Shown here: in pieces, positions 1 through 64,000 of the stretch
Layout: each line of letters begins with the position of its first letter
How positions within the stretch are numbered: the stretch's first letter is position 1
NCBI RefSeq assembly: GCF_024273195.1
Contig: NZ_JAMZCU010000003.1
Location: 520,807-584,806, forward strand
DNA from: Devosia ureilytica
Lineage (GTDB): Bacteria; Pseudomonadota; Alphaproteobacteria; Rhizobiales; Devosiaceae
DNA: 64,000 nt
Reading direction: 5' to 3'
The notes under the pieces: model-generated
Databases searched by the model: none
Told to the model about the DNA's origin: nothing
The model's input: the letters and a program-made list of their open reading frames with translations, nothing else
Program-made: the position numbers and the translations under genes

Positions 1-566
1 AGATCCATCGCGAGCTGGCCTCGGGCCTTTCCTGCCCTGTCGGTTTCAAGAACGGCACCGACGGCAATGTGAAGATCGCCCTCGACGCCGTCCTCTCCGC
101 TGCCCAGCCGCACCATTTCATGGCCGTCACCAAGGGCGGGCGCTCGGCGATTGCCGCCACCACCGGCAATGAGGACTGTCACATCATCCTGCGCGGCGGC
201 AAAACCACCAATTACGACGCAGAAAGCGTCGATGCCGCCGCCATGGCCGCCAAGAAAGCCGGTCTCAACCCAGCCATCCTGATCGACGCCAGCCACGCGA
301 ATTCGTCGAAAAACCCCGAAAACCAGCCCCTGGTCCTGGCCGACATCGGTGTTCAGCTGGCCAATGGCGACAAGCGCATCATCGGCGTCATGGTCGAATC
401 CAATCTGGTTGCAGGCCGCCAAGATCTGGTCCCCGGCCAGGACCTTGTCTATGGCCAGTCCATCACCGACGGCTGCATCGACTGGGATACCACCGTCACG
501 GCCCTCCGCGCCCTCGCCGAGGCCGTCGAACAGCGCCGCGCAGTCAACAGGAAGGCGGTTGCGTAA
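1..566 (+). CDS. 3-deoxy-7-phosphoheptulonate synthase (class I DAHP synthase), 3' part
   Basis: Condenses phosphoenolpyruvate and erythrose 4-phosphate, the first step of the shikimate pathway. The reading frame is open from base 3 and enters from outside the window. The visible part begins inside the active-site motif SGLSCPVGFKNGTDG. It then carries DASHANSSKNP, VMVESNL and SITDGCIDWD, which hold the His, Glu and Asp metal ligands known for the AroF/G/H family. About half of a normal 350-residue enzyme is visible. Neither the start nor any N-terminal feedback region can be seen, so the isozyme (AroF, AroG or AroH) cannot be named. A RIME-like repeat begins straight after the stop codon. 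Confidence 0.93.
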   Translation, partial: IHRELASGLSCPVGFKNGTDGNVKIALDAVLSAAQPHHFMAVTKGGRSAIAATTGNEDCHIILRGGKTTNYDAESVDAAAMAAKKAGLNPAILIDASHANSSKNPENQPLVLADIGVQLANGDKRIIGVMVESNLVAGRQDLVPGQDLVYGQSITDGCIDWDTTVTALRALAEAVEQRRAVNRKAVA

Positions 567-715
567 CACCCCCACCCTTGATCCCTCCTCACAAGGGGGT
601 GAGAGGCGCAGGCTGCGGCGGTTCGGTTCTTTCTGCACCCTCCCCCCTGTGGGGAGGGAAGCTGAGCAGGACTTAGCTTGCTAAGTCCGTTGCAAAGCAG
701 GGTGGGGGTGCCGCC
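567..715. repeat. RIME-like palindromic repeat, family C
   Basis: Non-coding, starting right after the stop of the DAHP synthase gene. It begins with CACCCCCACCCTTGATCCC and contains pairs of C-rich and G-rich arms. Near its right end is a perfect 9-bp inverted repeat, GGACTTAGC-TT-GCTAAGTCC (669-688). A related start, CCCCACCCTTGATCCCTCC, recurs near 17460. Confidence 0.7.
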
Positions 716-734
716 GGCCTATCCCCAATCCCGA

Positions 735-825
735 TCAATCCCTCCCCCTATCAGGGGGAGGTTAGGTGGGGGTATCCACTCAAGAAACACATCCCGCTTG
801 ACCCCTCCCCCGCCATCCTGTTCTC
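735..825 (+). repeat. RIME-like repeat, family A copy 1
   Basis: Contains the short palindrome CCTCCCCCTATCAGGGGGAGG followed by a G-rich tract, TATCCA and an AAGAAAC block. The same order of blocks is seen near 7605 and, inverted, near 15760. It fills most of the gap before pgsA, so any pgsA promoter must lie within or beside it. Confidence 0.7.
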
Positions 826-832
826 TCGCGCC

Positions 833-1399
833 ATGAACCGGAACCCGCTCTTTCTCGTCCCCAATATCATCACCATCGCCCGCATTCTGGCGATCATCCC
901 CATTGCCGCCCTGGTGATGTCCGGCGACACGACGGCGCGATCAGTCGCCCTGTTTCTCTACATTGTCGCGGCCACCAGTGACTGGGTTGACGGCTACCTC
1001 GCGCGCGCCTGGAACCAATATTCCGATCTCGGCCGCATGCTCGACCCCATTGCCGACAAGCTGCTGGTGGGCATTCTCATCGCCGCCTTCGCATGGGATG
1101 GCAGTCTTTCCGCGCTCGACATGATCCCGGCCATCGCCATTCTGTTGCGCGAATTCTTCATTCCCGGCCTGCGTGAATTTCTCGGCAACAAGACCGTCGT
1201 CCTGCCGGTCACTCAGCTCGCCAAGTGGAAAACCACCATCCAGCTGATCGCCTTGGGCCTGGTTCTCGCCGAACCCATCGTCCCTGGCCTGTCTTTCGTC
1301 TCGGACCTCGTGCTCTGGATCGCTGGCGCCATCACCCTCTGGACCGGATGGAATTATCTCCGTGCCTCCTGGCCGCATCTGTCGGGCGTGGGCAAATGA
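833..1399 (+). CDS. pgsA: CDP-diacylglycerol--glycerol-3-phosphate 3-phosphatidyltransferase
   Basis: Makes phosphatidylglycerol phosphate from CDP-diacylglycerol and glycerol 3-phosphate in the inner membrane, the committed step to phosphatidylglycerol and cardiolipin. The 188-residue protein is of family length and mostly hydrophobic. The CDP-alcohol phosphatidyltransferase signature is complete: D50, D53, G54, A57, R58, G67, D71 and D75 have the D-x2-DG-x2-AR-x8-G-x3-D-x3-D spacing. Its stop overlaps the moaD start as ATGA, so the two are probably translationally coupled. The pgsA-moaD-moaE order is common in Hyphomicrobiales (from memory). Confidence 0.95.
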   Translation: MNRNPLFLVPNIITIARILAIIPIAALVMSGDTTARSVALFLYIVAATSDWVDGYLARAWNQYSDLGRMLDPIADKLLVGILIAAFAWDGSLSALDMIPAIAILLREFFIPGLREFLGNKTVVLPVTQLAKWKTTIQLIALGLVLAEPIVPGLSFVSDLVLWIAGAITLWTGWNYLRASWPHLSGVGK

Positions 1400-1647
1400 A
1401 AGTCCTCTACTTCGCTTGGCTGCGCGAGCGTCTCAACCGCGCCAGCGACGAGGTGTCCCCACCCCCCGACGTAAGAACCCTGGCCGATCTCGTCGCCTGG
1501 CTTCGGAGCCAGGACGACGCCCTCGACCACGCCATGGCCAATCCGGCAATTTTCAAGCTCTCCCGCGACGCCCGCATCGTTCCCTGGGACACCCCGCTTG
1601 CCGGCGCCCGCGAGGTGGCCATCCTGCCCCCCATGACCGGTGGCTAG
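1396..1647 (+). CDS. moaD: Molybdopterin synthase small subunit MoaD
   Basis: Sulfur carrier for molybdopterin synthesis. It is adenylated and thiocarboxylated at its C-terminus and donates sulfur to precursor Z inside the MoaD-MoaE complex. The 83-residue protein has the ubiquitin-like pattern starting MKVLYFAWLRE and ends in PPMTGG, with the essential terminal Gly-Gly. The start ATG overlaps the pgsA stop, and moaE follows after 2 bases. The molybdenum cofactor made here is needed by the xanthine dehydrogenase encoded at the other end of the window. Confidence 0.93.
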   Translation: MKVLYFAWLRERLNRASDEVSPPPDVRTLADLVAWLRSQDDALDHAMANPAIFKLSRDARIVPWDTPLAGAREVAILPPMTGG

Positions 1648-1649
1648 CC

Positions 1650-2093
1650 ATGATCCGCGTCACCGCCGACCCCTTTGATCCGGGTGCCGAGGCCAATGCC
1701 TTCCAGGCTTCCCATGTCGAAGCCGGCGCCATGGTCACCTTCACCGGCATCGTTCGCTCGCGGCCAGACGACCCGATCACCGCACTCATCCTCGAATGCT
1801 ATCCCGCGCTGGCTGAAAACGAACTCGCCGCCATCCGCAACACCGCCATGGTCCGCTTCGGCCTCATTGATGCGGGTATCATCCACCGCCACGGCCGCCT
1901 TGTGCCCGGCGAAACCATCATGATGGTGATGACCCTCGCTCCCCACCGCCAGGCCGCCTTCGACGGCGCGGCCTTCCTCATGGACTACCTCAAGACCGGC
2001 GCCCCCTTCTGGAAACAGGAGGAGACAGCCGCCGGACTGCGATGGGTCGAGGCAAAGCAAGAAGACGACGCTGCAAGGGATCGGTGGCAATAA
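1650..2093 (+). CDS. moaE: Molybdopterin synthase catalytic subunit MoaE
   Basis: Large subunit of molybdopterin synthase, which adds the dithiolene sulfurs to cyclic pyranopterin. It is 147 residues long, normal for the family. Recognised motifs are MVTFTGIVR near residue 27, the central IIHRHGRLVPGE, HRQAAFDG, and the C-terminal DYLKTGAPFWKQE carrying the conserved lysines. The start lies 2 bases after moaD. The gene is the last of the pgsA-moaD-moaE unit; a RIME-like repeat starts at the stop codon. Confidence 0.95.
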   Translation: MIRVTADPFDPGAEANAFQASHVEAGAMVTFTGIVRSRPDDPITALILECYPALAENELAAIRNTAMVRFGLIDAGIIHRHGRLVPGETIMMVMTLAPHRQAAFDGAAFLMDYLKTGAPFWKQEETAAGLRWVEAKQEDDAARDRWQ

Positions 2094-2222
2094 CCCCCTC
2101 ATCCGCCGCTACGCGCCACCTTCTCCCCGAGGGGGAGAAGAATGAGTCGGCGCTCGCCTCTAATTCCTCGCCCCCTCGGGGAGAGGTGGCTCGGCGAAGC
2201 CGAGTCGGTGAGGGGGATGTAG
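2094..2222. repeat. RIME-like mosaic repeat, family B copy 1
   Basis: Two facing half-elements. The first contains CGCGCCACCTTCTCCCC and GGGGGAGAAG. The second contains CCCCTCGGGGAGAGGTGGC, then the palindrome CTCGGC-GAA-GCCGAG and GTGAGGGGGATG. Near-identical halves occur in swapped order at 51430-51565. The layout resembles the rhizobial intergenic mosaic element RIME1. Confidence 0.8.
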
Positions 2223-2230
2223 CCACAAAC

Positions 2231-2259
2231 AAAAAAGCCGGGGCAAAAACCCCGGCCTT
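2231..2259 (-). terminator. Rho-independent terminator of ilvE
   Basis: On the minus strand a 7-bp GCCGGGG/CCCCGGC stem with a 6-nt loop is followed by six T residues. It lies just past the ilvE stop codon. Confidence 0.88.
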
Positions 2260-2283
2260 CTGAAGTCCAAACGCGGAAAACCC

Positions 2284-3174
2284 TTATTCCGCCGCTGCCT
2301 TCTTGGGCTGCACCGCCCGCGCATAGGCATCGATCAGCGTCCGGCAGGCATCGCCCGGCGTGAACTTGTACTCCCCGATCAGCGACACCGGCGTCACTTC
2401 TGCCGCCGTGCCGGTCAGGAAGCATTCGTCGAACTGGCTCAGTTCCTCGGGCATAATGTGCCGTTCGGTGACGGTGTAGCCATTTTCCTTGGCGAGACCA
2501 ATCAGCGTCTGGCGGGTAATGCCATTGAGGAAGCAGTCCGGCGTCGGCGTCGTGATGTCCTTGCCCTTGACGAAAAACACATTGGCGCCGGTCGCCTCGG
2601 CCACATAGCCGCGATAGTCCAGCATCAGCGCATCCGAATAGCCATTGGCCATGGCCGCGTCTTTCGACAGCGTGCAGATCATGTAAAGACCAGCCGCCTT
2701 GGCCGAGGACGGAATGGTTTCCGGGCTCGGACGCTTCCAGCGGCTCCACTCAAGGCGAATGCCCTTGAGCTTTTCCTCGACCGAGAAATAGCTCGGCCAC
2801 ACCCAGGCGGCGATCGCCAGATGCACCGTGTTGTTCCGGGCCGGCACCGAAAGTTCTTCCGAACCGCGCCAGGCCACCGGACGCACATAAGCATCCACCA
2901 GATTGTTCTTTTCCAGCACCAGCGCCTTGGCCGCCTCGATCTCGTCGACGCTATAGGGCATGGGCATATCGAGCGTTGCCGCCGAGCGGATCAGCCGCTC
3001 TGTGTGCTCGCGCGACTTGAAGATTTCGCCGCCATAAGCGCGCTCACCCTCGAATACGGAACTGGCGTAGTGCAGCCCGTGCGTCAGCACGTGCACCTTC
3101 GCGTCTTTCCAGGGTTTGAGTTCGCCATCAAACCAGATCCAGCCTTCACGCTGGTCCATAGGCAGGCCTGCCAT
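2284..3174 (-). CDS. ilvE: Branched-chain amino acid aminotransferase (class IV)
   Basis: PLP-dependent transfer of the amino group between glutamate and the keto acids of Leu, Ile and Val. The 296-residue protein has the fold-type IV pattern: DAKVHVLTHGLHYASSVFEG near the N-terminus, SSAKAAGLY with the likely PLP lysine, and YVAEATGANVFFV for phosphate binding. The ATG at 3174 was chosen because GGAGAGGA stands 4 bases upstream and the protein then starts MAGLPMDQREGW. A longer open frame exists but has no such site. The gene is divergent from a MarR gene and ends in a clear terminator. Confidence 0.93.
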   Translation of the reverse strand: MAGLPMDQREGWIWFDGELKPWKDAKVHVLTHGLHYASSVFEGERAYGGEIFKSREHTERLIRSAATLDMPMPYSVDEIEAAKALVLEKNNLVDAYVRPVAWRGSEELSVPARNNTVHLAIAAWVWPSYFSVEEKLKGIRLEWSRWKRPSPETIPSSAKAAGLYMICTLSKDAAMANGYSDALMLDYRGYVAEATGANVFFVKGKDITTPTPDCFLNGITRQTLIGLAKENGYTVTERHIMPEELSQFDECFLTGTAAEVTPVSLIGEYKFTPGDACRTLIDAYARAVQPKKAAAE

Positions 3175-3311
3175 TGTTCCTCTCCGAAATCCGTGGTCTG
3201 TGCCAGTTCTTGCCGAACGGGCTGTTTCGTCAATCATGCATCAGGGTCATACCCTTGGCAAACCTGAACGGCTTTGGGATAAGACGAAGCGGCGGCGCTG
3301 ACGGAGGGACC

Positions 3312-3827
3312 ATGCCAGCGGACCAAAAGAATGTCAACAAGGCTGACATAAATTCGCTGGCGGGACAGGCGCACCTTCCGCTCGACATCATGGGGCTGTT
3401 CTTTTTCGCCTACCGCGATTTCACCGGCGACGCCGATGCCCTGCTCGAACGGCAGGGTTTTGGCCGCGCCCACCATCGCGTCCTCTACTTCGTCAACCTG
3501 CGGCCCGGCATGCCGGTGGCCGACTTGCTCGATATTCTCAAGATCACCAAGCAGAGCCTGGCCCGCGTGCTGCGCCAGCTGATCGACAATGGCTATGTCG
3601 AGCAACGCACCGGCCACGCCGACCGGCGGCAGCGTCTGCTGCATGCCACCGACAAGGGCCGCGAATTTTTTGGCCAGCTGTCGGCCACCCAGGCCAGCCG
3701 CATTGATTCAGCGATCAAGGCGATGCCGCCCGAGGCCGCCCATGTGGTGCGGCAATTCCTGGTCGGCATGGTCGATCCCGCCGACAGGCCGGTGCTTGAT
3801 CGATTGAGTCTCACGGCCAAACTGTAA
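3312..3827 (+). CDS. MarR family transcriptional regulator
   Basis: A 171-residue winged-helix protein. The core includes RVLYFVNLRPGMPVADLLDI, then the recognition helix region KITKQSLARVLRQLIDNGYV and the wing EQRTGHADRRQRLLHAT, as in MarR proteins. The ATG is preceded by GGAGGG at 7 bases. It is divergent from ilvE with 137 bases between the starts, so it may control its own gene and possibly ilvE. This arrangement recurs in related genomes from memory, but the ligand is not known. Confidence 0.85.
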   Translation: MPADQKNVNKADINSLAGQAHLPLDIMGLFFFAYRDFTGDADALLERQGFGRAHHRVLYFVNLRPGMPVADLLDILKITKQSLARVLRQLIDNGYVEQRTGHADRRQRLLHATDKGREFFGQLSATQASRIDSAIKAMPPEAAHVVRQFLVGMVDPADRPVLDRLSLTAKL

Positions 3828-3848
3828 TCAGGCGTCGAGGGGGTTGCC

Positions 3849-4364
3849 GTGACTGTGACTGCCCCGCGCGACGCCAATAGCGCCCAGATCCTCGCCCACA
3901 TGGCCGCCGCCATGACCCACATCGGGGCCAACCGCCTCGTGGATGCTGCTGCGCAATACCATGCCTGCCTGCGCCACCCGGCGCTGGCCAGGTTTCCCGC
4001 CGCTCGTGCCGAAGTGCTGGCCAACTACGGCACCGTGCTGCTGCAAAGAGCGCGCTTGATTGCCGATACGGGTGACAGCGAACGTCGCCTGGACCTTGCA
4101 ATTGCCATGCTTGTCCAGGCACGCATCGGCTCGCTCCTGACCAATGCCAGCCAGCTGCGGACGATCATCGATTCCAATCTGGCTCTGGCCTATCTGGAAC
4201 GCGACCGCGTTGCCGGCCGCCACGTTGATCTAATTTCCGCCCAGCTTGCGCTCGACAGAGCCGAAGCCGCCACGGATCAAGCCGATAGCGACCTGCACCC
4301 GTGGATCCAGTCCATTCGCGACACAGTGTCAAAGCGTATGGAGCATCAACGCCATCCGCGTTGA
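3849..4364 (+). CDS. Hypothetical protein, TPR-like helices
   Basis: A 171-residue soluble protein starting at GTG, with GAGGGGG 5 bases upstream. It lies 21 bases after the MarR gene on the same strand. The sequence is alpha-helical and alanine-rich. Stretches such as RLVDAAAQYHACLRHP and NYGTVLLQRARLIADTG resemble TPR-type helix pairs. No catalytic motif or signal peptide is visible. The two coding strands are convergent here: its stop abuts the proC stop with no gap. Function unknown. Opposite-strand open frames look like shadows because they lack sensible composition. Confidence 0.6.
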   Translation: MTVTAPRDANSAQILAHMAAAMTHIGANRLVDAAAQYHACLRHPALARFPAARAEVLANYGTVLLQRARLIADTGDSERRLDLAIAMLVQARIGSLLTNASQLRTIIDSNLALAYLERDRVAGRHVDLISAQLALDRAEAATDQADSDLHPWIQSIRDTVSKRMEHQRHPR

Positions 4365-5186
4365 TTAACCGCGCCCCAGTTCCTCGCTGCGCTTGCGCGC
4401 GGCTTCGACGGTTCGACCGATGAGCGGCGTCAGGCCGTCATCGGCCATCAGCACCGCCAGCGCTGCCGCCGTGGTGCCGTTTGGCGAGGTCACATTCTGC
4501 CGCAACACGCTCGCCGGCGCCGCATCGGCTTCCAGCAGCGCGGCCGAACCCACGACCGTCTGGCGCGCCAGCTGCATCGCCACCGCAGCATCCAGCCCCT
4601 GCGCCACCCCGGCTGCGGCCAGAGCCTCCACCAGGTTGAACACATAGGCCGGGCCGGACCCGGACACCGCCGTCACCGCATCAAGATCGCCCTCGGCATC
4701 GAACCAGGCCACCTGCCCGGCCGCCGACAACAGCGCATCGACAGCTTCGCGATCCTCGGGACCAATGTCAGCCCCGGCAACCGCGCCGGTGATCCCCTTG
4801 CCGATCTGCGCCGGCGTATTGGGCATGGTCCGCACCACGCGCGCCGTGTCGAGGCCCGCCGAGAGCTTTTCGATGGAAATACCGGCGGCAATCGAAAGCA
4901 CCAGCGTCTGCGGACCGATGACGGGCTTGAGGCCCTCCATCACCGCACCGATGATCTGCGGCTTGACCGCGAGCACCAGCACATTGGGCTCAAGCCCCGC
5001 GGCTTCCCCATGCACCACCAGCCCATAGTCTAGGGCAAATTCCTGGGTCGCCGCGCTCGGCGCCGGATCAACCAGCACCAGATTGCTCGCGGGCAGCCCG
5101 GCGTCGAGCCAGCCGCGCGCCAGGGCCATCCCCATCTTGCCGGCGCCCACCAGCATCACTGGCCCAAGGCCCCGCAAATTTGTCAT
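4365..5186 (-). CDS. proC: Pyrroline-5-carboxylate reductase
   Basis: Reduces 1-pyrroline-5-carboxylate to proline with NAD(P)H, the last step of proline synthesis. The 273-residue protein begins with a Rossmann motif, VMLVGAGKMGMALARGW. It continues with VLAVKPQ and MPNTPAQIGKG, and has the dimer-domain signature GSGPAYVFNLVEAL and TSPNGTTAAAL near the C-terminus. All are typical of ProC. The start overlaps the stop of the upstream ybjN-like gene by one base (TGATG), which indicates a two-gene operon. Confidence 0.95.
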   Translation of the reverse strand: MTNLRGLGPVMLVGAGKMGMALARGWLDAGLPASNLVLVDPAPSAATQEFALDYGLVVHGEAAGLEPNVLVLAVKPQIIGAVMEGLKPVIGPQTLVLSIAAGISIEKLSAGLDTARVVRTMPNTPAQIGKGITGAVAGADIGPEDREAVDALLSAAGQVAWFDAEGDLDAVTAVSGSGPAYVFNLVEALAAAGVAQGLDAAVAMQLARQTVVGSAALLEADAAPASVLRQNVTSPNGTTAAALAVLMADDGLTPLIGRTVEAARKRSEELGRG

Positions 5187-5686
5187 CAGGCTTCGCCCAC
5201 AGTCTCGAACATCACATGGCTCAGTGCGTCGCCGGCCGATTTACCGGCCCACACCACGAACTGAAACGCCTGGTAATAAAGATCGCAGCTATCGCTGGCC
5301 GAGCGCAACAGCGCCTCGCACTGCTGCGGCGACACATCGGCACCGCCGGTCAGCAGGTGCGAATTGCGAAACAGCACCACGCCTTCCTTGTGCCAGATGT
5401 CGAAATGGCCGATCCACAGCTGCTCATTGATCAGGCTGATCAATTGCTTGATTTCGGCCCGGCGCCCCTCGGGCACCTTAAGGTCGAAAGCGCAGGCAAT
5501 GTGCAGGCTTTCCAGATCTTCCATCCAGTTGAACGACACGTGATAGTCGCTCCACCCGCCGCGAACGGAAATGGAGATTTCGTCGGCGTCCTGCCGCTCG
5601 AAAGTCCAGTCGTTGATCGATGCGATGTGCTCGACCAGGTCCACCGGATGGGCCACTCGATCGGGCTCGTATTCAATCAGGGACAT
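5186..5686 (-). CDS. YbjN domain-containing protein
   Basis: A 166-residue protein of the YbjN family, which has a type III secretion chaperone-like fold; its biochemical role is not settled. The ATG at 5686 is preceded by GAGGACGG. The open frame extends to a TTG 18 bases earlier, but that start would put the ribosome site inside the gene. The body has alternating strands and amphipathic helices, with no membrane segment. It forms an operon with proC through a one-base overlap, an arrangement I recall from other Hyphomicrobiales. A CtrA-type site lies about 205 bases upstream. Confidence 0.8.
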   Translation of the reverse strand: MSLIEYEPDRVAHPVDLVEHIASINDWTFERQDADEISISVRGGWSDYHVSFNWMEDLESLHIACAFDLKVPEGRRAEIKQLISLINEQLWIGHFDIWHKEGVVLFRNSHLLTGGADVSPQQCEALLRSASDSCDLYYQAFQFVVWAGKSAGDALSHVMFETVGEA

Positions 5687-6065
5687 GAAAAAGTCCGTCC
5701 TCAAAAGGCGTTAGTCGGTAGTGCAGCCACATGGCCACCGCTCGTCGGATACGCAGGAGAAACAAACTTCGCCGCAACTACGGCACTCGAATCGTCCTTG
5801 GGATGAACCCTACACCGCGCCATTGATTCAGGGCACGCGGGGGACGGGGAGAACTCCAATCTCTTGTGGATGATGATTGGGCTGCGCTGGTTAACGAAAG
5901 ATTAACGCCGTCCGGCACGCTGTACCAGAATGGCAAATCTCCCATGGTTTAGACGCTTTCCACTGTCTTGCCTCGGCCACGGCCTCTTCTCCTCCCCCGA
6001 TCAGGGGGAGGCAGGGTGGGGGTCTCCAAACGCATTTCCGTCGCAGGGAGCCATGCGGCCACCCC
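5687..6065. other. Gene-free stretch with a CtrA-type site and a repeat
   Basis: No convincing coding frame. It holds the upstream region of the ybjN-proC operon, a TTAA-N7-TTAAC motif at 5891-5906, and at about 5990-6040 a family A repeat (CTCCTCCCCCGATCAGGGGG followed by AGGCAGGGTGGGGGTCTCCA). The repeat lies just downstream of the phosphoesterase gene. Confidence 0.6.
5891..5906. promoter_or_regulatory. Candidate CtrA binding site
   Basis: TTAACGAAAGATTAAC matches the alphaproteobacterial CtrA consensus TTAA-N7-TTAAC exactly. It is 205 bases upstream of the ybjN start, the only gene reading away from it nearby. The match is seen; occupancy is inferred. Confidence 0.5.
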
Positions 6066-6791
6066 CTACCCCAGCGTCTCCGGTCCGGCCCAGCCAAAGC
6101 GGATCGCCTCGCCCCAGCCCGGAAAGCCATTGGCCTCCGCCATGCGCGCCGCTGCCTCGGCATCATAGGGCACGCCGATCAGCATGGTCTGCCAGCCGCC
6201 GCGCCGCTTTTCGATCACCGCATAATGCGCATCAGGTGTTCCGCGCACCAATTGCATGCCCACCGATCCGGGATTGGCAATCAATCGCCCGTCCGGGAGC
6301 CGCAGCGTGCGCGCAATATGGGTGTGCCCGCAAAGGATCACGGGATGCACGATGCCCACGGCCTCGCGCGCAACCTCAGCCTCCGAAGGCAGCACCGTGG
6401 TTCGGCCATTGTAGAAATTATCGAGCCAGGCCGCCTCGTCGTCCGCCGGCGTGCCATGGCACAAAAACACCGCGTCCCCCACGCTCGCCGTGGCCGGCAA
6501 ACTCCCGAGCCAGTCGAGGTGCGCCGCACCGAGGCATTCGCGTGCAAACACATCCACCGACCAGGGCTCGGCGCGCCGCGATGGGTCCAGCACCCAGCGA
6601 TCATGATTGCCGCGGATCGAAATGGCGCCCAGCGCCATGATCCGCTCTGCCGCGCCCGCCGGATCTATCGGCCCGCTGACATGGTCCCCCAGGCACACCA
6701 CCGCATCAAAGCTCTGGCGCGCCATATCCTCGAGCACGGCGTCAAGCGCCGGCACATTGCCGTGAACGTCGGAAAGGACCGCTACGCGCAA
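6066..6791 (-). CDS. Metallophosphoesterase, YfcE/calcineurin-like
   Basis: A 241-residue soluble phosphoesterase with the full two-metal motif set in order: AVLSDVHGN at the N-terminus, CLGDHVSG, RGNHDRWV, the later LCHGTP, and CGHTHIA followed by NPGSVGM. The GHTH-NPGS combination is typical of the YfcE/MJ0936 branch, which hydrolyses phosphodiesters. The natural substrate cannot be told from sequence. It lies 15 bases downstream of ubiK on the same strand and may be co-transcribed with it. Confidence 0.88.
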   Translation of the reverse strand: MRVAVLSDVHGNVPALDAVLEDMARQSFDAVVCLGDHVSGPIDPAGAAERIMALGAISIRGNHDRWVLDPSRRAEPWSVDVFARECLGAAHLDWLGSLPATASVGDAVFLCHGTPADDEAAWLDNFYNGRTTVLPSEAEVAREAVGIVHPVILCGHTHIARTLRLPDGRLIANPGSVGMQLVRGTPDAHYAVIEKRRGGWQTMLIGVPYDAEAAARMAEANGFPGWGEAIRFGWAGPETLG

Positions 6792-6806
6792 ACCGGGACC
6801 CGGGCG

Positions 6807-7058
6807 TCAGGACTTGGACTTATCGCCCGCAAGCGCCGCCAGTTGCGCCCGCAGCGCCTCGATTTCCTCGCCCTGCACCTGCACCAGCTCACGCAGCGCA
6901 TCGAAATCCTCGCGCTTGACCAGGTCCATGTCATTGACGATCCGCGTCGCCTGAGACTTCACCACCGTCTCGACCTCGCGCCGCACCCCGTCAGCCACCC
7001 CGGCCGCCTCATTCATGACGCGCCCCAACCCATCAAAAATCCGATTGCTCTGGTTCAT
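6807..7058 (-). CDS. ubiK: Accessory factor UbiK family protein (BMFP domain)
   Basis: An 83-residue protein of the UbiK/BMFP family, which in Escherichia coli forms a trimeric coiled coil and assists aerobic ubiquinone synthesis with UbiJ. The N-terminal half is amphipathic (NRIFDGLGRVMNEAAGVADG). The C-terminal half is a predicted coiled coil with REDFDALRELVQVQGEEIEALRAQ in pieces. The start MNQSNRIFDG at 7058 is preceded by GGAG at about 8 bases. A longer frame to 7094 lacks support. A 19-nt motif shared with the petABC upstream region lies 54 bases before the start. Confidence 0.82.
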   Translation of the reverse strand: MNQSNRIFDGLGRVMNEAAGVADGVRREVETVVKSQATRIVNDMDLVKREDFDALRELVQVQGEEIEALRAQLAALAGDKSKS

Positions 7059-7111
7059 GGCACGGCTCCGGCTCGTGTGAGAATTGTTCTGCACGATATG
7101 TAGGGCACACG

Positions 7112-7130
7112 CAGGAACTTGACCAGTGCG
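7112..7130. promoter_or_regulatory. 19-nt motif shared with the petABC upstream region
   Basis: CAGGAACTTGACCAGTGCG differs in one base from 24908-24926. It lies 54 bases upstream of the ubiK start. Its role is unknown. Confidence 0.4.
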
Positions 7131-7204
7131 GCGGATTGGTGCGGGACTGGCTTGTTAGGGGTCGGCACCGAGCTTCAGCTTTGCCCTGATGTCTCCACCC
7201 TCTC

Positions 7205-7350
7205 CGGCTGTCACCCCGGGCCTGACCCCGGGCCCATCCTGAGATGCCCTCGCGCGTGTTGAACGCCTGTTGGAGCAGGTGGGTGCACCAGGATCGCCCA
7301 CCCACTGGCCGTCACCCTCGGGCTTGACCCGAGGGCTCTGTACTTGAAGA
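7205..7350. repeat. REP-like repeat, family D, two units
   Basis: Two palindromic units: GTCACCCCGGGCCTGACCCC near 7212 and GTCACCCTCGGGCTTGACCC near 7311, each folding as a C-rich/G-rich hairpin. The same unit type occurs at 15851. Between the units no gene is visible. The whole 7059-7357 interval is non-coding. Confidence 0.65.
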
Positions 7351-7357
7351 AGCCGGA

Positions 7358-7596
7358 ATGGGCGGCTTCGTTTACATCCTCGCCAATATGCGTCGGGGGC
7401 GCACCTACATCGGTGTGACCAGCGACCTGGTTCGTCGCGTCTATGAACACCGAGAAGGGCTGGTGTCGGGCTACACCAAGGCGCGTGACATCAAGCGGCT
7501 TCTCGCTCAAGCGCTGGTACAGCCGCTGGAAGCAAGACCCGATCGAGCAGCATAACCCGGAATGGCGCGATCTCTGGGTCTTTCCGTGGAGCGAAC
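7358..7596 (+). pseudogene. GIY-YIG nuclease family gene, broken
   Basis: The first frame gives MGGFVYILANMRRGRTYIGV, then TSDLVRRVYEHREGLVSGYT, a normal GIY-YIG N-terminus for the UPF0213-like group. After KARDIKRL the family would have about 20 more residues leading to an ARE-like helix; these are missing. The rest of the protein, RWYSRWKQDPIEQHNPEWRD and LWVFPWSE, continues in the next frame from about 7512. The gene therefore has an internal deletion plus a frameshift, and a family A repeat starts where its 3' end should be. The short remaining frame (65 residues) is unlikely to be functional. Confidence 0.8.
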
Positions 7597-7597
7597 C

Positions 7598-7770
7598 AAC
7601 CTCGATGCGCTCCTCCCCCTATCAGGGGGAGGCTGGGTGGGGGTATCCAACAAGAAACTTATCCCCGCCTCTCAACCATCCCCCATACTTCCCTCCATCC
7701 CCACCGGCAACACGCGGTGCCGACGAAGCATCGGGTGGGGAGACGGGCCGCACGGTGTCGATCGGGCGGG
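7598..7770 (+). repeat. RIME-like repeat, family A copy 3
   Basis: Starts GATGCGCTCCTCCCCCTATC and continues AGGGGGAGGCTGGGTGGGGG, TATCCAACAAGAAACTTATC. About 90 bases are nearly identical to the inverted copy at 15665-15765. Weaker similarity continues to a GGGGAGACGG block about 70 bases further on, so the full unit may be about 170 bases. Confidence 0.8.
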
Positions 7771-8134
7771 GCGTGTAAGCTGACCACCGGCCGCTCAACC
7801 GAAGCGAATGGCGACAGGCGGCGATGGATGTCTAAAAACATCCGGGCCCAAGGTCTGCGCCGACAGCCAAGGGGATGAGCACCTGCAAGGGGGCCGCTCG
7901 AGGCATGCGTCAGAAATCCCGATCGTGGGAAGCGGCTTTCGCCTCTTCTTTACTAAAACCTTCGGGGCGAAAGCCGCTTTTCACCGTGTCACCGTAAGCC
8001 GCAGGGCCGGGCGGCGTCGAACCATGTCCGCACCGCCTCATGCTCACCCTTGAACCGCCGGCGGCATCGGGTTACGGCACTCACGGTGCTGCCATGATTT
8101 GACGGCATGCCGGTCGGACCCGCGGAGACAATCC
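7771..8134. other. Gene-free stretch before lgt, with a strong inverted repeat
   Basis: No credible coding frame. An 81-residue open frame at 7808 has no ribosome site and looks random. The region contains a small GGATGT/ACATCC hairpin near 7830 and the 14-bp inverted repeat described at 7930-7981. The end of the stretch carries CGCGGAGACAATCC, the likely ribosome site for lgt. Confidence 0.5.
7930..7981 (+). terminator. Perfect 14-bp inverted repeat, terminator-like
   Basis: AAGCGGCTTTCGCC (7930-7943) pairs exactly with GGCGAAAGCCGCTT (7966-7979) across a 22-nt loop, and the right arm runs into TTTT. It could end a rightward transcript coming from the GIY-YIG region or an unannotated small RNA. 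The long loop is unusual for an intrinsic terminator. Confidence 0.5.
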
Positions 8135-8959
8135 TTGCCCTTCCCCAATATCGACCCCATCGCCATTGCCATCGGCCCTATCGCCATTCGCTGGTATGCG
8201 CTGGCCTATCTCTTCGGCGTGCTGCTCGGCGCCGCCTATGGCTATCTGCTGCTGGCCAATGAGCGGCTTTGGCATCGCGGCCGCCCGCCCTTCCCTGCCA
8301 AGGACATCTGGGACTTTGCCTTCTGGACCATGCTGGCCATCGTCATCGGCGGGCGCGTGGGCTATGTGCTGTTCTACAACCTGCCCTATTATCTCGAAAA
8401 TCCGGGCCAGATCATCAACACGCTCGACGGCGGCATGTCCTATCATGGCGGCATGCTCGGGCTGATGCTGGCCGTCGTGGTCTTCAGCATCCGCCGGGGA
8501 GGCAATTGGCTCTCCGGGCTCGACCTGATCGCCGCCGTCGCCACCATCGGCATCTTCCTTGGCCGCATCGCCAATTTCATCAATGCCGAGCTTTATGGCG
8601 CGCCAACCACCGTGCCCTGGGGCGTCGTCTTCCCCACCGATCCATTGCAAGTCGCCCGCCACCCCAGCCAACTTTATGAAGCCGCGCTTGAGGGCCTTCT
8701 GCTGTTCCTCATCATCCGTGTCGCCACCCACATCTTCTATGCGCTGCGCAAGCCGGGCCTGGTCGCCGGCATATTCGCCATTGGCTATGCGCTCTCGCGT
8801 ATCCTGGTCGAATTCGTGCGCCTGCCCGATGTGCAGCTCGGTTATCTCTATGGCGACTGGCTCACCATGGGCCAGGTGTTGAGCCTGCCTATTCTCTTGG
8901 GCGGCCTCGTCCTCGTTCTCTATGCGGCCACCCGCCGCGAAAACCCGTTGCGCCCATGA
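8135..8959 (+). CDS. lgt: Phosphatidylglycerol--prolipoprotein diacylglyceryl transferase
   Basis: Transfers diacylglycerol from phosphatidylglycerol to the lipobox cysteine of prolipoproteins in the inner membrane. The 274-residue protein has several hydrophobic segments and the Lgt motifs SYHGGMLG (essential His), GRIANFINAELYG and RHPSQLYEA. The start is taken as TTG at 8135, giving MPFPNIDPIAIAIGPIAIRW, with GGAG about 8 bases upstream. Another TTG at 8099 would add 12 residues without family support. Its stop overlaps the next start as ATGA, and lgt heads an operon with the methyltransferase and pgeF. Confidence 0.93.
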   Translation: MPFPNIDPIAIAIGPIAIRWYALAYLFGVLLGAAYGYLLLANERLWHRGRPPFPAKDIWDFAFWTMLAIVIGGRVGYVLFYNLPYYLENPGQIINTLDGGMSYHGGMLGLMLAVVVFSIRRGGNWLSGLDLIAAVATIGIFLGRIANFINAELYGAPTTVPWGVVFPTDPLQVARHPSQLYEAALEGLLLFLIIRVATHIFYALRKPGLVAGIFAIGYALSRILVEFVRLPDVQLGYLYGDWLTMGQVLSLPILLGGLVLVLYAATRRENPLRP

Positions 8960-10041
8960 CCTCGACCGAAACCCTCACCCTCGAACAGCAGATCGACCTG
9001 CAGATCCGCACGTCCGGCCCCATCTCGGTTGCCACCTATATGGGCCTCTGCCTGACCCATCCCTCCAAGGGCTACTATCGCGCCGCCGACCCACTCGGCG
9101 CCAAGGGCGATTTCGTCACCGCCCCGGAAATCTCGCAGATGTTCGGCGAACTGATCGGCTTCTGGCTTGTCAATCTCTGGCAGCAGATGGACCAGCCCAA
9201 GAGCTTTACCCTGCTCGAACTCGGCCCCGGCCGCGGCACGCTGATGGCCGACATATTGCGTGTCGCCTGTCGCGCCCCGGGTTTTCGCGATGGTCTGAAC
9301 CTTCGGCTTTTTGAAACCAGCCCAGGGCTGATGGCCGAGCAGAAGGCTCGCCTCGAGGTCTACGACCCCAAATGGCTGCAGGACTTCGAGACGTTCGATG
9401 CTGGCCCGGTGCTGGTCATCGCCAATGAATTCTTTGATGCCCTGCCCATCCGCCAGTTCGTGCGCAAGTCAGATGGCTGGCACGAGCGCCAGGTGGGGCT
9501 GGTCGAGGGGAAGCGCGCCTTTGGTCTCTCGCCCACGCCCATTCCCGCCACCGCCATGCCCGATGCCGTCGCCAATGCCGAACCCGACACCATGCTCGAA
9601 GTCTGTTTTGCTGCCGCCGAAGTGCTGACGCGGCTGGGCAAGGTCGTCAGCCGGCAGGGCGGCGCCGTGCTGGCAATCGACTATGGCTATGCCACCACCC
9701 AGACCGGCGACACCCTCCAGGGCGTCCGCCGCCACGCCTATGCCGATGTGCTCGAAGCCCCAGGCGACACCGATCTTTCGGCCCATGTCGATTTCGGCGC
9801 GCTGGGCAATGTCGCCCGCAGCACCGGCCTCGCCACCCAGCCGCTGGCGACCCAGGGCCAGTTCCTCGCGCGCCTCGGCATTGGCGAACGCGCCGCCGCG
9901 CTCACCGGCGCCAACCCCGCCTCGGCGCCCGATATCCGCGCTGCCCACGACCGCCTCGTCGGCCAGGACCAGATGGGCACCCTCTTCAAGGTCTTCTGCG
10001 CGCATAGCCCCGGCCTCGCGCCTGTGGGGTTCACCGCGTGA
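8956..10041 (+). CDS. Class I SAM-dependent methyltransferase, NDUFAF7/MidA family
   Basis: A 361-residue protein of the former DUF185 family. Its mitochondrial relative NDUFAF7 methylates an arginine of a complex I subunit; the bacterial target is not established. Seen motifs: GDFVTAPEISQMFGELIG near residue 55, the SAM-binding LLELGPGRGTLMADILR near residue 95, and VIANEFFDALPIRQFV. The start overlaps the lgt stop and the end overlaps the pgeF start as GTGA. The lgt-methyltransferase-pgeF order is usual in Hyphomicrobiales (from memory). Confidence 0.88.
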   Translation: MTSTETLTLEQQIDLQIRTSGPISVATYMGLCLTHPSKGYYRAADPLGAKGDFVTAPEISQMFGELIGFWLVNLWQQMDQPKSFTLLELGPGRGTLMADILRVACRAPGFRDGLNLRLFETSPGLMAEQKARLEVYDPKWLQDFETFDAGPVLVIANEFFDALPIRQFVRKSDGWHERQVGLVEGKRAFGLSPTPIPATAMPDAVANAEPDTMLEVCFAAAEVLTRLGKVVSRQGGAVLAIDYGYATTQTGDTLQGVRRHAYADVLEAPGDTDLSAHVDFGALGNVARSTGLATQPLATQGQFLARLGIGERAAALTGANPASAPDIRAAHDRLVGQDQMGTLFKVFCAHSPGLAPVGFTA

Positions 10042-10799
10042 GCGTCCCTAGGGAACAGGCGCCCGGCCTGGCCGCCCTGCCCATGCTCCGTCACGGCTTC
10101 TTCGGTCGCGCCGGTGGCGTGTCCAAGGGAGAATTTGAAGGGCTCAACGTCTCCCTCTCCATGGGCGACGACCCAGCTGCCGTTGACGCCAACCGCCAGG
10201 CCATTGCGGCCACGCTGGCCTCTGGTCCGCTTGTCATCCTCAAGCAGATCCATTCCACTCGCGTAGAGACCATCACCGCGCCCATCGCCCCCGGCTCTGT
10301 CGATGCCGATGCTATGGTCACCGCCACGCCCGGCCTGGCGCTGGGCATTCTCACTGCGGACTGTACGCCGATCCTTTTCGCTGATCCCGAGGCAGGCATC
10401 ATCGGCGCGGCCCATGCCGGCTGGCGTGGCGCGGCCGATGGCATCATTGGCAACACCATTGCCGCCATGGCCGCACTGGGCGCCGAACCATCGCGCGTCC
10501 GCGCGGCCATCGGCCCCACCATTTCGCGCGAAAACTACGAAGTGGGCGACCAGTTCCGCGCCGATTTCCTCGCGCTCCATCCTGGCGGCGCGCACCACTT
10601 CTTCACCCCGTCGGGTGGAAAAGCGCATTTCGACTTGCCTGGCTTTGTCATCGAACAGCTGCACGCCGCCGGGGTCGCAGGCGTCGAGCAGGTCGGTGCC
10701 TGCACCTATGCCGCGCCCGAGCGCTATTTCTCCCATCGCTATGCCACCCACCAGCACACTCGAACCGGCCGCCAGATCGCCGTCATCGGAATGACATGA
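10038..10799 (+). CDS. pgeF: Peptidoglycan editing factor PgeF (YfiH/LACC1 family)
   Basis: A 253-residue protein of the YfiH family. Members have multicopper-oxidase-like or purine nucleoside activities in vitro, and in E. coli PgeF corrects wrongly built peptidoglycan precursors. The metal-binding residues stand in KQIHSTRVE, ILTADCTPILF and AAHAGWRGAADG, as expected. The start is GTG at 10038 inside GTGA, coupled to the upstream methyltransferase. It is the last gene of the lgt operon; prs follows after a 117-base gap. Confidence 0.9.
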   Translation: MSVPREQAPGLAALPMLRHGFFGRAGGVSKGEFEGLNVSLSMGDDPAAVDANRQAIAATLASGPLVILKQIHSTRVETITAPIAPGSVDADAMVTATPGLALGILTADCTPILFADPEAGIIGAAHAGWRGAADGIIGNTIAAMAALGAEPSRVRAAIGPTISRENYEVGDQFRADFLALHPGGAHHFFTPSGGKAHFDLPGFVIEQLHAAGVAGVEQVGACTYAAPERYFSHRYATHQHTRTGRQIAVIGMT

Positions 10800-10875
10800 G
10801 GTTTATTTACCGATCATCCCAAAGTGCCGTTGTCAGGTCCGAGACGACCCGCTAAAGCTGCCCGCGAAACTGGAA

Positions 10876-10895
10876 GGTCCCGCCCCCGAGGGACC
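10876..10895 (+). promoter_or_regulatory. Leader hairpin upstream of prs
   Basis: A perfect 6-bp stem GGTCCC/GGGACC with an 8-nt GCCCCCGA loop ends 21 bases before the prs ATG. It could be part of the 5' leader. No T-run follows, so it is not a standard terminator. Confidence 0.35.
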
Positions 10896-10916
10896 GGTTG
10901 AGACAGGATCGCGCGC

Positions 10917-11849
10917 ATGAAGCTGGTGACCGGCAATTCCAATCGCCCTCTGGCTCAGGCCGTCGCCAGTTATCTCGAGCTTCCTTTGACCGATTGTACG
11001 GTCAAGCGCTTTGCCGACAAGGAAGTGTATGTGGAGGTGCACGAGAACGTGCGCGGCGAGGACGTATTCATCCTCCAGTCCACCAGCTATCCGGCCAATG
11101 ACAATCTGATGGAGCTGCTGATCATCACCGACGCGCTGCGCCGGTCCTCGGCCCGCCGCGTCACCGCCGTGCTGCCCTATTTCGGCTACGCCCGGCAGGA
11201 CCGCAAATCAGCGCCCCGCACCCCCATCTCCGCCAAGCTGGTATCAAACCTCATCACCGAAGCCGGCGCCAACCGCGTGCTGACCCTCGACCTGCACGCC
11301 GCCCAGATCCAGGGCTTCTTCGATATTCCGACCGACAACCTGACCGCCGCGCCCGTCATGGTCCGCGACATCAAGGACAATTACGACGTCAAGAACGTCA
11401 TGATCGTCTCGCCGGACGTCGGCGGTGTGGTGCGCGCCCGCAATGTCGCCAGCCGCATTGGCGCCAACCTCGCCATCGTCGACAAACGCCGCCCCCGCGC
11501 CGGCGTTTCCGAAGTCATGAACATTATCGGCGATGTCTCGGGGCAGACCTGCATTCTCATCGACGACATCGTCGACTCAGGCGGCACCCTGGTCAACGCC
11601 GCCGAGGCCCTGCTCAAAGCTGGCGCCAAGCAAGTCTCAGCCTATCTGACCCACGGCGTTCTCTCCGAAGGCGCGTCCGAGCGCATCGCCGCATCCAAGC
11701 TCAAGGAACTGGTGGTTACCGATTCCATCCTTGATACCGAAGCGACCAAGGCTGCGGCCAATATCCGCCGCATGAGCATCGCCCCGCTGATTGGCGAAGC
11801 CATTGCCCGCACTGCCAGCGAACAAAGCGTCTCCAGCCTGTTCGACTGA
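10917..11849 (+). CDS. prs: Ribose-phosphate pyrophosphokinase
   Basis: Makes PRPP from ribose 5-phosphate and ATP for purine, pyrimidine, histidine and tryptophan synthesis. The 310-residue protein has the class I PRPP synthase landmarks: [40 protein letters not shown] (ATP loop), [15 protein letters not shown], and the PRPP-binding [13 protein letters not shown]. Length and motifs are standard. It is separated from the upstream lgt operon by 117 bases, so it likely has its own promoter. Confidence 0.96.
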
Positions 11850-11950
11850 AGTGTCGCCTGGGAGGTGACCCCAGGAAAGCGGCGAGCAAAGCTATCCTCC
11901 GAACGTCCTCCGGCGTTATGCTTGGGCCACACTCAGGCAGGGAGGCCAAT

Positions 11951-12307
11951 ATGCCACGTTTTCTCGCACTCTATATGGGCACGCAGGATTCCGAAGTGCA
12001 GCGGGCCTGGGCAAGCCTTTCCGACGCCGAAAAGGCCGACCGCTCCCAGCGCGCCATGACCGAATGGGGCCAGTGGGCCGAGCGGCACCAGCACGTTATC
12101 GTCGATATGGGCGCGCCTTTGGGCAAGACCTTGCTGGCATCGCCCGATGGTATTTCGCCCACGCGCAATGCCATTACAGCCTATGTCATTGTCGAGGCGG
12201 CCTCGCACGAAGAAGCGGCGCAGATGTTCAGGAGCCATCCCCATTTTACGATCTTTCCGGGCACCGGCGTCGAAATCCTCCAATGCCTGCCCATGCCGGG
12301 GGCATAA
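11951..12307 (+). CDS. YCII-related domain protein
   Basis: A 118-residue single-domain protein with the alpha/beta ferredoxin-like pattern of YciI/DGPF proteins: MPRFLALYMG at the start, WGQWAERHQHVIVDMGAPLG in the middle, and AYVIVEAASHEEAAQMFRSH at the end. The start at 11951 has GGGAGG about 6 bases upstream. A longer frame from 11918 is unsupported. Activity cannot be assigned; family members are often small enzymes or subunits near ECF sigma factors, but none is present here. Confidence 0.7.
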   Translation: MPRFLALYMGTQDSEVQRAWASLSDAEKADRSQRAMTEWGQWAERHQHVIVDMGAPLGKTLLASPDGISPTRNAITAYVIVEAASHEEAAQMFRSHPHFTIFPGTGVEILQCLPMPGA

Positions 12308-12448
12308 GGCAGCAGCAGCGGCCGGAATCCCTTGCTCATGCCCGCCCTTTCCTCTATATCCCGCCGCCATGAAGCGCTCGTCACCCCTGGAGGACGGGCG
12401 CGTATGCCGTTGAGATGACGCCATACACCAACCCAATGGATGCTTTCC

Positions 12449-13075
12449 ATGGCTGATACTAAGGTGCTCAAGGCACAGGCGCGTGACGGAGTGGGCAAGG
12501 GGGCCGCTCGCGAAACCCGTCGTCAGGGACGTGTTCCCGCTGTTATTTATGGTGACAAGAAGCCCCCCGTCACCGTCTCCGTGGCCTATAAGGACGCGCT
12601 GAAGTTCATCTACGCCGGTGGCTTCAAGTCGCACGTGCTCGACCTCGACGTCGACGGCACGATCCACAAGGTCATCCCGCGCGATTACCAGCTTGACGTC
12701 GTTATGGACCAGCCGGTCCACATCGACTTCCTGCGCGTTTCGGGCAGCTCCAAGCTGCACGTCGAAGTGCACGTGGCCTTCATCAACGAAGAAAAGAGCC
12801 CCGGCCTGAAGCGCGGTGGCACGCTCAACGTTGTGCGTCACACCGTGGAACTGATTGCTCCGGCCAACGCCATCCCCGAAGCCGTCACGGTTGACCTTAC
12901 TGGCACTGAAATCGGTGACTCGCTGCACATTTCCGCCGTCACCCTGCCCAAGGGCGTGACGCCGGCCATCACCGATCGCGACTTCACCATCGCGACCCTG
13001 GTTGCTCCCTCGGGCCTCAAGTCCTCCGACGCAGCCGGCGGTTCCGACGACGAAGCCGCTGCCGACGCGGAGTAA
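12449..13075 (+). CDS. rplY: Large ribosomal subunit protein bL25 (CTC form)
   Basis: Binds 5S rRNA in the large ribosomal subunit. It is the long form (208 residues), with an N-terminal L25 barrel ([27 protein letters not shown]) and the second TL5/CTC domain ([35 protein letters not shown]). A flexible acidic tail ends DDEAAADAE. The ATG at 12449 gives [14 protein letters not shown]; an earlier in-frame ATG would add only three residues. It is followed after 72 bases by pth, the common rplY-pth pairing. Confidence 0.95.
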
Positions 13076-13147
13076 TCTCCCGCTACAGCGACAGCTTTGC
13101 TGAGGCGGCCCCACGGCCGCCTCACTCATTTCGTAAGGGTCGTCTCC

Positions 13148-13858
13148 ATGAAACTGCTTGTTGGCCTTGGCAATCCCGGCGCCCAATATGCCGGCAACCG
13201 CCACAATATCGGCTTCATGGCCATCGATGCCCTGGCTTCGGCCCATGGCATTTCTACATGGAAAACCAAGCATTCCGGCCTTGTGGCCGAGGGCACCGTG
13301 GGCGGCGAGCGCGTGTTGCTCCTCAAGCCCCAGACCTTCATGAACAAGTCGGGCGACAGCGTCCAGCAGGCCGCACGCTTCTTCAAGATCGCTAATGCCG
13401 ACATCGTGGTGTTTTACGACGAACTCGACCTCGCGCCGGGCAAGGTGCGCGTCAAGGTCGGCGGCGGCAATGGTGGCCACAATGGCCTGCGCTCCATCGA
13501 CCCCCAGATCGGGCTCGACTACAAGCGCGTGCGCCTGGGCATTGGCCATCCCGGCAAGGAGAATGTGACCCATCACGTGCTGAGCGACTTCGCCAAGGCC
13601 GACAAGGCCTGGCTCGATCCGCTACTCGACGAAATCGCCCGCCAGGCGCCGCTCCTACTCAATGGCGACGACGCCGGCTTCATGAACAAGCTGGCGCTGG
13701 CCGTGAAGAGCGACGAGCCCCAAAAGGCCGAAAAGCCGGCCCCCAAGGCCCAGAGCCACATCCGCCAGGCCCGGGACACCAAGCCCCAGGCCGAGTTGCC
13801 GAAGTCCGGCCCCATGGCCGACATGCTGAGCAAGCTCTTCGGCAATAAGGGCGAATAA
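13148..13858 (+). CDS. pth: Peptidyl-tRNA hydrolase
   Basis: Frees tRNA from stalled peptidyl-tRNA. The 236-residue protein has all Pth landmarks: LLVGLGNPGAQYAGNRHNIG with the catalytic His, LKPQTFMNKSGDSV, YDELDLAPGKVRVK, and GGNGGHNGLRSID. The last about 45 residues form a lysine-, proline- and alanine-rich extension typical of alphaproteobacterial Pth (from memory). The start at 13148 was preferred because it begins exactly at the conserved MKLLVGLGNPG. ychF, which often follows pth, is here 2.4 kb away on the other strand. Confidence 0.95.
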   Translation: MKLLVGLGNPGAQYAGNRHNIGFMAIDALASAHGISTWKTKHSGLVAEGTVGGERVLLLKPQTFMNKSGDSVQQAARFFKIANADIVVFYDELDLAPGKVRVKVGGGNGGHNGLRSIDPQIGLDYKRVRLGIGHPGKENVTHHVLSDFAKADKAWLDPLLDEIARQAPLLLNGDDAGFMNKLALAVKSDEPQKAEKPAPKAQSHIRQARDTKPQAELPKSGPMADMLSKLFGNKGE

Positions 13859-13868
13859 CCCCGCTCGC

Positions 13869-15221
13869 CTATTTGCCGCCCCGCGCCCATTCCGGCAGCC
13901 AGGCGCCATGAGCCGCGATCAACTCGTCCACTAGGCTCCAAATCTGGTCGAGGTCGAGTTCGGCCGCCGTATGCGGGTCCATCATGGCGGCATGATAGAT
14001 GTGCTCGCGCTTCTCCTCCACCAGCGCCCGCACCGTCAGCTCCTGAACATTGATATTGGTGCGCATCAATGCCGTCAGCTGCGGCGGCAAATCACCGATA
14101 AATGTGGGCTGCAGACCATTGTCATCGACCAGGCACGGCACTTCCACCGCCGCCGCGTCGGGCAACGAGGTGATGACCCCATTATTGCGCAGATTGCCGT
14201 AAATCACCGAAGGCTCGCCCGTCCAAACCGAATTGACGATGGAGCTGGCATATTCCTTGGATGGCTTCACCGTGATCGTGTCGGCGGAACGATACTGCTC
14301 TGAAGTCTTCTTCCAACTCTCGATCTGCTCGACACAGCGCTTGGGATATTCATCGAGCGGAATGCCGTATTTCTCGATCAGGTCTTCGCGCCCTTCCTTG
14401 ATGAAATAGGGCGTATATTCGGCAAAGTGCTCAGAGCTTTCGGTTACGAAATAGCCCAGCCGCGTCATCATCTCATAACGCACCTTGTTGGGGCAGCGCG
14501 GGTTCCAGCCGGGCTTGGGGGCTCGTCCCTCCCGATAGCCACGCAGCAGGTCGGGATAGAGGTCCTTGTAAGTGCCGTCCGGCTGGCGATGCTCGAACTT
14601 GAGGTAAAACGCCATGTGGTTGATACCGGCCGAGCGGTAGCGGATCTCCTCGTAGGGAATGTCGAGGTCATGGGCCAATTCCATGGCCGTACCCTGCACC
14701 GAGTGGCACAATCCCACCTGCTTGATGCTCGGATATTTTTCCGCGATTGCCCAGGTGTTGATGGCCATCGGGTTCACATATTGGAGCATGACCGCATCCG
14801 GCGCGACGGCCAGCATGTCCTCGCAAATGCTCCAGAGGTGCGGAACAGTTCGCAGTCCACGCATAATCCCGCCCACGCCCAGCGTGTCGGCAATGGTCTG
14901 GCGCAGATTGTACTTTTTGGGCACTTCGAAATCGACGACCGTCGATGGCTCATAGCCCCCGATCTGGAAGCAGACGACAACGAAATTGGTCCCGTCGAGC
15001 GCCGCCCGCTGATCCGAATAGGTCGTTACGGTCGCCGAAGCGCCAAGCGTCGAGATCAGCTTGTCGGCAATGATCGCGCTCTCTTCGAGCCGCTGCGGAT
15101 TGATGTCCATGAGCCGGATTTCCGCGCCAGCCAGCGCAGGCCGGTGCAGGATGTCGCCGACAATGTTCTTCATGAACACAGACGAGCCTGCACCGATAAA
15201 GGTGATTTTTGGATTGGCCAT
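13869..15221 (-). CDS. Glycoside hydrolase family 4 enzyme, alpha-galactosidase/alpha-glucosidase type
   Basis: A 450-residue NAD- and Mn-dependent glycosidase that works by transient oxidation of the sugar at C3. The N-terminus is a Rossmann motif (ITFIGAGSSVFMKNIVGDIL). Further motifs are the family ones: TLGVGGIMRGLRTVPHL, QYVNPMAINTWA, GLCHSVQGTAMELA (metal-binding Cys and His) and AGINHMAFYLKFE. The CHSVQ motif fits the MelA/AglA branch rather than 6-phospho-beta-glucosidases. No transport genes are next to it, so the substrate stays open. The gene stops 10 bases from pth and is convergent with it. Confidence 0.88.
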   Translation of the reverse strand: MANPKITFIGAGSSVFMKNIVGDILHRPALAGAEIRLMDINPQRLEESAIIADKLISTLGASATVTTYSDQRAALDGTNFVVVCFQIGGYEPSTVVDFEVPKKYNLRQTIADTLGVGGIMRGLRTVPHLWSICEDMLAVAPDAVMLQYVNPMAINTWAIAEKYPSIKQVGLCHSVQGTAMELAHDLDIPYEEIRYRSAGINHMAFYLKFEHRQPDGTYKDLYPDLLRGYREGRAPKPGWNPRCPNKVRYEMMTRLGYFVTESSEHFAEYTPYFIKEGREDLIEKYGIPLDEYPKRCVEQIESWKKTSEQYRSADTITVKPSKEYASSIVNSVWTGEPSVIYGNLRNNGVITSLPDAAAVEVPCLVDDNGLQPTFIGDLPPQLTALMRTNINVQELTVRALVEEKREHIYHAAMMDPHTAAELDLDQIWSLVDELIAAHGAWLPEWARGGK

Positions 15222-15589
15222 GGGGTATGCTCCGTTGGTGGCCGAGAACCGGCCTGCGGCTCCTCCGGCCGCCTTTTCTCAATGCTATCGGGTGCCGCCA
15301 AACTTGCAATCCGGCATCAAAGCCCCTTCTTCCGGTTTTCTAAGAATTTTTGACGTCAGGGGTTTCGCGTTGGTCGCCCCTGCCGAGCCTCCGACTGCAA
15401 CGCTTGACCGGTTAGGGACGCGCACAATCGCCGGACGGCATAGCTGCCTCCGGTATCTGGGTTGGACGTGTCCCGAGGCGCGTGCGTCTCAGTAAATTTG
15501 AATAAATAGAGACGTCGCCGCCTCGGAACGCCGGGTTTTTCCCGCGCATCCGGACCCCTTTTGATCGCTCGTCGCAAGGTGATCCGATG

Positions 15590-15765
15590 GGCAGGCGAGC
15601 CCTGGAGCGACCCAGTCTCACCGGCTCCCCCGCAAAAGTTCGCTGCAGTCCGTCCACCGCGGGGTGATGGAGGAAATATGGGGGACGGTGGAGGGGCCGG
15701 GGATAAATTTCTTGTTGGATACCCCCACCCAGCCTCCCCCTGATAGGGGGAGGAGCGCATCAAGG
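15590..15765 (-). repeat. RIME-like repeat, family A copy 4, inverted
   Basis: Read on the minus strand it starts GATGCGCTCCTCCCCCTATC and runs through TATCCAACAAGAAATTTATC, matching copy 3 at 7598 over about 90 bases with few differences. Looser similarity then continues to a GGGGGAGCCGG block. Confidence 0.8.
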
Positions 15766-15849
15766 GCGGATGGCAAGGACTCGCCCCGTTTCGAACGTTG
15801 AAACCACGGGATCGAAGGGTCAAAACCCGCCATATTCACACCCTCCGCG

Positions 15850-15991
15850 CGTCACCCTCGGCCTTGCGCCGAAGGCTCTTCACTTGGCGCTGTCATTCCA
15901 GCGACTGCGTCGGTGAAGGCGTCGACTGCTGGTCGTAACGTAGACCTGGCCAAGCTTCCAGCAACCAGAAGCAAAGAGGCCGAGGGTGACG
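15850..15991. repeat. 142-bp element with 14-bp terminal inverted repeats, family D
   Basis: CGTCACCCTCGGCC at the left pairs exactly with GGCCGAGGGTGACG at the right. The left 39 bases also resemble the unit near 7311. No coding frame lies inside. It looks like a small non-autonomous palindromic element. Confidence 0.65.
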
Positions 15992-16205
15992 GGCGGTGGG
16001 TGTTGATGGACAATGTAAGGGTGAAGACACCAGGACAAAGCTAGAAGACTGGTGTCGCCCCGTTGCGGTCGTTTGATGATTCCAAAGCGCGGCGCTGTCG
16101 CATCTGCGCCAAAACATCGTGGGCATATTCGTCTAGCTGGAAGACGACGGCAGCTGGCAGTGCAACTGGGGCGATCTGGTCGACTATCGCGGTGGCCGGG
16201 CAAGT

Positions 16206-16236
16206 AAAAGGCCGGCACCCGCGGGGCACCGGCCTT
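16206..16236 (-). terminator. Rho-independent terminator of ychF
   Basis: AAGGCCGGCACCC and GGGCACCGGCCTT form a long GC stem around GCG (with one unpaired base). On the minus strand the stem is followed by a T-rich run, 34 bases after the ychF stop. Confidence 0.85.
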
Positions 16237-16269
16237 GATCAATGAGCCAGACGTGTCTTGTGTCTGGGA

Positions 16270-17367
16270 CTAAACGTTGAACTTGAACAGCATCACGTCG
16301 CCATCCTTGACGACATAGTCCTTACCTTCGTCGCGCGCCTTGCCCGCTTCCTTGGCCGGCACTTCGCCGCCCAGCGTCACGAAATCCTCATAGCCGATGG
16401 TCTGGGCCCGGATGAAGCCGCGCTCGAAATCGGTATGGATGACGCCCGCTGCCTGCGGGGCCCGGTCGCCCTTGTGGATGGTCCAGGCACGTGTTTCCTT
16501 CGGACCCACAGTGAAATAGGTCTGCAGGTGCAGAAGGTCATAGGCGGCGCGGATCAGGCGATTGAGGCCCGGTTGGTCGAGACCCAGGGATTCCAGATAT
16601 TCAGCCTGCTCCGCATCCGGGAGCTGGGCCAGCTGGCTTTCGATCTCAGCGGAAATGATCACCATGCCGGCGTCATGCGAGCGGGCATAATCCTCCACCC
16701 GCTTGGACAGCTCGTTGCCCGTGGCGGCCGAACCCTCATCGACATTGCACACATAGAGCACCGGCTTGCTGGTCAGCAATTGCAGCTCGGCGAAGGCCTT
16801 TTCCTCCTCGGCCTCGCGCTTGACGAAGCGGGCGGATTTGCCATCGCGTAGCAGCACCAGCGCGCGATCAATCAGCTCAAGCGTCAGCTTGGCATCCTTG
16901 TCATTGCCCTTGGCCTTCTTCTCAACGCCAGCGCGGCGCTTTTCGAGGCTTTCGAGATCGGCCAGCATCAGCTCAGTTTCAACCACCTCGGCATCGGCCA
17001 GCGGATCGACCCGGTTGGACACGTGAATGACGTTGGGGTCTTCAAAGCAGCGCAGCACATAGGCGATGGCGTCGGTTTCGCGGATATTGGCCAGGAACTG
17101 GTTGCCCAGTCCTTCGCCCTGCGACGCGCCCTTCACGAGGCCGGCAATGTCCACAAAACTCATGCGCGCCGGCAGGATATTGATTGATTTGCCCACAGCT
17201 GCCAGTTTTTCCAGCCGCGGATCGGGTACTGAGACCTCGCCCACATTGGGCTCGATGGTGCAGAACGGAAAATTGGCTGCCTGAGCGGCGGCGGTGCGGG
17301 TCAATGCATTGAAAAGCGTCGACTTGCCGACATTCGGCAGGCCGACAATGCCCATCTTGAAGCCCAT
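16270..17367 (-). CDS. ychF: Redox-regulated ribosome-associated ATPase YchF
   Basis: A 365-residue Obg-family P-loop protein that hydrolyses ATP rather than GTP and associates with ribosomes. The G1 loop is GIVGLPNVGKSTLF, and the switch region is SFVDIAGLVKGASQGEGLG. The G4 position reads NVDE instead of NKxD, matching the ATP preference of YchF. The C-terminal TGS domain runs from about residue 275 to the end (RAWTIHKGDRAPQAAGVIHT). The start MGFKMGIVGLPN at 17367 has GGAG at about 7 bases; a 10-residue longer frame is less likely. Confidence 0.95.
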   Translation of the reverse strand: MGFKMGIVGLPNVGKSTLFNALTRTAAAQAANFPFCTIEPNVGEVSVPDPRLEKLAAVGKSINILPARMSFVDIAGLVKGASQGEGLGNQFLANIRETDAIAYVLRCFEDPNVIHVSNRVDPLADAEVVETELMLADLESLEKRRAGVEKKAKGNDKDAKLTLELIDRALVLLRDGKSARFVKREAEEEKAFAELQLLTSKPVLYVCNVDEGSAATGNELSKRVEDYARSHDAGMVIISAEIESQLAQLPDAEQAEYLESLGLDQPGLNRLIRAAYDLLHLQTYFTVGPKETRAWTIHKGDRAPQAAGVIHTDFERGFIRAQTIGYEDFVTLGGEVPAKEAGKARDEGKDYVVKDGDVMLFKFNV

Positions 17368-17667
17368 GGGTATCTCCGGGAAAATGTTGCGCTCCAATTG
17401 GGCGGGATCGGGTGAGATGTCAATGTTTGCTCAGGAGTCGATGGCCATTTCTCAAGAGCACCCCACCCTTGATCCCTCCCACAAGAGGGAGGGAGACGAT
17501 GAACAGGATACGCTCGGGCCTGCGTCACCCCGCTCTTGATAGGAGGGAATGAGGGGGTGATACCGGAAGCCGCACAAACTGGGTTCCCCGGGCCCCCTTT
17601 AGCCCGCTATGCCTTGCCCCGAACAGAAACTCGTGGCAAAAGCACCGTTGACGTATAGGGCAAGCAA
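17368..17667. other. 300-base gap with a family C repeat
   Basis: No gene seen. From 17459 to 17560 lies a family C repeat starting CCCCACCCTTGATCCCTCCC, with later GGAGGGAATGAGGGGGTGAT as the facing half. The remaining bases hold the upstream regions of ychF and of the rightward MaoC genes. Confidence 0.6.
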
Positions 17668-18147
17668 ATGACCAATCCTGTCACTCATGATCGGCGTCAT
17701 TTCGAAGACCTCGCCGTGGGCGAAGTCATCGACCTGGGCCACACCACTGTCAGCAAAGACATGATCATCACCTTTGCGCGCGAATTCGATCCCTTCCCAT
17801 TTCACCTCGATGAGGAAGCGGCCAAGACGAGCCTGCTCGGTGGCCTGGCCTCCAGCGGCTGGCAGACCGGCGGGTTGAGCCTCAAGATGCTGGTCGACAG
17901 TTTCCTATCTAAGATCGCGTCCTGCGGCGGCCTGGGGTTCAACGACCTCAAATGGAAGACCCCGGTCATGGTTGGCGACACTATTGGCGGCACCGTCACC
18001 ATTGCCGAGTTGCGCCGCTCGTCCAGCCATCCGCAATGGGGCATTGTCACCATGGATTTTGACGTCCGCAACCAGAAGGACAAGCCGGTCATGACCATGC
18101 GCCTGGCCAATCTGGTCGAGTGCCGCCAAGCGGAGGTGCCGGCATGA
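17668..18147 (+). CDS. MaoC family dehydratase
   Basis: A 159-residue single hot-dog domain of the MaoC/R-hydratase family, acting on (R)-3-hydroxyacyl-CoA or related thioesters. The hydratase-2 region is visible as FAREFDPFPFHLDEEAAKTS followed by LLGGLASSGWQTGGL. The family Asp and His of the catalytic dyad fit the DPFPFHLD position. Substrate is not defined. The stop overlaps the start of a second MaoC gene as ATGA, so the two are likely made together and may form a heterodimer. Confidence 0.85.
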   Translation: MTNPVTHDRRHFEDLAVGEVIDLGHTTVSKDMIITFAREFDPFPFHLDEEAAKTSLLGGLASSGWQTGGLSLKMLVDSFLSKIASCGGLGFNDLKWKTPVMVGDTIGGTVTIAELRRSSSHPQWGIVTMDFDVRNQKDKPVMTMRLANLVECRQAEVPA

Positions 18148-18701
18148 CGCGCTGGTTCGAGGACATCACCATCGACGAGGATTTCCCGCTCGGCAGCCAC
18201 ACCTTTTCCGCCGAGGAGATCATCCGCTTTGCCACTCTCTACGACCCGCAGTATTTTCATGTCGACCCCGAGCTGGCCAAGCAGAGCCATTTTGGCGGGC
18301 TGATTGCTTCGGGCTGGCACACCGTCAGCGTCGGCCACCGCAAAATGGTCGATGCGCTGTTTGCCGAAGAAGACCGCCTGCGCGGCCTCGGGCAGGAGCC
18401 GGGCGTGTCAGGGCCCTCCCCCGGCGTCAATTCCATGGAGTTCAAGGCGCCGGTCCGCCCCGGCGACACGGTCACCTATACGCTGACCGTCACCGGCAAG
18501 CGGGCGTCCAATTCCATTCCGGGCTGGGGCCTTCTGTTCAATCGCCTGGTGGCAATCAACCAGCACGGTGAGATGGTCTATAAATCCGACCTGGTCGGCT
18601 TCTCCAAGCTGCGCGACTATCAGATGCCGGCCAAACTGCGAGTGTTGCTCGCGCTCACCAAAGTGCCCGTTCTCGGAAAGCTGATCAGCCGTCGCTCTTG
18701 A
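18144..18701 (+). CDS. MaoC family dehydratase
   Basis: A 185-residue hot-dog protein, the second of a coupled MaoC pair. The catalytic segment is FATLYDPQYFHVDPELAKQS followed by HFGGLIASGWHTVSV, and the later FKAPVRPGDTVTYTLTV is typical of the domain. The start at 18144 overlaps the upstream stop; a longer frame from 18120 runs through the first gene. The C-terminus has about 30 extra residues compared with the first copy. The substrate is unknown, but the pairing suggests the two subunits work as one dehydratase. Confidence 0.85.
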   Translation: MTRWFEDITIDEDFPLGSHTFSAEEIIRFATLYDPQYFHVDPELAKQSHFGGLIASGWHTVSVGHRKMVDALFAEEDRLRGLGQEPGVSGPSPGVNSMEFKAPVRPGDTVTYTLTVTGKRASNSIPGWGLLFNRLVAINQHGEMVYKSDLVGFSKLRDYQMPAKLRVLLALTKVPVLGKLISRRS

Positions 18702-18732
18702 TCGGGGCATGCCGGGTCGGCATGCTCAGCCT

Positions 18733-19077
18733 ATGCGCCGATTCGCCCTTTGCCTCGCCCTCACCGCCCTGTCCGCCACGCCGGCTCTCGCCCAGGCCTA
18801 TCAGGGCAATTGGAGCTGTCGCGACGCCACCACCAATCGGGCGGGCATCCTGACCATTTATGGCGAGGTCTATGGCTGGGCCTCGCGCACCGCCAATGAT
18901 CCCAATTCGGGCACCGGCTCGCTGACCCCCTATCAGGATGGCGTCGGCTTTAACGACGGCAATTTGCGCGCCAATGGCGCCATCCAGGCCGGGCGCCTGG
19001 TCGACGATGCCAACTTCGGCTCGGCCTTGCAGCTGGAAACCGCCGAAGCCATCGTCATGTTGTGCACCCCGCGCTAG
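18733..19077 (+). CDS. Secreted hypothetical protein
   Basis: A 114-residue protein with a clear Sec signal peptide, MRRFALCLALTALSATPALA, with cleavage before QAYQGNW. The mature part is small, rich in Gly, Asn and Asp, with two cysteines (SCRDAT and LCTPR) that could form a disulfide. No known domain was recognised. The ATG at 18733 starts the signal peptide; the open frame extends 8 codons upstream. It lies 31 bases after the MaoC pair. Confidence 0.65.
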   Translation: MRRFALCLALTALSATPALAQAYQGNWSCRDATTNRAGILTIYGEVYGWASRTANDPNSGTGSLTPYQDGVGFNDGNLRANGAIQAGRLVDDANFGSALQLETAEAIVMLCTPR

Positions 19078-19082
19078 CCTTC

Positions 19083-19169
19083 CCCCAAAGCAGGGGTTGA
19101 ACTTTGTTGCCCTTTCGCGCATTTATGAGGGGCAGTGCCGGGCCCCTCTGGTCATAGCCCCTTGCTATG
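19083..19169 (+). promoter_or_regulatory. Candidate structured leader of the TerC gene
   Basis: Three short hairpins in a row upstream of the TerC start: CCCC/GGGG near 19083-19096, GAGGGGC/GCCCCTC at 19127-19148 and CATAG/CTATG at 19153-19169. TerC-family genes are often under a manganese riboswitch, but the conserved yybP-ykoY core was not found. Confidence 0.25.
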
Positions 19170-19214
19170 GCGATGTCGGAACTGCTCCACAATTCACATG
19201 GAGAAGGTCCGGCG

Positions 19215-20234
19215 ATGGAATCGCTTCTTGCCGCCCTTTCGGGCGATTTTCTCGGTACTCCCGTCTATTTCTGGGTCGCGTTCATCGCGATCGTCATTGG
19301 CCTGCTTGTTTTCGACCTCGGCATCCTCCACCGCGATGAGCACGAGATCGAAGCCAAGGAGAGCCTGCTGCTCTATGGCTTTTATGTCTTGATTGCCCTG
19401 GCGTTCGGCGCTTGGGTGTGGTTCCAGCGCGGCGCGACGGCGGGGCTGGAGTTCTATACCGGCTATCTGATCGAACAATCGCTGGCGATGGACAATATGT
19501 TCGTCATTGCCACGATATTCGGCTTCCTCGGCATCCCCCGGCTCTATCAACACCGCGTGCTGTTCTGGGGTATTCTGGGTGTCATCCTGTTCCGCGCCGT
19601 GCTCATCGGCTTGGGTGCAGCGCTGGTCTACCAGTTCAACTGGGTCCTCTTCCTGTTCGGCGCCTTCCTGGTGTTCACCGGCATTCGCATGTTCAGCCAT
19701 TCCGATGAAGAGCCGGACATCGAGGCCAACCCTGTCCTCAAATTCCTGCGCAAGCGCTTCCGCATTACCAATGAGTTGCGCGGCCGCCACTTTGCGGTCA
19801 GGGAACCTGATCCGAAAACCGGCAAGCTCGTCACCTGGTTGACCCCGCTGGCGGTGGCGCTGATCATGGTCGAAGTCGTCGACCTGATCTTTGCCGTCGA
19901 CTCGGTGCCTGCCGTCTTTGCGGTCACCCAGGATACGTTCATCGTTTATACGTCCAACATCTTCGCCATCCTGGGCCTGCGGGCGCTCTACTTCGCACTG
20001 GCCGCGGCGATGAACCGCTTCCGCTACCTGCAGATTTCGCTGGCGATCATCCTGGTGCTGATCGGCATCAAGATCTTCCTGGTGCCCCTGCACATCCACA
20101 TCGACACCCTGCTCTCGCTGGTGATCACGCTGGCCATTCTTGCGGGCGGCGTTCTCTACTCCTTGTGGAAGACACGCAACGAGCCCGACGTCAGCGCCGA
20201 GCAGAAGCCGGAAACGGGACAGCTCGAGCCTTGA
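19215..20234 (+). CDS. TerC/Alx family integral membrane protein
   Basis: A 339-residue membrane protein with about nine hydrophobic segments. TerC/Alx proteins are linked to metal (chiefly manganese) efflux and tellurite or pH response. The conserved patterns are present: LLVFDLGILHRDEHEI after the first segment, EQSLAMDNMFVIATIF, and the second acidic site VDLIFAVDSVPAVFAVT. The start at 19215 (MESLLAALSGDFLGT) has GGAGAAGG about 8 bases upstream; an earlier frame start at 19167 is weaker. The C-terminal tail is soluble. Regulation may involve the hairpin-rich leader. Confidence 0.88.
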   Translation: MESLLAALSGDFLGTPVYFWVAFIAIVIGLLVFDLGILHRDEHEIEAKESLLLYGFYVLIALAFGAWVWFQRGATAGLEFYTGYLIEQSLAMDNMFVIATIFGFLGIPRLYQHRVLFWGILGVILFRAVLIGLGAALVYQFNWVLFLFGAFLVFTGIRMFSHSDEEPDIEANPVLKFLRKRFRITNELRGRHFAVREPDPKTGKLVTWLTPLAVALIMVEVVDLIFAVDSVPAVFAVTQDTFIVYTSNIFAILGLRALYFALAAAMNRFRYLQISLAIILVLIGIKIFLVPLHIHIDTLLSLVITLAILAGGVLYSLWKTRNEPDVSAEQKPETGQLEP

Positions 20235-20246
20235 TCACAACTTTAT

Positions 20247-20267
20247 CCCCGGCCCCTGCGGCCGGGG
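20247..20267 (+). terminator. GC-rich hairpin after the TerC gene
   Basis: CCCCGGCC and GGCCGGGG form an 8-bp stem with a 5-nt loop, 13 bases after the stop. No T-run follows, so it may only stabilise the mRNA end. Confidence 0.4.
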
Positions 20268-20331
20268 AACTTGCACCAGTCTTGCCGCAATTGCCGATTA
20301 ACGAATTGTCAAACGACAAGGAGACCGGCAA

Positions 20332-20745
20332 ATGGGCGCCATCCACGAAATCGTCTTTGATTGTGTCAAGCCGGCCGTTCTGGCCCCCTTCTGGGCCGAG
20401 CTGCTGGAGGGGTACCAGGTCCGCCAGGGCGACGGCACGGATGCCGCGATCAGCCTGGCCCTGGGCCTCGACCCGGACACGCCCAGCACCGTCATGCTCG
20501 ACGGTCCCGGCCCCTCCATATGCTTCCAGAATGTCGACGGTCAGCGCCCCGACAACAACCGTGTCCATTTCGACGTTGAGGTTGGCGACCGCGCCACTGA
20601 AGTGGAACGCCTCAAGGAAGTCGGCGCTACGGTAGACCGCGTGCTCCCCACGTATACGGTCATGCGCGACCCCGAAGGCAACCAGTTCTGCCTCGTGGAT
20701 CAGCGGCAGCAGGAACTGGCCGAGGCAGTCACGCAGGCGGCATGA
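20332..20745 (+). CDS. VOC family (glyoxalase-like) protein
   Basis: A 137-residue protein with the paired beta-alpha-beta-beta-beta modules of the vicinal oxygen chelate superfamily, closest to the Glyoxalase_6 group. Seen: IHEIVFDCVKPAVLAPFWAE at the start, RVHFDVEVGD in the middle and VMRDPEGNQFCLVD near the end, which hold the usual metal-ligand positions. AAGGAG precedes the ATG. No substrate can be named. Weak tandem placement with the GFA-type gene downstream is the only context. Confidence 0.78.
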   Translation: MGAIHEIVFDCVKPAVLAPFWAELLEGYQVRQGDGTDAAISLALGLDPDTPSTVMLDGPGPSICFQNVDGQRPDNNRVHFDVEVGDRATEVERLKEVGATVDRVLPTYTVMRDPEGNQFCLVDQRQQELAEAVTQAA

Positions 20746-20809
20746 CCTCCTGACAGGCGCTGTCGCTGGCTCGCTTCACTCTGGCGCTATCAGAATGAAG
20801 GAGACAGCA

Positions 20810-21211
20810 ATGACCCTGACCGCATCCTGCCATTGCGGCGCCACCCGGATCGCGCTGCCCAGCCAGCCGAGCGAAGCAAAGTCCTGCAATTGCAGCTACT
20901 GTGCCCGCACCGGTGCCGTCTGGGCCTATTACCGCCCCGACGAGCTTGAATTCCTCTCGCGCGGCGGCGAAACCACCTACTCGTCCCGCGGCGTGAATCT
21001 GCACCATTTCTGCGCCACTTGCGGCATGCAGACCTGGGGCGACAGCCCGGATTGGGCATCGCTCTACAACGCCGACGGCACGCCCAAGCAGCATGGCGGC
21101 GAAGGGGCCATGCCAACCGAACGGATCTATGCCGTCAATCTCCGGCTGATCGATGACCTCGACTGGTCTGCGGTCAAAATCGAGCAGATGGACGGGCGCA
21201 AAAACTGGTAG
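20810..21211 (+). CDS. GFA/CENP-V type zinc protein
   Basis: A 133-residue protein of the glutathione-dependent formaldehyde-activating (GFA) family. The zinc ligands are in ASCHCGATRI, SCNCSYCARTG and HFCATCGMQTW. The start at 20810 has GGAG about 5 bases upstream; five extra residues of open frame lie before it. Most members of this family have no proven activity, so formaldehyde metabolism should not be assumed. It is convergent with apt, 12 bases apart. Confidence 0.82.
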   Translation: MTLTASCHCGATRIALPSQPSEAKSCNCSYCARTGAVWAYYRPDELEFLSRGGETTYSSRGVNLHHFCATCGMQTWGDSPDWASLYNADGTPKQHGGEGAMPTERIYAVNLRLIDDLDWSAVKIEQMDGRKNW

Positions 21212-21223
21212 GCGGGAACGGGC

Positions 21224-21757
21224 TCAGTGCCCGTCAAACGCCATCAGCGCCGAGACGGTTACGCCCTCGGCCTTGAGCTTGGCCGCACCGCCAATATCGG
21301 GCAGGTCGATGACAAAGGCCGCATCGTCGCAAACCGCGCCGGTGCGGCGCAGCAGGCCCACGGCGGCAATGGCCGTGCCACCCGTGGCGATCAGGTCGTC
21401 GACCAGCAGCACCTTGTGCAGCGGCCCGACCACATCGGCGTGTATCTCGATTGTGTCCACGCCATATTCGAGCGCGTAGTTCTGGCCGATCGTTTCACCG
21501 GGCAGCTTGCCCTTCTTGCGCACCGGCACAAACCCGGCGCCCAGCGCGATGGCGACGCCCGCTCCAAAGATGAACCCGCGCGCCTCGATGCCGGCGACAT
21601 GGGTAATGCCCTCCCCCCGATAGCCGGCGGCGATGCGCTCGACACTCTCACGGAAACCTTCGGGATGCTCGATCAGGGTCGTAATGTCCCGGAACAGAAT
21701 GCCCTTCTTGGGATAGTCCGGGATCGTGCGGACGAGCGACTTCAGGTCGAGCGACAT
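21224..21757 (-). CDS. apt: Adenine phosphoribosyltransferase
   Basis: Salvages adenine to AMP with PRPP. The 177-residue protein has the standard Apt pattern: LVRTIPDYPKKGILFRDITT at the N-terminus, VAGIEARGFIFG, and the PRPP loop VLLVDDLIATGGTAIAA. Length is normal. It complements the purine genes elsewhere in the window, since adenine can either be salvaged here or deaminated by the adenine deaminase at 41.4 kb. The gene stands alone on the minus strand, with a small hypothetical gene upstream after 25 bases. Confidence 0.95.
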   Translation of the reverse strand: MSLDLKSLVRTIPDYPKKGILFRDITTLIEHPEGFRESVERIAAGYRGEGITHVAGIEARGFIFGAGVAIALGAGFVPVRKKGKLPGETIGQNYALEYGVDTIEIHADVVGPLHKVLLVDDLIATGGTAIAAVGLLRRTGAVCDDAAFVIDLPDIGGAAKLKAEGVTVSALMAFDGH

Positions 21758-21782
21758 GGATGGCCTTGAATGGGAGAAAAGG

Positions 21783-21977
21783 TCAGGACTTGTTACGGCC
21801 TAGCACATGGCGGGCGATGACGCCGGCATTGTAGGCCACATTGCGCGTGGTGCTGATTGCAGTTTCACGCGCCTTGGGATTGTTGACGACAGCCTGCACA
21901 CTGGCACGCACCACCGGATGGCGGCTCATGGCAATCGCGGTGCTGACCACAGTAACGGCAAGGCGAACGGCGGACAT
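21783..21977 (-). CDS. Small hypothetical protein
   Basis: A 64-residue protein beginning MSAVRLAVTVVSTAIAMSRH, with a weakly hydrophobic N-terminal helix and a basic C-terminus (GVIARHVLGRNKS). GAAGGAGA stands a few bases before the ATG. No family was recognised. It is 25 bases upstream of apt on the same strand and could be co-transcribed. Its size and composition suggest a membrane-attached peptide, but this is a guess. Confidence 0.55.
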   Translation of the reverse strand: MSAVRLAVTVVSTAIAMSRHPVVRASVQAVVNNPKARETAISTTRNVAYNAGVIARHVLGRNKS

Positions 21978-22060
21978 CGCAGTCTCCTTCAACAACCCGA
22001 ACGTTCTGCAATATCGCGACTGCGGGGCGCCATGACAAGGGCCTCACGGCGCTGGAACCA

Positions 22061-22090
22061 AACAAAAGGGCCCCGGCGGGGGCCCTTTCA
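22061..22090 (-). terminator. Rho-independent terminator of petABC
   Basis: AAAGGGCCCC pairs with GGGGCCCTTT around GGCG, and on the minus strand a TTTTGTTT run follows. It lies 36 bases past the cytochrome c1 stop. Confidence 0.85.
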
Positions 22091-22125
22091 AATTATGCCT
22101 TGACCGTGCCTCGCGGGCTTGGCCC

Positions 22126-22977
22126 CTAGTGCTCGATGCCAGCCCAGAGCTTGCGCTTGGTGCCATACATCAGGCCAGCGAACAGCACGAGGAACAGCAG
22201 CACGACAAAACCAGTCTGCTTGCGGCTGACCAGATGCGGCTCAGCCATCCACATCATGAAGGCAGCTACGTCACTGGAATACTGCTCCAGCGTCTCGGGA
22301 ACGGCAACGCCATCCTCGCCTGGCTCATAGGTTACAGAGCCTTCGGCCAACGGCGGCGCCATGCCAATCGCCTTGCCCGGGAAGTAGTCATTGTAATACT
22401 TGCCCTCAGCCAGTTCGAACCCTTCGGGGGCCTCTTCATGGTAGCCATTGAGCAGGGCATGGATATAGTCCGCGCCGCCTTCCTGGTAGCCGGTGAAGTA
22501 GTTGAACACCCAGTTCGGGAACGGATCGGTCACGCCGCGAGCCTTGGCCAACACCGAGAAGTCCGGCGGCAACGAGCCGCCATTGGCATCGCGTGCTTCC
22601 TGGTCATTGGCGAACGGCGCCGGCCAGCGGTCAGCGGCGACACCCGGACGACGACCGCCTTCGGCTGTTGCATCTTCCACTTCATATTCTGCAGCGAGCG
22701 CTTTGACCTGGGCTTCCGAGAAGTCCGGGCCACCCTCTTCCGACAGATTGCGGAAGGAGATCAGGTTGGCGCTGTGGCAGCTCGAGCAAACCTCCCGGAA
22801 CACCTGGAAGCCGCGCTGCAGCTGGTGCACGTCATAGGTGCCGAAGATACCGGCAAAGCTCCAGCCCTGCCGCTCGATGTGCGGCGTCGCATGGCTATCC
22901 TCGGCGGCCATGGCCGGCAGGCCAGCAAACCCGGCCAGTGCGGCGAAGGCGGCGATGATGATCTTGGTCTTGAACAT
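22126..22977 (-). CDS. petC: Cytochrome c1 of the bc1 complex
   Basis: Heme-carrying subunit that passes electrons from the Rieske protein to soluble or membrane cytochrome c. The 283-residue precursor has a signal peptide (MFKTKIIIAAFAALAGFAGL, cleavage after PAMA). The heme motif is CSSCHSANLIS, the axial Met is in IGMAPPLAEG, and a C-terminal anchor LLFLVLFAGLMYGTKRK ends the protein. An alternative ATG at 22995, overlapping the petB stop as ATGA, would add six residues; both are possible. It is the last gene of petABC and is followed by a terminator. Confidence 0.93.
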   Translation of the reverse strand: MFKTKIIIAAFAALAGFAGLPAMAAEDSHATPHIERQGWSFAGIFGTYDVHQLQRGFQVFREVCSSCHSANLISFRNLSEEGGPDFSEAQVKALAAEYEVEDATAEGGRRPGVAADRWPAPFANDQEARDANGGSLPPDFSVLAKARGVTDPFPNWVFNYFTGYQEGGADYIHALLNGYHEEAPEGFELAEGKYYNDYFPGKAIGMAPPLAEGSVTYEPGEDGVAVPETLEQYSSDVAAFMMWMAEPHLVSRKQTGFVVLLFLVLFAGLMYGTKRKLWAGIEH

Positions 22978-22991
22978 GGTTTTTGCCCCGA

Positions 22992-24242
22992 TCATGCGTG
23001 TGCCTTGCCGAGAACGCTCTCGGAAATGCTGGTCGGCAGCGGCTTGGGCGTTTCGATACGCGACAGCACCGGCAGGATGACCAGGAAGTAGAGGAAGTAA
23101 TAGGCCGTGCAGAGCTTGGCCAGGTGCGTATAGGGGGCCTCGGCCGGCTGCGCGCCAAGGTAGGTCAGCGCCACGAAGTTGATCACGAACAGCCAGTAGA
23201 ACCACTTGAACAGCGGACGAAACGAGCCCGAGCGGACCTTTGACGTATCGAGCCACGGCACGATCAGCAGCATGACCAGCGCACCACCCATGGCGATCAC
23301 GCCGCCAAGCTTGGAGTCGATGAACAGCACGTTGAAGTCGATGGCACGCAGGATCGTATAGAACGGCAGCAGGTACCATTCGGGCACGATATGGGCCGGC
23401 GTCACCTGACTGTTGGCCATGATGTAATTGTCGGGGTGACCCAGGATATCGGGGGCGAAGAACACGAACCACGCAAACGGGATCATGAATACCACCATCG
23501 CGAACAGGTCCTTCATCGTATAGTACGGATGGAAGGGAACCGTATCGCGGCTTTCCTTGACCTCGACGCCGATCGGGTTGTTGTTGCCCGGAACATGCAG
23601 GGCCCAGATGTGCAGGCCGACGATAGCGGCAATCACGAAGGGCAGCAGGTAGTGCAGCGAGAAGAAGCGGTTGAGCGTCGGATTGCCGACTGCAAAGCCG
23701 CCCAGCACCAGCTGCTTGATGTTTTCGCCGACCACCGGAATGGCCGAGAAGATGTTCGAGATAACCGTGGCACCCCAGAACGACATCTGGCCCCAGGGCA
23801 AGATGTAGCCCATGAAGGCGGTCGCGACGGTCAGGATGAAGATCAGCACGCCCAGGATCCAGATGATCTCACGTGGCGCCTTGTAGGAGCCGTAGAAAAG
23901 ACCGCGGAACATGTGGATGTAGAGGGCCACGAAGAACATCGAGGCGCCCACGGCATGGACGGCCTGGATGATGCGGCCGCCATTCACGTCACGGCGGATA
24001 TGCTCCACCGAGTCGAAGGCCAGGCCGACATTGGGCGTGTAGTGCATGGCGAGAATGACGCCAGTCACGATCTGCACGCCAAGGCACATCACCAGGATGG
24101 CACCGAAGGTCCACCAATAGTTGAGGTTCTTGGGCGTGGGGAAGTCCATCAAATGTTCTTTGGCGAACCGGACGACCGGCAGGCGGTCATCGAGCCACTT
24201 CTCGACGGCATTACCGGGAGTATAGGAGGAATGTTCTGACAT
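22992..24242 (-). CDS. petB: Cytochrome b of the bc1 complex
   Basis: Membrane core of complex III, holding hemes bL and bH and both quinone sites. The 416-residue protein has eight main transmembrane segments. Heme-ligand histidines are visible in [20 protein letters not shown] and [10 protein letters not shown] followed by VGLHIWALH. The Qo-site motif [15 protein letters not shown] is intact. The start at 24242 ([11 protein letters not shown]) has GGGGA about 9 bases upstream; a GTG 15 bases earlier overlaps the Rieske stop. Second gene of petABC. Confidence 0.95.
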
Positions 24243-24256
24243 CGGGAAAGTCCCCA

Positions 24257-24784
24257 CTAACCGATCTGGACCAGCGTATCGCTGACGAATTCATAAGGTG
24301 GCACGACCAGATTCTTGGGCGCGGGACCGCGGCGAATACGGCCGGCCGAGTCATAGTGCGAACCATGGCAGGGGCAGAACCAGCCATCGAAATCGCCCGA
24401 TTCACCCACCGGGATACATCCCAGATGCGTGCAATTGGCGATCATGATGAGCCACTCCTCATGGCCTTCCTTGGTCCGCGCCTCGTCGGTCTCGGGGTCC
24501 TTGAGCTCGCTCAGCGGAACCGCCTTGGCCTCTTCGATCTCGGCACCGGTGCGGTGGCGCACGAAAACCGGCAGGCCACGCCAGGTGATGGTCACCGACT
24601 GCCCTTCGGGAATTGCGCCGACGTCGAACTCGATACTGGCGAGCGCCAGGGTCGAGGCATCGGGGTTGAGCTGATTGATCAGCGGCCAGACCACAGCGGC
24701 TGCGCCAACCGCGCCAACGGCGCCGGTTGCAACGAACAGGAAGTCCCGCCGGTTGGTAGATGAATGTTCTGCTTGCGTGGCCAA
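24257..24784 (-). CDS. petA: Rieske iron-sulfur subunit of the bc1 complex
   Basis: Takes electrons from ubiquinol at the Qo site with its [2Fe-2S] cluster. The 175-residue form begins at TTG 24784 ([17 protein letters not shown]), which matches the usual 10-15 residues before the twin-arginine [10 protein letters not shown] signal-anchor. A GTG at 24832 would add 16 residues without family support. Cluster ligands are in CTHLGCIPV and CPCHGSHYD. First gene of petABC. The divergent trmL lies 226 bases away, and the region between contains a 7-bp inverted repeat and a motif shared with ubiK. Confidence 0.93.
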
Positions 24785-24901
24785 GGTCCGTATCCCCGTA
24801 CGATGCACAATTGACGGGGCCGGCTCCGGCACTGTCGCCCGCGTAAACGGATTCGACCGCCGTCCGCCCTCAAGCGGCCCGTCAGGTCAGGTCTTTTTGC
24901 A

Positions 24902-24939
24902 CTGTCACAGGAACTTGTCCAGTGCGCGCACCGTGACAG
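24902..24939. promoter_or_regulatory. Inverted repeat and shared motif upstream of petABC
   Basis: CTGTCAC (24902-24908) and GTGACAG (24933-24939) form a 7-bp inverted repeat. The interval begins with CAGGAACTTGTCCAGTGCG (24908-24926), which matches 7112-7130 upstream of ubiK at 18 of 19 positions. Candidate regulatory site for petABC or the divergent trmL. Confidence 0.4.
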
Positions 24940-25010
24940 CCCACAACTGCGACACTATACCCGAGGCACTGCGCAAACGCCGCCCCTCAAGGCGCCTGAC
25001 AGGATGCACC

Positions 25011-25496
25011 ATGTCTATCGCCCTGGCCCTTTATCAGCCCGACATCGCCGCCAACACCGGCACCCTGCTGCGGCTCGGTGCCTGCCTCGGCGTCACCGTC
25101 CATGTCATCCACCCGGCCGGCTTCGCGCTGACCGACCGTAATCTGGCGCGCGCCGGCATGGATTATCTCGACAAGGCCGCATTGGCCGAACATGCCAGCT
25201 TCGCCGCCTTCGAGGCCTGGAGACAGCATCAGGCGCGCCGGCTGGTGCTGCTCACCACCAAATCCAGCGAATCGGCCTATGCCGCAACCTTTGCACCCGG
25301 CGACATCCTGCTGCTGGGCCGGGAAAGCGCCGGCGTGCCCGACAGCGTGGCTCAGGTCTGTGATCTACGGCTGCGCATTCCCATGCAGCCCGGTTTGCGT
25401 TCGATCAATATGGCCCTGGCAGGCGGGATGATATTGGGCGAAGCGCTGCGCCAGACGGGAGCATTCCCGGTGCTGTCCGACGCCGCTCCCTTGTGA
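25011..25496 (+). CDS. trmL: tRNA (cytidine(34)-2'-O)-methyltransferase
   Basis: Methylates the ribose of the wobble base in tRNA-Leu species. The 161-residue protein is of the small single-domain SPOUT type. The knot motifs are LYQPDIAANTGTLLRLGACL at the start, ILLLGRESAGVPDSV, and LRIPMQPGLRSINMALAGGM near the end. The start at 25011 is the first ATG of the conserved MSIALALYQPDIAAN; the open frame extends far upstream but has no coding character there. Divergent from petABC. Confidence 0.9.
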   Translation: MSIALALYQPDIAANTGTLLRLGACLGVTVHVIHPAGFALTDRNLARAGMDYLDKAALAEHASFAAFEAWRQHQARRLVLLTTKSSESAYAATFAPGDILLLGRESAGVPDSVAQVCDLRLRIPMQPGLRSINMALAGGMILGEALRQTGAFPVLSDAAPL

Positions 25497-25538
25497 CACA
25501 CTTTACAGAACCGATCTGAAGGTCCATTCCCCCCTCTC

Positions 25539-26411
25539 ATGACCCTCCTCGCCGATATCGACACCAAAAAATCCACAGCAAGCGCCTGGTTCCGCGCCCT
25601 GCGCGACCGCATTTGCGCCGAACTCGAAGCCATTGAGACCGAGGTCATCGGCCCTCATGCCGAGATGTCCGCCGGGCGGTTTGAGCGCACGCCCTGGGAC
25701 CGCGCTGCGGGTGGCGGCGGCGAAATGTCGATGCTGCATGGCCGCGTTTTTGAAAAAGCCGGCGTCCATATCTCGACCGTGCACGGCAATTTCACCGAGG
25801 AATTCGCCAAGCAGATGCCGGGCACCGATGCGGGCACCGCCTTCTGGAGCTCGGGTATTTCGCTCATCATCCACCCTTGGAACCCTCATGTTCCGGCGGT
25901 GCACATGAACACCCGGATGATTGTCACCGGCAAGCAATGGTGGGGCGGCGGCGCCGACCTGACCCCGGTGCTCGACAATCGCCGTACCCAGACTGACCCG
26001 GACACACTCGACTTCCACGCCGCCATGAAGGCGGCCTGCGACAATCGTCCCGGCGTGGACTATGAGCGCCTCAAAGCCTGGTGCGACGACTATTTCTTCC
26101 TGCCCCACCGCAACGAACCGCGCGGCATCGGCGGCATTTTCTACGACCACTTCAATTCCGGCGACTGGGACGCCGATTTCGCCTTTACGAGGGGTGTAGG
26201 CGAAGCCTTCCTCGACATATATCCCAAGCTGGTGCGCCGTAACTTCGAGAAGGCCTGGACCGAGGCCGAACGCGACGAACAGTTGATACGGCGCGGCCGC
26301 TATGTGGAATTCAACCTGCTCTACGACCGCGGCACCACTTTCGGCCTCAAGACCGGTGGCAACGTCAATTCCATCCTCTCCTCCATGCCCCCGGCGGTGA
26401 AGTGGCCCTAA
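25539..26411 (+). CDS. hemF: Oxygen-dependent coproporphyrinogen III oxidase
   Basis: Converts coproporphyrinogen III to protoporphyrinogen IX with O2 in heme synthesis. The 290-residue protein carries the HemF signatures: [40 protein letters not shown] followed by [39 protein letters not shown] and [18 protein letters not shown]. Length is normal. It lies 42 bases after trmL on the same strand and near petABC, whose hemes need this pathway. Presence of this oxygen-dependent enzyme fits an aerobic organism. Confidence 0.95.
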
Positions 26412-26505
26412 GGATTGAAACTGACGGAAAGCGTCCGGTGACGGTCCGGTCTTGACTGGCGATGTCGCGTGAGGATGCTCTAGGCGCTCGAAAGCGCGAG
26501 TCCCC

Positions 26506-27639
26506 ATGTCCCTGTCCGACCTCGAGATAACCGGCTATCGCTCCATCCGCGCCATCCGCTTTCCGCTCAAGCGCTTGACTGTACTTGTCGGCGGCAATGG
26601 CGTGGGCAAGACCAATCTCTATCGTGGCCTCGAATTGGTGCATGCCGCAGCCACGGGGGATATTGTCCTCAACCTGGCGCGTGAGGGCGGACTGGCCTCG
26701 GCCATGTGGGCGGGGCCGCGCAAGGCCATTGATAAGCCTCGATTGGTTTTCGAAGTCGGGCTCGACACGTTCCGGCCAGGGGACGATGAAGCCGCCTTCG
26801 TGCCCCGCTATTCGGTCGAAGTCGGTTTCGGCGACCGCTACGAGGCCGTGTTCGAGCAGGAGCCGCAGATCAAGGCCGAAAGCCTGATCCTGCCCGGCCG
26901 ACGCAGCGTCACGCTGCTTGAGCGCAAGGGGCCAGCCGCCTGGTATCGCGCCGAAGACGGGCGGATGCGCCAACTCGATCATCCGCTTTTGGCCAGCGAG
27001 ACCGCCCTCTCCGCCCTGCGAGGCACCCTGCCCGAGCTCGACGCCGTGCGACACATGCTGGCGGAATGGCGTTTCTACCATGGTTTCCGCACTGATGCCG
27101 CCTCACCGTTGCGCCGCCCCTCACTGGCCGTGACGTCACCCACGCTCGATGCCGATGGCGGCAATCTCGGGGCAGTGCTGGCCACGCTGCGTCACATCAG
27201 GGGCGACACCGTCGATCTTGACGCCGCCATCGACCAGGCCTTTCCCGGAGCTCGCATTGAAATTCCCCCGCCCCAGCGGGATGCCAGCTTCTCGATGGTC
27301 TTCCCCGAAGTGCCACACCGGCCCTTTGAGCAGGCCGAACTCTCGGACGGCACGCTGCAATTTCTCGCGCTTCTTGGCGCACTGCTGGCCTATCGCTTGC
27401 CGCCCTTCATCGCGCTGAACGAGCCGGAAACCTCGCTCCACCCCGACCTGTTGCCGGCCCTTGCCCGCGCCATCGCGCGCGCCGCCGAGCGCACTCAGGT
27501 CTGGGTGGTGACCCATTCAGCTCCATTGGCGGCGGCCATCGCCGAGGAGATCGGCATCACTCCCCGCACCGTGATCCGCCGGGATGGAGCCACCTGGATC
27601 GAAGGTCTCTCCGAGATGGGAATTTTTCCGGACGAATAG
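26506..27639 (+). CDS. AAA/ABC-type ATPase of the RecF-like predicted ATPase group
   Basis: A 377-residue P-loop ATPase. The N-terminus SDLEITGYRSIRAIRFPLKR leads into Walker A GGNGVGKT (residues 29-36). Late in the protein are ELSDGTLQFLALLGALL as signature, Walker B with FIALNEPETSLHPDLL, and the switch VWVVTHSAPLAAAI. The Walker A and B halves are separated by an insertion, as in RecF/SMC-like and COG4637-type proteins. No partner nuclease or toxin is adjacent, so a defence role has no support here. Function unknown. Confidence 0.75.
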   Translation: MSLSDLEITGYRSIRAIRFPLKRLTVLVGGNGVGKTNLYRGLELVHAAATGDIVLNLAREGGLASAMWAGPRKAIDKPRLVFEVGLDTFRPGDDEAAFVPRYSVEVGFGDRYEAVFEQEPQIKAESLILPGRRSVTLLERKGPAAWYRAEDGRMRQLDHPLLASETALSALRGTLPELDAVRHMLAEWRFYHGFRTDAASPLRRPSLAVTSPTLDADGGNLGAVLATLRHIRGDTVDLDAAIDQAFPGARIEIPPPQRDASFSMVFPEVPHRPFEQAELSDGTLQFLALLGALLAYRLPPFIALNEPETSLHPDLLPALARAIARAAERTQVWVVTHSAPLAAAIAEEIGITPRTVIRRDGATWIEGLSEMGIFPDE

Positions 27640-27705
27640 GGAACCGAAATCCGATCCGTGCGTTTTCTCAGACTGTCCAGAGCGAGAAACGAGGGAGGTT
27701 CAGCA

Positions 27706-27906
27706 ATGAAACGCTTTGATTCCGGGACGCTTATTCCAGGGTCCACTTGGCGCGCCGAAGCCGAAACCGTGGCCGAAGTGGTCCGCCGCGCGGTCGAAAA
27801 CATGCGCAATCTTAACGGCGAAACGGATGTGCGCCCCGAAATGGTCGAGCGTATCAAGGAACGTATCGTCGACGTTGACGACCTGGGGCGACCGACTAAG
27901 CACTGA
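27706..27906 (+). CDS. Small hypothetical protein
   Basis: A 66-residue hydrophilic protein starting MKRFDSGTLIPGSTWRAEAE, mostly helical, with acidic and basic residues alternating near the C-terminus (VERIKERIVDVDDLG). GGGAGG stands 7 bases before the ATG and a strong terminator follows 17 bases after the stop, so it looks like a true short gene. No domain was recognised. Confidence 0.65.
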   Translation: MKRFDSGTLIPGSTWRAEAETVAEVVRRAVENMRNLNGETDVRPEMVERIKERIVDVDDLGRPTKH

Positions 27907-27923
27907 CTCCAGACCAATTGATC

Positions 27924-27949
27924 AGCCCCGGTTCGCCGGGGCTCTTTTG
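27924..27949 (+). terminator. Rho-independent terminator
   Basis: AGCCCCG and CGGGGCT form a 7-bp GC-rich stem with a short loop, followed by CTTTTG on the plus strand. It ends the unit with the 66-residue gene. Confidence 0.8.
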
Positions 27950-27968
27950 TGCCCGAAGCGTCTTATCT

Positions 27969-29144
27969 CTAGTGAAAAATCCGCTCCAGCAGCGCTGCCT
28001 TGCCGAGGCTGAATTCGCTTTCCACCCAGGCGCGTTCCATGATGGCCAGTGCAGCGCCCATGTCGGGACCCGGCTTCATACCCTTGGCCTCGAGATCGGC
28101 GCCACTCACCGGCAAGGGCGCGACCGGTAGCCGTCCGAGGTCCCGCGCTATTTCGGCCAATTGTTCGCGCGGCCACGCTTCTTCGGCCGCGGCAACCGCC
28201 AGCCCCTCCACCGCGTCCTCACCAAACCGATAAGCGGCCCACCCGATGTCGCCCTGGCGCAGCAGTTGCGCAGCCTCGGCAATATGGTCGGCATGGGTCA
28301 TGATCGCCTTGCTCAGACGCCATTCCCCCTGCCGGCGTTCAAGCCCCTCGCGCCCCATCAGCGCCAGCCGCGCCGTCGCGGTCTGCCCGCCCAGCGTCTC
28401 ATAGCGCAGCAGCGCCGCGGCAGCGCCCGGCTCGATGCAAAGCAGCCCCAGTTTGTCCATGACGCCCAGCGTCTGCGCCACCCGCGGCAAGGCCAGCATC
28501 CGCATCATTTCGGCGCCGACGCGCTCGCGCGCGATATGGTCGATTTCCTCGGCGGCATCGCGGCAGGCATCAAGCCCCTCTGGGTCGAACTGCTCACCGC
28601 CGTGGCTCGCCGAAAAACGGAAGAAACGATAGACCCGCAAGCCATCCTCGGCAATGCGCCGGGCAGCATCGCCGATAAAGCGCACCCGCCCGTTGACCAG
28701 GTCTCCAACTCCCTTGAGCGGATCGAACAGCGTCCCGTCGGCATGGCAATAGAGCGCATTGAGCGTGAAGTCGCGCCGCTCGGCATCGGCCACCCAATCG
28801 GTGCCGAACTGCACCTGGGCATGCCGGCCATCGGTGACAACGTCCTGCCGCAGCGTCGTCACTTCCACCGTTGTATCCTCGAGCCGCAGCGTCACCGTTC
28901 CGTGCTCGATGCCGGTGGGATAGGCGTCGATCCCCGCCGCCTTGGCCTTCTGCATGACCGAGACCGGCAGCAGTTCTGTCGCCATGTCGATATCGGCATG
29001 CTCGCGCGTCCGACCGATAAGGCCGTCGCGCACCGCACCGCCCACTGCGCGCGTCTGCCCTTCGGCACCGCCGAGCACGGCAAAAATCGTCTGCACCGCG
29101 GGTCGCACCAGCCATTCGGCATTTTCGATCCGATCCGGGATCAC
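27969..29144 (-). CDS. CCA tRNA nucleotidyltransferase / poly(A) polymerase family protein
   Basis: Class II nucleotidyltransferase that adds CCA to tRNA 3' ends, or adenylates RNA; the sequence alone does not decide. The 391-residue protein has the motif AVGGAVRDGLIGR with the catalytic HADIDMAT, ERRDFTLNALYCHADG, DAARRIAEDGLRVYRFFRFS, and the helical body and tail. The start is GTG at 29144, overlapping the upstream Nudix stop as GTGA. The Nudix-CCA pair is common in Hyphomicrobiales (from memory). Confidence 0.88.
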   Translation of the reverse strand: MIPDRIENAEWLVRPAVQTIFAVLGGAEGQTRAVGGAVRDGLIGRTREHADIDMATELLPVSVMQKAKAAGIDAYPTGIEHGTVTLRLEDTTVEVTTLRQDVVTDGRHAQVQFGTDWVADAERRDFTLNALYCHADGTLFDPLKGVGDLVNGRVRFIGDAARRIAEDGLRVYRFFRFSASHGGEQFDPEGLDACRDAAEEIDHIARERVGAEMMRMLALPRVAQTLGVMDKLGLLCIEPGAAAALLRYETLGGQTATARLALMGREGLERRQGEWRLSKAIMTHADHIAEAAQLLRQGDIGWAAYRFGEDAVEGLAVAAAEEAWPREQLAEIARDLGRLPVAPLPVSGADLEAKGMKPGPDMGAALAIMERAWVESEFSLGKAALLERIFH

Positions 29145-29767
29145 GCCGCCACCTCGCCAACTACAAGGTCGCGGAACAGCCGCGTCAGATTTGCGGTGAT
29201 CCCCCAGATCACATGGCCGTCATGATCGATCTGCCAGGTCGAATGTTCCGTGCCGCCCCGACTGACGCGGAAGCGGCCATAGGCCTCTGCGTCCAGAATT
29301 CGGCTCAGCGGCACCTCGAACACCGAATGCACCTCGCCCGGATTAGGCACAAAGGGTCCACTGGGGGTCACCTCGGCGACCACCGGCGTAATCAGGTAAT
29401 TGGTGCCGGTATAATAGGTCGGCATATAGCCCAGGATGACCGCGTCCTCGGCCGTCATACCCACTTCCTCATTAGCCTCGCGCAGCGCGGCGGCAGCAAC
29501 GCTGACGTCCGACCCATCGATCTTGCCTCCGGGAAACGCCACCTGCCCCGAATGGGCGCGCAAATCCGGCGAACGCTCCGTATAGAGCACCGTATGACCT
29601 TCGGGGCGTCGCACCAGGGCAATCAGCACCGCCGCAGGCACCGGTGGGCGCTCAAAAGGCTGCAGTGGCTGCCAGTCTGGCACCAGTTCGCGCGCCGGCT
29701 CGAGCGGTGGCGGCTCGGACAGCAGCTGCGAACTCAACAATGCGACAATGTCGTTCTCGATGGTCAA
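29141..29767 (-). CDS. CoA pyrophosphatase (Nudix hydrolase)
   Basis: A 208-residue Nudix protein of the CoA-cleaving type, which splits coenzyme A to 4'-phosphopantetheine. The CoA-type signature VLYTERSPDLRAHSGQVAFP precedes the Nudix box, GGKID then AAAALREANEEVGM. The start is uncertain. TTG at 29767 gives MTIENDIVALLSSQLL and the usual N-terminal length; GTG near 29821 would run into a repeat. Coupled to the CCA-adding enzyme by a GTGA overlap. Confidence 0.8.
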   Translation of the reverse strand: MTIENDIVALLSSQLLSEPPPLEPARELVPDWQPLQPFERPPVPAAVLIALVRRPEGHTVLYTERSPDLRAHSGQVAFPGGKIDGSDVSVAAAALREANEEVGMTAEDAVILGYMPTYYTGTNYLITPVVAEVTPSGPFVPNPGEVHSVFEVPLSRILDAEAYGRFRVSRGGTEHSTWQIDHDGHVIWGITANLTRLFRDLVVGEVAA

Positions 29768-29837
29768 GGTGGGCTCGGCTTTGAGGATTGACCAAAGTCT
29801 AAGCCAGGCAACTGGAACTGACACCCCATTTTCTGCG

Positions 29838-29905
29838 CATGCACCACCCCCCTCATTCCCTCTTCCCTGTGGGAGGAAATGAGGGAGGATTCTTGGCACA
29901 TTCTT
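29838..29905. repeat. RIME-like repeat, family C half-element
   Basis: CCCTCATTCC and GGAAATGAGGG form an imperfect inverted repeat at 29850-29886, with a T-rich tail after it. The half GGAATGAGGG also occurs in the repeat near 17545. It fills the space between the GNAT and Nudix genes. Confidence 0.55.
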
Positions 29906-29928
29906 CCGTAAGGGAAGAAGAAATGGCC

Positions 29929-30477
29929 TCACTGCCCCGCGTCGAAGGCCGCAATGCTACCCTTGAGCGATTTGGCGAGGCTCTTGTCATCGGCCATCAG
30001 CAACACGCGCGTGGGATCAACCGGCCCGGGAAACTGGATATTGCCCGGTGTGGTGATGTCCCAGCCCAGCGGGCAATAATAGTCCTGGTCACCAACCAGC
30101 AGCACAAAGTGCCCATCGCCCCGCGCCAGCGCCAATCGGGCAACTTCGCGCGCCAGAAGCTTGCCGGCGCCCCGCTTGCGGAAATTGGGGTGGGTGGCCA
30201 GCGGGCCCAGCAGATAGCCCTTCTGGCCATCGACACTGATCGGGGTCATCCAGACCGAGCCACAGGGCGTGCCATCGACTTCGGCAATCAGGCTCAGGCT
30301 CGGATCGATGGGGAACCGCTCGCGTACCCGAAACGCGGTGCGTGAAAACCGTCCCGGACCAAAGGCAATCGCCTGCAGGTCCTCGACAAACACGTCATCG
30401 GCGGGCGTAGCGAGCCGCACATGGGGTTGGCCGTCAACAGGGGTGGAAGCGGCCTCGGCCGCAACGAGCGTGGTCAT
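29929..30477 (-). CDS. GNAT family N-acetyltransferase
   Basis: A 182-residue acetyl-CoA-dependent acyltransferase. The acetyl-CoA-binding motif A is LLGPLATHPNFRKRGAGKLL, with the Q/RxxGxG/A pattern. VRLATPADDVFVEDLQAIAF starts the fold and GDQDYYCPLGWDI resembles the C-terminal strand region of the YhbS group, whose members include predicted acetyltransferases of unknown substrate. The gene is on the same strand as the Nudix-CCA pair but is separated from it by a repeat of about 160 bases. Confidence 0.82.
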   Translation of the reverse strand: MTTLVAAEAASTPVDGQPHVRLATPADDVFVEDLQAIAFGPGRFSRTAFRVRERFPIDPSLSLIAEVDGTPCGSVWMTPISVDGQKGYLLGPLATHPNFRKRGAGKLLAREVARLALARGDGHFVLLVGDQDYYCPLGWDITTPGNIQFPGPVDPTRVLLMADDKSLAKSLKGSIAAFDAGQ

Positions 30478-30839
30478 GGGTCTGATCCAGGAAAGGGAAT
30501 GTGCAGGACAAGGCGCGGTCAGCCCTTGGGCATACCGCTCATTACAACCACTTAGGGTCGTCGGTTCGTCTGCAAGACCTTCGCCATCCTGGACGCCTCC
30601 ACGTCTAATTTCGCATTAGCATCCACCGGGTTGGCGGTAAATGGGAATATTGGGCTCATGCCACCGATTTCCTCGCTCGCCCCCGCTGCTATGATCCAAA
30701 TGCATAACGCATTGTTCCGTTGCATCGCACTTATCCCCTTGGCGCCCGCGCCCTAAATAGGGGCACACACCGCAACCATGCGGCTATTGGGGATTTGACC
30801 TGCCAAAGCCGACAGCAAGATGACCAAAGGGGTATTGAG
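30478..30839. other. Gene-free stretch between divergent genes
   Basis: No gene seen. It holds upstream regions for the leftward GNAT gene and the rightward glutathionyl-hydroquinone reductase gene. A small inverted repeat AATGC-ATAAC-GCATT lies at 30699-30713. AAAGGGG near 30827 is the likely ribosome site of the reductase gene. Confidence 0.5.
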
Positions 30840-31799
30840 ATGGGACGATTGATTGACGGAAAGTGGTCAACCCAGTGGTATGACACTGCCAATACCGGCG
30901 GCAAATTCGTCCGTAGCCAATCCGGCTTCCGCAACTGGGTCACCGCCGATGGCAGCCCCGGCCCCTCGGGTGAGGGTGGCTTTGGCGCCGAAGCCGGGCG
31001 CTATCACCTCTATGTTTCCCTCGCCTGCCCCTGGGCGCATCGCGCCCTTATTTTCCGCAAGCTCAAGGAACTCGACAGCTTGATCGACGTGTCGGTCGTT
31101 TCTCCCAAAATGCCTGACGAAACCGGCTGGAGCTTCAAGAAAGAGGAAGGCTCGAGCGGCGACGCCCTTCTCGGCAAGGACTACCTCTGGCAGGTCTATA
31201 CTCAGGCCGTCCCCGACTATACCGGCCGCGTCACCGTGCCGGTACTGTGGGACAAGAAGACCAACACCATCGTCTCGAACGAAAGTTCGGAAATCATTCG
31301 CATGTTCAATTCGGCTTTCAACGAATTGACCGGCAACACCGACGATTATTATCCAGAAGCACTGCGCGAAAAGATCGATACGATCAATTCCCGCGTCTAT
31401 GACGACATCAACAATGGCGTCTACAAGGCCGGCTTCGCCACCACCCAGGACGCATATGACGAGGCCGTCTCAAAGCTGTTCGACGCACTGGACTGGGTCG
31501 AAAATCTGCTGGGCGAAACCGCCTATTTGACCGGCGACACCATCACCGAGGCCGACTGGCGCCTGTTCACGACCCTCGTGCGTTTCGACGCGGTCTATGT
31601 CGGACATTTCAAATGCAACCGCACACGCATCGCCGACTACCCCAATCTCTCGCACTATCTGAAAGCGCTCTACGAGGTGCCCGGTGTCAAGGAAACGGTC
31701 GACCTCGACCACATTCGCACCCACTATTATTGGAGCCACACCACCATCAACCCCCACCGGATCATTCCGATAGGGCCGGAACTGCCGTTCCTGGGGTAG
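30840..31799 (+). CDS. Glutathionyl-hydroquinone reductase (Xi-class GST)
   Basis: Removes glutathione from glutathionyl-hydroquinones using a second GSH. The 319-residue protein starts MGRLIDGKWSTQWYDTANTG and has the Xi-class features: catalytic Cys in SLACPWAHRALIF, the SNESSEIIRMFN GSH site and the C-terminal SHTTINPHRIIPIGPELPF region. The start at 30840 was chosen from the alignment of the N-terminus and the AAAGGGG upstream; a longer frame from 30720 is not supported. It is the YqjG/ECM4 type. It stands alone in the genome context here. Confidence 0.92.
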   Translation: MGRLIDGKWSTQWYDTANTGGKFVRSQSGFRNWVTADGSPGPSGEGGFGAEAGRYHLYVSLACPWAHRALIFRKLKELDSLIDVSVVSPKMPDETGWSFKKEEGSSGDALLGKDYLWQVYTQAVPDYTGRVTVPVLWDKKTNTIVSNESSEIIRMFNSAFNELTGNTDDYYPEALREKIDTINSRVYDDINNGVYKAGFATTQDAYDEAVSKLFDALDWVENLLGETAYLTGDTITEADWRLFTTLVRFDAVYVGHFKCNRTRIADYPNLSHYLKALYEVPGVKETVDLDHIRTHYYWSHTTINPHRIIPIGPELPFLG

Positions 31800-31844
31800 C
31801 CAAACTTACCCTCTCCCAACCTCCTCCTGAAGGAGAGGGAGCAC

Positions 31845-31902
31845 CCCGATGCGCTCCTCCCCAATGAAGGGGGGCTGGGGAACTTCGACGATTGATGCGC
31901 CC
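31845..31902 (+). repeat. RIME-like repeat, family A, diverged copy
   Basis: Starts CGATGCGCTCCTCCCCAATG, then AAGGGGGGCTGGGGAACTTC. It shares its start with the better copies at 7598 and 15765 but is shorter and more diverged. It sits between two convergent genes. Confidence 0.5.
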
Positions 31903-32376
31903 TCAGTACCCCCACACCGTCCGCTTCTCCTGGCCATCGAAATATTCGTCGATCCGCTGGCTGGTGGCGGGCGTTACCTTGTCAGGCAGTTTATGCCGGT
32001 CGAACCAGCCGACTTCGGCAATCTCATGGTCGGGCTTGCGCTCGGAGACAAATTCGAAGCGCTTGGCGACGTAGAAGGCCACATGGTCCCGGTCCGTCAC
32101 CGGGCTCGAATTGTGATAAAGCCCGAACAACTCCATCGGCCCAATGACGCGATAGCCCGTTTCCTCCAGCGTTTCGCGCGCCCCGGCCTCCTCAAAAGTC
32201 TCGCCTGGTCCAACGCCGCCGCCGGGGAATTGCCAGCCCGGCACATAGGTATGGCGAATGAGCAATACCTTGTCGCCGTCGACCACCATCACCCTGGCGC
32301 CCACGGTCATGCGATGCCACAGCCCCTTGAGGGTGAGGAAAACCTTGGCGCGCACGCGCTGGAAGCGATTCATCAT
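31903..32376 (-). CDS. Nudix hydrolase
   Basis: A 157-residue Nudix protein. The full Nudix box is present as GGGVGPGETFEEAGARETLEE followed by TGY, and the strand RVMVVDGDKVLLIRHTYVPG precedes it. It belongs to the general MutT-like group and its nucleotide or other diphosphate substrate is unknown. The N-terminus has a short helical extension (NRFQRVRAKVFLTLKGLWHR). It is convergent with the reductase gene and divergent from the phosphoesterase at 32489. Confidence 0.83.
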   Translation of the reverse strand: MMNRFQRVRAKVFLTLKGLWHRMTVGARVMVVDGDKVLLIRHTYVPGWQFPGGGVGPGETFEEAGARETLEETGYRVIGPMELFGLYHNSSPVTDRDHVAFYVAKRFEFVSERKPDHEIAEVGWFDRHKLPDKVTPATSQRIDEYFDGQEKRTVWGY

Positions 32377-32488
32377 GGTCTTGGCTCCATCTCTGCCCCT
32401 TGGCTATCAGAGCTTGGCCCGCGACAAAATCGTGCGTTGTGACGATTGAACGTTTTCTTGCCTCATCCGTTCTGGCAAAACCCCCGCG

Positions 32489-33379
32489 ATGATCACACTA
32501 GCGCACATATCGGATATCCACCTCTCCCCCATGCCCGCGGTGGGACTGCGTGATCTGTTGGGTAAGCGCCTGACCGGCTTTCTCAATTGGAAGCTCAAGC
32601 GCCATGGCGAGATGAACACCGAGACCCTGTCTCGGCTCGTCGCACACATGCAGGAACAGAACGCCGATTTCACAGCTGTCACCGGCGACCTGACCAATCT
32701 GGCGCTGAACAGCGAAGTGGAGCGCGCCGGAGATTGGCTGCGCTCGCTCGGCGGCGCCGACAAGACAGCGGTCTGCCCTGGCAACCACGATGCCTATGTG
32801 CCCGGCGCTCTCGACTACGCCCGCGACCAATGGGGCGATTATCTGCGCGGCGAGACGGTCGAGGGCGAGGCCTTCCCCTTTGTGCGCCGCATTGGCGACG
32901 TGGCCATTGTGTCCTGCTCCAGCGCTGTACCCACCCCGCCCTTCATGGCCATCGGGCGCTTTGAAGAAAAGCAGGCAGCCCGCCTCACCCGCATCCTCAA
33001 GCTTCTCGGCGATGCCGGCTATTTCCGCGTGGTGCTGATCCACCACCCACCCAATGCCGAGTTGCAGCACCCGTCCTTCGGGCTCAAGGGCCACCGCCTG
33101 TTCCGCCAGGTGATCACCAATGAAGGCGCCGAACTGGTGCTGCACGGGCATACCCATCGCTCGTCCATCCACCACATCCCCGGCAAGGGCCACGAAGTCC
33201 CGGTCATCGGTGTTGCCGCTGCCAGCGCGGCCCAGGGCGGCACCCTCGACGACCCGGCCCGCTACAATCTCTTCCGCATCGAGAAATCGGGAGAAGAGTG
33301 GCGCTGCACCATGCGCGAATACGGCTTCCAGCGCCTGGGCGCAGACATCGTCATGCGCATGCAGATGCGGATCTACTAG
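32489..33379 (+). CDS. Metallophosphoesterase, calcineurin-like
   Basis: A 296-residue two-metal phosphoesterase. The motif set is complete: LAHISDIHLSP, VTGDLTNLAL, CPGNHDAYVPG, VLIHHPP and VLHGHTHRSSIHH. It differs from the YfcE-like enzyme at 6.1 kb by a longer insert between the GNHD and GHTH blocks, and is closer to the CpdA/3',5'-cAMP phosphodiesterase layout. That does not fix its substrate. It stands alone between divergent and convergent neighbours. Confidence 0.86.
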   Translation: MITLAHISDIHLSPMPAVGLRDLLGKRLTGFLNWKLKRHGEMNTETLSRLVAHMQEQNADFTAVTGDLTNLALNSEVERAGDWLRSLGGADKTAVCPGNHDAYVPGALDYARDQWGDYLRGETVEGEAFPFVRRIGDVAIVSCSSAVPTPPFMAIGRFEEKQAARLTRILKLLGDAGYFRVVLIHHPPNAELQHPSFGLKGHRLFRQVITNEGAELVLHGHTHRSSIHHIPGKGHEVPVIGVAAASAAQGGTLDDPARYNLFRIEKSGEEWRCTMREYGFQRLGADIVMRMQMRIY

Positions 33380-33536
33380 CCGGCCAAAGGGCCATTTCCC
33401 CCAGTGGGGAGATCTGGGCGAGCAGACCACACGCGCAACGCGCGAGTGGCTGTGCCGGGAAGTTGCCACGCCCCTGTCGAAACCCCCACACGTCCCTCGT
33501 CATGCTGGTATAACCTGTAGCCTGAGGGAGGCCTGC

Positions 33537-33938
33537 ATGACTGCCACCAAGCCCACCACCATCGACGAATACAACGCCGGGCAGGTCGACCAATTCCGCC
33601 TGATCTGCGACCAACTGCGCACTATTATCGACCGCACCCTTCCTGATGGTGAGAGCAAGATCTGGCATGCTCATCCGGTGTGGTTTCTCGATGGCAATCC
33701 GCTCGTGGGCTATTCCAAGCTTAAGGGGCCGGTCCGCCTCCTCTTCTGGAGCGGGCAGTCCTTTGATACACCCGGCCTCGAACCCGAAGGCACGTTCAAG
33801 GCCGCCGAAAAGCGCTATACGTCACCCAGCCAGATCAATTCCAACGAACTGGTCAGCTGGCTCGAAGAGGCGCGCATCGTGCAGTGGGATTACAAGAACA
33901 TCGTCAAGCGCAAGGGCCGGCTCGAGCGGCTCGCCTGA
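33537..33938 (+). CDS. DUF1801 domain protein
   Basis: A 133-residue protein of the DUF1801/YdhG-like group, with the conserved WHAHPVWFLDGNPLVGYSKL block and the C-terminal positive tail (KNIVKRKGRLERLA). The start at 33537 has GAGGGAGG just upstream; the open frame extends far into the phosphoesterase gene and is not used. DUF1801 proteins are small soluble proteins of unknown function; two more occur at the right end of the window. Confidence 0.78.
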   Translation: MTATKPTTIDEYNAGQVDQFRLICDQLRTIIDRTLPDGESKIWHAHPVWFLDGNPLVGYSKLKGPVRLLFWSGQSFDTPGLEPEGTFKAAEKRYTSPSQINSNELVSWLEEARIVQWDYKNIVKRKGRLERLA

Positions 33939-33948
33939 GCCGCGCGCC

Positions 33949-34605
33949 TTACCAGTCTTCCGGCGGCCCGCCCGCATAAAGCGCTGCTTGCGCCGCATAG
34001 GCATGCTTATAGGCAGAACGCGCCTCCCCCCGCGCCACATAGGCCGCAAGGTTGGGAAATTCCGCCAGCAGCGGCGCCTCGGCGCGACGCAACACCAGCA
34101 CCATCATCAGGTCGCCAGCGCTGAATGCGCCATCGAGCCACTCACGTTCGCCCAGATGCGCGGAAAGATCCTGCAGCCGCGCCCGGATTGCGTCATCGAG
34201 GAAGGCGAAGCGCTCGGGACTATACCAGGGCTTGCCGCGGTCGGTGAACTCTGACTGTTCCCGCTCGACAATCGGCGGCTCCACCGTGCTGACCGCCGCG
34301 AACATCCACATCATGGCCCGCGCCCGACCGTCCGGATCGCTCGGCAACAGGCCAGGATGCCGGAGCGCCAGGTGCAGCACGATGGCACCCGATTCAAACA
34401 GCACCAGCCCGTCCTGCTCAAAGGTGGGGATTTGCCCGAAGGGGTGCCGTGCCCGATGCTCGGGGGCCTTTAGTCCCTTGAACGACACGAGCCGCACTTG
34501 ATAGGCCTGCCCCACCTCCTCCAGTGCCCAGCGCGCCCGCATGTCGCGCGCCAGGCCCTTGCCTCCGTCGGGGGACCATTTGAAAACCGTAAGAATGGGC
34601 AGCAT
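33949..34605 (-). CDS. Glutathione S-transferase family protein
   Basis: A 218-residue two-domain GST. The N-terminal thioredoxin-like domain includes [20 protein letters not shown] and the GSH site [20 protein letters not shown]; the C-terminal domain is all helical ([20 protein letters not shown]). The class cannot be told. It is convergent with the DUF1801 gene and divergent from the DUF2200 gene. No substrate can be assigned. Confidence 0.85.
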
Positions 34606-34691
34606 GTTCGATCTCCGGGGGCGCTTGCCTCAATGACGAACGGGCCTCCCCGCCATCGACAGGTCGCTGCTATTGGCGCTATTCTGCCCCC

Positions 34692-35048
34692 ATGGACTAC
34701 GAAAATCATCGCATCTACGGCATGAGTGTGGCCAGCGTCTATGTGCACTACGTCACCAAGGCCGAACGCAAGGGCCGGACCAGGGACGAGGTGGACGAGG
34801 TCACGCGCTGGCTCACCGGCTACTCGCAGCAGCAACTCGAACAGGCGCTCGCGGACAAGACACCATTCCAGGATTTTTTCGACAACGCGCCACGCCTCAA
34901 TCCGTCCAGATCCTTGATCAAGGGCGTGATCTGCGGCGTGCGCCTTGAAGAAATCGATCACCCGCTGATGCGCGACATCCGCTACCTCGACAAACTGGTG
35001 GATGAACTGGCCAAGGGCCGGCCCATGGCAAAAATCCTGCGCAGCTGA
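34692..35048 (+). CDS. DUF2200 family protein
   Basis: A 118-residue protein of the DUF2200 family, recognised by [20 protein letters not shown] and the later [20 protein letters not shown]. The family is found in many bacteria and its function is not known. A basic segment ([20 protein letters not shown]) resembles a helix-turn region but no DNA-binding motif is certain. It lies 71 bases upstream of murL on the same strand. Confidence 0.78.
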
Positions 35049-35119
35049 GCTGGACTCGCCCCACTCCCACCACAGCCGCAAATCACCTATATGGGGAGCA
35101 CAGAGCCAACGAGTAGTCC

Positions 35120-36451
35120 GTGACCGAATTCTTCCGTATCGAGCACCCATCGTTTGACCCCGCCACCGGCGAGGCGCGATTTCCCTATACCCTCAACGAT
35201 CTGAACTTCACCGAAACTCTGCTGTTGCCGCAAGGCGCCGATGCAGAAACAGCCGGTTCAGCTGCGTTTGAAAAGCTGCTCGGCCTGACGGCACTGGTCC
35301 TCGGCGTCAGCTACTTCAAGCTGCGAGCGCCTTATGCCATTCACGCCTCTGGCATTGCGCTGACTGCAGCCGAGCGTGCCTTCGTCATCGACGTCTATGA
35401 GAACGGCCTGGGTGAATTCTATGCGCGCAACGACCTGGCCCGCTTCGGCAAGCTCACGCTGACCGCCCCCGACGACGCAAGCGAGCGCAAGCCGGCCCCT
35501 GCCCTGCCCGAGCGCACCCTGCTGCCCATTGGCGGGGGCAAGGATTCGCTCGTCAGCGTCGATCTGCTCACCCATACCGGCCAGCAATTCACCCCCTTTG
35601 CCGTCAATCCCAAGGGTCCGATCCTGACCTCGGTGGACGCCATCGGCACGCCGCCGGTCTATGTCACCCGCACGCTCGACCCTGAAATGATCCGGCTCGG
35701 ACAGCTGCCGGGCTACTACAATGGCCATGTCCCCTCGACGGCCATCAATTCGATGATCGCCTCACTGTGTGCAGTACTGTTTGGCTACAACCAGATTGTG
35801 TTATCCAATGAGCGCTCGGCCAGTGAGGGCAATGTGGTGTTCGACGGGCGCGAAACCAATCACCAATATTCCAAGTCGCTAGGCTTTGAACTGCTGATCG
35901 CCGACACATTGGCCAATGCGACAGGTGGCGCGCTCAAATATTTCTCGCTGCTACGCCCCTATTCTGAAGCGCGGATTGCCTCGCTGTTCACCAAGGAAAG
36001 CCGGTTCGACGCCGTCTTTTCGAGCTGCAATCGCAATTTTCGCCTGACCGGCAATGATGGTCACCTATGGTGCGGCCAATGTCCGAAATGTCACTTCGTT
36101 TTCCTGATCTTTGCGCCCTTCATGGCCAAGCAGCGGATGCTGAAGATTTTCGGCAAGAACCTTCTCAATGAACCGGCCAATGAACAATCATTCCGCGAAC
36201 TTGCCGGCCTCACCGGCCAGAAGCCATGGGAGTGTGTCGGCGAAATCCTCGAAGCGGCTGCCTGCTTCTATACGCTGACGCGCCATGCCGATTGGCATGA
36301 GGACGCCGTGGTTCGCGCCATCAAAGCAGACCTTTTCGCCCAATATGGCGAGGAGAAGCTGCAATTGGCCATGGCCGAGTGCCTGACCGACAGCCACGAC
36401 CATCATATTCCCCCGGCGCTGGCCGCCAAGGTGGCCGCCTATGCAGTTTGA
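35120..36451 (+). CDS. murL: UDP-N-acetylmuramoyl-L-alanyl-L-glutamate epimerase
   Basis: Epimerises the terminal L-Glu of UDP-MurNAc-L-Ala-L-Glu to D-Glu, ATP-dependent, as characterised for MurL of Xanthomonas. The 443-residue protein has an ATP-pyrophosphatase P-loop, LLPIGGGKDSLVS (residues 134-146). It has a downstream Cys cluster (SSCNRNF and WCGQCPKCH), reminiscent of QueC-type PP-loop enzymes. It overlaps the murD2 start by 11 bases. Identification rests on the overall match I recall plus the murD2 partner; residue-level proof was not possible here. Confidence 0.82.
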   Translation: MTEFFRIEHPSFDPATGEARFPYTLNDLNFTETLLLPQGADAETAGSAAFEKLLGLTALVLGVSYFKLRAPYAIHASGIALTAAERAFVIDVYENGLGEFYARNDLARFGKLTLTAPDDASERKPAPALPERTLLPIGGGKDSLVSVDLLTHTGQQFTPFAVNPKGPILTSVDAIGTPPVYVTRTLDPEMIRLGQLPGYYNGHVPSTAINSMIASLCAVLFGYNQIVLSNERSASEGNVVFDGRETNHQYSKSLGFELLIADTLANATGGALKYFSLLRPYSEARIASLFTKESRFDAVFSSCNRNFRLTGNDGHLWCGQCPKCHFVFLIFAPFMAKQRMLKIFGKNLLNEPANEQSFRELAGLTGQKPWECVGEILEAAACFYTLTRHADWHEDAVVRAIKADLFAQYGEEKLQLAMAECLTDSHDHHIPPALAAKVAAYAV

Positions 36452-37739
36452 TACACCCGTCCTGCTCTATGGTGCGGGGCGCGAAGCGCTGTCCACGCGC
36501 GCCTTTCTCAAGGCGCGCCAGCCGAACCTCAAGGTTTTCGTGACGGTGGATAGTGGCACCGCCGACATCCCTGAGACCGAGCAGATCGACGCCGCGGAAC
36601 TGCCGGCTGCCATCAAGGCGCATCGTTTTGGCCTCATCGTCAAAAGTCCGGGCGTATCGCGCTACAAGCCGGTGTTTGATCTGGCCCGCGACGCCGGCAT
36701 TGCCGTCACCTCCAACCTCAATCTCTGGGGCGCGGCCTATCGGCACAACCGCACCGTCATCGCCATCACCGGCACGAAGGGAAAGTCGACCACGGCAACC
36801 CTTGTTCACCTGATGGTCACCCGGTCCGGCATTGATGCTGGCCTGGCCGGCAATGTCGGGCTCGCCCCGCTCGAAATCGCCGACAAGCATCCCGTGATCA
36901 TTTTTGAGTTGTCCAGTTATCAAACCGCGGACATGAATTTCCTGCCCGATTTGGCGGCACTGACCAACCTTTATGCCGAACATGTCGACTGGCATGGCTC
37001 GGTCGATCGCTACTATGCCGACAAGCTTAACCTGATCGACCGGGACGGCGTCTTTGCCGTGGCGCTGGGGCAGGCCGCACGGGGCAATGCGCTTGTCGCC
37101 AAGGCAGTGCGCGACCACCGCCGCCTGCTGCCTGACCTGGCACCGGAAACCAGTGCCTTGATCGAGAAGGCCGTGGCCCATTCACGCCTGCGGGGCGCCC
37201 ACAATCTCGACAATGCCCTCCTGGCCGCGCAGATCACCCTGGGCATTGGCGGCACGCTCGACGGCATCATCCAGGGCATCGCCGCATTCCGCCCGCTGCC
37301 GCACCGCCTCGAAGAGCACCTCTTCGGCGGCATGACCGTGGTCAACGACTCCATCTCAACAACGCCCGAAGCCACCAAGGCGGCACTTGCGGCCTATCCC
37401 GGCCGGCGCATTGCCCTTGTCGCCGGCGGCTACGAACGGCAACAGGACTACACCGAATTGTCCGAATTGCTGGCCCAGCGTGGAGTCACCACCCTGGTGA
37501 CCCTGCCGGTGACAGGCGACAGGCTGGCGCGCGCCACCGCGATGGTCGCGCCAGACATCGTCGTACACAAAGCGCCCCATCTCGAAGCGGCCATCGCGCT
37601 CCTGGCGGATCTCCAGGCACGCTTTGACACGATCATCCTCTCCCCAGGAGCACCGTCCTACAACCAGTTCAAGAATTTTGAGGAGCGCGGCACCCGCTTT
37701 GTCGCACTGTGTCGCAAGCATTTTGCTCCGGACGCCTGA
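36441..37739 (+). CDS. murD2: UDP-N-acetylmuramoyl-L-alanine--L-glutamate ligase (MurD2)
   Basis: Mur ligase that adds L-Glu, instead of D-Glu, to UDP-MurNAc-L-Ala, for later epimerisation by MurL. The 432-residue protein has the Mur P-loop AITGTKGKSTTATLVH (111-117), the central EHVDWHGSVDRYYADKLNL, and the third-domain VVNDSISTTPEATKAALAA and VAGGYERQQDYTEL. It resembles MurD but lacks the canonical MurD N-terminal sequence, and it is paired with murL in an overlapping operon, which is why the MurD2 assignment is preferred. Confidence 0.8.
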   Translation: MQFDTPVLLYGAGREALSTRAFLKARQPNLKVFVTVDSGTADIPETEQIDAAELPAAIKAHRFGLIVKSPGVSRYKPVFDLARDAGIAVTSNLNLWGAAYRHNRTVIAITGTKGKSTTATLVHLMVTRSGIDAGLAGNVGLAPLEIADKHPVIIFELSSYQTADMNFLPDLAALTNLYAEHVDWHGSVDRYYADKLNLIDRDGVFAVALGQAARGNALVAKAVRDHRRLLPDLAPETSALIEKAVAHSRLRGAHNLDNALLAAQITLGIGGTLDGIIQGIAAFRPLPHRLEEHLFGGMTVVNDSISTTPEATKAALAAYPGRRIALVAGGYERQQDYTELSELLAQRGVTTLVTLPVTGDRLARATAMVAPDIVVHKAPHLEAAIALLADLQARFDTIILSPGAPSYNQFKNFEERGTRFVALCRKHFAPDA

Positions 37740-37742
37740 CAA

Positions 37743-39497
37743 TCAATAGGCGCTGTCCAGGCTCTTGTCTGGCACACCGGCGTTGAGCAGCGCCACTTCA
37801 ATGCGACCGAGTAAAGCTTGATCGGTTATCCGATGTCGCAGCCGCGTCATAATGCCGGCACTGCGGAAGCTGGCAACCTCGAGAAGTGTGGGCAGCACCT
37901 GTCCGACCATGGCGACATCGCCTGCCCCCTGGGCGATGAGGATGGACAAGACGGCCCCTAACTCCGTGTCAACGCGCCCACATTCGAGGGCCAGCCGCTG
38001 GGCCTTTGCGAATGCCTTGTCCTCAAGTGCGGCCATAGCTGGAACGCATTGGAACCAGTCAGGCACTTCCAGTGGCGGCACGGCGTCTATGGCCCGCTGT
38101 GCCAATGCCCTCGCCCTATCCAACTGACCGATCAGGGCCAGATGCCGCGCATGCGCTGCCGTGCCGTCGATATTGGCGGTGTTGAGTTGCAACGCCGTTC
38201 CATAATCGGACTCGGCGAAATCATGCTGGCCCAACGCCTCGTGCAGTCGCGCCCTCTGCTCCCAGACAAAGCTGCTTGTCGGTGACGCTTGTAGCGCCTG
38301 CGCCAGCAGCGCCTCGGCGTCAGCAAAGCGTTCGGCCTGCCTTTCAGCGTTCAACTGACCTTCGAGGGGCGTTTCCGCCAGCAGGCTGGCCCGCGCCGCC
38401 AGGACATTACCGCTCTTTTGATCATCGGCATTCAAGGCGCGAACGCAGGAATCGAGCCGGGCCGAAGCCCCTGCAGTGGGCGAGGTTCGATATATCGAGA
38501 ACAAAAGACCACAGAGATAGAAATTTTCCTGCCCGGCAATGTCGTTTCGTGCCAGGTACTCCCTTGCCTTCACATGCAGAGGACCACGCGGCCCACCCAA
38601 TCTCAGGATCAGTTCCTGGGAGACAAAATCAATGCCGCCACGCTGAGCCATCCGCTCGCGTGGAACGACCCCAGACCAGTTCCAGACCACATTATTGGTG
38701 GCGGCATCGGTCAGGATGGCGTTGAACTGGAAATTCTCGCCCACTCCGACATCGCTGCGAACAATACCGGTAAGCACGAAATCATCCTGCCGGTCAGTCT
38801 CGACCATGACGCTGCCCCGACCGCCAAACGCCACGTCGACGATCAGAAGCGGCTCGAAATCAGTCACGAGTTCGACAGCAAGGGCGGCAATGGAGGGGGT
38901 GAAACTATTGTCCCCCGTCAGGTTCTGGAATTCCATAATCCGCAGTTTGGGCATCTGCATGGCGCCGGTTGAGGCGACGACTACCTGTGCCTGACGCGGT
39001 CCCATGGTGGCCAAAGCATAGGTCAGAGCCGTGGCGCCCAGCGCCAACACCAACAGCACAAACCAGGACACGGTGACATGCCCCCGTTCCCGCACAGGCG
39101 GCGGGCCGGACGGGACACCGGCTACGCGTCCGATCGGCTTTGCCGATGGCTCGGTTGCCGAGTCAACGAAATCGGGAACATAGCGACCAATTGGCAGCTG
39201 TATGCGCACGGGATCATCAACCCCCGGGCCGATATAATACTGATCGAGCAACGCGCGCAGTCGTCGTGCCTGCACTCGAACGATTGGATCGGCCTGCGGG
39301 TCGAAGTCGGGCGATCGTCCGAAGACATCGACTGCAATCGAATAGGCTTTGATCGCCTGGGCGTCCCCCGTGAGCCGGCGTTCAACAATATAGGTGAGAA
39401 AATTGGCGAGTTGCGGGGAGCGCGCGAGGTCCGGCCACGCCAGCAAACGGGCCAGAGCCTGTTTTACCCCTTCGATGTCCGCATTCGCCGCAGCCAC
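37743..39497 (-). CDS. Membrane-anchored regulator with TPR/TolB-like domain
   Basis: A 584-residue protein. Residues about 1-100 (WPDLARSPQLANFLTYIVER, PIVRVQARRLRALLDQYY) match a conserved N-terminal module found on adenylate-cyclase-like and TPR proteins of alphaproteobacteria; it may bind DNA. A single membrane segment lies at about 145-165 (SWFVLLVLALGATALTYALA). The C-terminal part resembles the periplasmic TolB-like/TPR module (IMEFQNLTGDNSFTPSIAAL). The layout recalls CadC-type one-component regulators. The start at GTG 39497 has AGGAG at 7 bases; a TTG two codons earlier is the alternative. Convergent with murD2, 3 bases apart. Confidence 0.7.
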   Translation of the reverse strand: MAAANADIEGVKQALARLLAWPDLARSPQLANFLTYIVERRLTGDAQAIKAYSIAVDVFGRSPDFDPQADPIVRVQARRLRALLDQYYIGPGVDDPVRIQLPIGRYVPDFVDSATEPSAKPIGRVAGVPSGPPPVRERGHVTVSWFVLLVLALGATALTYALATMGPRQAQVVVASTGAMQMPKLRIMEFQNLTGDNSFTPSIAALAVELVTDFEPLLIVDVAFGGRGSVMVETDRQDDFVLTGIVRSDVGVGENFQFNAILTDAATNNVVWNWSGVVPRERMAQRGGIDFVSQELILRLGGPRGPLHVKAREYLARNDIAGQENFYLCGLLFSIYRTSPTAGASARLDSCVRALNADDQKSGNVLAARASLLAETPLEGQLNAERQAERFADAEALLAQALQASPTSSFVWEQRARLHEALGQHDFAESDYGTALQLNTANIDGTAAHARHLALIGQLDRARALAQRAIDAVPPLEVPDWFQCVPAMAALEDKAFAKAQRLALECGRVDTELGAVLSILIAQGAGDVAMVGQVLPTLLEVASFRSAGIMTRLRHRITDQALLGRIEVALLNAGVPDKSLDSAY

Positions 39498-39534
39498 CCG
39501 CAAACTCCTACCGCTCTTGGAGAGTTTGCGCTGC

Positions 39535-39546
39535 TTTACATGTAAA
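39535..39546. promoter_or_regulatory. Perfect palindrome upstream of the membrane-anchored regulator gene
   Basis: TTTACATGTAAA is a perfect 12-bp palindrome 38 bases upstream of the regulator start. It could be an operator. The surrounding gap, 39498-39780, has no gene and also serves the rightward receiver gene. Confidence 0.35.
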
Positions 39547-39780
39547 ACACAAGGGTGGCTTACCCCCGTTTTACCCGATTTTGCCTCCCCCTAGTGATCC
39601 GCATCAATCATATGCGCCCTCGTCGATGTCACGAACTCGACATGTTTCCCGAGCGGTTAGGCCCCGCCGGGCGTGTTCTACAAACCGTATAAACCACACT
39701 GGCCAGGCCGCTTCGGCGTTCGGACAGCGATGGCGTTTTGTTGTGTTCGGCCTCCGTGCGGCACGGGGATGAGGTGACTC

Positions 39781-40227
39781 TTGAACGTTGTAACCGACGA
39801 TACTCCCTTCATCGCGTTGATCGATGATGACGGGCACTCTGCACACCTGCTGACCCGCATGTTGCTGGCACATGGTGCGCCCGAGGTCAGGCATTTGGAC
39901 TCTGTCGCCACCGGCGAGGCCTTTCTGGCCACGACCTTGGCGGACACAAGCCGCGAATGGCCCGGCTTGGTGATCGTCGATCTCAAGGCCCACAGCGGTG
40001 CGAACCTGGAGTTCGTTGCCCGCAACCAGGCGCTGCTCCGGCAAAAGGGCGTTCCCCTTGCCGTCATGACGCAGACCATCGACCGGGCCGCTCGCCAGGC
40101 GCTGCATGATGCAGGCGCCGCAGCGGTATTCTTTCGGCAGGCCGAACTCGAAGCCTATCGGCATGAGACGGCTGCAATAGTCAGTTTCTGGGCGCGCAGT
40201 CAGCGCCTGGATGCGGTTGGCATGTGA
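39781..40227 (+). CDS. Orphan receiver-like domain protein
   Basis: A 148-residue single domain that looks like a response-regulator receiver. IALIDDDGHSAHLLTRMLLA has the acidic pocket (D15-D17) and GLVIVDLKAHSGA has the likely phospho-Asp at D67, but the usual switch lysine region reads VFFRQAELE. No output domain follows and no histidine kinase is nearby. The start is TTG at 39781 with GATGAGGTG upstream. It may be a degenerate, non-phosphorylated receiver or a diffusible relay protein. Confidence 0.6.
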   Translation: MNVVTDDTPFIALIDDDGHSAHLLTRMLLAHGAPEVRHLDSVATGEAFLATTLADTSREWPGLVIVDLKAHSGANLEFVARNQALLRQKGVPLAVMTQTIDRAARQALHDAGAAAVFFRQAELEAYRHETAAIVSFWARSQRLDAVGM

Positions 40228-40256
40228 CTCCTGCGTCCACAGGTTACATGCCGATT

Positions 40257-40391
40257 GGCGGAGAGTGATGCTGCGCGATGATCCTCGGATCAGCCTGCAT
40301 TCCCAAGTGTCTCTCTCCGCCGTTTGAAAAGATCAACGGTCTGCACCGCCGTTGATCCTCCAGCGCGGATCTTGCTTGCAAGATTTCGCGC
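40257..40391. ncRNA. Strongly structured intergenic region, candidate non-coding RNA
   Basis: A chain of perfect or near-perfect inverted repeats between two convergent genes. GGCGGAGAG (40257-40265) pairs with CTCTCCGCC (40313-40321), and the loop holds TGATC-CTCG-GATCA (40279-40292). GATCAACGG (40331-40339) pairs with CCGTTGATC (40349-40357). GCGCGGATCTTGC pairs with the following GCAAGATTTCGCGC (40363-40391) with one bulge. It could be an RNA, or the shared 3' end of the receiver and mgtC transcripts. No coding frame was found in 40228-40515. Confidence 0.4.
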
Positions 40392-40515
40392 ACGGGCGCG
40401 GATGCGGCACCTCCCGGTCGCCATCCGTACGGGGGGAGAAGTAGATCGCCGGCGACACATGTCCCTCAGTGTTGCCTGGCACGCCTGATTGCTTCTCCCC
40501 GCGGCCCTTCCGGTC

Positions 40516-41004
40516 TCAACCATCTCCCCCTCGCCCCCGAATGATCTGATGGGCAAAGGCACGCAGCGCCGCCATCACCAGCACCGCCAGCAATGCCGTG
40601 CCCGCAGCGACGAGATAGTGGCCCAGTGACGTTGCAACGCCGACTGCCCCGGCAAGCCACATTCCCGCCCCGGTGGTCAAACCCTGCACGCTCCCACGGT
40701 CGCGAAAAATGGCACCAGCGCCGAGAAAGGCGATGCCGGCCGTCACCGCCTCCACGGCGCGGATCGGGTCGGCATTGGTCTGGCCGGTCTCCTGAATTGT
40801 ATGAAAGATTTCGAAGGCGAGGATGGTGAAGAGCGCGGCGGCGACGGACACCAGAATGTGGGTTCTGAGGCCGGCTTCCGCCGTGTTCATCTCCCGCTCA
40901 AACCCGATCAGCGCGCCCAACATCGCCGCTATGGCGAGGCGGATGGCGATAATATGCCCAGGGAGATAGGTGTCCACCCATCCAATTTCGTTGCCGATGT
41001 CCAT
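40516..41004 (-). CDS. MgtC/SapB family membrane protein
   Basis: A 162-residue membrane protein with about four hydrophobic segments and the MgtC/SapB core LGALIGFEREMNTAEAGLRT followed by HILVSVAAAL, and GIAFLGAGAIFRDRGSVQGL. The family affects survival at low magnesium and, in pathogens, inside macrophages; many environmental members have no known role. The start at 41004 (MDIGNEIGWVDTYLPG) is preferred; a frame to 41073 is not supported. No MgtB transporter is next to it. Confidence 0.82.
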   Translation of the reverse strand: MDIGNEIGWVDTYLPGHIIAIRLAIAAMLGALIGFEREMNTAEAGLRTHILVSVAAALFTILAFEIFHTIQETGQTNADPIRAVEAVTAGIAFLGAGAIFRDRGSVQGLTTGAGMWLAGAVGVATSLGHYLVAAGTALLAVLVMAALRAFAHQIIRGRGGDG

Positions 41005-41111
41005 CAGGTCTTGCCCATGCTGTAATGCTGCAACCACAACACGCGGTTGCGACACCGGTTCCGGCGCGCGCAACGGACAGAAAACGCTTAGATGAGCAAG
41101 ACTTGAAATGG

Positions 41112-41273
41112 TCAGCTGCTTGGCGCTGGCTGCATCAAGCCAAAACCAAAATAGAGAATGGCGAACAACACCACGATGCCGATCAGCGAACCGATCAATA
41201 CCCGCAGGTTCATCCGGCGCGGATTGGCCTGACGGACCTCGGTGGCATTCTTCTTGGGGTCATAGGTCTGCAT
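41112..41273 (-). CDS. Small single-span membrane protein (53 residues)
   Basis: A short gene with a convincing ribosome site: AAGGAG 7 bases before the ATG at 41273. The protein starts MQTYDPKKNATEVRQANPRR, has a long hydrophobic segment NLRVLIGSLIGIVVLFAILY, and ends FGFGLMQPAPSS. A charged N-terminus followed by one membrane span is typical of small membrane peptides. It lies between mgtC (same strand, 108 bases downstream) and the divergent ade gene. It is too short to be found by a 60-residue ORF cut-off. Confidence 0.75.
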   Translation of the reverse strand: MQTYDPKKNATEVRQANPRRMNLRVLIGSLIGIVVLFAILYFGFGLMQPAPSS

Positions 41274-41383
41274 GCGGGGCTCCTTGTCTATCGTTACATG
41301 GGCAACGAAACCCGCGCGTCGCGGTTCCGTGACCTGCGCTCACAGGGACTTGACGGCAACCGCATGGAAGCCGACCCTTTGGC

Positions 41384-43117
41384 ATGAACAGTAATGAGAA
41401 CAAGACCATGACCAGCCCCGCCCTGCTCACCCGCATGATCATGGCCGGGCAGGGCAAGGAACCGGTGGACCTGGTCATCCGCAATGTCGGCCTGCTCGAC
41501 GTCATTACCGGGATGGTGACTGCCACCGACATCGCCATCGTCGCCGACCGCATCGTGGGTACCCATGCCCGCTATGAAGGAACGACCGAGATTGACGGCA
41601 CCGGGCGCTTCGCCGTGCCGGGCTTCATCGACACGCACCTCCATATCGAATCCTCACTGGTGACCCCGCTGGAATTCGACCGTTGCGTGCTGCCCTATGG
41701 CGTCACCACGGTCTTCTGCGACCCCCACGAGATCGCCAATGTGTTGGGTGTCGAGGGGCTTCGCTATTTCCTCGACAGCGCCGAGCGCACCATTATGGAT
41801 GTGCGGGTCAATCTATCCTCATGCGTGCCGGCAACCCCGTTCGAGACTGCCGGGGCCCGATTGGAAATCGACGATCTCCTGCCGTTCCGCGACCACTCAA
41901 AGGTGCTGGGCCTGGCTGAAATGATGAACTTCCCCGGCGTGCTCAACGCCGATCCGGGGATCATCGCCAAGCTGGTCGCCTTTCAGGACAGCCACATCGA
42001 TGGCCATGCCCCCCTGCTGCGCGGGGAAGCGCTCAATGGCTATCTCGCGGCCGGTATTCGCACCGATCACGAAGCGACCAGCGCCGCCGAGGCGCGCGAA
42101 AAGCTGAGCAAGGGCATGGCCATCCTTATCCGCGAAGGCTCGGTTTCCAAGGATCTCAACGCCCTGGCTGAAATCCTCGACGAAAACACATCAAGCTTTG
42201 TCGCTCTTTGCACCGATGATCGCAATCCACTCGACATCGCCGAGGAAGGTCATCTCGATAGCTCCATCCGTCGATTGATCGCCAAGGGGCGGCCGCTGCA
42301 CCATGTTTATCGCGCTGCCAGCCATTCGGCGGCCCGGATTTTCGGCCTCAAGGATCGCGGTCTGTTGGGGCCGGGCTGGCGGGCCGACATTGCCATCCTC
42401 GACAGCCTGGAAGACTGCCGCGTGTCCGACGTCATCGCCGGTGGGCGCCTCGTGACACCCGAACTCTTCGACACGCGTGAGCCGGTCGCTCCAGTCGGCC
42501 TCGCCTCGATGAAGGCAAAGCCAATCACCCCCGACGCCTTTGTCACCGTGCCCAAGTCGGGGCAGAACAGCATTCCTGTTATTGGCGTCAGGCCGGGCCT
42601 TATCCTCACTTTCCGCGAAGAGGCCAGCCTGGCTCACACTGATCAGGGCCTGCAGCCCGATCTCGAGCAGGACGTGATCAAGGTCGCCGTCATCGAACGC
42701 CATGGCAAGAACGGCAATATCGGCCGCAGCTTTGTCACCGGCTTCGGTTTGAAGCGTGGAGCCATCGCCTCATCGGTCGGCCACGACAGCCACAACATCA
42801 CCGTGGTTGGCGCCAATGACGCCGACATGGCCGTGGCGGTCAATCGCCTCATCGAACTGGGTGGCGGATTTGCCGTTGCCGATGGCGGCAAGGTCACGGC
42901 CGAGTTGGCCCTGCCGATTGCGGGGCTGATGAGCCTCAAGAGCTTTGAAGAGGTCGCACATGACCTCCACCACCTGCGCGACGCCGCCAAGGCGCTCGAT
43001 TGCGTCCTGCCCGAACCATTCCTGCAGGTGGCCTTTCTCGCCCTACCGGTGATCCCCCACCTCAAGATGACGGATCGCGGTCTCTTCGACGTCGACAAAT
43101 TCGACTTCGTGAGTTGA
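41384..43117 (+). CDS. ade: Adenine deaminase
   Basis: Deaminates adenine to hypoxanthine and ammonia. The 577-residue amidohydrolase is of the Ade family: the HxH metal motif is in [12 protein letters not shown], followed by [13 protein letters not shown], the [18 protein letters not shown] block, [20 protein letters not shown] and, in the C-terminal domain, [17 protein letters not shown]. An ATG 24 bases later ([16 protein letters not shown]) is an alternative start. The CocE-type hydrolase gene starts 4 bases downstream. It fits the purine theme of the region. Confidence 0.93.
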
Positions 43118-43121
43118 ACCG

Positions 43122-44750
43122 GTGAGCCTCCCTTCACTCTATCTTGCCTGGGTGGAAGACTTGCCGCCGCGCCTCAATGGGGTGCGCAGGAAGCGCGGCA
43201 TCGCCGTGCCAATGGCCGATGGCGTGCTCCTCAAGACCGATCACTACGCCCCCAACACCCCGGGCCCCCACGCCACCATTCTCATGCGCCTGCCCTATGG
43301 ACGCCGCGGCTTCGGCCCGGTCGCCGAAGCCTATGCCGAGCGTGGTTTTCACGTTGTGGTTCAGGCTTGCCGCGGCACCGAGCGATCCGGTGGGCAGTTC
43401 GACCCCTTCGCCAATGAGCGGGCCGACGGCCTTGCCACGCTGGACTGGATAAAGGGCCAGCCCTGGTATGACGGCCGCATCGGCCTGACCGGCCCGAGCT
43501 ACCTCGGATATGCCCAATGGGCCATCTGCGACGCCCTGCCCGAAACAGCGGCAATGGCTACAAAAGTGACCACAGCAAATTTCCGCCCCGTGGTTTTCCC
43601 GGCCGGCGCCTTCCACCTCAACCTCTGGCTCTCCTGGGTGCAGGTGGTCGAGGGCCTTCGCACCCGCACGCTGGCGACAGCGGCGCGCATGTTCTCGGGC
43701 GATATTGAGCGACGCACCGATCGAGCCGCCGCCGTCTTGCCCCTCGTTGAGGCCGACAGGGCCGCCGTAGGCCATCAAATCGGGTTCTGGCGGCACTGGT
43801 TCGAGCATGCCATCGGCAATGACGCCTTCTGGGCGGACCTCGACCATCGGCACCGCCTAACCGAAAATACCCCGCCTGTGCATTTCATTTCCGGCTGGTA
43901 CGACTTCATGGTCGATCCGCTGCTGGCCGACTATCAGCGTCTGGTGGAGCTGGGGCACCGTCCCTATCTCACCATCGGCACCTGGTTTCACATTGCCGAG
44001 GAGTTGCAGCGCGACAACCTGCGCGAAACCCTCGCCTGGATGCGCGCCTGGCTCCTGGGGGATCGGTCCGGCCTGCGTCAACGGCCGGTTCGCATCCACA
44101 TTTCGGGGCGCAATGAATGGCATGAGTTCGAACGCTATCCACCAGGCCCGCCCACGCCGCAAACCTGGGCCCTCGGGTCTGGCAGGAGCCTTGTCGAGCA
44201 CGGAACGGCGTCAACCGGAAGCGACGCCTATCGCTACGATCCGGCCGATCCGACGCCCAATCTTGGCGGCGCCATCTTCGCCTTCACCGGCGCCGGTGCG
44301 GTGGACAATGCGCCACTGGAAAATCGGCCCGACGTGCTGGTTTATACCGGCGGGGTCCTGACGCGTGAAATGACCGTGATCGGCCAATGCCAGGTCAAGC
44401 TCGTGGCCCGCGCAAAACTACCCAATGTCGACTTCTTCGTTCGCCTCAACGACGTGGGACCGGACGGTGTCTCGCGCAATATCTGCGATGGCTTTACCCG
44501 CCTCACTCCCGAAACACCCATCGAAGACGATGGCAGCTGGCACGTGACCGTCGCACTGCACGCTACGGCGCATACGTTTCTTCCCGGGCATCGCCTGCGC
44601 CTGCTCATCACCTCGGGTGCCCATCCCCGTTACGCCCGCAACATGGGCACCGACGAGCCGATCAGTACTGCCACCACTCTAGTGGCGAACGACGTAGAAA
44701 TTGTCCATGCCGGCACCACGATCACACTGCCGGTTTATGGGCTGGTCTGA
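43122..44750 (+). CDS. CocE/NonD family hydrolase
   Basis: A 542-residue alpha/beta hydrolase of the X-Pro dipeptidyl-peptidase/cocaine esterase family. Visible: VPMADGVLLKTDHYAP at the start, CRGTERSGGQFDPFANERAD, the nucleophile elbow GLTGPSYLGYAQWA, and the C-terminal jelly-roll (PGHRLRLLITSGAHPRYARN). The start is GTG 4 bases after ade, so it is almost surely co-transcribed. The substrate is unknown, and nothing in the sequence ties it to purines. Confidence 0.82.
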   Translation: MSLPSLYLAWVEDLPPRLNGVRRKRGIAVPMADGVLLKTDHYAPNTPGPHATILMRLPYGRRGFGPVAEAYAERGFHVVVQACRGTERSGGQFDPFANERADGLATLDWIKGQPWYDGRIGLTGPSYLGYAQWAICDALPETAAMATKVTTANFRPVVFPAGAFHLNLWLSWVQVVEGLRTRTLATAARMFSGDIERRTDRAAAVLPLVEADRAAVGHQIGFWRHWFEHAIGNDAFWADLDHRHRLTENTPPVHFISGWYDFMVDPLLADYQRLVELGHRPYLTIGTWFHIAEELQRDNLRETLAWMRAWLLGDRSGLRQRPVRIHISGRNEWHEFERYPPGPPTPQTWALGSGRSLVEHGTASTGSDAYRYDPADPTPNLGGAIFAFTGAGAVDNAPLENRPDVLVYTGGVLTREMTVIGQCQVKLVARAKLPNVDFFVRLNDVGPDGVSRNICDGFTRLTPETPIEDDGSWHVTVALHATAHTFLPGHRLRLLITSGAHPRYARNMGTDEPISTATTLVANDVEIVHAGTTITLPVYGLV

Positions 44751-44965
44751 CGAACGTCCCTCAAAAAATGTGTGCGGAGCTTTTCCACAACCGCCGCTAT
44801 CGCCCAGGCTAAAACGATAAATTACAAGGCCTTGAAGAATATCTGCTTTTGCGAGCAGTCCGCCAGAACGTTAGCCGTTCACCGCTCTGTGCCTTCCGAC
44901 ACACTTGCCAGATTTGTTATTCTACATAACTATATTCGGGCATCGAGGATGCAAGGGAGGAAGAG

Positions 44966-46630
44966 ATGACAAGACAATGGCGGAGTTCCATCGCGCTCGG
45001 CGCGATGCTGCTGGCAGCGTCCTGGGCCGGAGCGGCGCAGGCACAGGCGCTCGACTGTGCTGATATCGCGACCCACGACTTCGGGGCGGCGGACCTGGCG
45101 GTCGCGGAGGCTACGGCTACGCCGGTGGGCGAAGATGCGCCTGTCGCGCATTGCCTCGTCCGTGGCCATGTCGGCGAACGCATCGGCGCAGACGGCAATG
45201 CCTACAAGGTGAGTTTTGAGTTGCGCCTGCCCGCTGACTGGAATGGCCGATTCGTGCACCAGTTCAATGGGGGCAATGACGGCGCGGTGGTTCCGGCCAT
45301 GGGCAATCTGCTCAATGCCGATCCTGCCGACTCGGCACTGGCGCGCGGCTATGCGGTGGTCTCAAGCGACGCCGGTCACGATGGCTCAGTCCATCCAGAA
45401 GCCGGCCTAGCCGGCGGCGCAGCGTTTGGTCTCGACCCCGAAGCACGCAGCGACTACGGCTATGGGGCGGTCATGAAGCTCAACCCCGTCGCCACCAATA
45501 TGGTGGAAGCCTACTATGGCGACGAGATCGCCTTTAGCTATGGCGTCGGGGGCTCGAATGGGGGCCGCCATGCCATGGTGCAGGCCACCCGCTCGCCCGA
45601 GGCCTTTGACGGCATCCTGGCGGCGTATCCCGGCTTCAACCTGCCCCGCGCCGCTATCCAGCACGCCTGGGACATTCAAAGCTTCAAGGCCGTCAATGGC
45701 GATGTCCGCACCGCCTTTACGCCCCAAGACATGAAACTGGTATCCAATGCCATTCTGGGCGCCTGTGATAGCTTGGATGGCCTGGAAGACGGCATTATCG
45801 CCGATAGCCCCGCCTGCCAGTCCGCTTTCGACATTTCGACCCTGGCCTGCGGCACCGGCGACACCAACGCCTGCCTCAGCGCCGAACAGGTTGAGGCGTT
45901 GCGTCGAATTCATGCCGGCCCTACCAATTCGGCCGGTGAAGCACTCTATAGCAACTGGGCCTGGGATCGCGGCCTTGAGAGCGGCGACTGGCGCTTTTGG
46001 AAGCTGGAAAGCCCGATCCCACCGTGGAACAACATGCCACTGATCGCCACCATGGGGGCGTCCTCGCTGGCCATGATCTTCTCCAACCCTCCGGTGGAAG
46101 TGGGCGGCGATCCGGCCTCGCTGGAACAGTTCCTGCTCGACTATGATTTCGACACCGACGCCACGGTTACGGCAAGCGACGCGACCTTTACCGAGTCACC
46201 GGTCGAATTCATGACCCCCACCGACATGGACAATCCAGAACTGGCGGCATTCCGTGACGCCGGAGGCAAGATGATTGTCTTCCACGGCAACAGCGACCCG
46301 GTGTTTTCAGTGATGGACACGATTAATTGGTACGAAAAACTCGACGCTAACAACGGCGGCATGGCCGAGGATTTCGTGACGCTCTACACCGTGCCCGGCA
46401 TGGGCCACGGCTCGGGCAGCCCCGCAACCGACAAGTTCGACGCCTTTGACGCGTTGGTCGATTGGGTCGAGAACGGTACGACACCCACGCATCTGGTGGC
46501 GACGGCTACGCCGGATAACCAATATGTTCCCGAACTGATCGGCGTCACGCGCAAGCTTTGCCCCTACCCGGCAATCGCACGCTACACGGGCAACGACGAA
46601 GCAAGCCATGAGAGCTTCACCTGCCAGTAA
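44966..46630 (+). CDS. Secreted tannase/feruloyl esterase family protein
   Basis: A 554-residue exported esterase. The signal peptide is MTRQWRSSIALGAMLLAASW with cleavage near AGAAQA. The nucleophile elbow is GVGGSNGGRHAMVQ (S197), the acid sits near NSDPVFSVMDTI and the His in VPGMGHGSGSPATD. In most members a Cys next to Ser and one next to His form a disulfide (the CS-D-HC motif); here both are Gly. GGGAGGAAG precedes the ATG. It has its own upstream region and a shared terminator with glcB. Confidence 0.82.
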   Translation: MTRQWRSSIALGAMLLAASWAGAAQAQALDCADIATHDFGAADLAVAEATATPVGEDAPVAHCLVRGHVGERIGADGNAYKVSFELRLPADWNGRFVHQFNGGNDGAVVPAMGNLLNADPADSALARGYAVVSSDAGHDGSVHPEAGLAGGAAFGLDPEARSDYGYGAVMKLNPVATNMVEAYYGDEIAFSYGVGGSNGGRHAMVQATRSPEAFDGILAAYPGFNLPRAAIQHAWDIQSFKAVNGDVRTAFTPQDMKLVSNAILGACDSLDGLEDGIIADSPACQSAFDISTLACGTGDTNACLSAEQVEALRRIHAGPTNSAGEALYSNWAWDRGLESGDWRFWKLESPIPPWNNMPLIATMGASSLAMIFSNPPVEVGGDPASLEQFLLDYDFDTDATVTASDATFTESPVEFMTPTDMDNPELAAFRDAGGKMIVFHGNSDPVFSVMDTINWYEKLDANNGGMAEDFVTLYTVPGMGHGSGSPATDKFDAFDALVDWVENGTTPTHLVATATPDNQYVPELIGVTRKLCPYPAIARYTGNDEASHESFTCQ

Positions 46631-46636
46631 AATGAA

Positions 46637-46660
46637 AGAGCCCGCCGAAAGGCGGGCTCT
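46637..46660. terminator. Bidirectional terminator
   Basis: AGAGCCCGCC and GGCGGGCTCT form a perfect 10-bp stem around a GAAA tetraloop. It stands between the convergent esterase and glcB genes and probably ends both transcripts, though T-runs are short on either side. Confidence 0.8.
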
Positions 46661-46666
46661 GCACTT

Positions 46667-48829
46667 CTAGCTGGCCGCGCGCGCTTTCACCTTGCGACGC
46701 GCCGCATGCAGCAGCGGCTCGGTATAGCCAGAGGGCTGGTCGGCGCCGTGCAGCGCCAGGTCCAGTGCTGCCTGGAACGCAACCGACTGGAAATTGTCGG
46801 CCATTGGCCGGTAAAGCGGATCGCCGGCATTCTGTTCATCCACGACACTGGCCATGCGCTCGAACACCGCGGTGACCTCGTCGCGACTGACGAGACCATG
46901 ACGCAGCCAATTGGCGACCGCCTGCGAGGAGATCCGGCAGGTCGCCCGATCTTCCATCAGGCCCACATTGTTAATGTCGGGGACCTTGGAGCAGCCAACA
47001 CCCTGCTGCACCCAGCGCACCACATAGCCCAGAATACCCTGGGCATTGTTTTCCAGTTCGCGCGTGATCTCTTCGCGATTCAGCGAATAGGGGACCTGCA
47101 CCGGCATCGAAAACAGGTCTGAGAGTCCCGGCAGCGCCTGGTTGTGACGGCGCTTTTGTGCCTCAAACACATCGACCTGGTGATAGTGTAGCGCATGCAG
47201 CGTCGCTGCCGTCGGCGATGGCACCCAGGCGGTATTGGCGCCAGCATTGGGATGACCAATCTTGGCGTCCATCATCGCTGCCATGTCGTCGGGCCGCGCC
47301 CACATCCCCTTGCCGATCTGCGCCCTGCCCGAGAACCCGCAGCTTAGGCCGATCAGCACGTTGCGGTCCTCGTAGGAATTGATCCAGCGCTCGGACTTGA
47401 TCTCGTCCTTGCGCAGGACCGCGCCGGCTTCCATCGAGGTGTGGATTTCGTCGCCCGTACGGTCGAGGAAGCCAGTGTTGATGAAAAACACCCGCTGCCG
47501 CGCCTCGTAGATCGCCGCCTTGAGATTGGCCGAGGTGCGGCGCTCCTCATCCATGATGCCGATCTTGATCGTGTTGGGCTTGAGCCCCAGAAACCCTTCG
47601 ACCGAAGCGAAAACCGAGCAGGCGAACGCCACTTCTTCTGGCCCGTGCATCTTGGGCTTGACCACATAGATCGCCCCATGGCGCGCATTGGCGCCCTTGT
47701 CATGCATGGCGCAAAGCGCGGTGACCGCCGCATCCATCAGCCCTTCGCCCACCGGCTTGCCATCGAGCAGCACCGCATCGGTGGTCATCAGGTGACCGAC
47801 ATTGCGCACCAGCAGCAGCGAGCGGCCCTTGAGCACCAGCTTCCGGCCGTCGGCACCTTGATACTCACGGTCGGCCTTGAGCTTTCGGGTGACGGTTTTG
47901 CCACCTTTTTCAAACGTGTCTTCCAGCGTGCCGTTCATCAGGCCCAGCCAGTTGCGATAGACGCCGACCTTGTCCTCGGCATCCACCGCCGCCACCGAAT
48001 CCTCGCAGTCCTGGATCGTCGTTAGCGCCGCCTCGACAATAACATCGCTGAGACCGGCGGCATGGGTGCCGCCGATGGGGCTCGACGGATCGATGACCAA
48101 CACAGCATGCAGGCCATTGTGCCGCAGAACGATCTCGGCCTTATCACCCTCACCGGCATAGCCCACAAAGGCCGCGGCGTCCTTCAGGGTTGTCGGCCCC
48201 GACTTGGTGTCGATGACGAAATTGGCAAGCCCGGCCTGCTCAGCCACCACATAGGATGTAACATCGGCATGGCTGCCGTTCGTCAGCGGGAAAGCCTCGT
48301 CGAGGAACGCCGCCGTCCGCGCCACCACAGCCGCGCCGCGCGCGGGATTATACGCCTTGCCAGGAGCCAGATCGCCATCACGGCTCAGTGCATCGGTGCC
48401 ATAAAGCGCATCATAGAGGCTTCCCCAGCGCGCATTGGCGGCGTTGAGAGCATAACGCGCATTGCTGACTGGCACCACCAGCTGTGGGCCGCAGATACTG
48501 GCGATTTCGGGATCGAGACCTTCCGTCTCAATGGTGAAATCACCCGGCTCGGGCACCAGATAACCAATCTCCTTGAGGAAAAACTGATAGCCCTGGGCAT
48601 TGTTGGCGACCGGCCCATATTTCTGGTGCCACTCATCGATCCTGGCCTGGATGTCATTGCGCCTGGCCAGAAGCCGCGCATTGGTGGGCACATGCTCGGC
48701 CAGCATCGCCGCAAAGCCATCCCAGAATTGATCTGCCGATACCGACACCCCCGCAAGAGCTTCCTTCTCCACGAAGTCCACGAGCAGCGGATGCACGGAC
48801 AGGCCGGACTTAGTCTGGTATTCGGTCAT
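46667..48829 (-). CDS. glcB: Malate synthase G
   Basis: Condenses glyoxylate with acetyl-CoA to malate. The 720-residue monomeric form is close to the usual length of about 725. Motifs: VVARTAAFLDEAFPLTNGSH, KPKMHGPEEVAFACSVFASV, IKIGIMDEERRTSANLKAAI and FINTGFLDRTGDEIHTSMEA, which hold the catalytic Arg, Glu and Asp region. It is the last gene of the leftward purine operon, 57 bases after guaD. Glyoxylate from ureidoglycolate would be its likely substrate there. Confidence 0.95.
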   Translation of the reverse strand: MTEYQTKSGLSVHPLLVDFVEKEALAGVSVSADQFWDGFAAMLAEHVPTNARLLARRNDIQARIDEWHQKYGPVANNAQGYQFFLKEIGYLVPEPGDFTIETEGLDPEIASICGPQLVVPVSNARYALNAANARWGSLYDALYGTDALSRDGDLAPGKAYNPARGAAVVARTAAFLDEAFPLTNGSHADVTSYVVAEQAGLANFVIDTKSGPTTLKDAAAFVGYAGEGDKAEIVLRHNGLHAVLVIDPSSPIGGTHAAGLSDVIVEAALTTIQDCEDSVAAVDAEDKVGVYRNWLGLMNGTLEDTFEKGGKTVTRKLKADREYQGADGRKLVLKGRSLLLVRNVGHLMTTDAVLLDGKPVGEGLMDAAVTALCAMHDKGANARHGAIYVVKPKMHGPEEVAFACSVFASVEGFLGLKPNTIKIGIMDEERRTSANLKAAIYEARQRVFFINTGFLDRTGDEIHTSMEAGAVLRKDEIKSERWINSYEDRNVLIGLSCGFSGRAQIGKGMWARPDDMAAMMDAKIGHPNAGANTAWVPSPTAATLHALHYHQVDVFEAQKRRHNQALPGLSDLFSMPVQVPYSLNREEITRELENNAQGILGYVVRWVQQGVGCSKVPDINNVGLMEDRATCRISSQAVANWLRHGLVSRDEVTAVFERMASVVDEQNAGDPLYRPMADNFQSVAFQAALDLALHGADQPSGYTEPLLHAARRKVKARAAS

Positions 48830-48886
48830 GGCGGAAGGCTCTCCATACGCGTTTGTGATGAAGGTTTAGGCCATTGCGACCCTGCT

Positions 48887-50188
48887 TCACAACCCGACCA
48901 AAGTGGACTTCGCCCTTGCGCCCGCCACATAGACTTCGGCGATGGCGCGGTCGTCGCCAAGCGTCTGGAGCAGGAATAATTCTTCGACCAGCGTTTGCAC
49001 CGTAGCAAGGCGCATCCGCATGGTGGGCGTGGCCCCGGCATCGAGCACGATGAGATCGGCTGCGCGCCCGGGCGCAATCGAGCCGATTGTGTCTTCCAAC
49101 CCCAGCGCCTCGGCATTGCCGCGGGTCGCCATGTGAAACGACGCAAGAGGATTGAGCCGCTGCTTGCGCAATTGCAGCACCTTGTAGCCCTCGTCGAGCG
49201 TACGCAGCATCGACACACTCGTCCCCCCGCCAATGTCGGTGGCAATACCTACGCGCACGCCATTATTCATCAGGCGCTCGCGGTCGAACAGGCCCGAACC
49301 AAGGAACAGGTTCGAGGTGGGACAGAACACCGCCACCGCGCCGGTTTCGGCCAATACCGACGTTTCGCGATGGTTGAGATGGATGCAATGGCCCAGCAGC
49401 GTCTTGCGGCTCAGCAGCCCATAGTCCTCGTAGATCCCCGTATAGTCAGACGAGCGTGGATAAAGCTCCATTGAGAAGGTGATCTCGGTGTCATTCTCGC
49501 TGAGGTGGGTCTGCACATAGCAATCGGGATGTTCGGCAACCAGCGCCTGCGCCATAGCCATCTGCTCGGGCGTCGAGGTGATGGCAAAGCGGGGCGAGAT
49601 GGCATAGAGCGCCCGGCCCCGCCCGTGCCAGCGCGCGATCAGCGCCTTGGTATCGTCATAGCTCGACTGGGCGGTGTCGCAGAGCCCTTCAGGGGCATTG
49701 CGGTTCATCATCACCTTGCCGCCGACCATCAGCATGTTGCGCCGCTGCGCCTCGGCAAAGAAGGCATCGACGCTGCGCGGATGGCTTGAGCAATAGGCCA
49801 CAGCCGTGGTTGTGCCATGGCGGATCAGCGCGTCGTAGAAGTCCACGGCAACCGCATCGGCATGACCCTGCTGGGCAAACTTCTGTTCCTCGACAAAGGT
49901 ATAGGTATTGAGCCATTCAAGCAGCGACCCGGCATAGGCCGCCATCATCTGGCTCTGCACATAGTGCAGGTGCAGGTCGATGAAGCCGGGCAGGATCAGG
50001 TGAGGCCGGTGGTCGATCACCTGCGCGCCGGTGGTATCGGCCTCACCGAAATCGCCAACGGCGATGACCAGACCATTCTCGATGCTGACGGCACCATCCT
50101 CGAGATAGAGATGGCTCCCGACGTCATCAATCGTTTCGGGAGCGCGATGAAAACTAAGCACCCGTCCGCGCAGTATAGTGCGGGTCAC
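48887..50188 (-). CDS. guaD: Guanine deaminase
   Basis: Deaminates guanine to xanthine. The 433-residue amidohydrolase has the family motifs: FIDLHLHYVQSQMMAAYAGS (metal HxH), HLSENDTEITFSMELYP, LLGHCIHLNHRE, VFCPTSNLFLGSGLFDRERL and ATDIGGGTSVSMLRTLDEGY. The start is taken as GTG at 50188, overlapping the puuD stop as GTGA; a longer frame to 50212 runs deeper into puuD. It links guanine to the xanthine dehydrogenase encoded upstream in the same operon. Confidence 0.93.
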   Translation of the reverse strand: MTRTILRGRVLSFHRAPETIDDVGSHLYLEDGAVSIENGLVIAVGDFGEADTTGAQVIDHRPHLILPGFIDLHLHYVQSQMMAAYAGSLLEWLNTYTFVEEQKFAQQGHADAVAVDFYDALIRHGTTTAVAYCSSHPRSVDAFFAEAQRRNMLMVGGKVMMNRNAPEGLCDTAQSSYDDTKALIARWHGRGRALYAISPRFAITSTPEQMAMAQALVAEHPDCYVQTHLSENDTEITFSMELYPRSSDYTGIYEDYGLLSRKTLLGHCIHLNHRETSVLAETGAVAVFCPTSNLFLGSGLFDRERLMNNGVRVGIATDIGGGTSVSMLRTLDEGYKVLQLRKQRLNPLASFHMATRGNAEALGLEDTIGSIAPGRAADLIVLDAGATPTMRMRLATVQTLVEELFLLQTLGDDRAIAEVYVAGARAKSTLVGL

Positions 50189-51411
50189 GAGCCGGACCCT
50201 TCGCGATACCATTCCACCAGCAACGCCCGCTCGGCATCGGTCATGTCGGTGACATTGCCAGGCGGCATGGCGTGGCTCCAGCCGGCCTGAATGGCAATTT
50301 GCTGGGCGTGGTTGGCGATAGCCACTTCATTGTCGAGAATGACATTCTTGGGCGCCTCATAGACACCCTCCCACACCGGCTCGGCGGTGTGGCACATGGC
50401 GCAGCGCGTCAGAACGGTCATGCTTGCCGAGGCAAAGTGCTCGGTCGCCATGAATTTCTCGCCGCTCGCGGTCACCAGTGCAGCATTGTCCACGCCGGGC
50501 AGCTTGGGCGCAGTAGAGAGCCAGGCGATTACCAGCATCAGGATCACCGCCACGGCCCAGGTCCAGTGCGGATTGCCTTTGCGGGCATGGCGGGTGTTGA
50601 AATAGTGCCGCACGACCACGCCAACGAGGAAAATTAGCGAGGCGATGATCCAGTTCCACTGCGTCGCGAAGGCCAGCGGATAGTGGCTCGAGAGCATGAA
50701 GAAGATGACGGGCAGCGTCAGGTAGTTATTGTGCAGCGAGCGCTGCTTGGCGATCTTGCCATATTTGGCATCGGGCACCCGCCCGGCCTTCAAATCCCCC
50801 ACCACGATCCGCTGGTTGGGAATGATGATCATGGCAACATTGGCGGTCATGATCGTTGCCGTGAAGATGCCCATGTGCAGCATGGCGGCGCGGCCGGTAA
50901 AGAGCTGCGTATAGCCCCAGCTCATCACTACAAGGATGGCGAACAGCACAAGCATCAACCCGGTGGTCGATTGCCCGATCGGGGATTTGCACAAGGTGTC
51001 ATAGAGCAGCCAGCCGAGGACAATTGACCCCGCTGAGAGCAAGATTGCGGCCCAACTGGGGACATCGAGCACATTACGATCAACAAGGAACAGATCAGCG
51101 CCAATATAATACACCAGGGCCAGCAGAACCGCCCCGGAGAGCCAGGTGGCGTAGCTTTCCCACTTAAACCAGGTCAGGTGTTCGGGCAGGAATTCGGGCG
51201 CCACGAGGTATTTCTGGATGTGATAAAAGCCCCCGCCATGCACCTGCCATTCCTCGCCATGAGCAAGCGGCGGCAGGCTCGGGGTTTTCCTCAGGCCCAA
51301 GTCTAGCGCGATAAAATAGAATGATGAGCCGATCCAGGCGATGGCCGTCACGACGTGCAGCCAGCGCGCCGCAAACATCGCCCATTCGTAAAAAATGACC
51401 AGATCGCCCAT
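50185..51411 (-). CDS. puuD: Membrane urate hydroxylase PuuD with cytochrome c domain
   Basis: Oxidises urate to 5-hydroxyisourate without O2 as direct electron acceptor, passing electrons to the respiratory chain. The 408-residue protein has an N-terminal membrane domain of about eight spans (former DUF989: WLHVVTAIAWIGSSFYFIAL, FKWESYATWLSGAVLLALVY). Its C-terminal c-type cytochrome domain has heme motif RCAMCHTAEPVWEG and Met in SHAMPPGNVT. The start MGDLVIFYEW at 51411 has GAGGG upstream; the frame before it is repeat DNA. Confidence 0.88.
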   Translation of the reverse strand: MGDLVIFYEWAMFAARWLHVVTAIAWIGSSFYFIALDLGLRKTPSLPPLAHGEEWQVHGGGFYHIQKYLVAPEFLPEHLTWFKWESYATWLSGAVLLALVYYIGADLFLVDRNVLDVPSWAAILLSAGSIVLGWLLYDTLCKSPIGQSTTGLMLVLFAILVVMSWGYTQLFTGRAAMLHMGIFTATIMTANVAMIIIPNQRIVVGDLKAGRVPDAKYGKIAKQRSLHNNYLTLPVIFFMLSSHYPLAFATQWNWIIASLIFLVGVVVRHYFNTRHARKGNPHWTWAVAVILMLVIAWLSTAPKLPGVDNAALVTASGEKFMATEHFASASMTVLTRCAMCHTAEPVWEGVYEAPKNVILDNEVAIANHAQQIAIQAGWSHAMPPGNVTDMTDAERALLVEWYREGSGS

Positions 51412-51429
51412 GTCTGCCCTCTTTGACTC

Positions 51430-51565
51430 TTGTCCCCCTCGGAGAGAGGTAGCTCGGCAAAGCCGAGTCGGTGAGGGGGATGATTCCAAGAACTCAGGGC
51501 CCTTGGCAGCATCCCCCTCATCCAGCGCTCACGCGCCACCTTCTCCCCGAAGGGGAGAAGAATGG
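51430..51565. repeat. RIME-like mosaic repeat, family B copy 2
   Basis: The same two half-elements as at 2094-2222 but in swapped order: first CTCGGC-AAA-GCCGAG with GTGAGGGGGATG, then CGCGCCACCTTCTCCCCGAA and GGGGAGAAG. It lies within the purine operon, between the BMP gene and puuD. Confidence 0.8.
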
Positions 51566-51605
51566 GCCGGCAAAGCGCCGACCCTCAGCGCACGCCCAGC
51601 CACAA

Positions 51606-52694
51606 TCAGGCTGGCGGAATGACGCCTTCGACGTACCAGTCCATGCTGAGCAGTTCTGCATCGGTCATGATGACGCCGGCCGGGACCTTTTCTGCGCCGG
51701 TGTGGTCGTTGATCGGGCCGGTGAAGATATTGAACGAACCATCGATCTGTCCGTTCTTGACGGCTTCGGCAGCGGCGACGACGTCAGCAGGGACGCTTTC
51801 GCCATATGGCCCGATCTGCACTTCACCTTCCTTCAGACCCGGCCAGCGGTCACCGGTTTCCCAGGTGCCGTCGATCACGGCCTGGGCAGCGTTGACATAA
51901 TGCGGACCCCAATGGTCGATGATCGAGGTCAGTTGGGCCTTGGGTGCGAAGGCGCTCATGTCGGCACCCTGTCCGAAGCCGCCAACAATGCCGCGTTCTT
52001 CGGCAACCTGCAGCGCAGCAGGACCGTCGGTGTGCTGAGCGATCACGTCGATACCCTGATCAATCATGGCACGGGCCGTGTCGGCTTCCTTGGCCGGGTC
52101 GTTCCAGGTCGAGATATAGACCGGGGTGATGGTGAAGTCGGGGTTCACCTTGCGCGCTGCGAGCACGAAGGCATTGATGCCCATGACCACTTCCGGGATC
52201 GGGAAGGAGCCGATGTAGCCAGCCTTGCCGGTCTTGGACATGTGGCCGGCAATCGTGCCACAAACGGCTCGGCCTTCGTGGAAGCGCGCGTTGTACGTCG
52301 CCACATTGTCCGAACGCTGGTAGCCGGTGGCGTGCTCAAAGCGCACGTCGGGGAACTGCTCGGCAACCTTGATGACATAGTCGCCATAGCCGAAGCTGGT
52401 GGCGAAGATCAGCTTGTGGCCGGACTGGGCCAGTTCGCGCAACACGCGTTCGCAGTCCGGGCCTTCCGGCACGTTTTCAACGATGGTCGGTTCCGCCACG
52501 AGGTCACCCAGCGTGTCCTTCATGAACTTGGCGCCGGTCGCGTGGCCGAAGTTCCAGCCGTTGTCGTTGACGGTGCCGATCAGCATGAAACCGACCTTGA
52601 GCGGTTCGGACTGGGCAAAGGCCCGCGAGCCGAGCAGCGGCAGCGCTGCGGCCGCTACACCGGCCTTGAGCAGATTGCGACGATTAAGGGTCAT
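51606..52694 (-). CDS. BMP family ABC transporter substrate-binding protein
   Basis: Periplasmic binding protein for nucleosides or purine bases. The 362-residue precursor starts with a twin-arginine-like signal, TLNRRNLLKAGVAAAALPLL, with cleavage after AFA. The BMP/Med fold is visible in EPLKVGFMLIGTVNDNGWNF, FGYGDYVIKVAEQFPDVRFE and IGSFPIPEVVMGINAFVLAA. It is encoded with two permeases and an ATPase upstream and with puuD and guaD downstream. Purine or nucleoside uptake is inferred from that context, not from binding residues. Confidence 0.88.
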   Translation of the reverse strand: MTLNRRNLLKAGVAAAALPLLGSRAFAQSEPLKVGFMLIGTVNDNGWNFGHATGAKFMKDTLGDLVAEPTIVENVPEGPDCERVLRELAQSGHKLIFATSFGYGDYVIKVAEQFPDVRFEHATGYQRSDNVATYNARFHEGRAVCGTIAGHMSKTGKAGYIGSFPIPEVVMGINAFVLAARKVNPDFTITPVYISTWNDPAKEADTARAMIDQGIDVIAQHTDGPAALQVAEERGIVGGFGQGADMSAFAPKAQLTSIIDHWGPHYVNAAQAVIDGTWETGDRWPGLKEGEVQIGPYGESVPADVVAAAEAVKNGQIDGSFNIFTGPINDHTGAEKVPAGVIMTDAELLSMDWYVEGVIPPA

Positions 52695-52749
52695 TGGTTT
52701 TCTCCTGAATGACGGGATTTATTCATCGAAGCGGTCGTTTCGCGCCGCC

Positions 52750-53679
52750 TCAATTCGAGGGCAAGAACGGCTTGCCTAGGCAGGCCGGAGCATTGGTGGA
52801 CGCATCGCGGCGCAGGGATATCAGCACCAGTACCGCAATCGTGGCAAGATAGGGCATGGCCGCCCAGAGCTCGGCCGGAATGACCGAGAGCGGCCCGCCA
52901 CTGGCCTTGGCATAGAGTTCCATGGTCATAACGAGACCAAAGAGATAGGCGCCCGCAAGCAGGCGGAACGGTTTCCACGAAGCAAACACCACCAGCGCCA
53001 CCGCGATCCAGCCGCGGCCCGCCGTCATGCGCTCGGCCCATTGCGGGGTCAGCAGCAGCGGGAAACACGCCCCGGCAATACCAGCCATGGCGCCACCGAA
53101 CATCACCGCCATATAGCGCACGCCCACCACCGAGTAGCCGATGGAATGGGCCGAAAGGTCGTTCTCGCCCACGGCGCGCAGGATGAGACCCGCTCGTGTC
53201 TTCTTGAGGAACCACCAGACAGAAAAAACCAGCGCAAAGGAAAAATACACCAGTGCCGAATAGCCGAACAGCACCCGCCAGATGGGATGAGCTGCCAGTT
53301 CGCTCGGGAACAACGGCCCAAGTAGCGTTACCGGGCGCGCCGAATAGCCCTGCCCGGCAAGCGCCGAGAAGCCGGTGCCGAAAATAGTCAGGGCCAGGCC
53401 GGTCGCCGTCTGGTTGGCGGAAAGGCTCAGCGTCAGGAAGCCGAAAATCAGAGACGTCGCCACCCCCGCAGCTGCGGCGACCAAAATGGCCAGATAGTGA
53501 TTGCCGGTAGTGAACAGCACGACAAAGGCGGCAATGGCGCCGACCAGCATCATGCCCTCCACACCCAGATTGAGCACGCCGGACTTTTCAACGATCAGCT
53601 CGCCCATGGCGGCGATCAGGATTGGCGTGGAGGCGCCAACCACGGTGACGAGAATGGCGATGGCGAGTTCGAGCGTCAT
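52750..53679 (-). CDS. BMP-type ABC transporter permease
   Basis: A 309-residue inner-membrane permease with about eight spans, of the BPD_transp_2 type. ATPILIAAMGELIVEKSGVL and NLGVEGMMLVGAIAAFVVLF mark the N-terminus, and GENDLSAHSIGYSVVGVRYM holds the cytoplasmic loop that meets the ATPase. Its start overlaps the stop of the other permease gene by four bases. It is the second membrane subunit of the purine or nucleoside importer. Confidence 0.88.
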   Translation of the reverse strand: MTLELAIAILVTVVGASTPILIAAMGELIVEKSGVLNLGVEGMMLVGAIAAFVVLFTTGNHYLAILVAAAAGVATSLIFGFLTLSLSANQTATGLALTIFGTGFSALAGQGYSARPVTLLGPLFPSELAAHPIWRVLFGYSALVYFSFALVFSVWWFLKKTRAGLILRAVGENDLSAHSIGYSVVGVRYMAVMFGGAMAGIAGACFPLLLTPQWAERMTAGRGWIAVALVVFASWKPFRLLAGAYLFGLVMTMELYAKASGGPLSVIPAELWAAMPYLATIAVLVLISLRRDASTNAPACLGKPFLPSN

Positions 53680-54758
53680 GCGCGCGCCTCCCCCTGCGGC
53701 GCCACTCGCTTGAGGCGGTAGCGCACCAGAATGTCTCCGGCCAACAGGAAAAACAGCATCATGGCCTGGAAGACACCCGTGGCCGAACTCGATAGTCCGA
53801 TGGTTGTCTGTGCCACCTCGCCACCCACGAAGGTGATGGCCATGACAATGCCGGCAAAGATCACGCCCAGCGGATTGAGCCGGCCAAGGAAGGCCACGAT
53901 GATGGCGGTGAAACCGTAATTGGTCGGGAAACCCGGCACCATGCGCTGAAAAGGCCCGGCCACTTCCAGCATGCCGGCAAGACCCGCCAGAGCGCCACTG
54001 ACCAGCAGTGCCAGCCAGATGGTCTTGTTCTCGGAAAACCCGCCATATCGTGCCGCATGGGGCGCCGCGCCGACCACCCGCATCTGATAACCGAACACCG
54101 AACGGGACATGATGAACCAGGCGACGAGCGCCACGATCACGGCTATGGGCACGCCCGCATGGACAATGGTCCCCGGCAGGATATTGGGCAGCAGCGCCTC
54201 GCTGGCAAAGCGCCGCGTCTGGGGAAAGCCCATGCCCATCGGGTCCTTCCAGGGGGCGCGGACCAGATAATAGATCAGTTGCACCGAGGCATAGGTCAGC
54301 ATCAGCGAGGTCAGTATTTCATTGACGTTGAGCCGCGTGCGCAGCAGTGCAGGGATCGCCGCATAGGCAGCGCCGCCGGCCACACCGGCCAGCATCATCA
54401 CCGGCAGGGTCCACCAGCCGCCCATGCCGTGGGTCGCCAGCGCCACCCAGGTGGCGGCGAGTCCTCCCATGATGTATTGGCCTTCGGCCCCGATGTTCCA
54501 GACATTGGCGCGATAGGCGATGGACAGCCCAACCCCGACAATGATCAGCGGCGCCGCCTTCACCCCAAGGTCCTGCCATTTGAACGCATTGGTTAGCGGC
54601 GTCAGGAAAATTTCCCGTACTGCACCCACGCCGTCATAGCCAATGGCCGAAAAAATGATGGCGCCCACGATCATGGTCAGCACGACCGCCGCAACCGGCG
54701 TCGCATAGAGCATGACCTTTGAGGGCTCACGGCGCTTTTCGAGACGGAACTGCATCAT
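53676..54758 (-). CDS. BMP-type ABC transporter permease
   Basis: A 360-residue permease with a cytoplasmic N-terminus (MQFRLEKRREPSKVMLYATP) and about eight membrane spans. The characteristic block GLSIAYRANVWNIGAEGQYI follows the second span, and the coupling loop is VVGAAPHAARYGGFSENKTI. The start ATG at 54758 overlaps the ATPase stop as ATGA; a second ATG is directly behind it. It pairs with the permease downstream to make the membrane channel. Confidence 0.88.
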   Translation of the reverse strand: MMQFRLEKRREPSKVMLYATPVAAVVLTMIVGAIIFSAIGYDGVGAVREIFLTPLTNAFKWQDLGVKAAPLIIVGVGLSIAYRANVWNIGAEGQYIMGGLAATWVALATHGMGGWWTLPVMMLAGVAGGAAYAAIPALLRTRLNVNEILTSLMLTYASVQLIYYLVRAPWKDPMGMGFPQTRRFASEALLPNILPGTIVHAGVPIAVIVALVAWFIMSRSVFGYQMRVVGAAPHAARYGGFSENKTIWLALLVSGALAGLAGMLEVAGPFQRMVPGFPTNYGFTAIIVAFLGRLNPLGVIFAGIVMAITFVGGEVAQTTIGLSSSATGVFQAMMLFFLLAGDILVRYRLKRVAPQGEARA

Positions 54759-56272
54759 GCCGCGGCCTCGGTGCCATGAACGCCGCCCATCAAGAGACCG
54801 ATTTCATCCACGCTGAACGCCGAAACCGGCCGCGCTGCACTCAATTGCCCCATGTTGATTACCGCCAAAGTGTCGCTGAGGGCCCGCAATTCATCGAGAT
54901 CCTGGCTGATGACAACAATGGCCGAGCCTGCCGCCGCCAGATCGACCAGCGCCTGGTGAATCGCCGCCGCGGCTCCCGCATCCACGCCCCAGGTTGGCTG
55001 GCTGACCACCAGAACCGAAGGCTTTTGCAGGATTTCGCGTCCCATGATGTATTTCTGTAGGTTACCGCCGGACAAGGACCCTGCCGTCGAGGCGGGGCCA
55101 AGTGCCTTGACTGCAAAGTCAGCAATCACTTTGCCGGTATAGGTCCTGGCGGCCCCCGAATTGATCAGTCCCAGCACCACCATGCCGAGCCGGTCGCGCG
55201 CTGTCAGCACGGAATTATCGGCCAGCGAAAAGTCACCCACTGCCGCGTGGCCATTGCGTTCCTCGGGCACGGCGCACAATCCGTGCCGGCGGCGCTCAGT
55301 GGTGTCCATCAGCCCGATGCCGAGGCCATCAATGGTGATGGCATCGCGTTCCTCGCCCCGGATTTCGCCCGAAAGCGCATCGAGTAGAGCGTTCTGTCCG
55401 TTGCCGGCCACCCCGGCTATCCCGAGGATTTCGCCGGCGTGAACAGTGAACGTCACGCCATCGACGGGCACGTCGAAATGTCCAGTTTTCTTGGTGCGCA
55501 GCCGGTTCACCACCAGCTTAGGCTCGCCGAAGGTCCGTCCCTCGGGCTTGATAATATCCTTCAAGCCGGTGCCGATCATCTTTTCGGCCATGGAGCGGCT
55601 GGTCTCCTGCTTGGGATCGCATGTGTCGACCAGCTTGCCGCCGCGCAGGATCGTCGCGGTGTCGCACAGCGCCTTGATCTCATGCAGTTTGTGGGAAATG
55701 TAGAGGATCGAACAGCCTTCCGCGGCCAGCTTGCGCAGCACGGTGAAGAGCTGGTCCACCTCCTGCGGCGTCAGCACGGAGGTCGGCTCATCCATGATCA
55801 GCAATTGCGGGTCGAGCAGCAGGGCACGCACGATTTCGATGCGCTGTCTCTCGCCAACAGAAAGTGTTGCCACGGTGCGGTGCGGATCGAGCAGCAGGCC
55901 ATAGGTCTGCATCACCGCACGGATGCGCTGTTCCAGCTCTCGCGAGGGGATTTTCGCATCCATGCCCAGGGCGATATTTTCAAGCACGGTCAGCGCTTCG
56001 AACAGCGAAAAATGCTGGAAAACCATGCCGATGCCCAGCTTGCGGGCAGCCTTGGGATTGGGCACCACGACCGGCACGCCGTTCCAGCGGATTTCGCCGG
56101 CATCGGGCGCCATAATGCCATAGATCATTTTGACGAGGGTGGATTTGCCGGCGCCGTTTTCACCCAGAAGCGCGTGGATTTCGCCCGGCTTGACGGCGAA
56201 CGACACCTGATCATTGGCGAGAACGCCAGGAAATTGCTTGGTGATGCCGCTCAACTCGAGCCGATTGGGCAT
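54755..56272 (-). CDS. BMP-type ABC transporter ATP-binding protein, duplicated domain
   Basis: A 505-residue ATPase with two ABC domains in one chain, as in nucleoside and sugar importers. First domain: Walker A GENGAGKSTLVK, signature LSVGERQRIEIVRALLLDPQ. Second domain: a degenerate Walker A, GVAGNGQNALLDAL, and signature LSGGNLQKYIMGREIL. The start MPNRLELSGITKQFPGV at 56272 begins one base after the xdhC stop. A longer frame overlaps xdhC and is not used. Confidence 0.9.
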   Translation of the reverse strand: MPNRLELSGITKQFPGVLANDQVSFAVKPGEIHALLGENGAGKSTLVKMIYGIMAPDAGEIRWNGVPVVVPNPKAARKLGIGMVFQHFSLFEALTVLENIALGMDAKIPSRELEQRIRAVMQTYGLLLDPHRTVATLSVGERQRIEIVRALLLDPQLLIMDEPTSVLTPQEVDQLFTVLRKLAAEGCSILYISHKLHEIKALCDTATILRGGKLVDTCDPKQETSRSMAEKMIGTGLKDIIKPEGRTFGEPKLVVNRLRTKKTGHFDVPVDGVTFTVHAGEILGIAGVAGNGQNALLDALSGEIRGEERDAITIDGLGIGLMDTTERRRHGLCAVPEERNGHAAVGDFSLADNSVLTARDRLGMVVLGLINSGAARTYTGKVIADFAVKALGPASTAGSLSGGNLQKYIMGREILQKPSVLVVSQPTWGVDAGAAAAIHQALVDLAAAGSAIVVISQDLDELRALSDTLAVINMGQLSAARPVSAFSVDEIGLLMGGVHGTEAAA

Positions 56273-56273
56273 A

Positions 56274-57134
56274 TCAGAATCCACTCGCCACCCCCTCGTT
56301 GCTGGGGGTGGACACATGCCCGATCAAAACTTCCCGTTTCCCAATCTGGACCATAATTTCGGCCGCCGCCAGTGCCGCGATAACCGAAGGTCGTTTATCC
56401 CCAAGCCCTTGCGCGCCAATAGGTAATACCAATCGCTCGAGCGCCGAAGGATCGCCGCCCTGCTCCAGATACCAACTGGCAAACTTGGCCCGCTTGGTCC
56501 GCGACCCGACCATGCCGACATAGGGGCTATCGGCGCGGGCAAGTGCTTCATTTGCAATGAGAAAATCGAGCGCATGATCATGGGTCAGAATGACGAAGGC
56601 GCTGCCCATGGGTGCTGCACGCACCACGGCCTCGGGCATGGCGACCCGGCGGTTGGGAATACCGGGCGCCAGGCTATCGAGTTCCTCCTGCCTTGTGTCG
56701 ATCACTTCGAGCTTGACCGGGAGCAGTGACAGGATCTGCGCCAGCACTCGGCCCACATGGCCAGCTCCAAAAATGTAGACATTACAGGCACTTGCGTCAT
56801 CATGGGCGATCCGGGCGGCCAGTTCGGAGCGCAACTTCACATCTGCATAGCGCAAGCTGACCTTGACCCTGCCTCCGCAGCATTGCCCGATTTCCGGCCC
56901 CAGCGGCACATCCATGGCGGCCTCGGCGCGGCCCTCCGAAATCAGTCGGCGCGCATGATCGATGACCATATATTCGAGCGCACCGCCACCGATGGTGCCC
57001 AGGATGGCGTCCAGGCTGACCAACATGAACGTGCCTTCGGCCCTCGGGGAGGAGCCCCGCACCGAAGTCAATTCGCACGCAATCGCGTCGGGATTGGTCG
57101 CGAAAAAGGCTTCGAGCGCGGCGTGTGAGGTCAT
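56274..57134 (-). CDS. xdhC: Xanthine dehydrogenase accessory protein XdhC
   Basis: Binds molybdenum cofactor, helps add its terminal sulfido ligand and inserts it into XdhB. The 286-residue protein has the XdhC/CoxI patterns: ELTSVRGSSPRAEGTFMLVS, GTIGGGALEYMVIDHARRLI, GPEIGQCCGGRVKVSL (conserved Cys pair) and the Rossmann-like VYIFGAGHVGRVLAQIL. One base separates its stop codon from the transporter ATPase start, and one base separates the xdhB stop codon from its own start, so the three are tightly linked. Confidence 0.93.
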   Translation of the reverse strand: MTSHAALEAFFATNPDAIACELTSVRGSSPRAEGTFMLVSLDAILGTIGGGALEYMVIDHARRLISEGRAEAAMDVPLGPEIGQCCGGRVKVSLRYADVKLRSELAARIAHDDASACNVYIFGAGHVGRVLAQILSLLPVKLEVIDTRQEELDSLAPGIPNRRVAMPEAVVRAAPMGSAFVILTHDHALDFLIANEALARADSPYVGMVGSRTKRAKFASWYLEQGGDPSALERLVLPIGAQGLGDKRPSVIAALAAAEIMVQIGKREVLIGHVSTPSNEGVASGF

Positions 57135-57135
57135 G

Positions 57136-59466
57136 TCAGGAGCCCCGCGCCCTCTTCATCCGCTCGACCCCCATCAGCACCCGCTCGGGGGTGACGGGTG
57201 TGTCGAGCTGCGGGGCCAATTTGTAATCGCCGACGCTTGCCACCGCCATGCCCAAGGCCTCGACGACGCTCATGGCCAGCATGAAGGGCGGTTCACCCAC
57301 TGCCTTGGAGCGGCCGATGGTGGGCTCGCGGTTTTCCGACCATTCGGCCAGTTGCACATTGAAGATCGGCGGCACGTCGGAGGCCAGCGGGATCTTGTAG
57401 GTGGAGGGCGCATGCGTTCGCAATTGACCCTTGTCGTCCCAAACCAGTTCCTCGGTGGTGAGCCACCCCATGCCCTGGATGAAGCCCCCCTCGATCTGAC
57501 CGATATCGACCGCCGGGTTCAGCGACTTGCCCACGTCGTGCAGGATATCGACGCGATCAACCACGTACTCGCCGGTGAGCGTGTCCACCGTCACTTCGCT
57601 GACCGAGGCACCATAGGCGAAATAGTAGAACGGATGGCCGCGGCCCGTGGCGCGATCCCAATGGATTTTCGGGGTCTTGTAGAAGCCCGCCGCGGAGAGT
57701 TGGACCCGGTTCAGATAGGCCGACGCCGCCAGTTCGGCAAACGTCACGAATGTGTCGCCGGCCTTGATGCCCCCCTCTACCCATTCCACCGCAGCCTCGT
57801 CGCATTGGTAGAGCTGGGCGGCATGCACGGTCAGCCGCGCCTTGATCTGGGCGCAGGCATTATAGGCCGCCATGCCGTTGAGATCGGAGCCGGACGATGC
57901 TGCCGTGGCGGAAGTGTTGGGCACCTTGCCAGTTGAGGTTGCCATGATCTTGATGCTGTCGAGATTGACCCCGAAGGCATCGGCCACCACCTGCGCCACC
58001 TTGATATAGAGCCCCTGCCCCATCTCGGTGCCGCCATGCGAGAGGTGGATCGAGCCATCCTTATAGACGTGCACCAGTGCGCCGGCCTGATTGTACCAGG
58101 TGGCGGTAAAGGAGATGCCGAACTTGACCGGGGTGAGCGCAATGCCCTTTTTCAGCACGTTGTTGGAGCGGTTGAAATCGAGCACCGCCTGCCGCCGCGC
58201 CTGATAGTCCGAGGAGGCTTCCAGTTCCTCAACGACGCGATGGACGATGTTGTCCTCAACCGTCTGGTGGTAGGGCGTCACATTGTCGGTGTCGGTGCCG
58301 TAGAAATTGGCCTTGCGGATGTCGAGGGGGTCCTTGCCCAGCGCATAGGCGATGTCCTCAACCCAGCGCTCCGCCGCAATCATCCCCTGCGGTCCGCCGA
58401 AACCGCGGAAAGCGGTGTTGGAAACGGTATTGGTATAGAGCGGCTCGGATCGCGCCCGCACCGCCGGATACCAATAGGCATTGTCGCAGTGGAACAGCGC
58501 CCTGTCGGAAACCGGGCCGGTGAGGTCCGACGAGAAGCCGCCGCGCGTGCCATAAACAGCGTCCACCGCGAGAATTTTGCCGGTGTCGTCATAGCCGACA
58601 TCATAGTCCACCACGAAATCGTGGCGCTTGCCGGTGGCGCTCATGTCATCGTCGCGATCAGGGCGGATCTTGCAGGCGCGGTTCCATTTCTTGGCGGCCA
58701 GCGCAGCGACGGCGGCGAAGAGGTTGCCCTGCGTTTCCTTGCCGCCAAAGCCACCACCCATGCGGCGAACGGTGACGGTCACCGCATTGTGGCGGATGGC
58801 CAGCACCTGCGCGACCATCAACTGCACCTCGCTCGGATGCTGGGTCGAGGAATAGACGGTGACGTCCTCATCCTCGCCGGGCACCGCAAAGGCAATTTGC
58901 CCTTCGAGATAAAAATGATCCTGCCCGCCAATGGTGATGGCGCCTTTGGCGCGCCGCGGCGCAGCTGCAAGCCCGGTCTCGACGTCCCCGCGCTCGAGCT
59001 TGAGCGGTTCAGTGACCAGCTTGCCGCCTGCCGCCTGGGCAGCGCGGACATCGGGGATATGCGGCAGATCGTGATATTCGACTTTGACCAGATGCGCGGC
59101 ACGCCGGGCGGCGTCCCGTGTCTCGGCAATCACCGCAAACATCGGCTGGCCCCAGAACTGCACCCTGCCTTCGGCAAAGATCGGCTCGTCATGCTTGTGG
59201 CTGGGAGAGACGTCGTTCTCGCCCGGAATATCCTCAGCCGTCAGCACCCCGATGACGCCCGGCGCGGCACGCACCGCATCGAGATCGATAGAGATGATCT
59301 CCGCATGCGGCTTGGTCGAGAGCCCCAGATAGGCGTGCATCGTGCCGACCGGCTCGACCATGTCGTCGATATATTCAGCGGTGCCGGTCACATGCTTGGG
59401 GCCACTGTCGTGGCGGGTGGGTGCATGGAGCGTGGCGAGCGAAATGTCAGTCTGCTTGTTCATCAC
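57136..59466 (-). CDS. xdhB: Xanthine dehydrogenase molybdopterin-binding subunit
   Basis: Large subunit holding the molybdenum cofactor, where hypoxanthine and xanthine are hydroxylated to urate. The 776-residue protein has GTAEYIDDMVEPVGTMHAYL at the start, the cofactor loop RRMGGGFGGKETQGNLFAA, and SHGGTEMGQGLYIKVAQVVA. VGEPPFMLAMSVVEALG carries the catalytic Glu of the family. The start overlaps the xdhA stop as ATGA. Length is normal for the split two-subunit bacterial form. Confidence 0.95.
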   Translation of the reverse strand: MMNKQTDISLATLHAPTRHDSGPKHVTGTAEYIDDMVEPVGTMHAYLGLSTKPHAEIISIDLDAVRAAPGVIGVLTAEDIPGENDVSPSHKHDEPIFAEGRVQFWGQPMFAVIAETRDAARRAAHLVKVEYHDLPHIPDVRAAQAAGGKLVTEPLKLERGDVETGLAAAPRRAKGAITIGGQDHFYLEGQIAFAVPGEDEDVTVYSSTQHPSEVQLMVAQVLAIRHNAVTVTVRRMGGGFGGKETQGNLFAAVAALAAKKWNRACKIRPDRDDDMSATGKRHDFVVDYDVGYDDTGKILAVDAVYGTRGGFSSDLTGPVSDRALFHCDNAYWYPAVRARSEPLYTNTVSNTAFRGFGGPQGMIAAERWVEDIAYALGKDPLDIRKANFYGTDTDNVTPYHQTVEDNIVHRVVEELEASSDYQARRQAVLDFNRSNNVLKKGIALTPVKFGISFTATWYNQAGALVHVYKDGSIHLSHGGTEMGQGLYIKVAQVVADAFGVNLDSIKIMATSTGKVPNTSATAASSGSDLNGMAAYNACAQIKARLTVHAAQLYQCDEAAVEWVEGGIKAGDTFVTFAELAASAYLNRVQLSAAGFYKTPKIHWDRATGRGHPFYYFAYGASVSEVTVDTLTGEYVVDRVDILHDVGKSLNPAVDIGQIEGGFIQGMGWLTTEELVWDDKGQLRTHAPSTYKIPLASDVPPIFNVQLAEWSENREPTIGRSKAVGEPPFMLAMSVVEALGMAVASVGDYKLAPQLDTPVTPERVLMGVERMKRARGS

Positions 59467-60929
59467 GCCACCGCCCGCTTGAGGCGCGCACCTTCGCCCT
59501 GGCTTTCGAGGAAGAACCGCTTGAGCAGGTTCTGGGCGGCCAACAACCGGTATTGGGCCGAAGCACGCATATCGCTGATCGGCTGGAAGTCCTCGGCAAA
59601 CGCCGGAATTGCGGCCTCGATGGTTTCCATGGTCCAGGGCTTACCCAAGAGAGCTGCCTCGACCGCCTTGGCGCGCTTGGGCGTTGCCGCCATGCCGCCA
59701 AAGGCGATGCGCGCCATGCCCACGGTACCGGCGTGGTTGATGAACACCCGGAAGGCGCCGCAGAGCGCCGAGATATCTTCTTCGCGCCGCTTGGAAATCT
59801 TGTAGGCGGCAAAGGTCTCGCCCGCCGGAAGCAGGGGCAGGGTGACGCTTTCGACGAATTCGCCCGGCTGCCGATCCTGCTTGCCATAGGCGATGAAATA
59901 ATCCTCGAGCTTGATTTCGCGGCGATGCTCGCCCCGGCGCAGATGCAGCTTGGCGCCCAGCGCGATGAAAGGCGGCGGCGTGTCGCCGATGGGGGAGCCA
60001 TTGGCGATATTGCCACCGATGGTGCCCATGTTGCGGATCTGCTCGCCGGCAATGCGATCCCAGAGTTCACCAAGCTGCGGGAAGTTCGCCTCTATGACGG
60101 ACGTCGCCTCGGAATAGGACACCCCGGCATAAAACCGCACTTCGCTGGCATTTTCGGCGATGCGCTTCAGCTCCTGCAAATGGCCGATGAAGATCACCGG
60201 GCCGATATTGCGCATGAACTTGGTGACCCAGAGCCCCACATCCGTCGACCCGGCCACGATCCGCGCTTCCGGGTTGGCTTCGTAGACCGCCGCAAAATCA
60301 TCGAGCGAAGCGGGGATGATGATCCGCTTGTCGCCCGCACCAATCTCGACCCGGCGGCCATCGTGCAAGGCCTTGATCTTCTCCTTGACCGCAATGCGCT
60401 CAGCCCAGAGCGGATCGCCCTGCGGCTGGCCATGGCTCGATATCGCCTGCGCCGCGCGGATGATCGGTGCATAGCCGGTGCAGCGGCAAAGATTACCCTG
60501 CAAGGCCTTTTCAATGGCAGACCGCGAGGGGTCAGGATTGCGCATCCAGAGGCCATAAAGGCTCATGACGAAACCGGGCGTGCAAAAGCCGCATTGCGAA
60601 CCATGGTGATCGACCATGGCCTGCTGCACCGGATGGAGATTGCCATTCTCGCCGCGCAGATGCTCGACGGTAACCACATGGGTGCCGTGCAGACTGCCCA
60701 CGAAACGGATGCAGGCGGTGACCGAGTCGTAGATGATCTCGTCATCCATCATCCGCCCGACCAGGACCGTACAGGCCCCGCAATCGCCCTCGGCGCAACC
60801 TTCCTTGGAGCCGCGCAGGCGCCGTTCGAGCCGCAGCCAGTCGAGCAAGGTCAGATCGGGCGCTACATCGGTGAGGATGATCTCTTCGCCGTTGAGCAGG
60901 AAGCGGATGGCGTTGGTTGTTTCGATCAT
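59463..60929 (-). CDS. xdhA: Xanthine dehydrogenase small subunit (2Fe-2S and FAD)
   Basis: Passes electrons from the molybdenum site through two [2Fe-2S] clusters to FAD and NAD+. The 488-residue protein has the plant-type cluster ligands GCAEGDCGACTVLVG, the second cluster HGSQCGFCTPGFVMS and LQGNLCRCTGYAPI, and the FAD domain with ARIVAGSTDVGLWVTKFMRN and NMGTIGGNIANGSPIGDTPP. The start at 60929 is the first ATG of a normal N-terminus. A RIME-like repeat separates it from uraH upstream. Confidence 0.95.
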   Translation of the reverse strand: MIETTNAIRFLLNGEEIILTDVAPDLTLLDWLRLERRLRGSKEGCAEGDCGACTVLVGRMMDDEIIYDSVTACIRFVGSLHGTHVVTVEHLRGENGNLHPVQQAMVDHHGSQCGFCTPGFVMSLYGLWMRNPDPSRSAIEKALQGNLCRCTGYAPIIRAAQAISSHGQPQGDPLWAERIAVKEKIKALHDGRRVEIGAGDKRIIIPASLDDFAAVYEANPEARIVAGSTDVGLWVTKFMRNIGPVIFIGHLQELKRIAENASEVRFYAGVSYSEATSVIEANFPQLGELWDRIAGEQIRNMGTIGGNIANGSPIGDTPPPFIALGAKLHLRRGEHRREIKLEDYFIAYGKQDRQPGEFVESVTLPLLPAGETFAAYKISKRREEDISALCGAFRVFINHAGTVGMARIAFGGMAATPKRAKAVEAALLGKPWTMETIEAAIPAFAEDFQPISDMRASAQYRLLAAQNLLKRFFLESQGEGARLKRAVA

Positions 60930-60944
60930 TTCAGAGACCCCTCA

Positions 60945-61076
60945 CCCTGACCCTCTCCCCAAAGGGGCGAGGGGACGCAGGAGCCGAAACGCTGGAGACT
61001 GTTGTGACGCCGAAGCTGCACCCATCGCCCCCTCGCCCCCTTGGGGAGAGGGATGGGGTGAGGGGTCCGCGAGCAA
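60945..61076. repeat. RIME-like repeat, family B variant
   Basis: Two facing arms: CCCCTCACCCTGACCCTCTC with CCCAAAGGGGCGAGGGG, and CCCCTCGCCCCCTTGGGGAG with AGGGATGGGGTGAGGGG. The arms are near-perfect inverted repeats of each other across a 55-base centre. It lies between uraH and xdhA. Confidence 0.75.
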
Positions 61077-61092
61077 ACACCGCCGTCATGCC

Positions 61093-61443
61093 TCAACTCC
61101 CCCGATAGGTCGAATAGGCGAAGGGGCTGACCAGGAGAGGCACGTGATAATGCCGGTCTTCGGAGATAGTGAAACGAATGGGCACGACATCCAGAAACGG
61201 CGTTTCGGGCCCGGCGCCGATGCGCTCGAAATACTGCCCGACGTGAAAGCGGATTTCATATTCGCCGTGCTGGAACTCGTCGCTCAGCAGCGGCTGGTCC
61301 ACCCGTCCATCTTCATTGGTGTAGCTGTCCACAAGGTGATGGGTGTGATCACCATGCACATAGTGCAGCTCCAGCCGCATGCCGCGCGCCGGCTTGCCCT
61401 GCATGGTGTCGAGTACGTGCGTGGTGAGGGCTCCGCCGGCCAT
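61093..61443 (-). CDS. uraH: 5-hydroxyisourate hydrolase
   Basis: Hydrolyses 5-hydroxyisourate, the product of urate oxidation, to OHCU. The 116-residue transthyretin-like protein has the signatures LTTHVLDTMQGKPARGMRLE at the N-terminus and HYHVPLLVSPFAYSTYRGS at the end, including the C-terminal YRGS tetrapeptide of the family. The start at 61443 has GGGAG about 9 bases upstream; a longer frame to 61527 is unsupported. First gene of the leftward purine operon and divergent from the LysR gene. Confidence 0.94.
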   Translation of the reverse strand: MAGGALTTHVLDTMQGKPARGMRLELHYVHGDHTHHLVDSYTNEDGRVDQPLLSDEFQHGEYEIRFHVGQYFERIGAGPETPFLDVVPIRFTISEDRHYHVPLLVSPFAYSTYRGS

Positions 61444-61549
61444 ATTTGCTGCTCCCTTGGCATGCCCACCCCGGAGGCAGAAGCCGGCCTCGGGCCAGCG
61501 GCATGCGCAGATAAACTCATTCCCCAAACGTCACCATAGCACGCGCGAT

Positions 61550-61577
61550 TGCTCTTGATACTCTCAAATTGGGAGCA
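61550..61577. promoter_or_regulatory. Candidate LysR operator between uraH and the LysR gene
   Basis: TGCTC (61550-61554) and GAGCA (61573-61577) form a short inverted repeat around an AT-rich core TCTCAAATTGG, in the 168-base space between the divergent starts. Position and symmetry fit LysR-type control, but the arms are short. Confidence 0.4.
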
Positions 61578-61611
61578 TTATGCTGCCGAAACGGCAACAG
61601 AGGATTGCTCC

Positions 61612-62592
61612 ATGGAACCGCGCCTTCCGCCCGAACGGCCCCGCGAACATGCCCTTTCCGCCAACCTCCTGGCGCGGGTGTTCCATCAACCCTCCCTGCT
61701 CTATTTCAATGCGGTCGCCACGCACCTGTCGATCCGGGAGGCGGCGCGCCGCCTCAATGTCGCCTCGTCCGCGATCACTCGACAGGTTGCGCAACTTGAG
61801 GACGCGATGGGCATTGCCCTGTTCCTACGCGAAAAGCGTCGCCTGCGGCTGTCCCCGGCTGGTGAAATCCTCTTCCGCCATTCACGGCGGCTGGTCGCAC
61901 CCATGGAAGCGGCGGTGTCCGAGATTGAATTGCTGCGCGGGGTCCGCGCCGGATCGGTCCGCATCGCCGCGGTTGAAAGCGTTGGCTTGTCCTTCCTGCC
62001 GCAATTGATCAGCGATTTCGGCAAGCGCTATCCGCGACTGACGCTCGATATTTCGATCATCTCGTCCTCCGAAGTGGTGGAACGCCTCGTGGACGAACGC
62101 ATCGACATCGGCCTGGGCTTCATTGCCAAGCCGCCGCGCCAGGTGGATGTCGCCTTCCGCCGCGATGTCTCCATCGGCGCAGTCATGGCACCCAACCACC
62201 CCTTGGCCGGGGTCGAAGGCCTCACCATGGCACAATGCCTCGAACATCCGCTGGCTGTCGGCAAGCCGGAAATCTCGATCCGCGAGGTGATCGAACCCTT
62301 CCTTAGATCCGCGGCCGGCATCAGCCCGCCCTTTGTGGAAGCCAATTCGATCCGGCTGCTGGTCGAACTGGCGTTGGGCGGCCACTATGCCGCGATCATG
62401 ACCCCCATCGGCGCCCAGAACGAAATCGCCGCCGGGCGACTGGTTTTCCAGCCTCTCAACGATGGCGGACTGCCCACCAATCGCTTCGGCATCCTGGTGC
62501 GCTCGGGCAGCGCGCTGCATCTGGCGCCCGCGATCTTTTTTGAACACGCCAAAGCCTATTTCGAGGGCCTGTCACTGCCTGGGGCCATTTAG
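61612..62592 (+). CDS. LysR family transcriptional regulator
   Basis: A 326-residue LysR-type regulator. The DNA-binding helix-turn-helix is near residues 40-60 (FNAVATHLSIREAARRLNVA, SSAITRQVAQLEDAMGIALF), followed by the periplasmic-binding-like effector domain (VRIAAVESVGLSFLPQLISD). The start at 61612 (MEPRLPPERPR) has GAGGA 8 bases upstream. It is divergent from the uraH-to-glcB operon and is the obvious candidate regulator; a purine or an intermediate may be its ligand, but this is inferred from position only. Confidence 0.88.
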   Translation: MEPRLPPERPREHALSANLLARVFHQPSLLYFNAVATHLSIREAARRLNVASSAITRQVAQLEDAMGIALFLREKRRLRLSPAGEILFRHSRRLVAPMEAAVSEIELLRGVRAGSVRIAAVESVGLSFLPQLISDFGKRYPRLTLDISIISSSEVVERLVDERIDIGLGFIAKPPRQVDVAFRRDVSIGAVMAPNHPLAGVEGLTMAQCLEHPLAVGKPEISIREVIEPFLRSAAGISPPFVEANSIRLLVELALGGHYAAIMTPIGAQNEIAAGRLVFQPLNDGGLPTNRFGILVRSGSALHLAPAIFFEHAKAYFEGLSLPGAI

Positions 62593-62605
62593 GAGGCCGA
62601 CCCGC

Positions 62606-62661
62606 TTGACATCCATTCATGATTGGCTATTGATTGCATTCATAGCCAATCATGAATGGAT
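62606..62661 (+). promoter_or_regulatory. Promoter with a perfect 20-bp inverted repeat upstream of arsR-like gene
   Basis: ATCCATTCATGATTGGCTAT (62611-62630) pairs perfectly with 62642-62661 across an 11-nt spacer. A TTGACA at 62606-62611 and TATTGA at 62628-62633, 16 bases apart, form a plausible promoter inside the repeat, so a bound dimer would block it. The likely ligand protein is the ArsR regulator encoded 5 bases after the repeat. Confidence 0.65.
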
Positions 62662-62665
62662 TGAC

Positions 62666-62989
62666 ATGAATACGCATCAGGACGCCCTGTTTCGCTCGCT
62701 CGCCGATCCGACGCGGCGCGCCATATTCGAGCAGCTTTGCCGGCAGGGCGAACAAACCGTCGGCACGCTGACCAGCGCGGCCGGGGTGGCCCAGCCCACG
62801 GTCTCCAAACACCTCGCCGTGCTCAAGCAGGCCGGCCTGGTGCAGGACCGCCATGCCGGCCGGCAGACCCATTATTCCGCCCAGGTGCAGGCCCTCTCGC
62901 CATTGATGGACTGGACCAGGGAAATGACCGGCTTCTGGGAGGCGCGGCTCGACGCCCTCGAAAATTTGCTCGAAAGGATAGACCAATGA
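62666..62989 (+). CDS. ArsR/SmtB family transcriptional regulator
   Basis: A 107-residue winged-helix repressor. The first helices are ALFRSLADPTRRAIFEQLCR, the recognition region is AAGVAQPTVSKHLAVLKQAG, and the wing is VQDRHAGRQTHYSAQ. The cysteine metal motif of classical ArsR is absent, so it belongs to the non-metal (SdpR/YgaV-like) group. The start lies 5 bases after the inverted repeat and no strong ribosome site is visible. Its stop overlaps the next start as ATGA. Confidence 0.85.
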   Translation: MNTHQDALFRSLADPTRRAIFEQLCRQGEQTVGTLTSAAGVAQPTVSKHLAVLKQAGLVQDRHAGRQTHYSAQVQALSPLMDWTREMTGFWEARLDALENLLERIDQ

Positions 62990-63204
62990 CCCGCTTCATC
63001 CGCAGCTTTCATCGCTGGACCTCGATGGCCTTCACGCTGACCGTCATCGCCAACTTCGTCGCTATCGGTTTCATGGGCCAGGCCAGCGTGCCGCCCCTCG
63101 TCACCTATTCGCCGCTCCTGCCGCTGTTCCTCCTGCTTTTCTCGGGCCTGTTCATGTTCTTCCAGCCCTATTTCGCCCGCCGCCGGGCCAGCGTGGCGAG
63201 CTGA
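62986..63204 (+). CDS. Small two-span membrane protein
   Basis: A 72-residue protein with two hydrophobic segments (MAFTLTVIANFVAIGFMG and PLLPLFLLLFSGLFMFF) and a basic C-terminus (ARRRASVAS). It starts in the ArsR stop (ATGA) and is therefore co-translated with it. In related genomes such ArsR neighbours are sometimes small membrane proteins (from memory), so it may be the regulated target. No domain was recognised. DUF1801 follows after 3 bases. Confidence 0.7.
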   Translation: MTRFIRSFHRWTSMAFTLTVIANFVAIGFMGQASVPPLVTYSPLLPLFLLLFSGLFMFFQPYFARRRASVAS

Positions 63205-63207
63205 GCC

Positions 63208-63657
63208 ATGGCCGAAGGCAAGCCGATACGCCCGCCGCTCAAACCCGGCCCCGATGGCGTGGTGCGCCTCTCCGGCGGCAACCCGCAGGTCGCCAAAGGC
63301 TATGGCAATGACATTGTGCAGAAATACATCGCCGCCATGCCCGGCTGGCAACGTGACGTCGGCGAAACGCTCGACGCGATCATCGAAGGCACAGTGCCCG
63401 GCGTTGAGAAGGCAGTGAAATGGAACACGCCCTTCTATGGCCTGGAAAAGGACGTCTATTTCGTCAGCTTCCACTGCATGAGCAAATACGTGAAGGTCGC
63501 CTTCCACAATGGCGCCGAACTCGACCCCCTGCCCCCGGGCACCTCGAAACAGGCCAGGGTGCGCTATCTCGACATCCACGAAGATGATGCCATCGACGAG
63601 ACCCAATTCGCCGACTGGGTGAAACAGGCCAGCCGGCTGTCCGGCGAAAAGATGTGA
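63208..63657 (+). CDS. DUF1801 domain protein
   Basis: A 149-residue protein with the DUF1801 core: GTVPGVEKAVKWNTPFYGLE near the middle and KDVYFVSFHCMSKYVKVAFH after it. It begins 3 bases after the membrane protein and is in the same unit as the ArsR gene. The N-terminus has a loose extension (GKPIRPPLKPGPDGVVRLSG). Function unknown. It is 10 bases from the next DUF1801 gene, so the two are probably a tandem pair. Confidence 0.78.
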   Translation: MAEGKPIRPPLKPGPDGVVRLSGGNPQVAKGYGNDIVQKYIAAMPGWQRDVGETLDAIIEGTVPGVEKAVKWNTPFYGLEKDVYFVSFHCMSKYVKVAFHNGAELDPLPPGTSKQARVRYLDIHEDDAIDETQFADWVKQASRLSGEKM

Positions 63658-63667
63658 GGACCTCGCT

Positions 63668-64000
63668 ATGACCTTTTCCAAGAACAGCGCCGCCGATCTC
63701 GCCACCGGAGCCACGCCAAAAGAGCTGATCGACAAGCGCATTGCCGACCTGCCCGACTGGCGCGGCCAAAAGCTTGCGCAGTTGCGCAGGGTCATCCACG
63801 AGGCCCTGCCCGACGTCGAGGAAGAATGGAAATGGGGCAAGCCGGTCTGGTCGCACAATGGGCTGCTCTGCACTGGCGAGGTCTATAAGGCCTCGGTAAA
63901 AACCACCTTCCCCAAGGGCGCATCGCTGGACGATCCTGACCACCTGTTCAATTCGAGCATGGAGGGCAATGTCCGCCGCGCCATCGACTTCTTCGAGGGC
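63668..64000 (+). CDS. DUF1801 domain protein, 5' part
   Basis: The frame starts MTFSKNSAADLATGATPKEL and runs off the window end. The visible 111 residues include the DUF1801 pattern ALPDVEEEWKWGKPVWSHNG and KTTFPKGASLDDPDHLFNSS. The full gene would be about 130-150 codons. It follows another DUF1801 gene and the ArsR unit. No stop is visible. Confidence 0.75.
   Translation, partial: MTFSKNSAADLATGATPKELIDKRIADLPDWRGQKLAQLRRVIHEALPDVEEEWKWGKPVWSHNGLLCTGEVYKASVKTTFPKGASLDDPDHLFNSSMEGNVRRAIDFFEG

Follow-up and report, generated by a model that had tools for sequence, protein, structure and literature searches.

The window, a stretch of 64,000 nucleotides from the genome of Devosia ureilytica (3.8 Mb, 99.2% complete, 20 contigs), carries two overlapping genes on the forward strand, named here murL and murD2 after the assignments argued below. 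A reading of the letters made beforehand (the sequence-only reading) had proposed such an overlapping pair in a genome of likely Hyphomicrobiales origin. Both reading frames were recovered together with their overlap of 11 bases. The assignment to the Hyphomicrobiales proved correct, and the nearest named relatives belong to Devosia. The features of the locus are as follows.

34692-35048, DUF2200 gene, ending 71 bases upstream of murL
35120-36451, + strand, murL (gene 1), 443 aa, GTG start
35528-35548, + strand, IGGGKDS of MurL (residues 137-143), PP-loop-like
36026-36091, + strand, four invariant Cys of MurL (residues 303, 318, 321 and 324), putative metal site
36441-36451, + strand, overlap of the two genes, from the ATG of murD2 to the TGA of murL
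36441-37739, + strand, murD2 (gene 2, a Mur ligase gene), 432 aa, ATG start
36978-36980, + strand, Glu180 of MurD2, aligned with Asp182 of E. coli MurD
37353-37355, + strand, Ile305 of MurD2, aligned with Lys319 of E. coli MurD
37437-37439, + strand, Arg333 of MurD2, aligned with Lys348 of E. coli MurD
37653-37655, + strand, Pro405 of MurD2, aligned with Ala414 of E. coli MurD
37743-39503, - strand, next long open reading frame downstream of murD2

A spacing of -11 is the most frequent one between murL and murD2, occurring at 23 of the 126 loci measured with mechanically chosen start codons. The G+C content of the pair is 61.3% compared with 62.1% in the window, hence there is no sign of recent arrival, and recent foreign DNA was rejected on this host-like composition. 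A promoter scan of positions 34500-38000 returned three promoter-like sites compared with 0.9 in shuffled sequences; a + strand site lies at 34656-34685, ahead of the DUF2200 gene, and none lies between that gene and murL. A terminator scan of the same interval returned one terminator-like site compared with 2.9 in shuffles. Neither scan was given any weight.

Judged by its sequence, gene 1 is a full-length MurL. The NCBIfam model NF041275 (MurL) matches residues 4-440 with 403.1 bits (E = 1.2e-120), a score short of the curated 700-bit cut-off of this model, built for Xanthomonadales. That cut-off is passed by 7 of the 299 genomes in the phylum sample, which are of Xanthomonadales type, and by none of the 290 genomes in the class sample or the 397 in the order sample. 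At E = 0.001 gene 1 has no match in Pfam and matches MurL alone in NCBIfam, so that the unrelated PP-loop family considered as an alternative in the sequence-only reading did not appear. The P-loop and Cys cluster that had been taken as signs of MurL are both conserved: GGGKDS (residues 138-143) and Cys 303, 318, 321 and 324, ten residues in all, show no variation in either of two MurL alignments, of 18 and of 44 proteins, which have the window protein in common. The window MurL is 88% identical to that of D. indica and 41% identical to that of a Xanthomonas arboricola genome. A tree built from 37 MurL sequences groups together, at 100/100, the eight rows labelled Devosiaceae, of which two bear only the title Hyphomicrobiales bacterium. 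Other identities were tried and rejected: the best Pfam match among the 44 aligned members is HD, at E = 0.016 in a single member, the best candidate relatives in the PDB (E = 0.11 and 0.043) are not convincing, and PADLOC gives no match indicating a defence system for MurL or for a divergent MurL-like protein (L019) described below.

The assignment of gene 2 as a Mur ligase is supported by the murD model TIGR01087 (260.8 bits, cut-off 211.95) and by matches to Pfam Mur_ligase_M and Mur_ligase_C. Because gene 2 passes this general murD model, the model alone cannot separate MurD from MurD2, and the distinction comes from individual residues and from phylogeny. According to a 2021 review (PMC8788868), the selection of L-Glu by the Xanthomonas MurD2 is determined by Glu197 and Arg358, which stand where E. 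coli MurD has Asp182 and Lys348, and a Glu-to-Asp change alters the Glu choice of the Xanthomonas enzyme. The same source reports that E. coli MurD accepts L-Glu once Lys319 is changed to Thr, which is what makes position 319 of interest. At the E. coli positions 182, 319, 348 and 414 the window ligase carries E, I, R and P, as does every one of 48 MurL-linked ligases, a set that counts the window ligase and omits the partial row L010, while 29 of 29 canonical MurD proteins and E. coli MurD itself carry D, K, K and A. Extending the comparison to an overlapping set of 127 ligases linked to MurL gives E, I, R, P in 116 of them; position 319 is Leu in five actinobacterial rows, two rows described below have Asp at 182, and four are truncated at the end of a contig. 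A tree of 33 MurD2 and 17 MurD sequences splits into two groups at 100/99, with the window ligase in the MurD2 clade and apart from the canonical MurD of its own order. Gene 2 is thus MurD2 by its residues and its clade, and a canonical MurD with D-Glu-specific residues, the outcome that would have spoken against the proposed pair, was rejected on the same two grounds.

Some variation in the ligase and its arrangement was seen among other MurL loci. In a Hyphomicrobiales MAG (L129) and a Roseiarcaceae record (L132), MurD2 lies beside MurL and has Asp at position 182 with Ile, Arg and Pro kept. In the Micromonosporaceae loci L137, L151, L187, L188 and L189, MurD2 is encoded next to MurL but on the other strand, with Leu at position 319.

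The sequence-only reading had left open whether the organism also has MurI and MurD. Profile searches of the window genome found no MurI over the cut-off. The one weak MurI match (20.9 bits) proved to be an asp_race-type racemase (TIGR00035, 219 bits, cut-off 93); this match was not listed again for the window genome (G000) in a MurI search of 80 genomes. A single MurD exceeds the cut-off, the window's own, and four weaker matches on the same contig (up to 113 bits) fall on murC, murF and murE of the cell wall cluster described below, two of them on murE. The search for a D-amino-acid transaminase likewise returned nothing over the cut-off, its best match (108 bits) being IlvE, which scores 447 bits with its own model (cut-off 396):

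2368-3123, - strand, IlvE gene

With no MurI, D-amino-acid transaminase or second MurD over the cut-off, the genome most likely relies on the MurD2/MurL route. Racemases of the asp_race type (TIGR00035) do exceed their cut-off in 25 of 25 Devosiaceae genomes, with two copies in the window genome; among the 51 MurL-matching genomes that this search covered, 30 have one over the cut-off. Some free D-Glu is therefore possible, and it would be of little weight if the window MurD2 is as specific for L-Glu as its Xanthomonas counterpart.

The division and cell wall (dcw) cluster of the window genome reads murE, murF, mraY, a DUF4394 gene, ftsW, murG, murC, ddl, an unnamed ORF and ftsA. Here ftsW scores 306 bits, short of the 337.5 required by its model, ftsI and ftsZ were identified from their position, and the unnamed ORF between ddl and ftsA occupies the place of ftsQ. 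The murD gene is missing from its usual place between mraY and ftsW, where another gene stands instead:

L020:8727-9590, DUF4394 gene between mraY and ftsW, in the place of murD

In all 15 sampled relatives without MurL, murD follows mraY (in G359 after about 1.1 kb), whereas it does so within 1.5 kb in none of 15 Devosiaceae genomes. That place is taken by ftsW in 11 of the 15 Devosiaceae genomes, and the DUF4394 gene was seen there in the window genome only. Elsewhere in the cluster, the interval between murC and ddl (L020:4652-4832) measures about 180 bases, so that it holds no murB.

In the order sample MurL was found in 25 of the 397 genomes, all of them in the Devosiaceae, the family of the window genome, and each of the 24 further carriers has a MurD2 relative in the same locus (24/24). 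Together with the full-length MurL match, this recurrence speaks against a chance resemblance. The 20 non-carriers listed belong to other families, and we read the 352 further non-carriers as holding no Devosiaceae member. We then set all 51 genomes with a MurL match in the class, order and phylum samples against 29 from the same order that lack such a match. MurI exceeds its cut-off in 0 of the 51 compared with 24 of the 29. Among the five relatives lacking it, two have long matches, of 142.8 and 126.3 bits, that stay below the cut-off, a third shows a pair of partial MurI matches on different contigs, and two (G292 and G308) have no match but possess a transaminase-like enzyme of about 240 bits. 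Such an enzyme, at 222-265 bits, is present in 26 of the 29 relatives without MurL, while the transaminase match does not exceed 122 bits in any of the 25 Devosiaceae genomes; the model's own cut-off of 277 bits is passed by none of the 80 genomes.

MurD itself was detected in 80 of 80 genomes, with exactly one copy at E = 1e-45 or better in 79 of them, and for 47 of the 51 MurL-matching genomes this single MurD is the neighbour of MurL. There are four exceptions. In G035 the two genes are on separate contigs. In G724 MurL is close to the end of its contig, a MurD with the residues E, L, R and P is close to the beginning of a different one, and the transaminase match is 212 bits. In G762 (L059, L087) a canonical MurD (D, K, K, A) occurs together with a second ligase, next to MurL, that is a MurD2 (E, I, R, P); no MurI match was found in this genome, nor any strong match to the transaminase model. 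G062 combines a partial MurL match (103 bits) with a canonical MurD, a transaminase-like enzyme of 253 bits and no MurI match. The MurL-like protein of G062 (L019:775-2214, 479 aa) is 27% identical to the window MurL over 401 aa and keeps the GGGKDS loop and the Cys cluster, and no MurD2 was found nearby. The partial match, together with the canonical MurD and the transaminase-like enzyme, indicates that this protein, though related to MurL, probably serves a different purpose.

The simplest history consistent with these distributions is that the murL-murD2 unit was gained in an ancestor of the Devosiaceae and that murD, murI and the transaminase-like gene were lost. The MurL and MurD2 trees leave the source of the unit unsettled.

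These results lead us to propose, with a probability of about 0.93, that the murL-murD2 pair is the sole route of D-Glu into the peptidoglycan of the Devosia strain of the window. The estimate draws on comparative evidence from sequences, namely the identity of the two genes, the residue signature and clade of the ligase, the absence of murD from the dcw cluster, and the lack of any MurI or D-amino-acid transaminase over the cut-off. The activities of MurD2 and MurL are carried over by homology from the work on Xanthomonas, where, according to PMC8788868, MurL uses ATP to carry the MurD2 product, in one direction only, to its D-Glu form, with AMP as a product. The assignment of the Xanthomonas route to this pair, as suggested in the sequence-only reading, thus finds support in the MurL match and in the residues and clade of MurD2, with the biochemistry taken from that review; the alignments used congeners and relatives in place of the characterised X. 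oryzae proteins, which lie outside the comparison set.

It is improbable that the ligase is instead an ordinary MurD adding D-Glu supplied by an asp_race-type racemase, with MurL serving some other purpose. The window genome does have such a racemase, and the ligase does pass the general murD model, but all four diagnostic residues and the position in the tree place the ligase with MurD2, and in 47 of the 51 genomes the only MurD (E = 1e-45 or better) is the one adjoining MurL. Moreover, asp_race-type racemases occur in 5 of the 7 genomes that pass the Xanthomonadales MurL cut-off, which indicates that these racemases go along with the MurD2/MurL route. Still less credible, to the point of being nearly negligible, is the notion that MurI and a canonical murD are present in the organism and merely missing from the assembly, the pair being an extra route: the assembly is in 20 contigs at 99.2% completeness and G762 does hold MurD and MurD2 together, but neither a MurI over the cut-off nor a second MurD (E = 1e-45 or better) was found in any of 25 Devosiaceae genomes, five of them in one contig, and the window assembly does cover the dcw position normally held by murD, where another gene sits, murD having been found at that position in none of 15 Devosiaceae genomes.

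Two reviews describe MurL as having no known conserved domains. Its layout nevertheless resembles that of QueC in that a GG.DS loop near the start of the core is followed, in the same order, by SC...CxxCxxC near its end; MurL differs in being longer on both sides, and the stretch between the loop and the Cys cluster scores no better than shuffles. QueC activates a carboxylate with ATP, in a reaction that differs from that of MurL. The MurL profile also matches the PP-loop protein TtuA, at an E-value (0.043) that falls short of convincing.

Profile-profile tests of MurL against QueC are mixed: they lean towards a relation without proving it, and one of four shuffle tests speaks against it. In hhalign the E-values are 0.00045-0.011 in the favouring tests and 0.6-0.94 in the others, with probabilities of 3.6-24%. 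Column shuffles are a weak control, and metal sites of many kinds can be matched by a short segment rich in CxxC. Compared with 100 such shuffles each, the core scores 21.3 end to end (shuffles up to 14.1) and 28.9 in local mode, at the PP-loop (up to 25.1), and the part after the PP-loop scores 29.0 in local mode, at the Cys cluster (up to 23.5), and 3.2 end to end, a value equalled or exceeded by 47 of the 100 shuffles. With full-length MurL aligned end to end, QueC reaches E = 0.94 compared with 0.75 and 0.34 for the controls MurI and MurD; under the other hhalign settings QueC is better than both controls.

We therefore speculate, at slightly better than even odds, that MurL is a QueC-related PP-loop enzyme with a Cys4 metal site, in which adenylation leads to inversion. 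The GGGKDS loop would bind ATP and adenylate the alpha-carboxylate of the terminal Glu, and the activated ester would ease removal of the alpha-proton, so that the Glu carbon could invert. The putative metal site formed by the four Cys, as in QueC, would complete the fold. If this is true, divergent relatives such as the L019 protein of G062 would be carboxylate-activating or epimerising enzymes.

The Devosiaceae appear to have swapped an essential step of cell wall synthesis, in that canonical murD no longer stands in a dcw cluster of otherwise usual make-up and a two-gene unit at another locus has taken over its function, which would make this soil genus a clean natural case of essential-enzyme replacement. 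The pathway is also of interest as a target for narrow-spectrum drugs (PMC8788868). That review lists the route for Devosia and Pelagibacterium, so the novelty of finding it here is low: the MurD2/MurL route in Devosia is correct but known at the genus level. What the present analysis adds is that the Devosiaceae have lost murD from its customary position, the Ile or Leu at position 319 of MurD2 and, as a suggested likeness, the QueC-like layout of MurL. The family-wide murD loss, the position-319 pattern and the QueC likeness were not found in the literature examined, which comprised partial texts and excluded the original 2017/2019 papers; within the same partial coverage, a search for MurL together with PP-loop matched only PMC2922099, through the label Mur_ligase.

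In comparison with known systems, the window ligase resembles canonical MurD in having the Mur ligase fold and in matching its model, and differs from it in the replacement of D182, K319, K348 and A414 by E, I, R and P and in its separate clade (100/99). The closest counterpart is the MurD2/MurL pathway of Xanthomonas oryzae (XOO_1320/XOO_1319; PMC8788868). The window MurL is only about 40% identical to those of the Xanthomonas and Stenotrophomonas rows, and at the position of E. coli Leu416 the window ligase has Tyr where the X. oryzae MurD2 has Phe according to PMC8788868. The two systems are alike in the adjacency of both genes, in a full-length MurL, in the L-Glu residues of MurD2, and in the lack of any D-Glu-forming gene over the cut-off.
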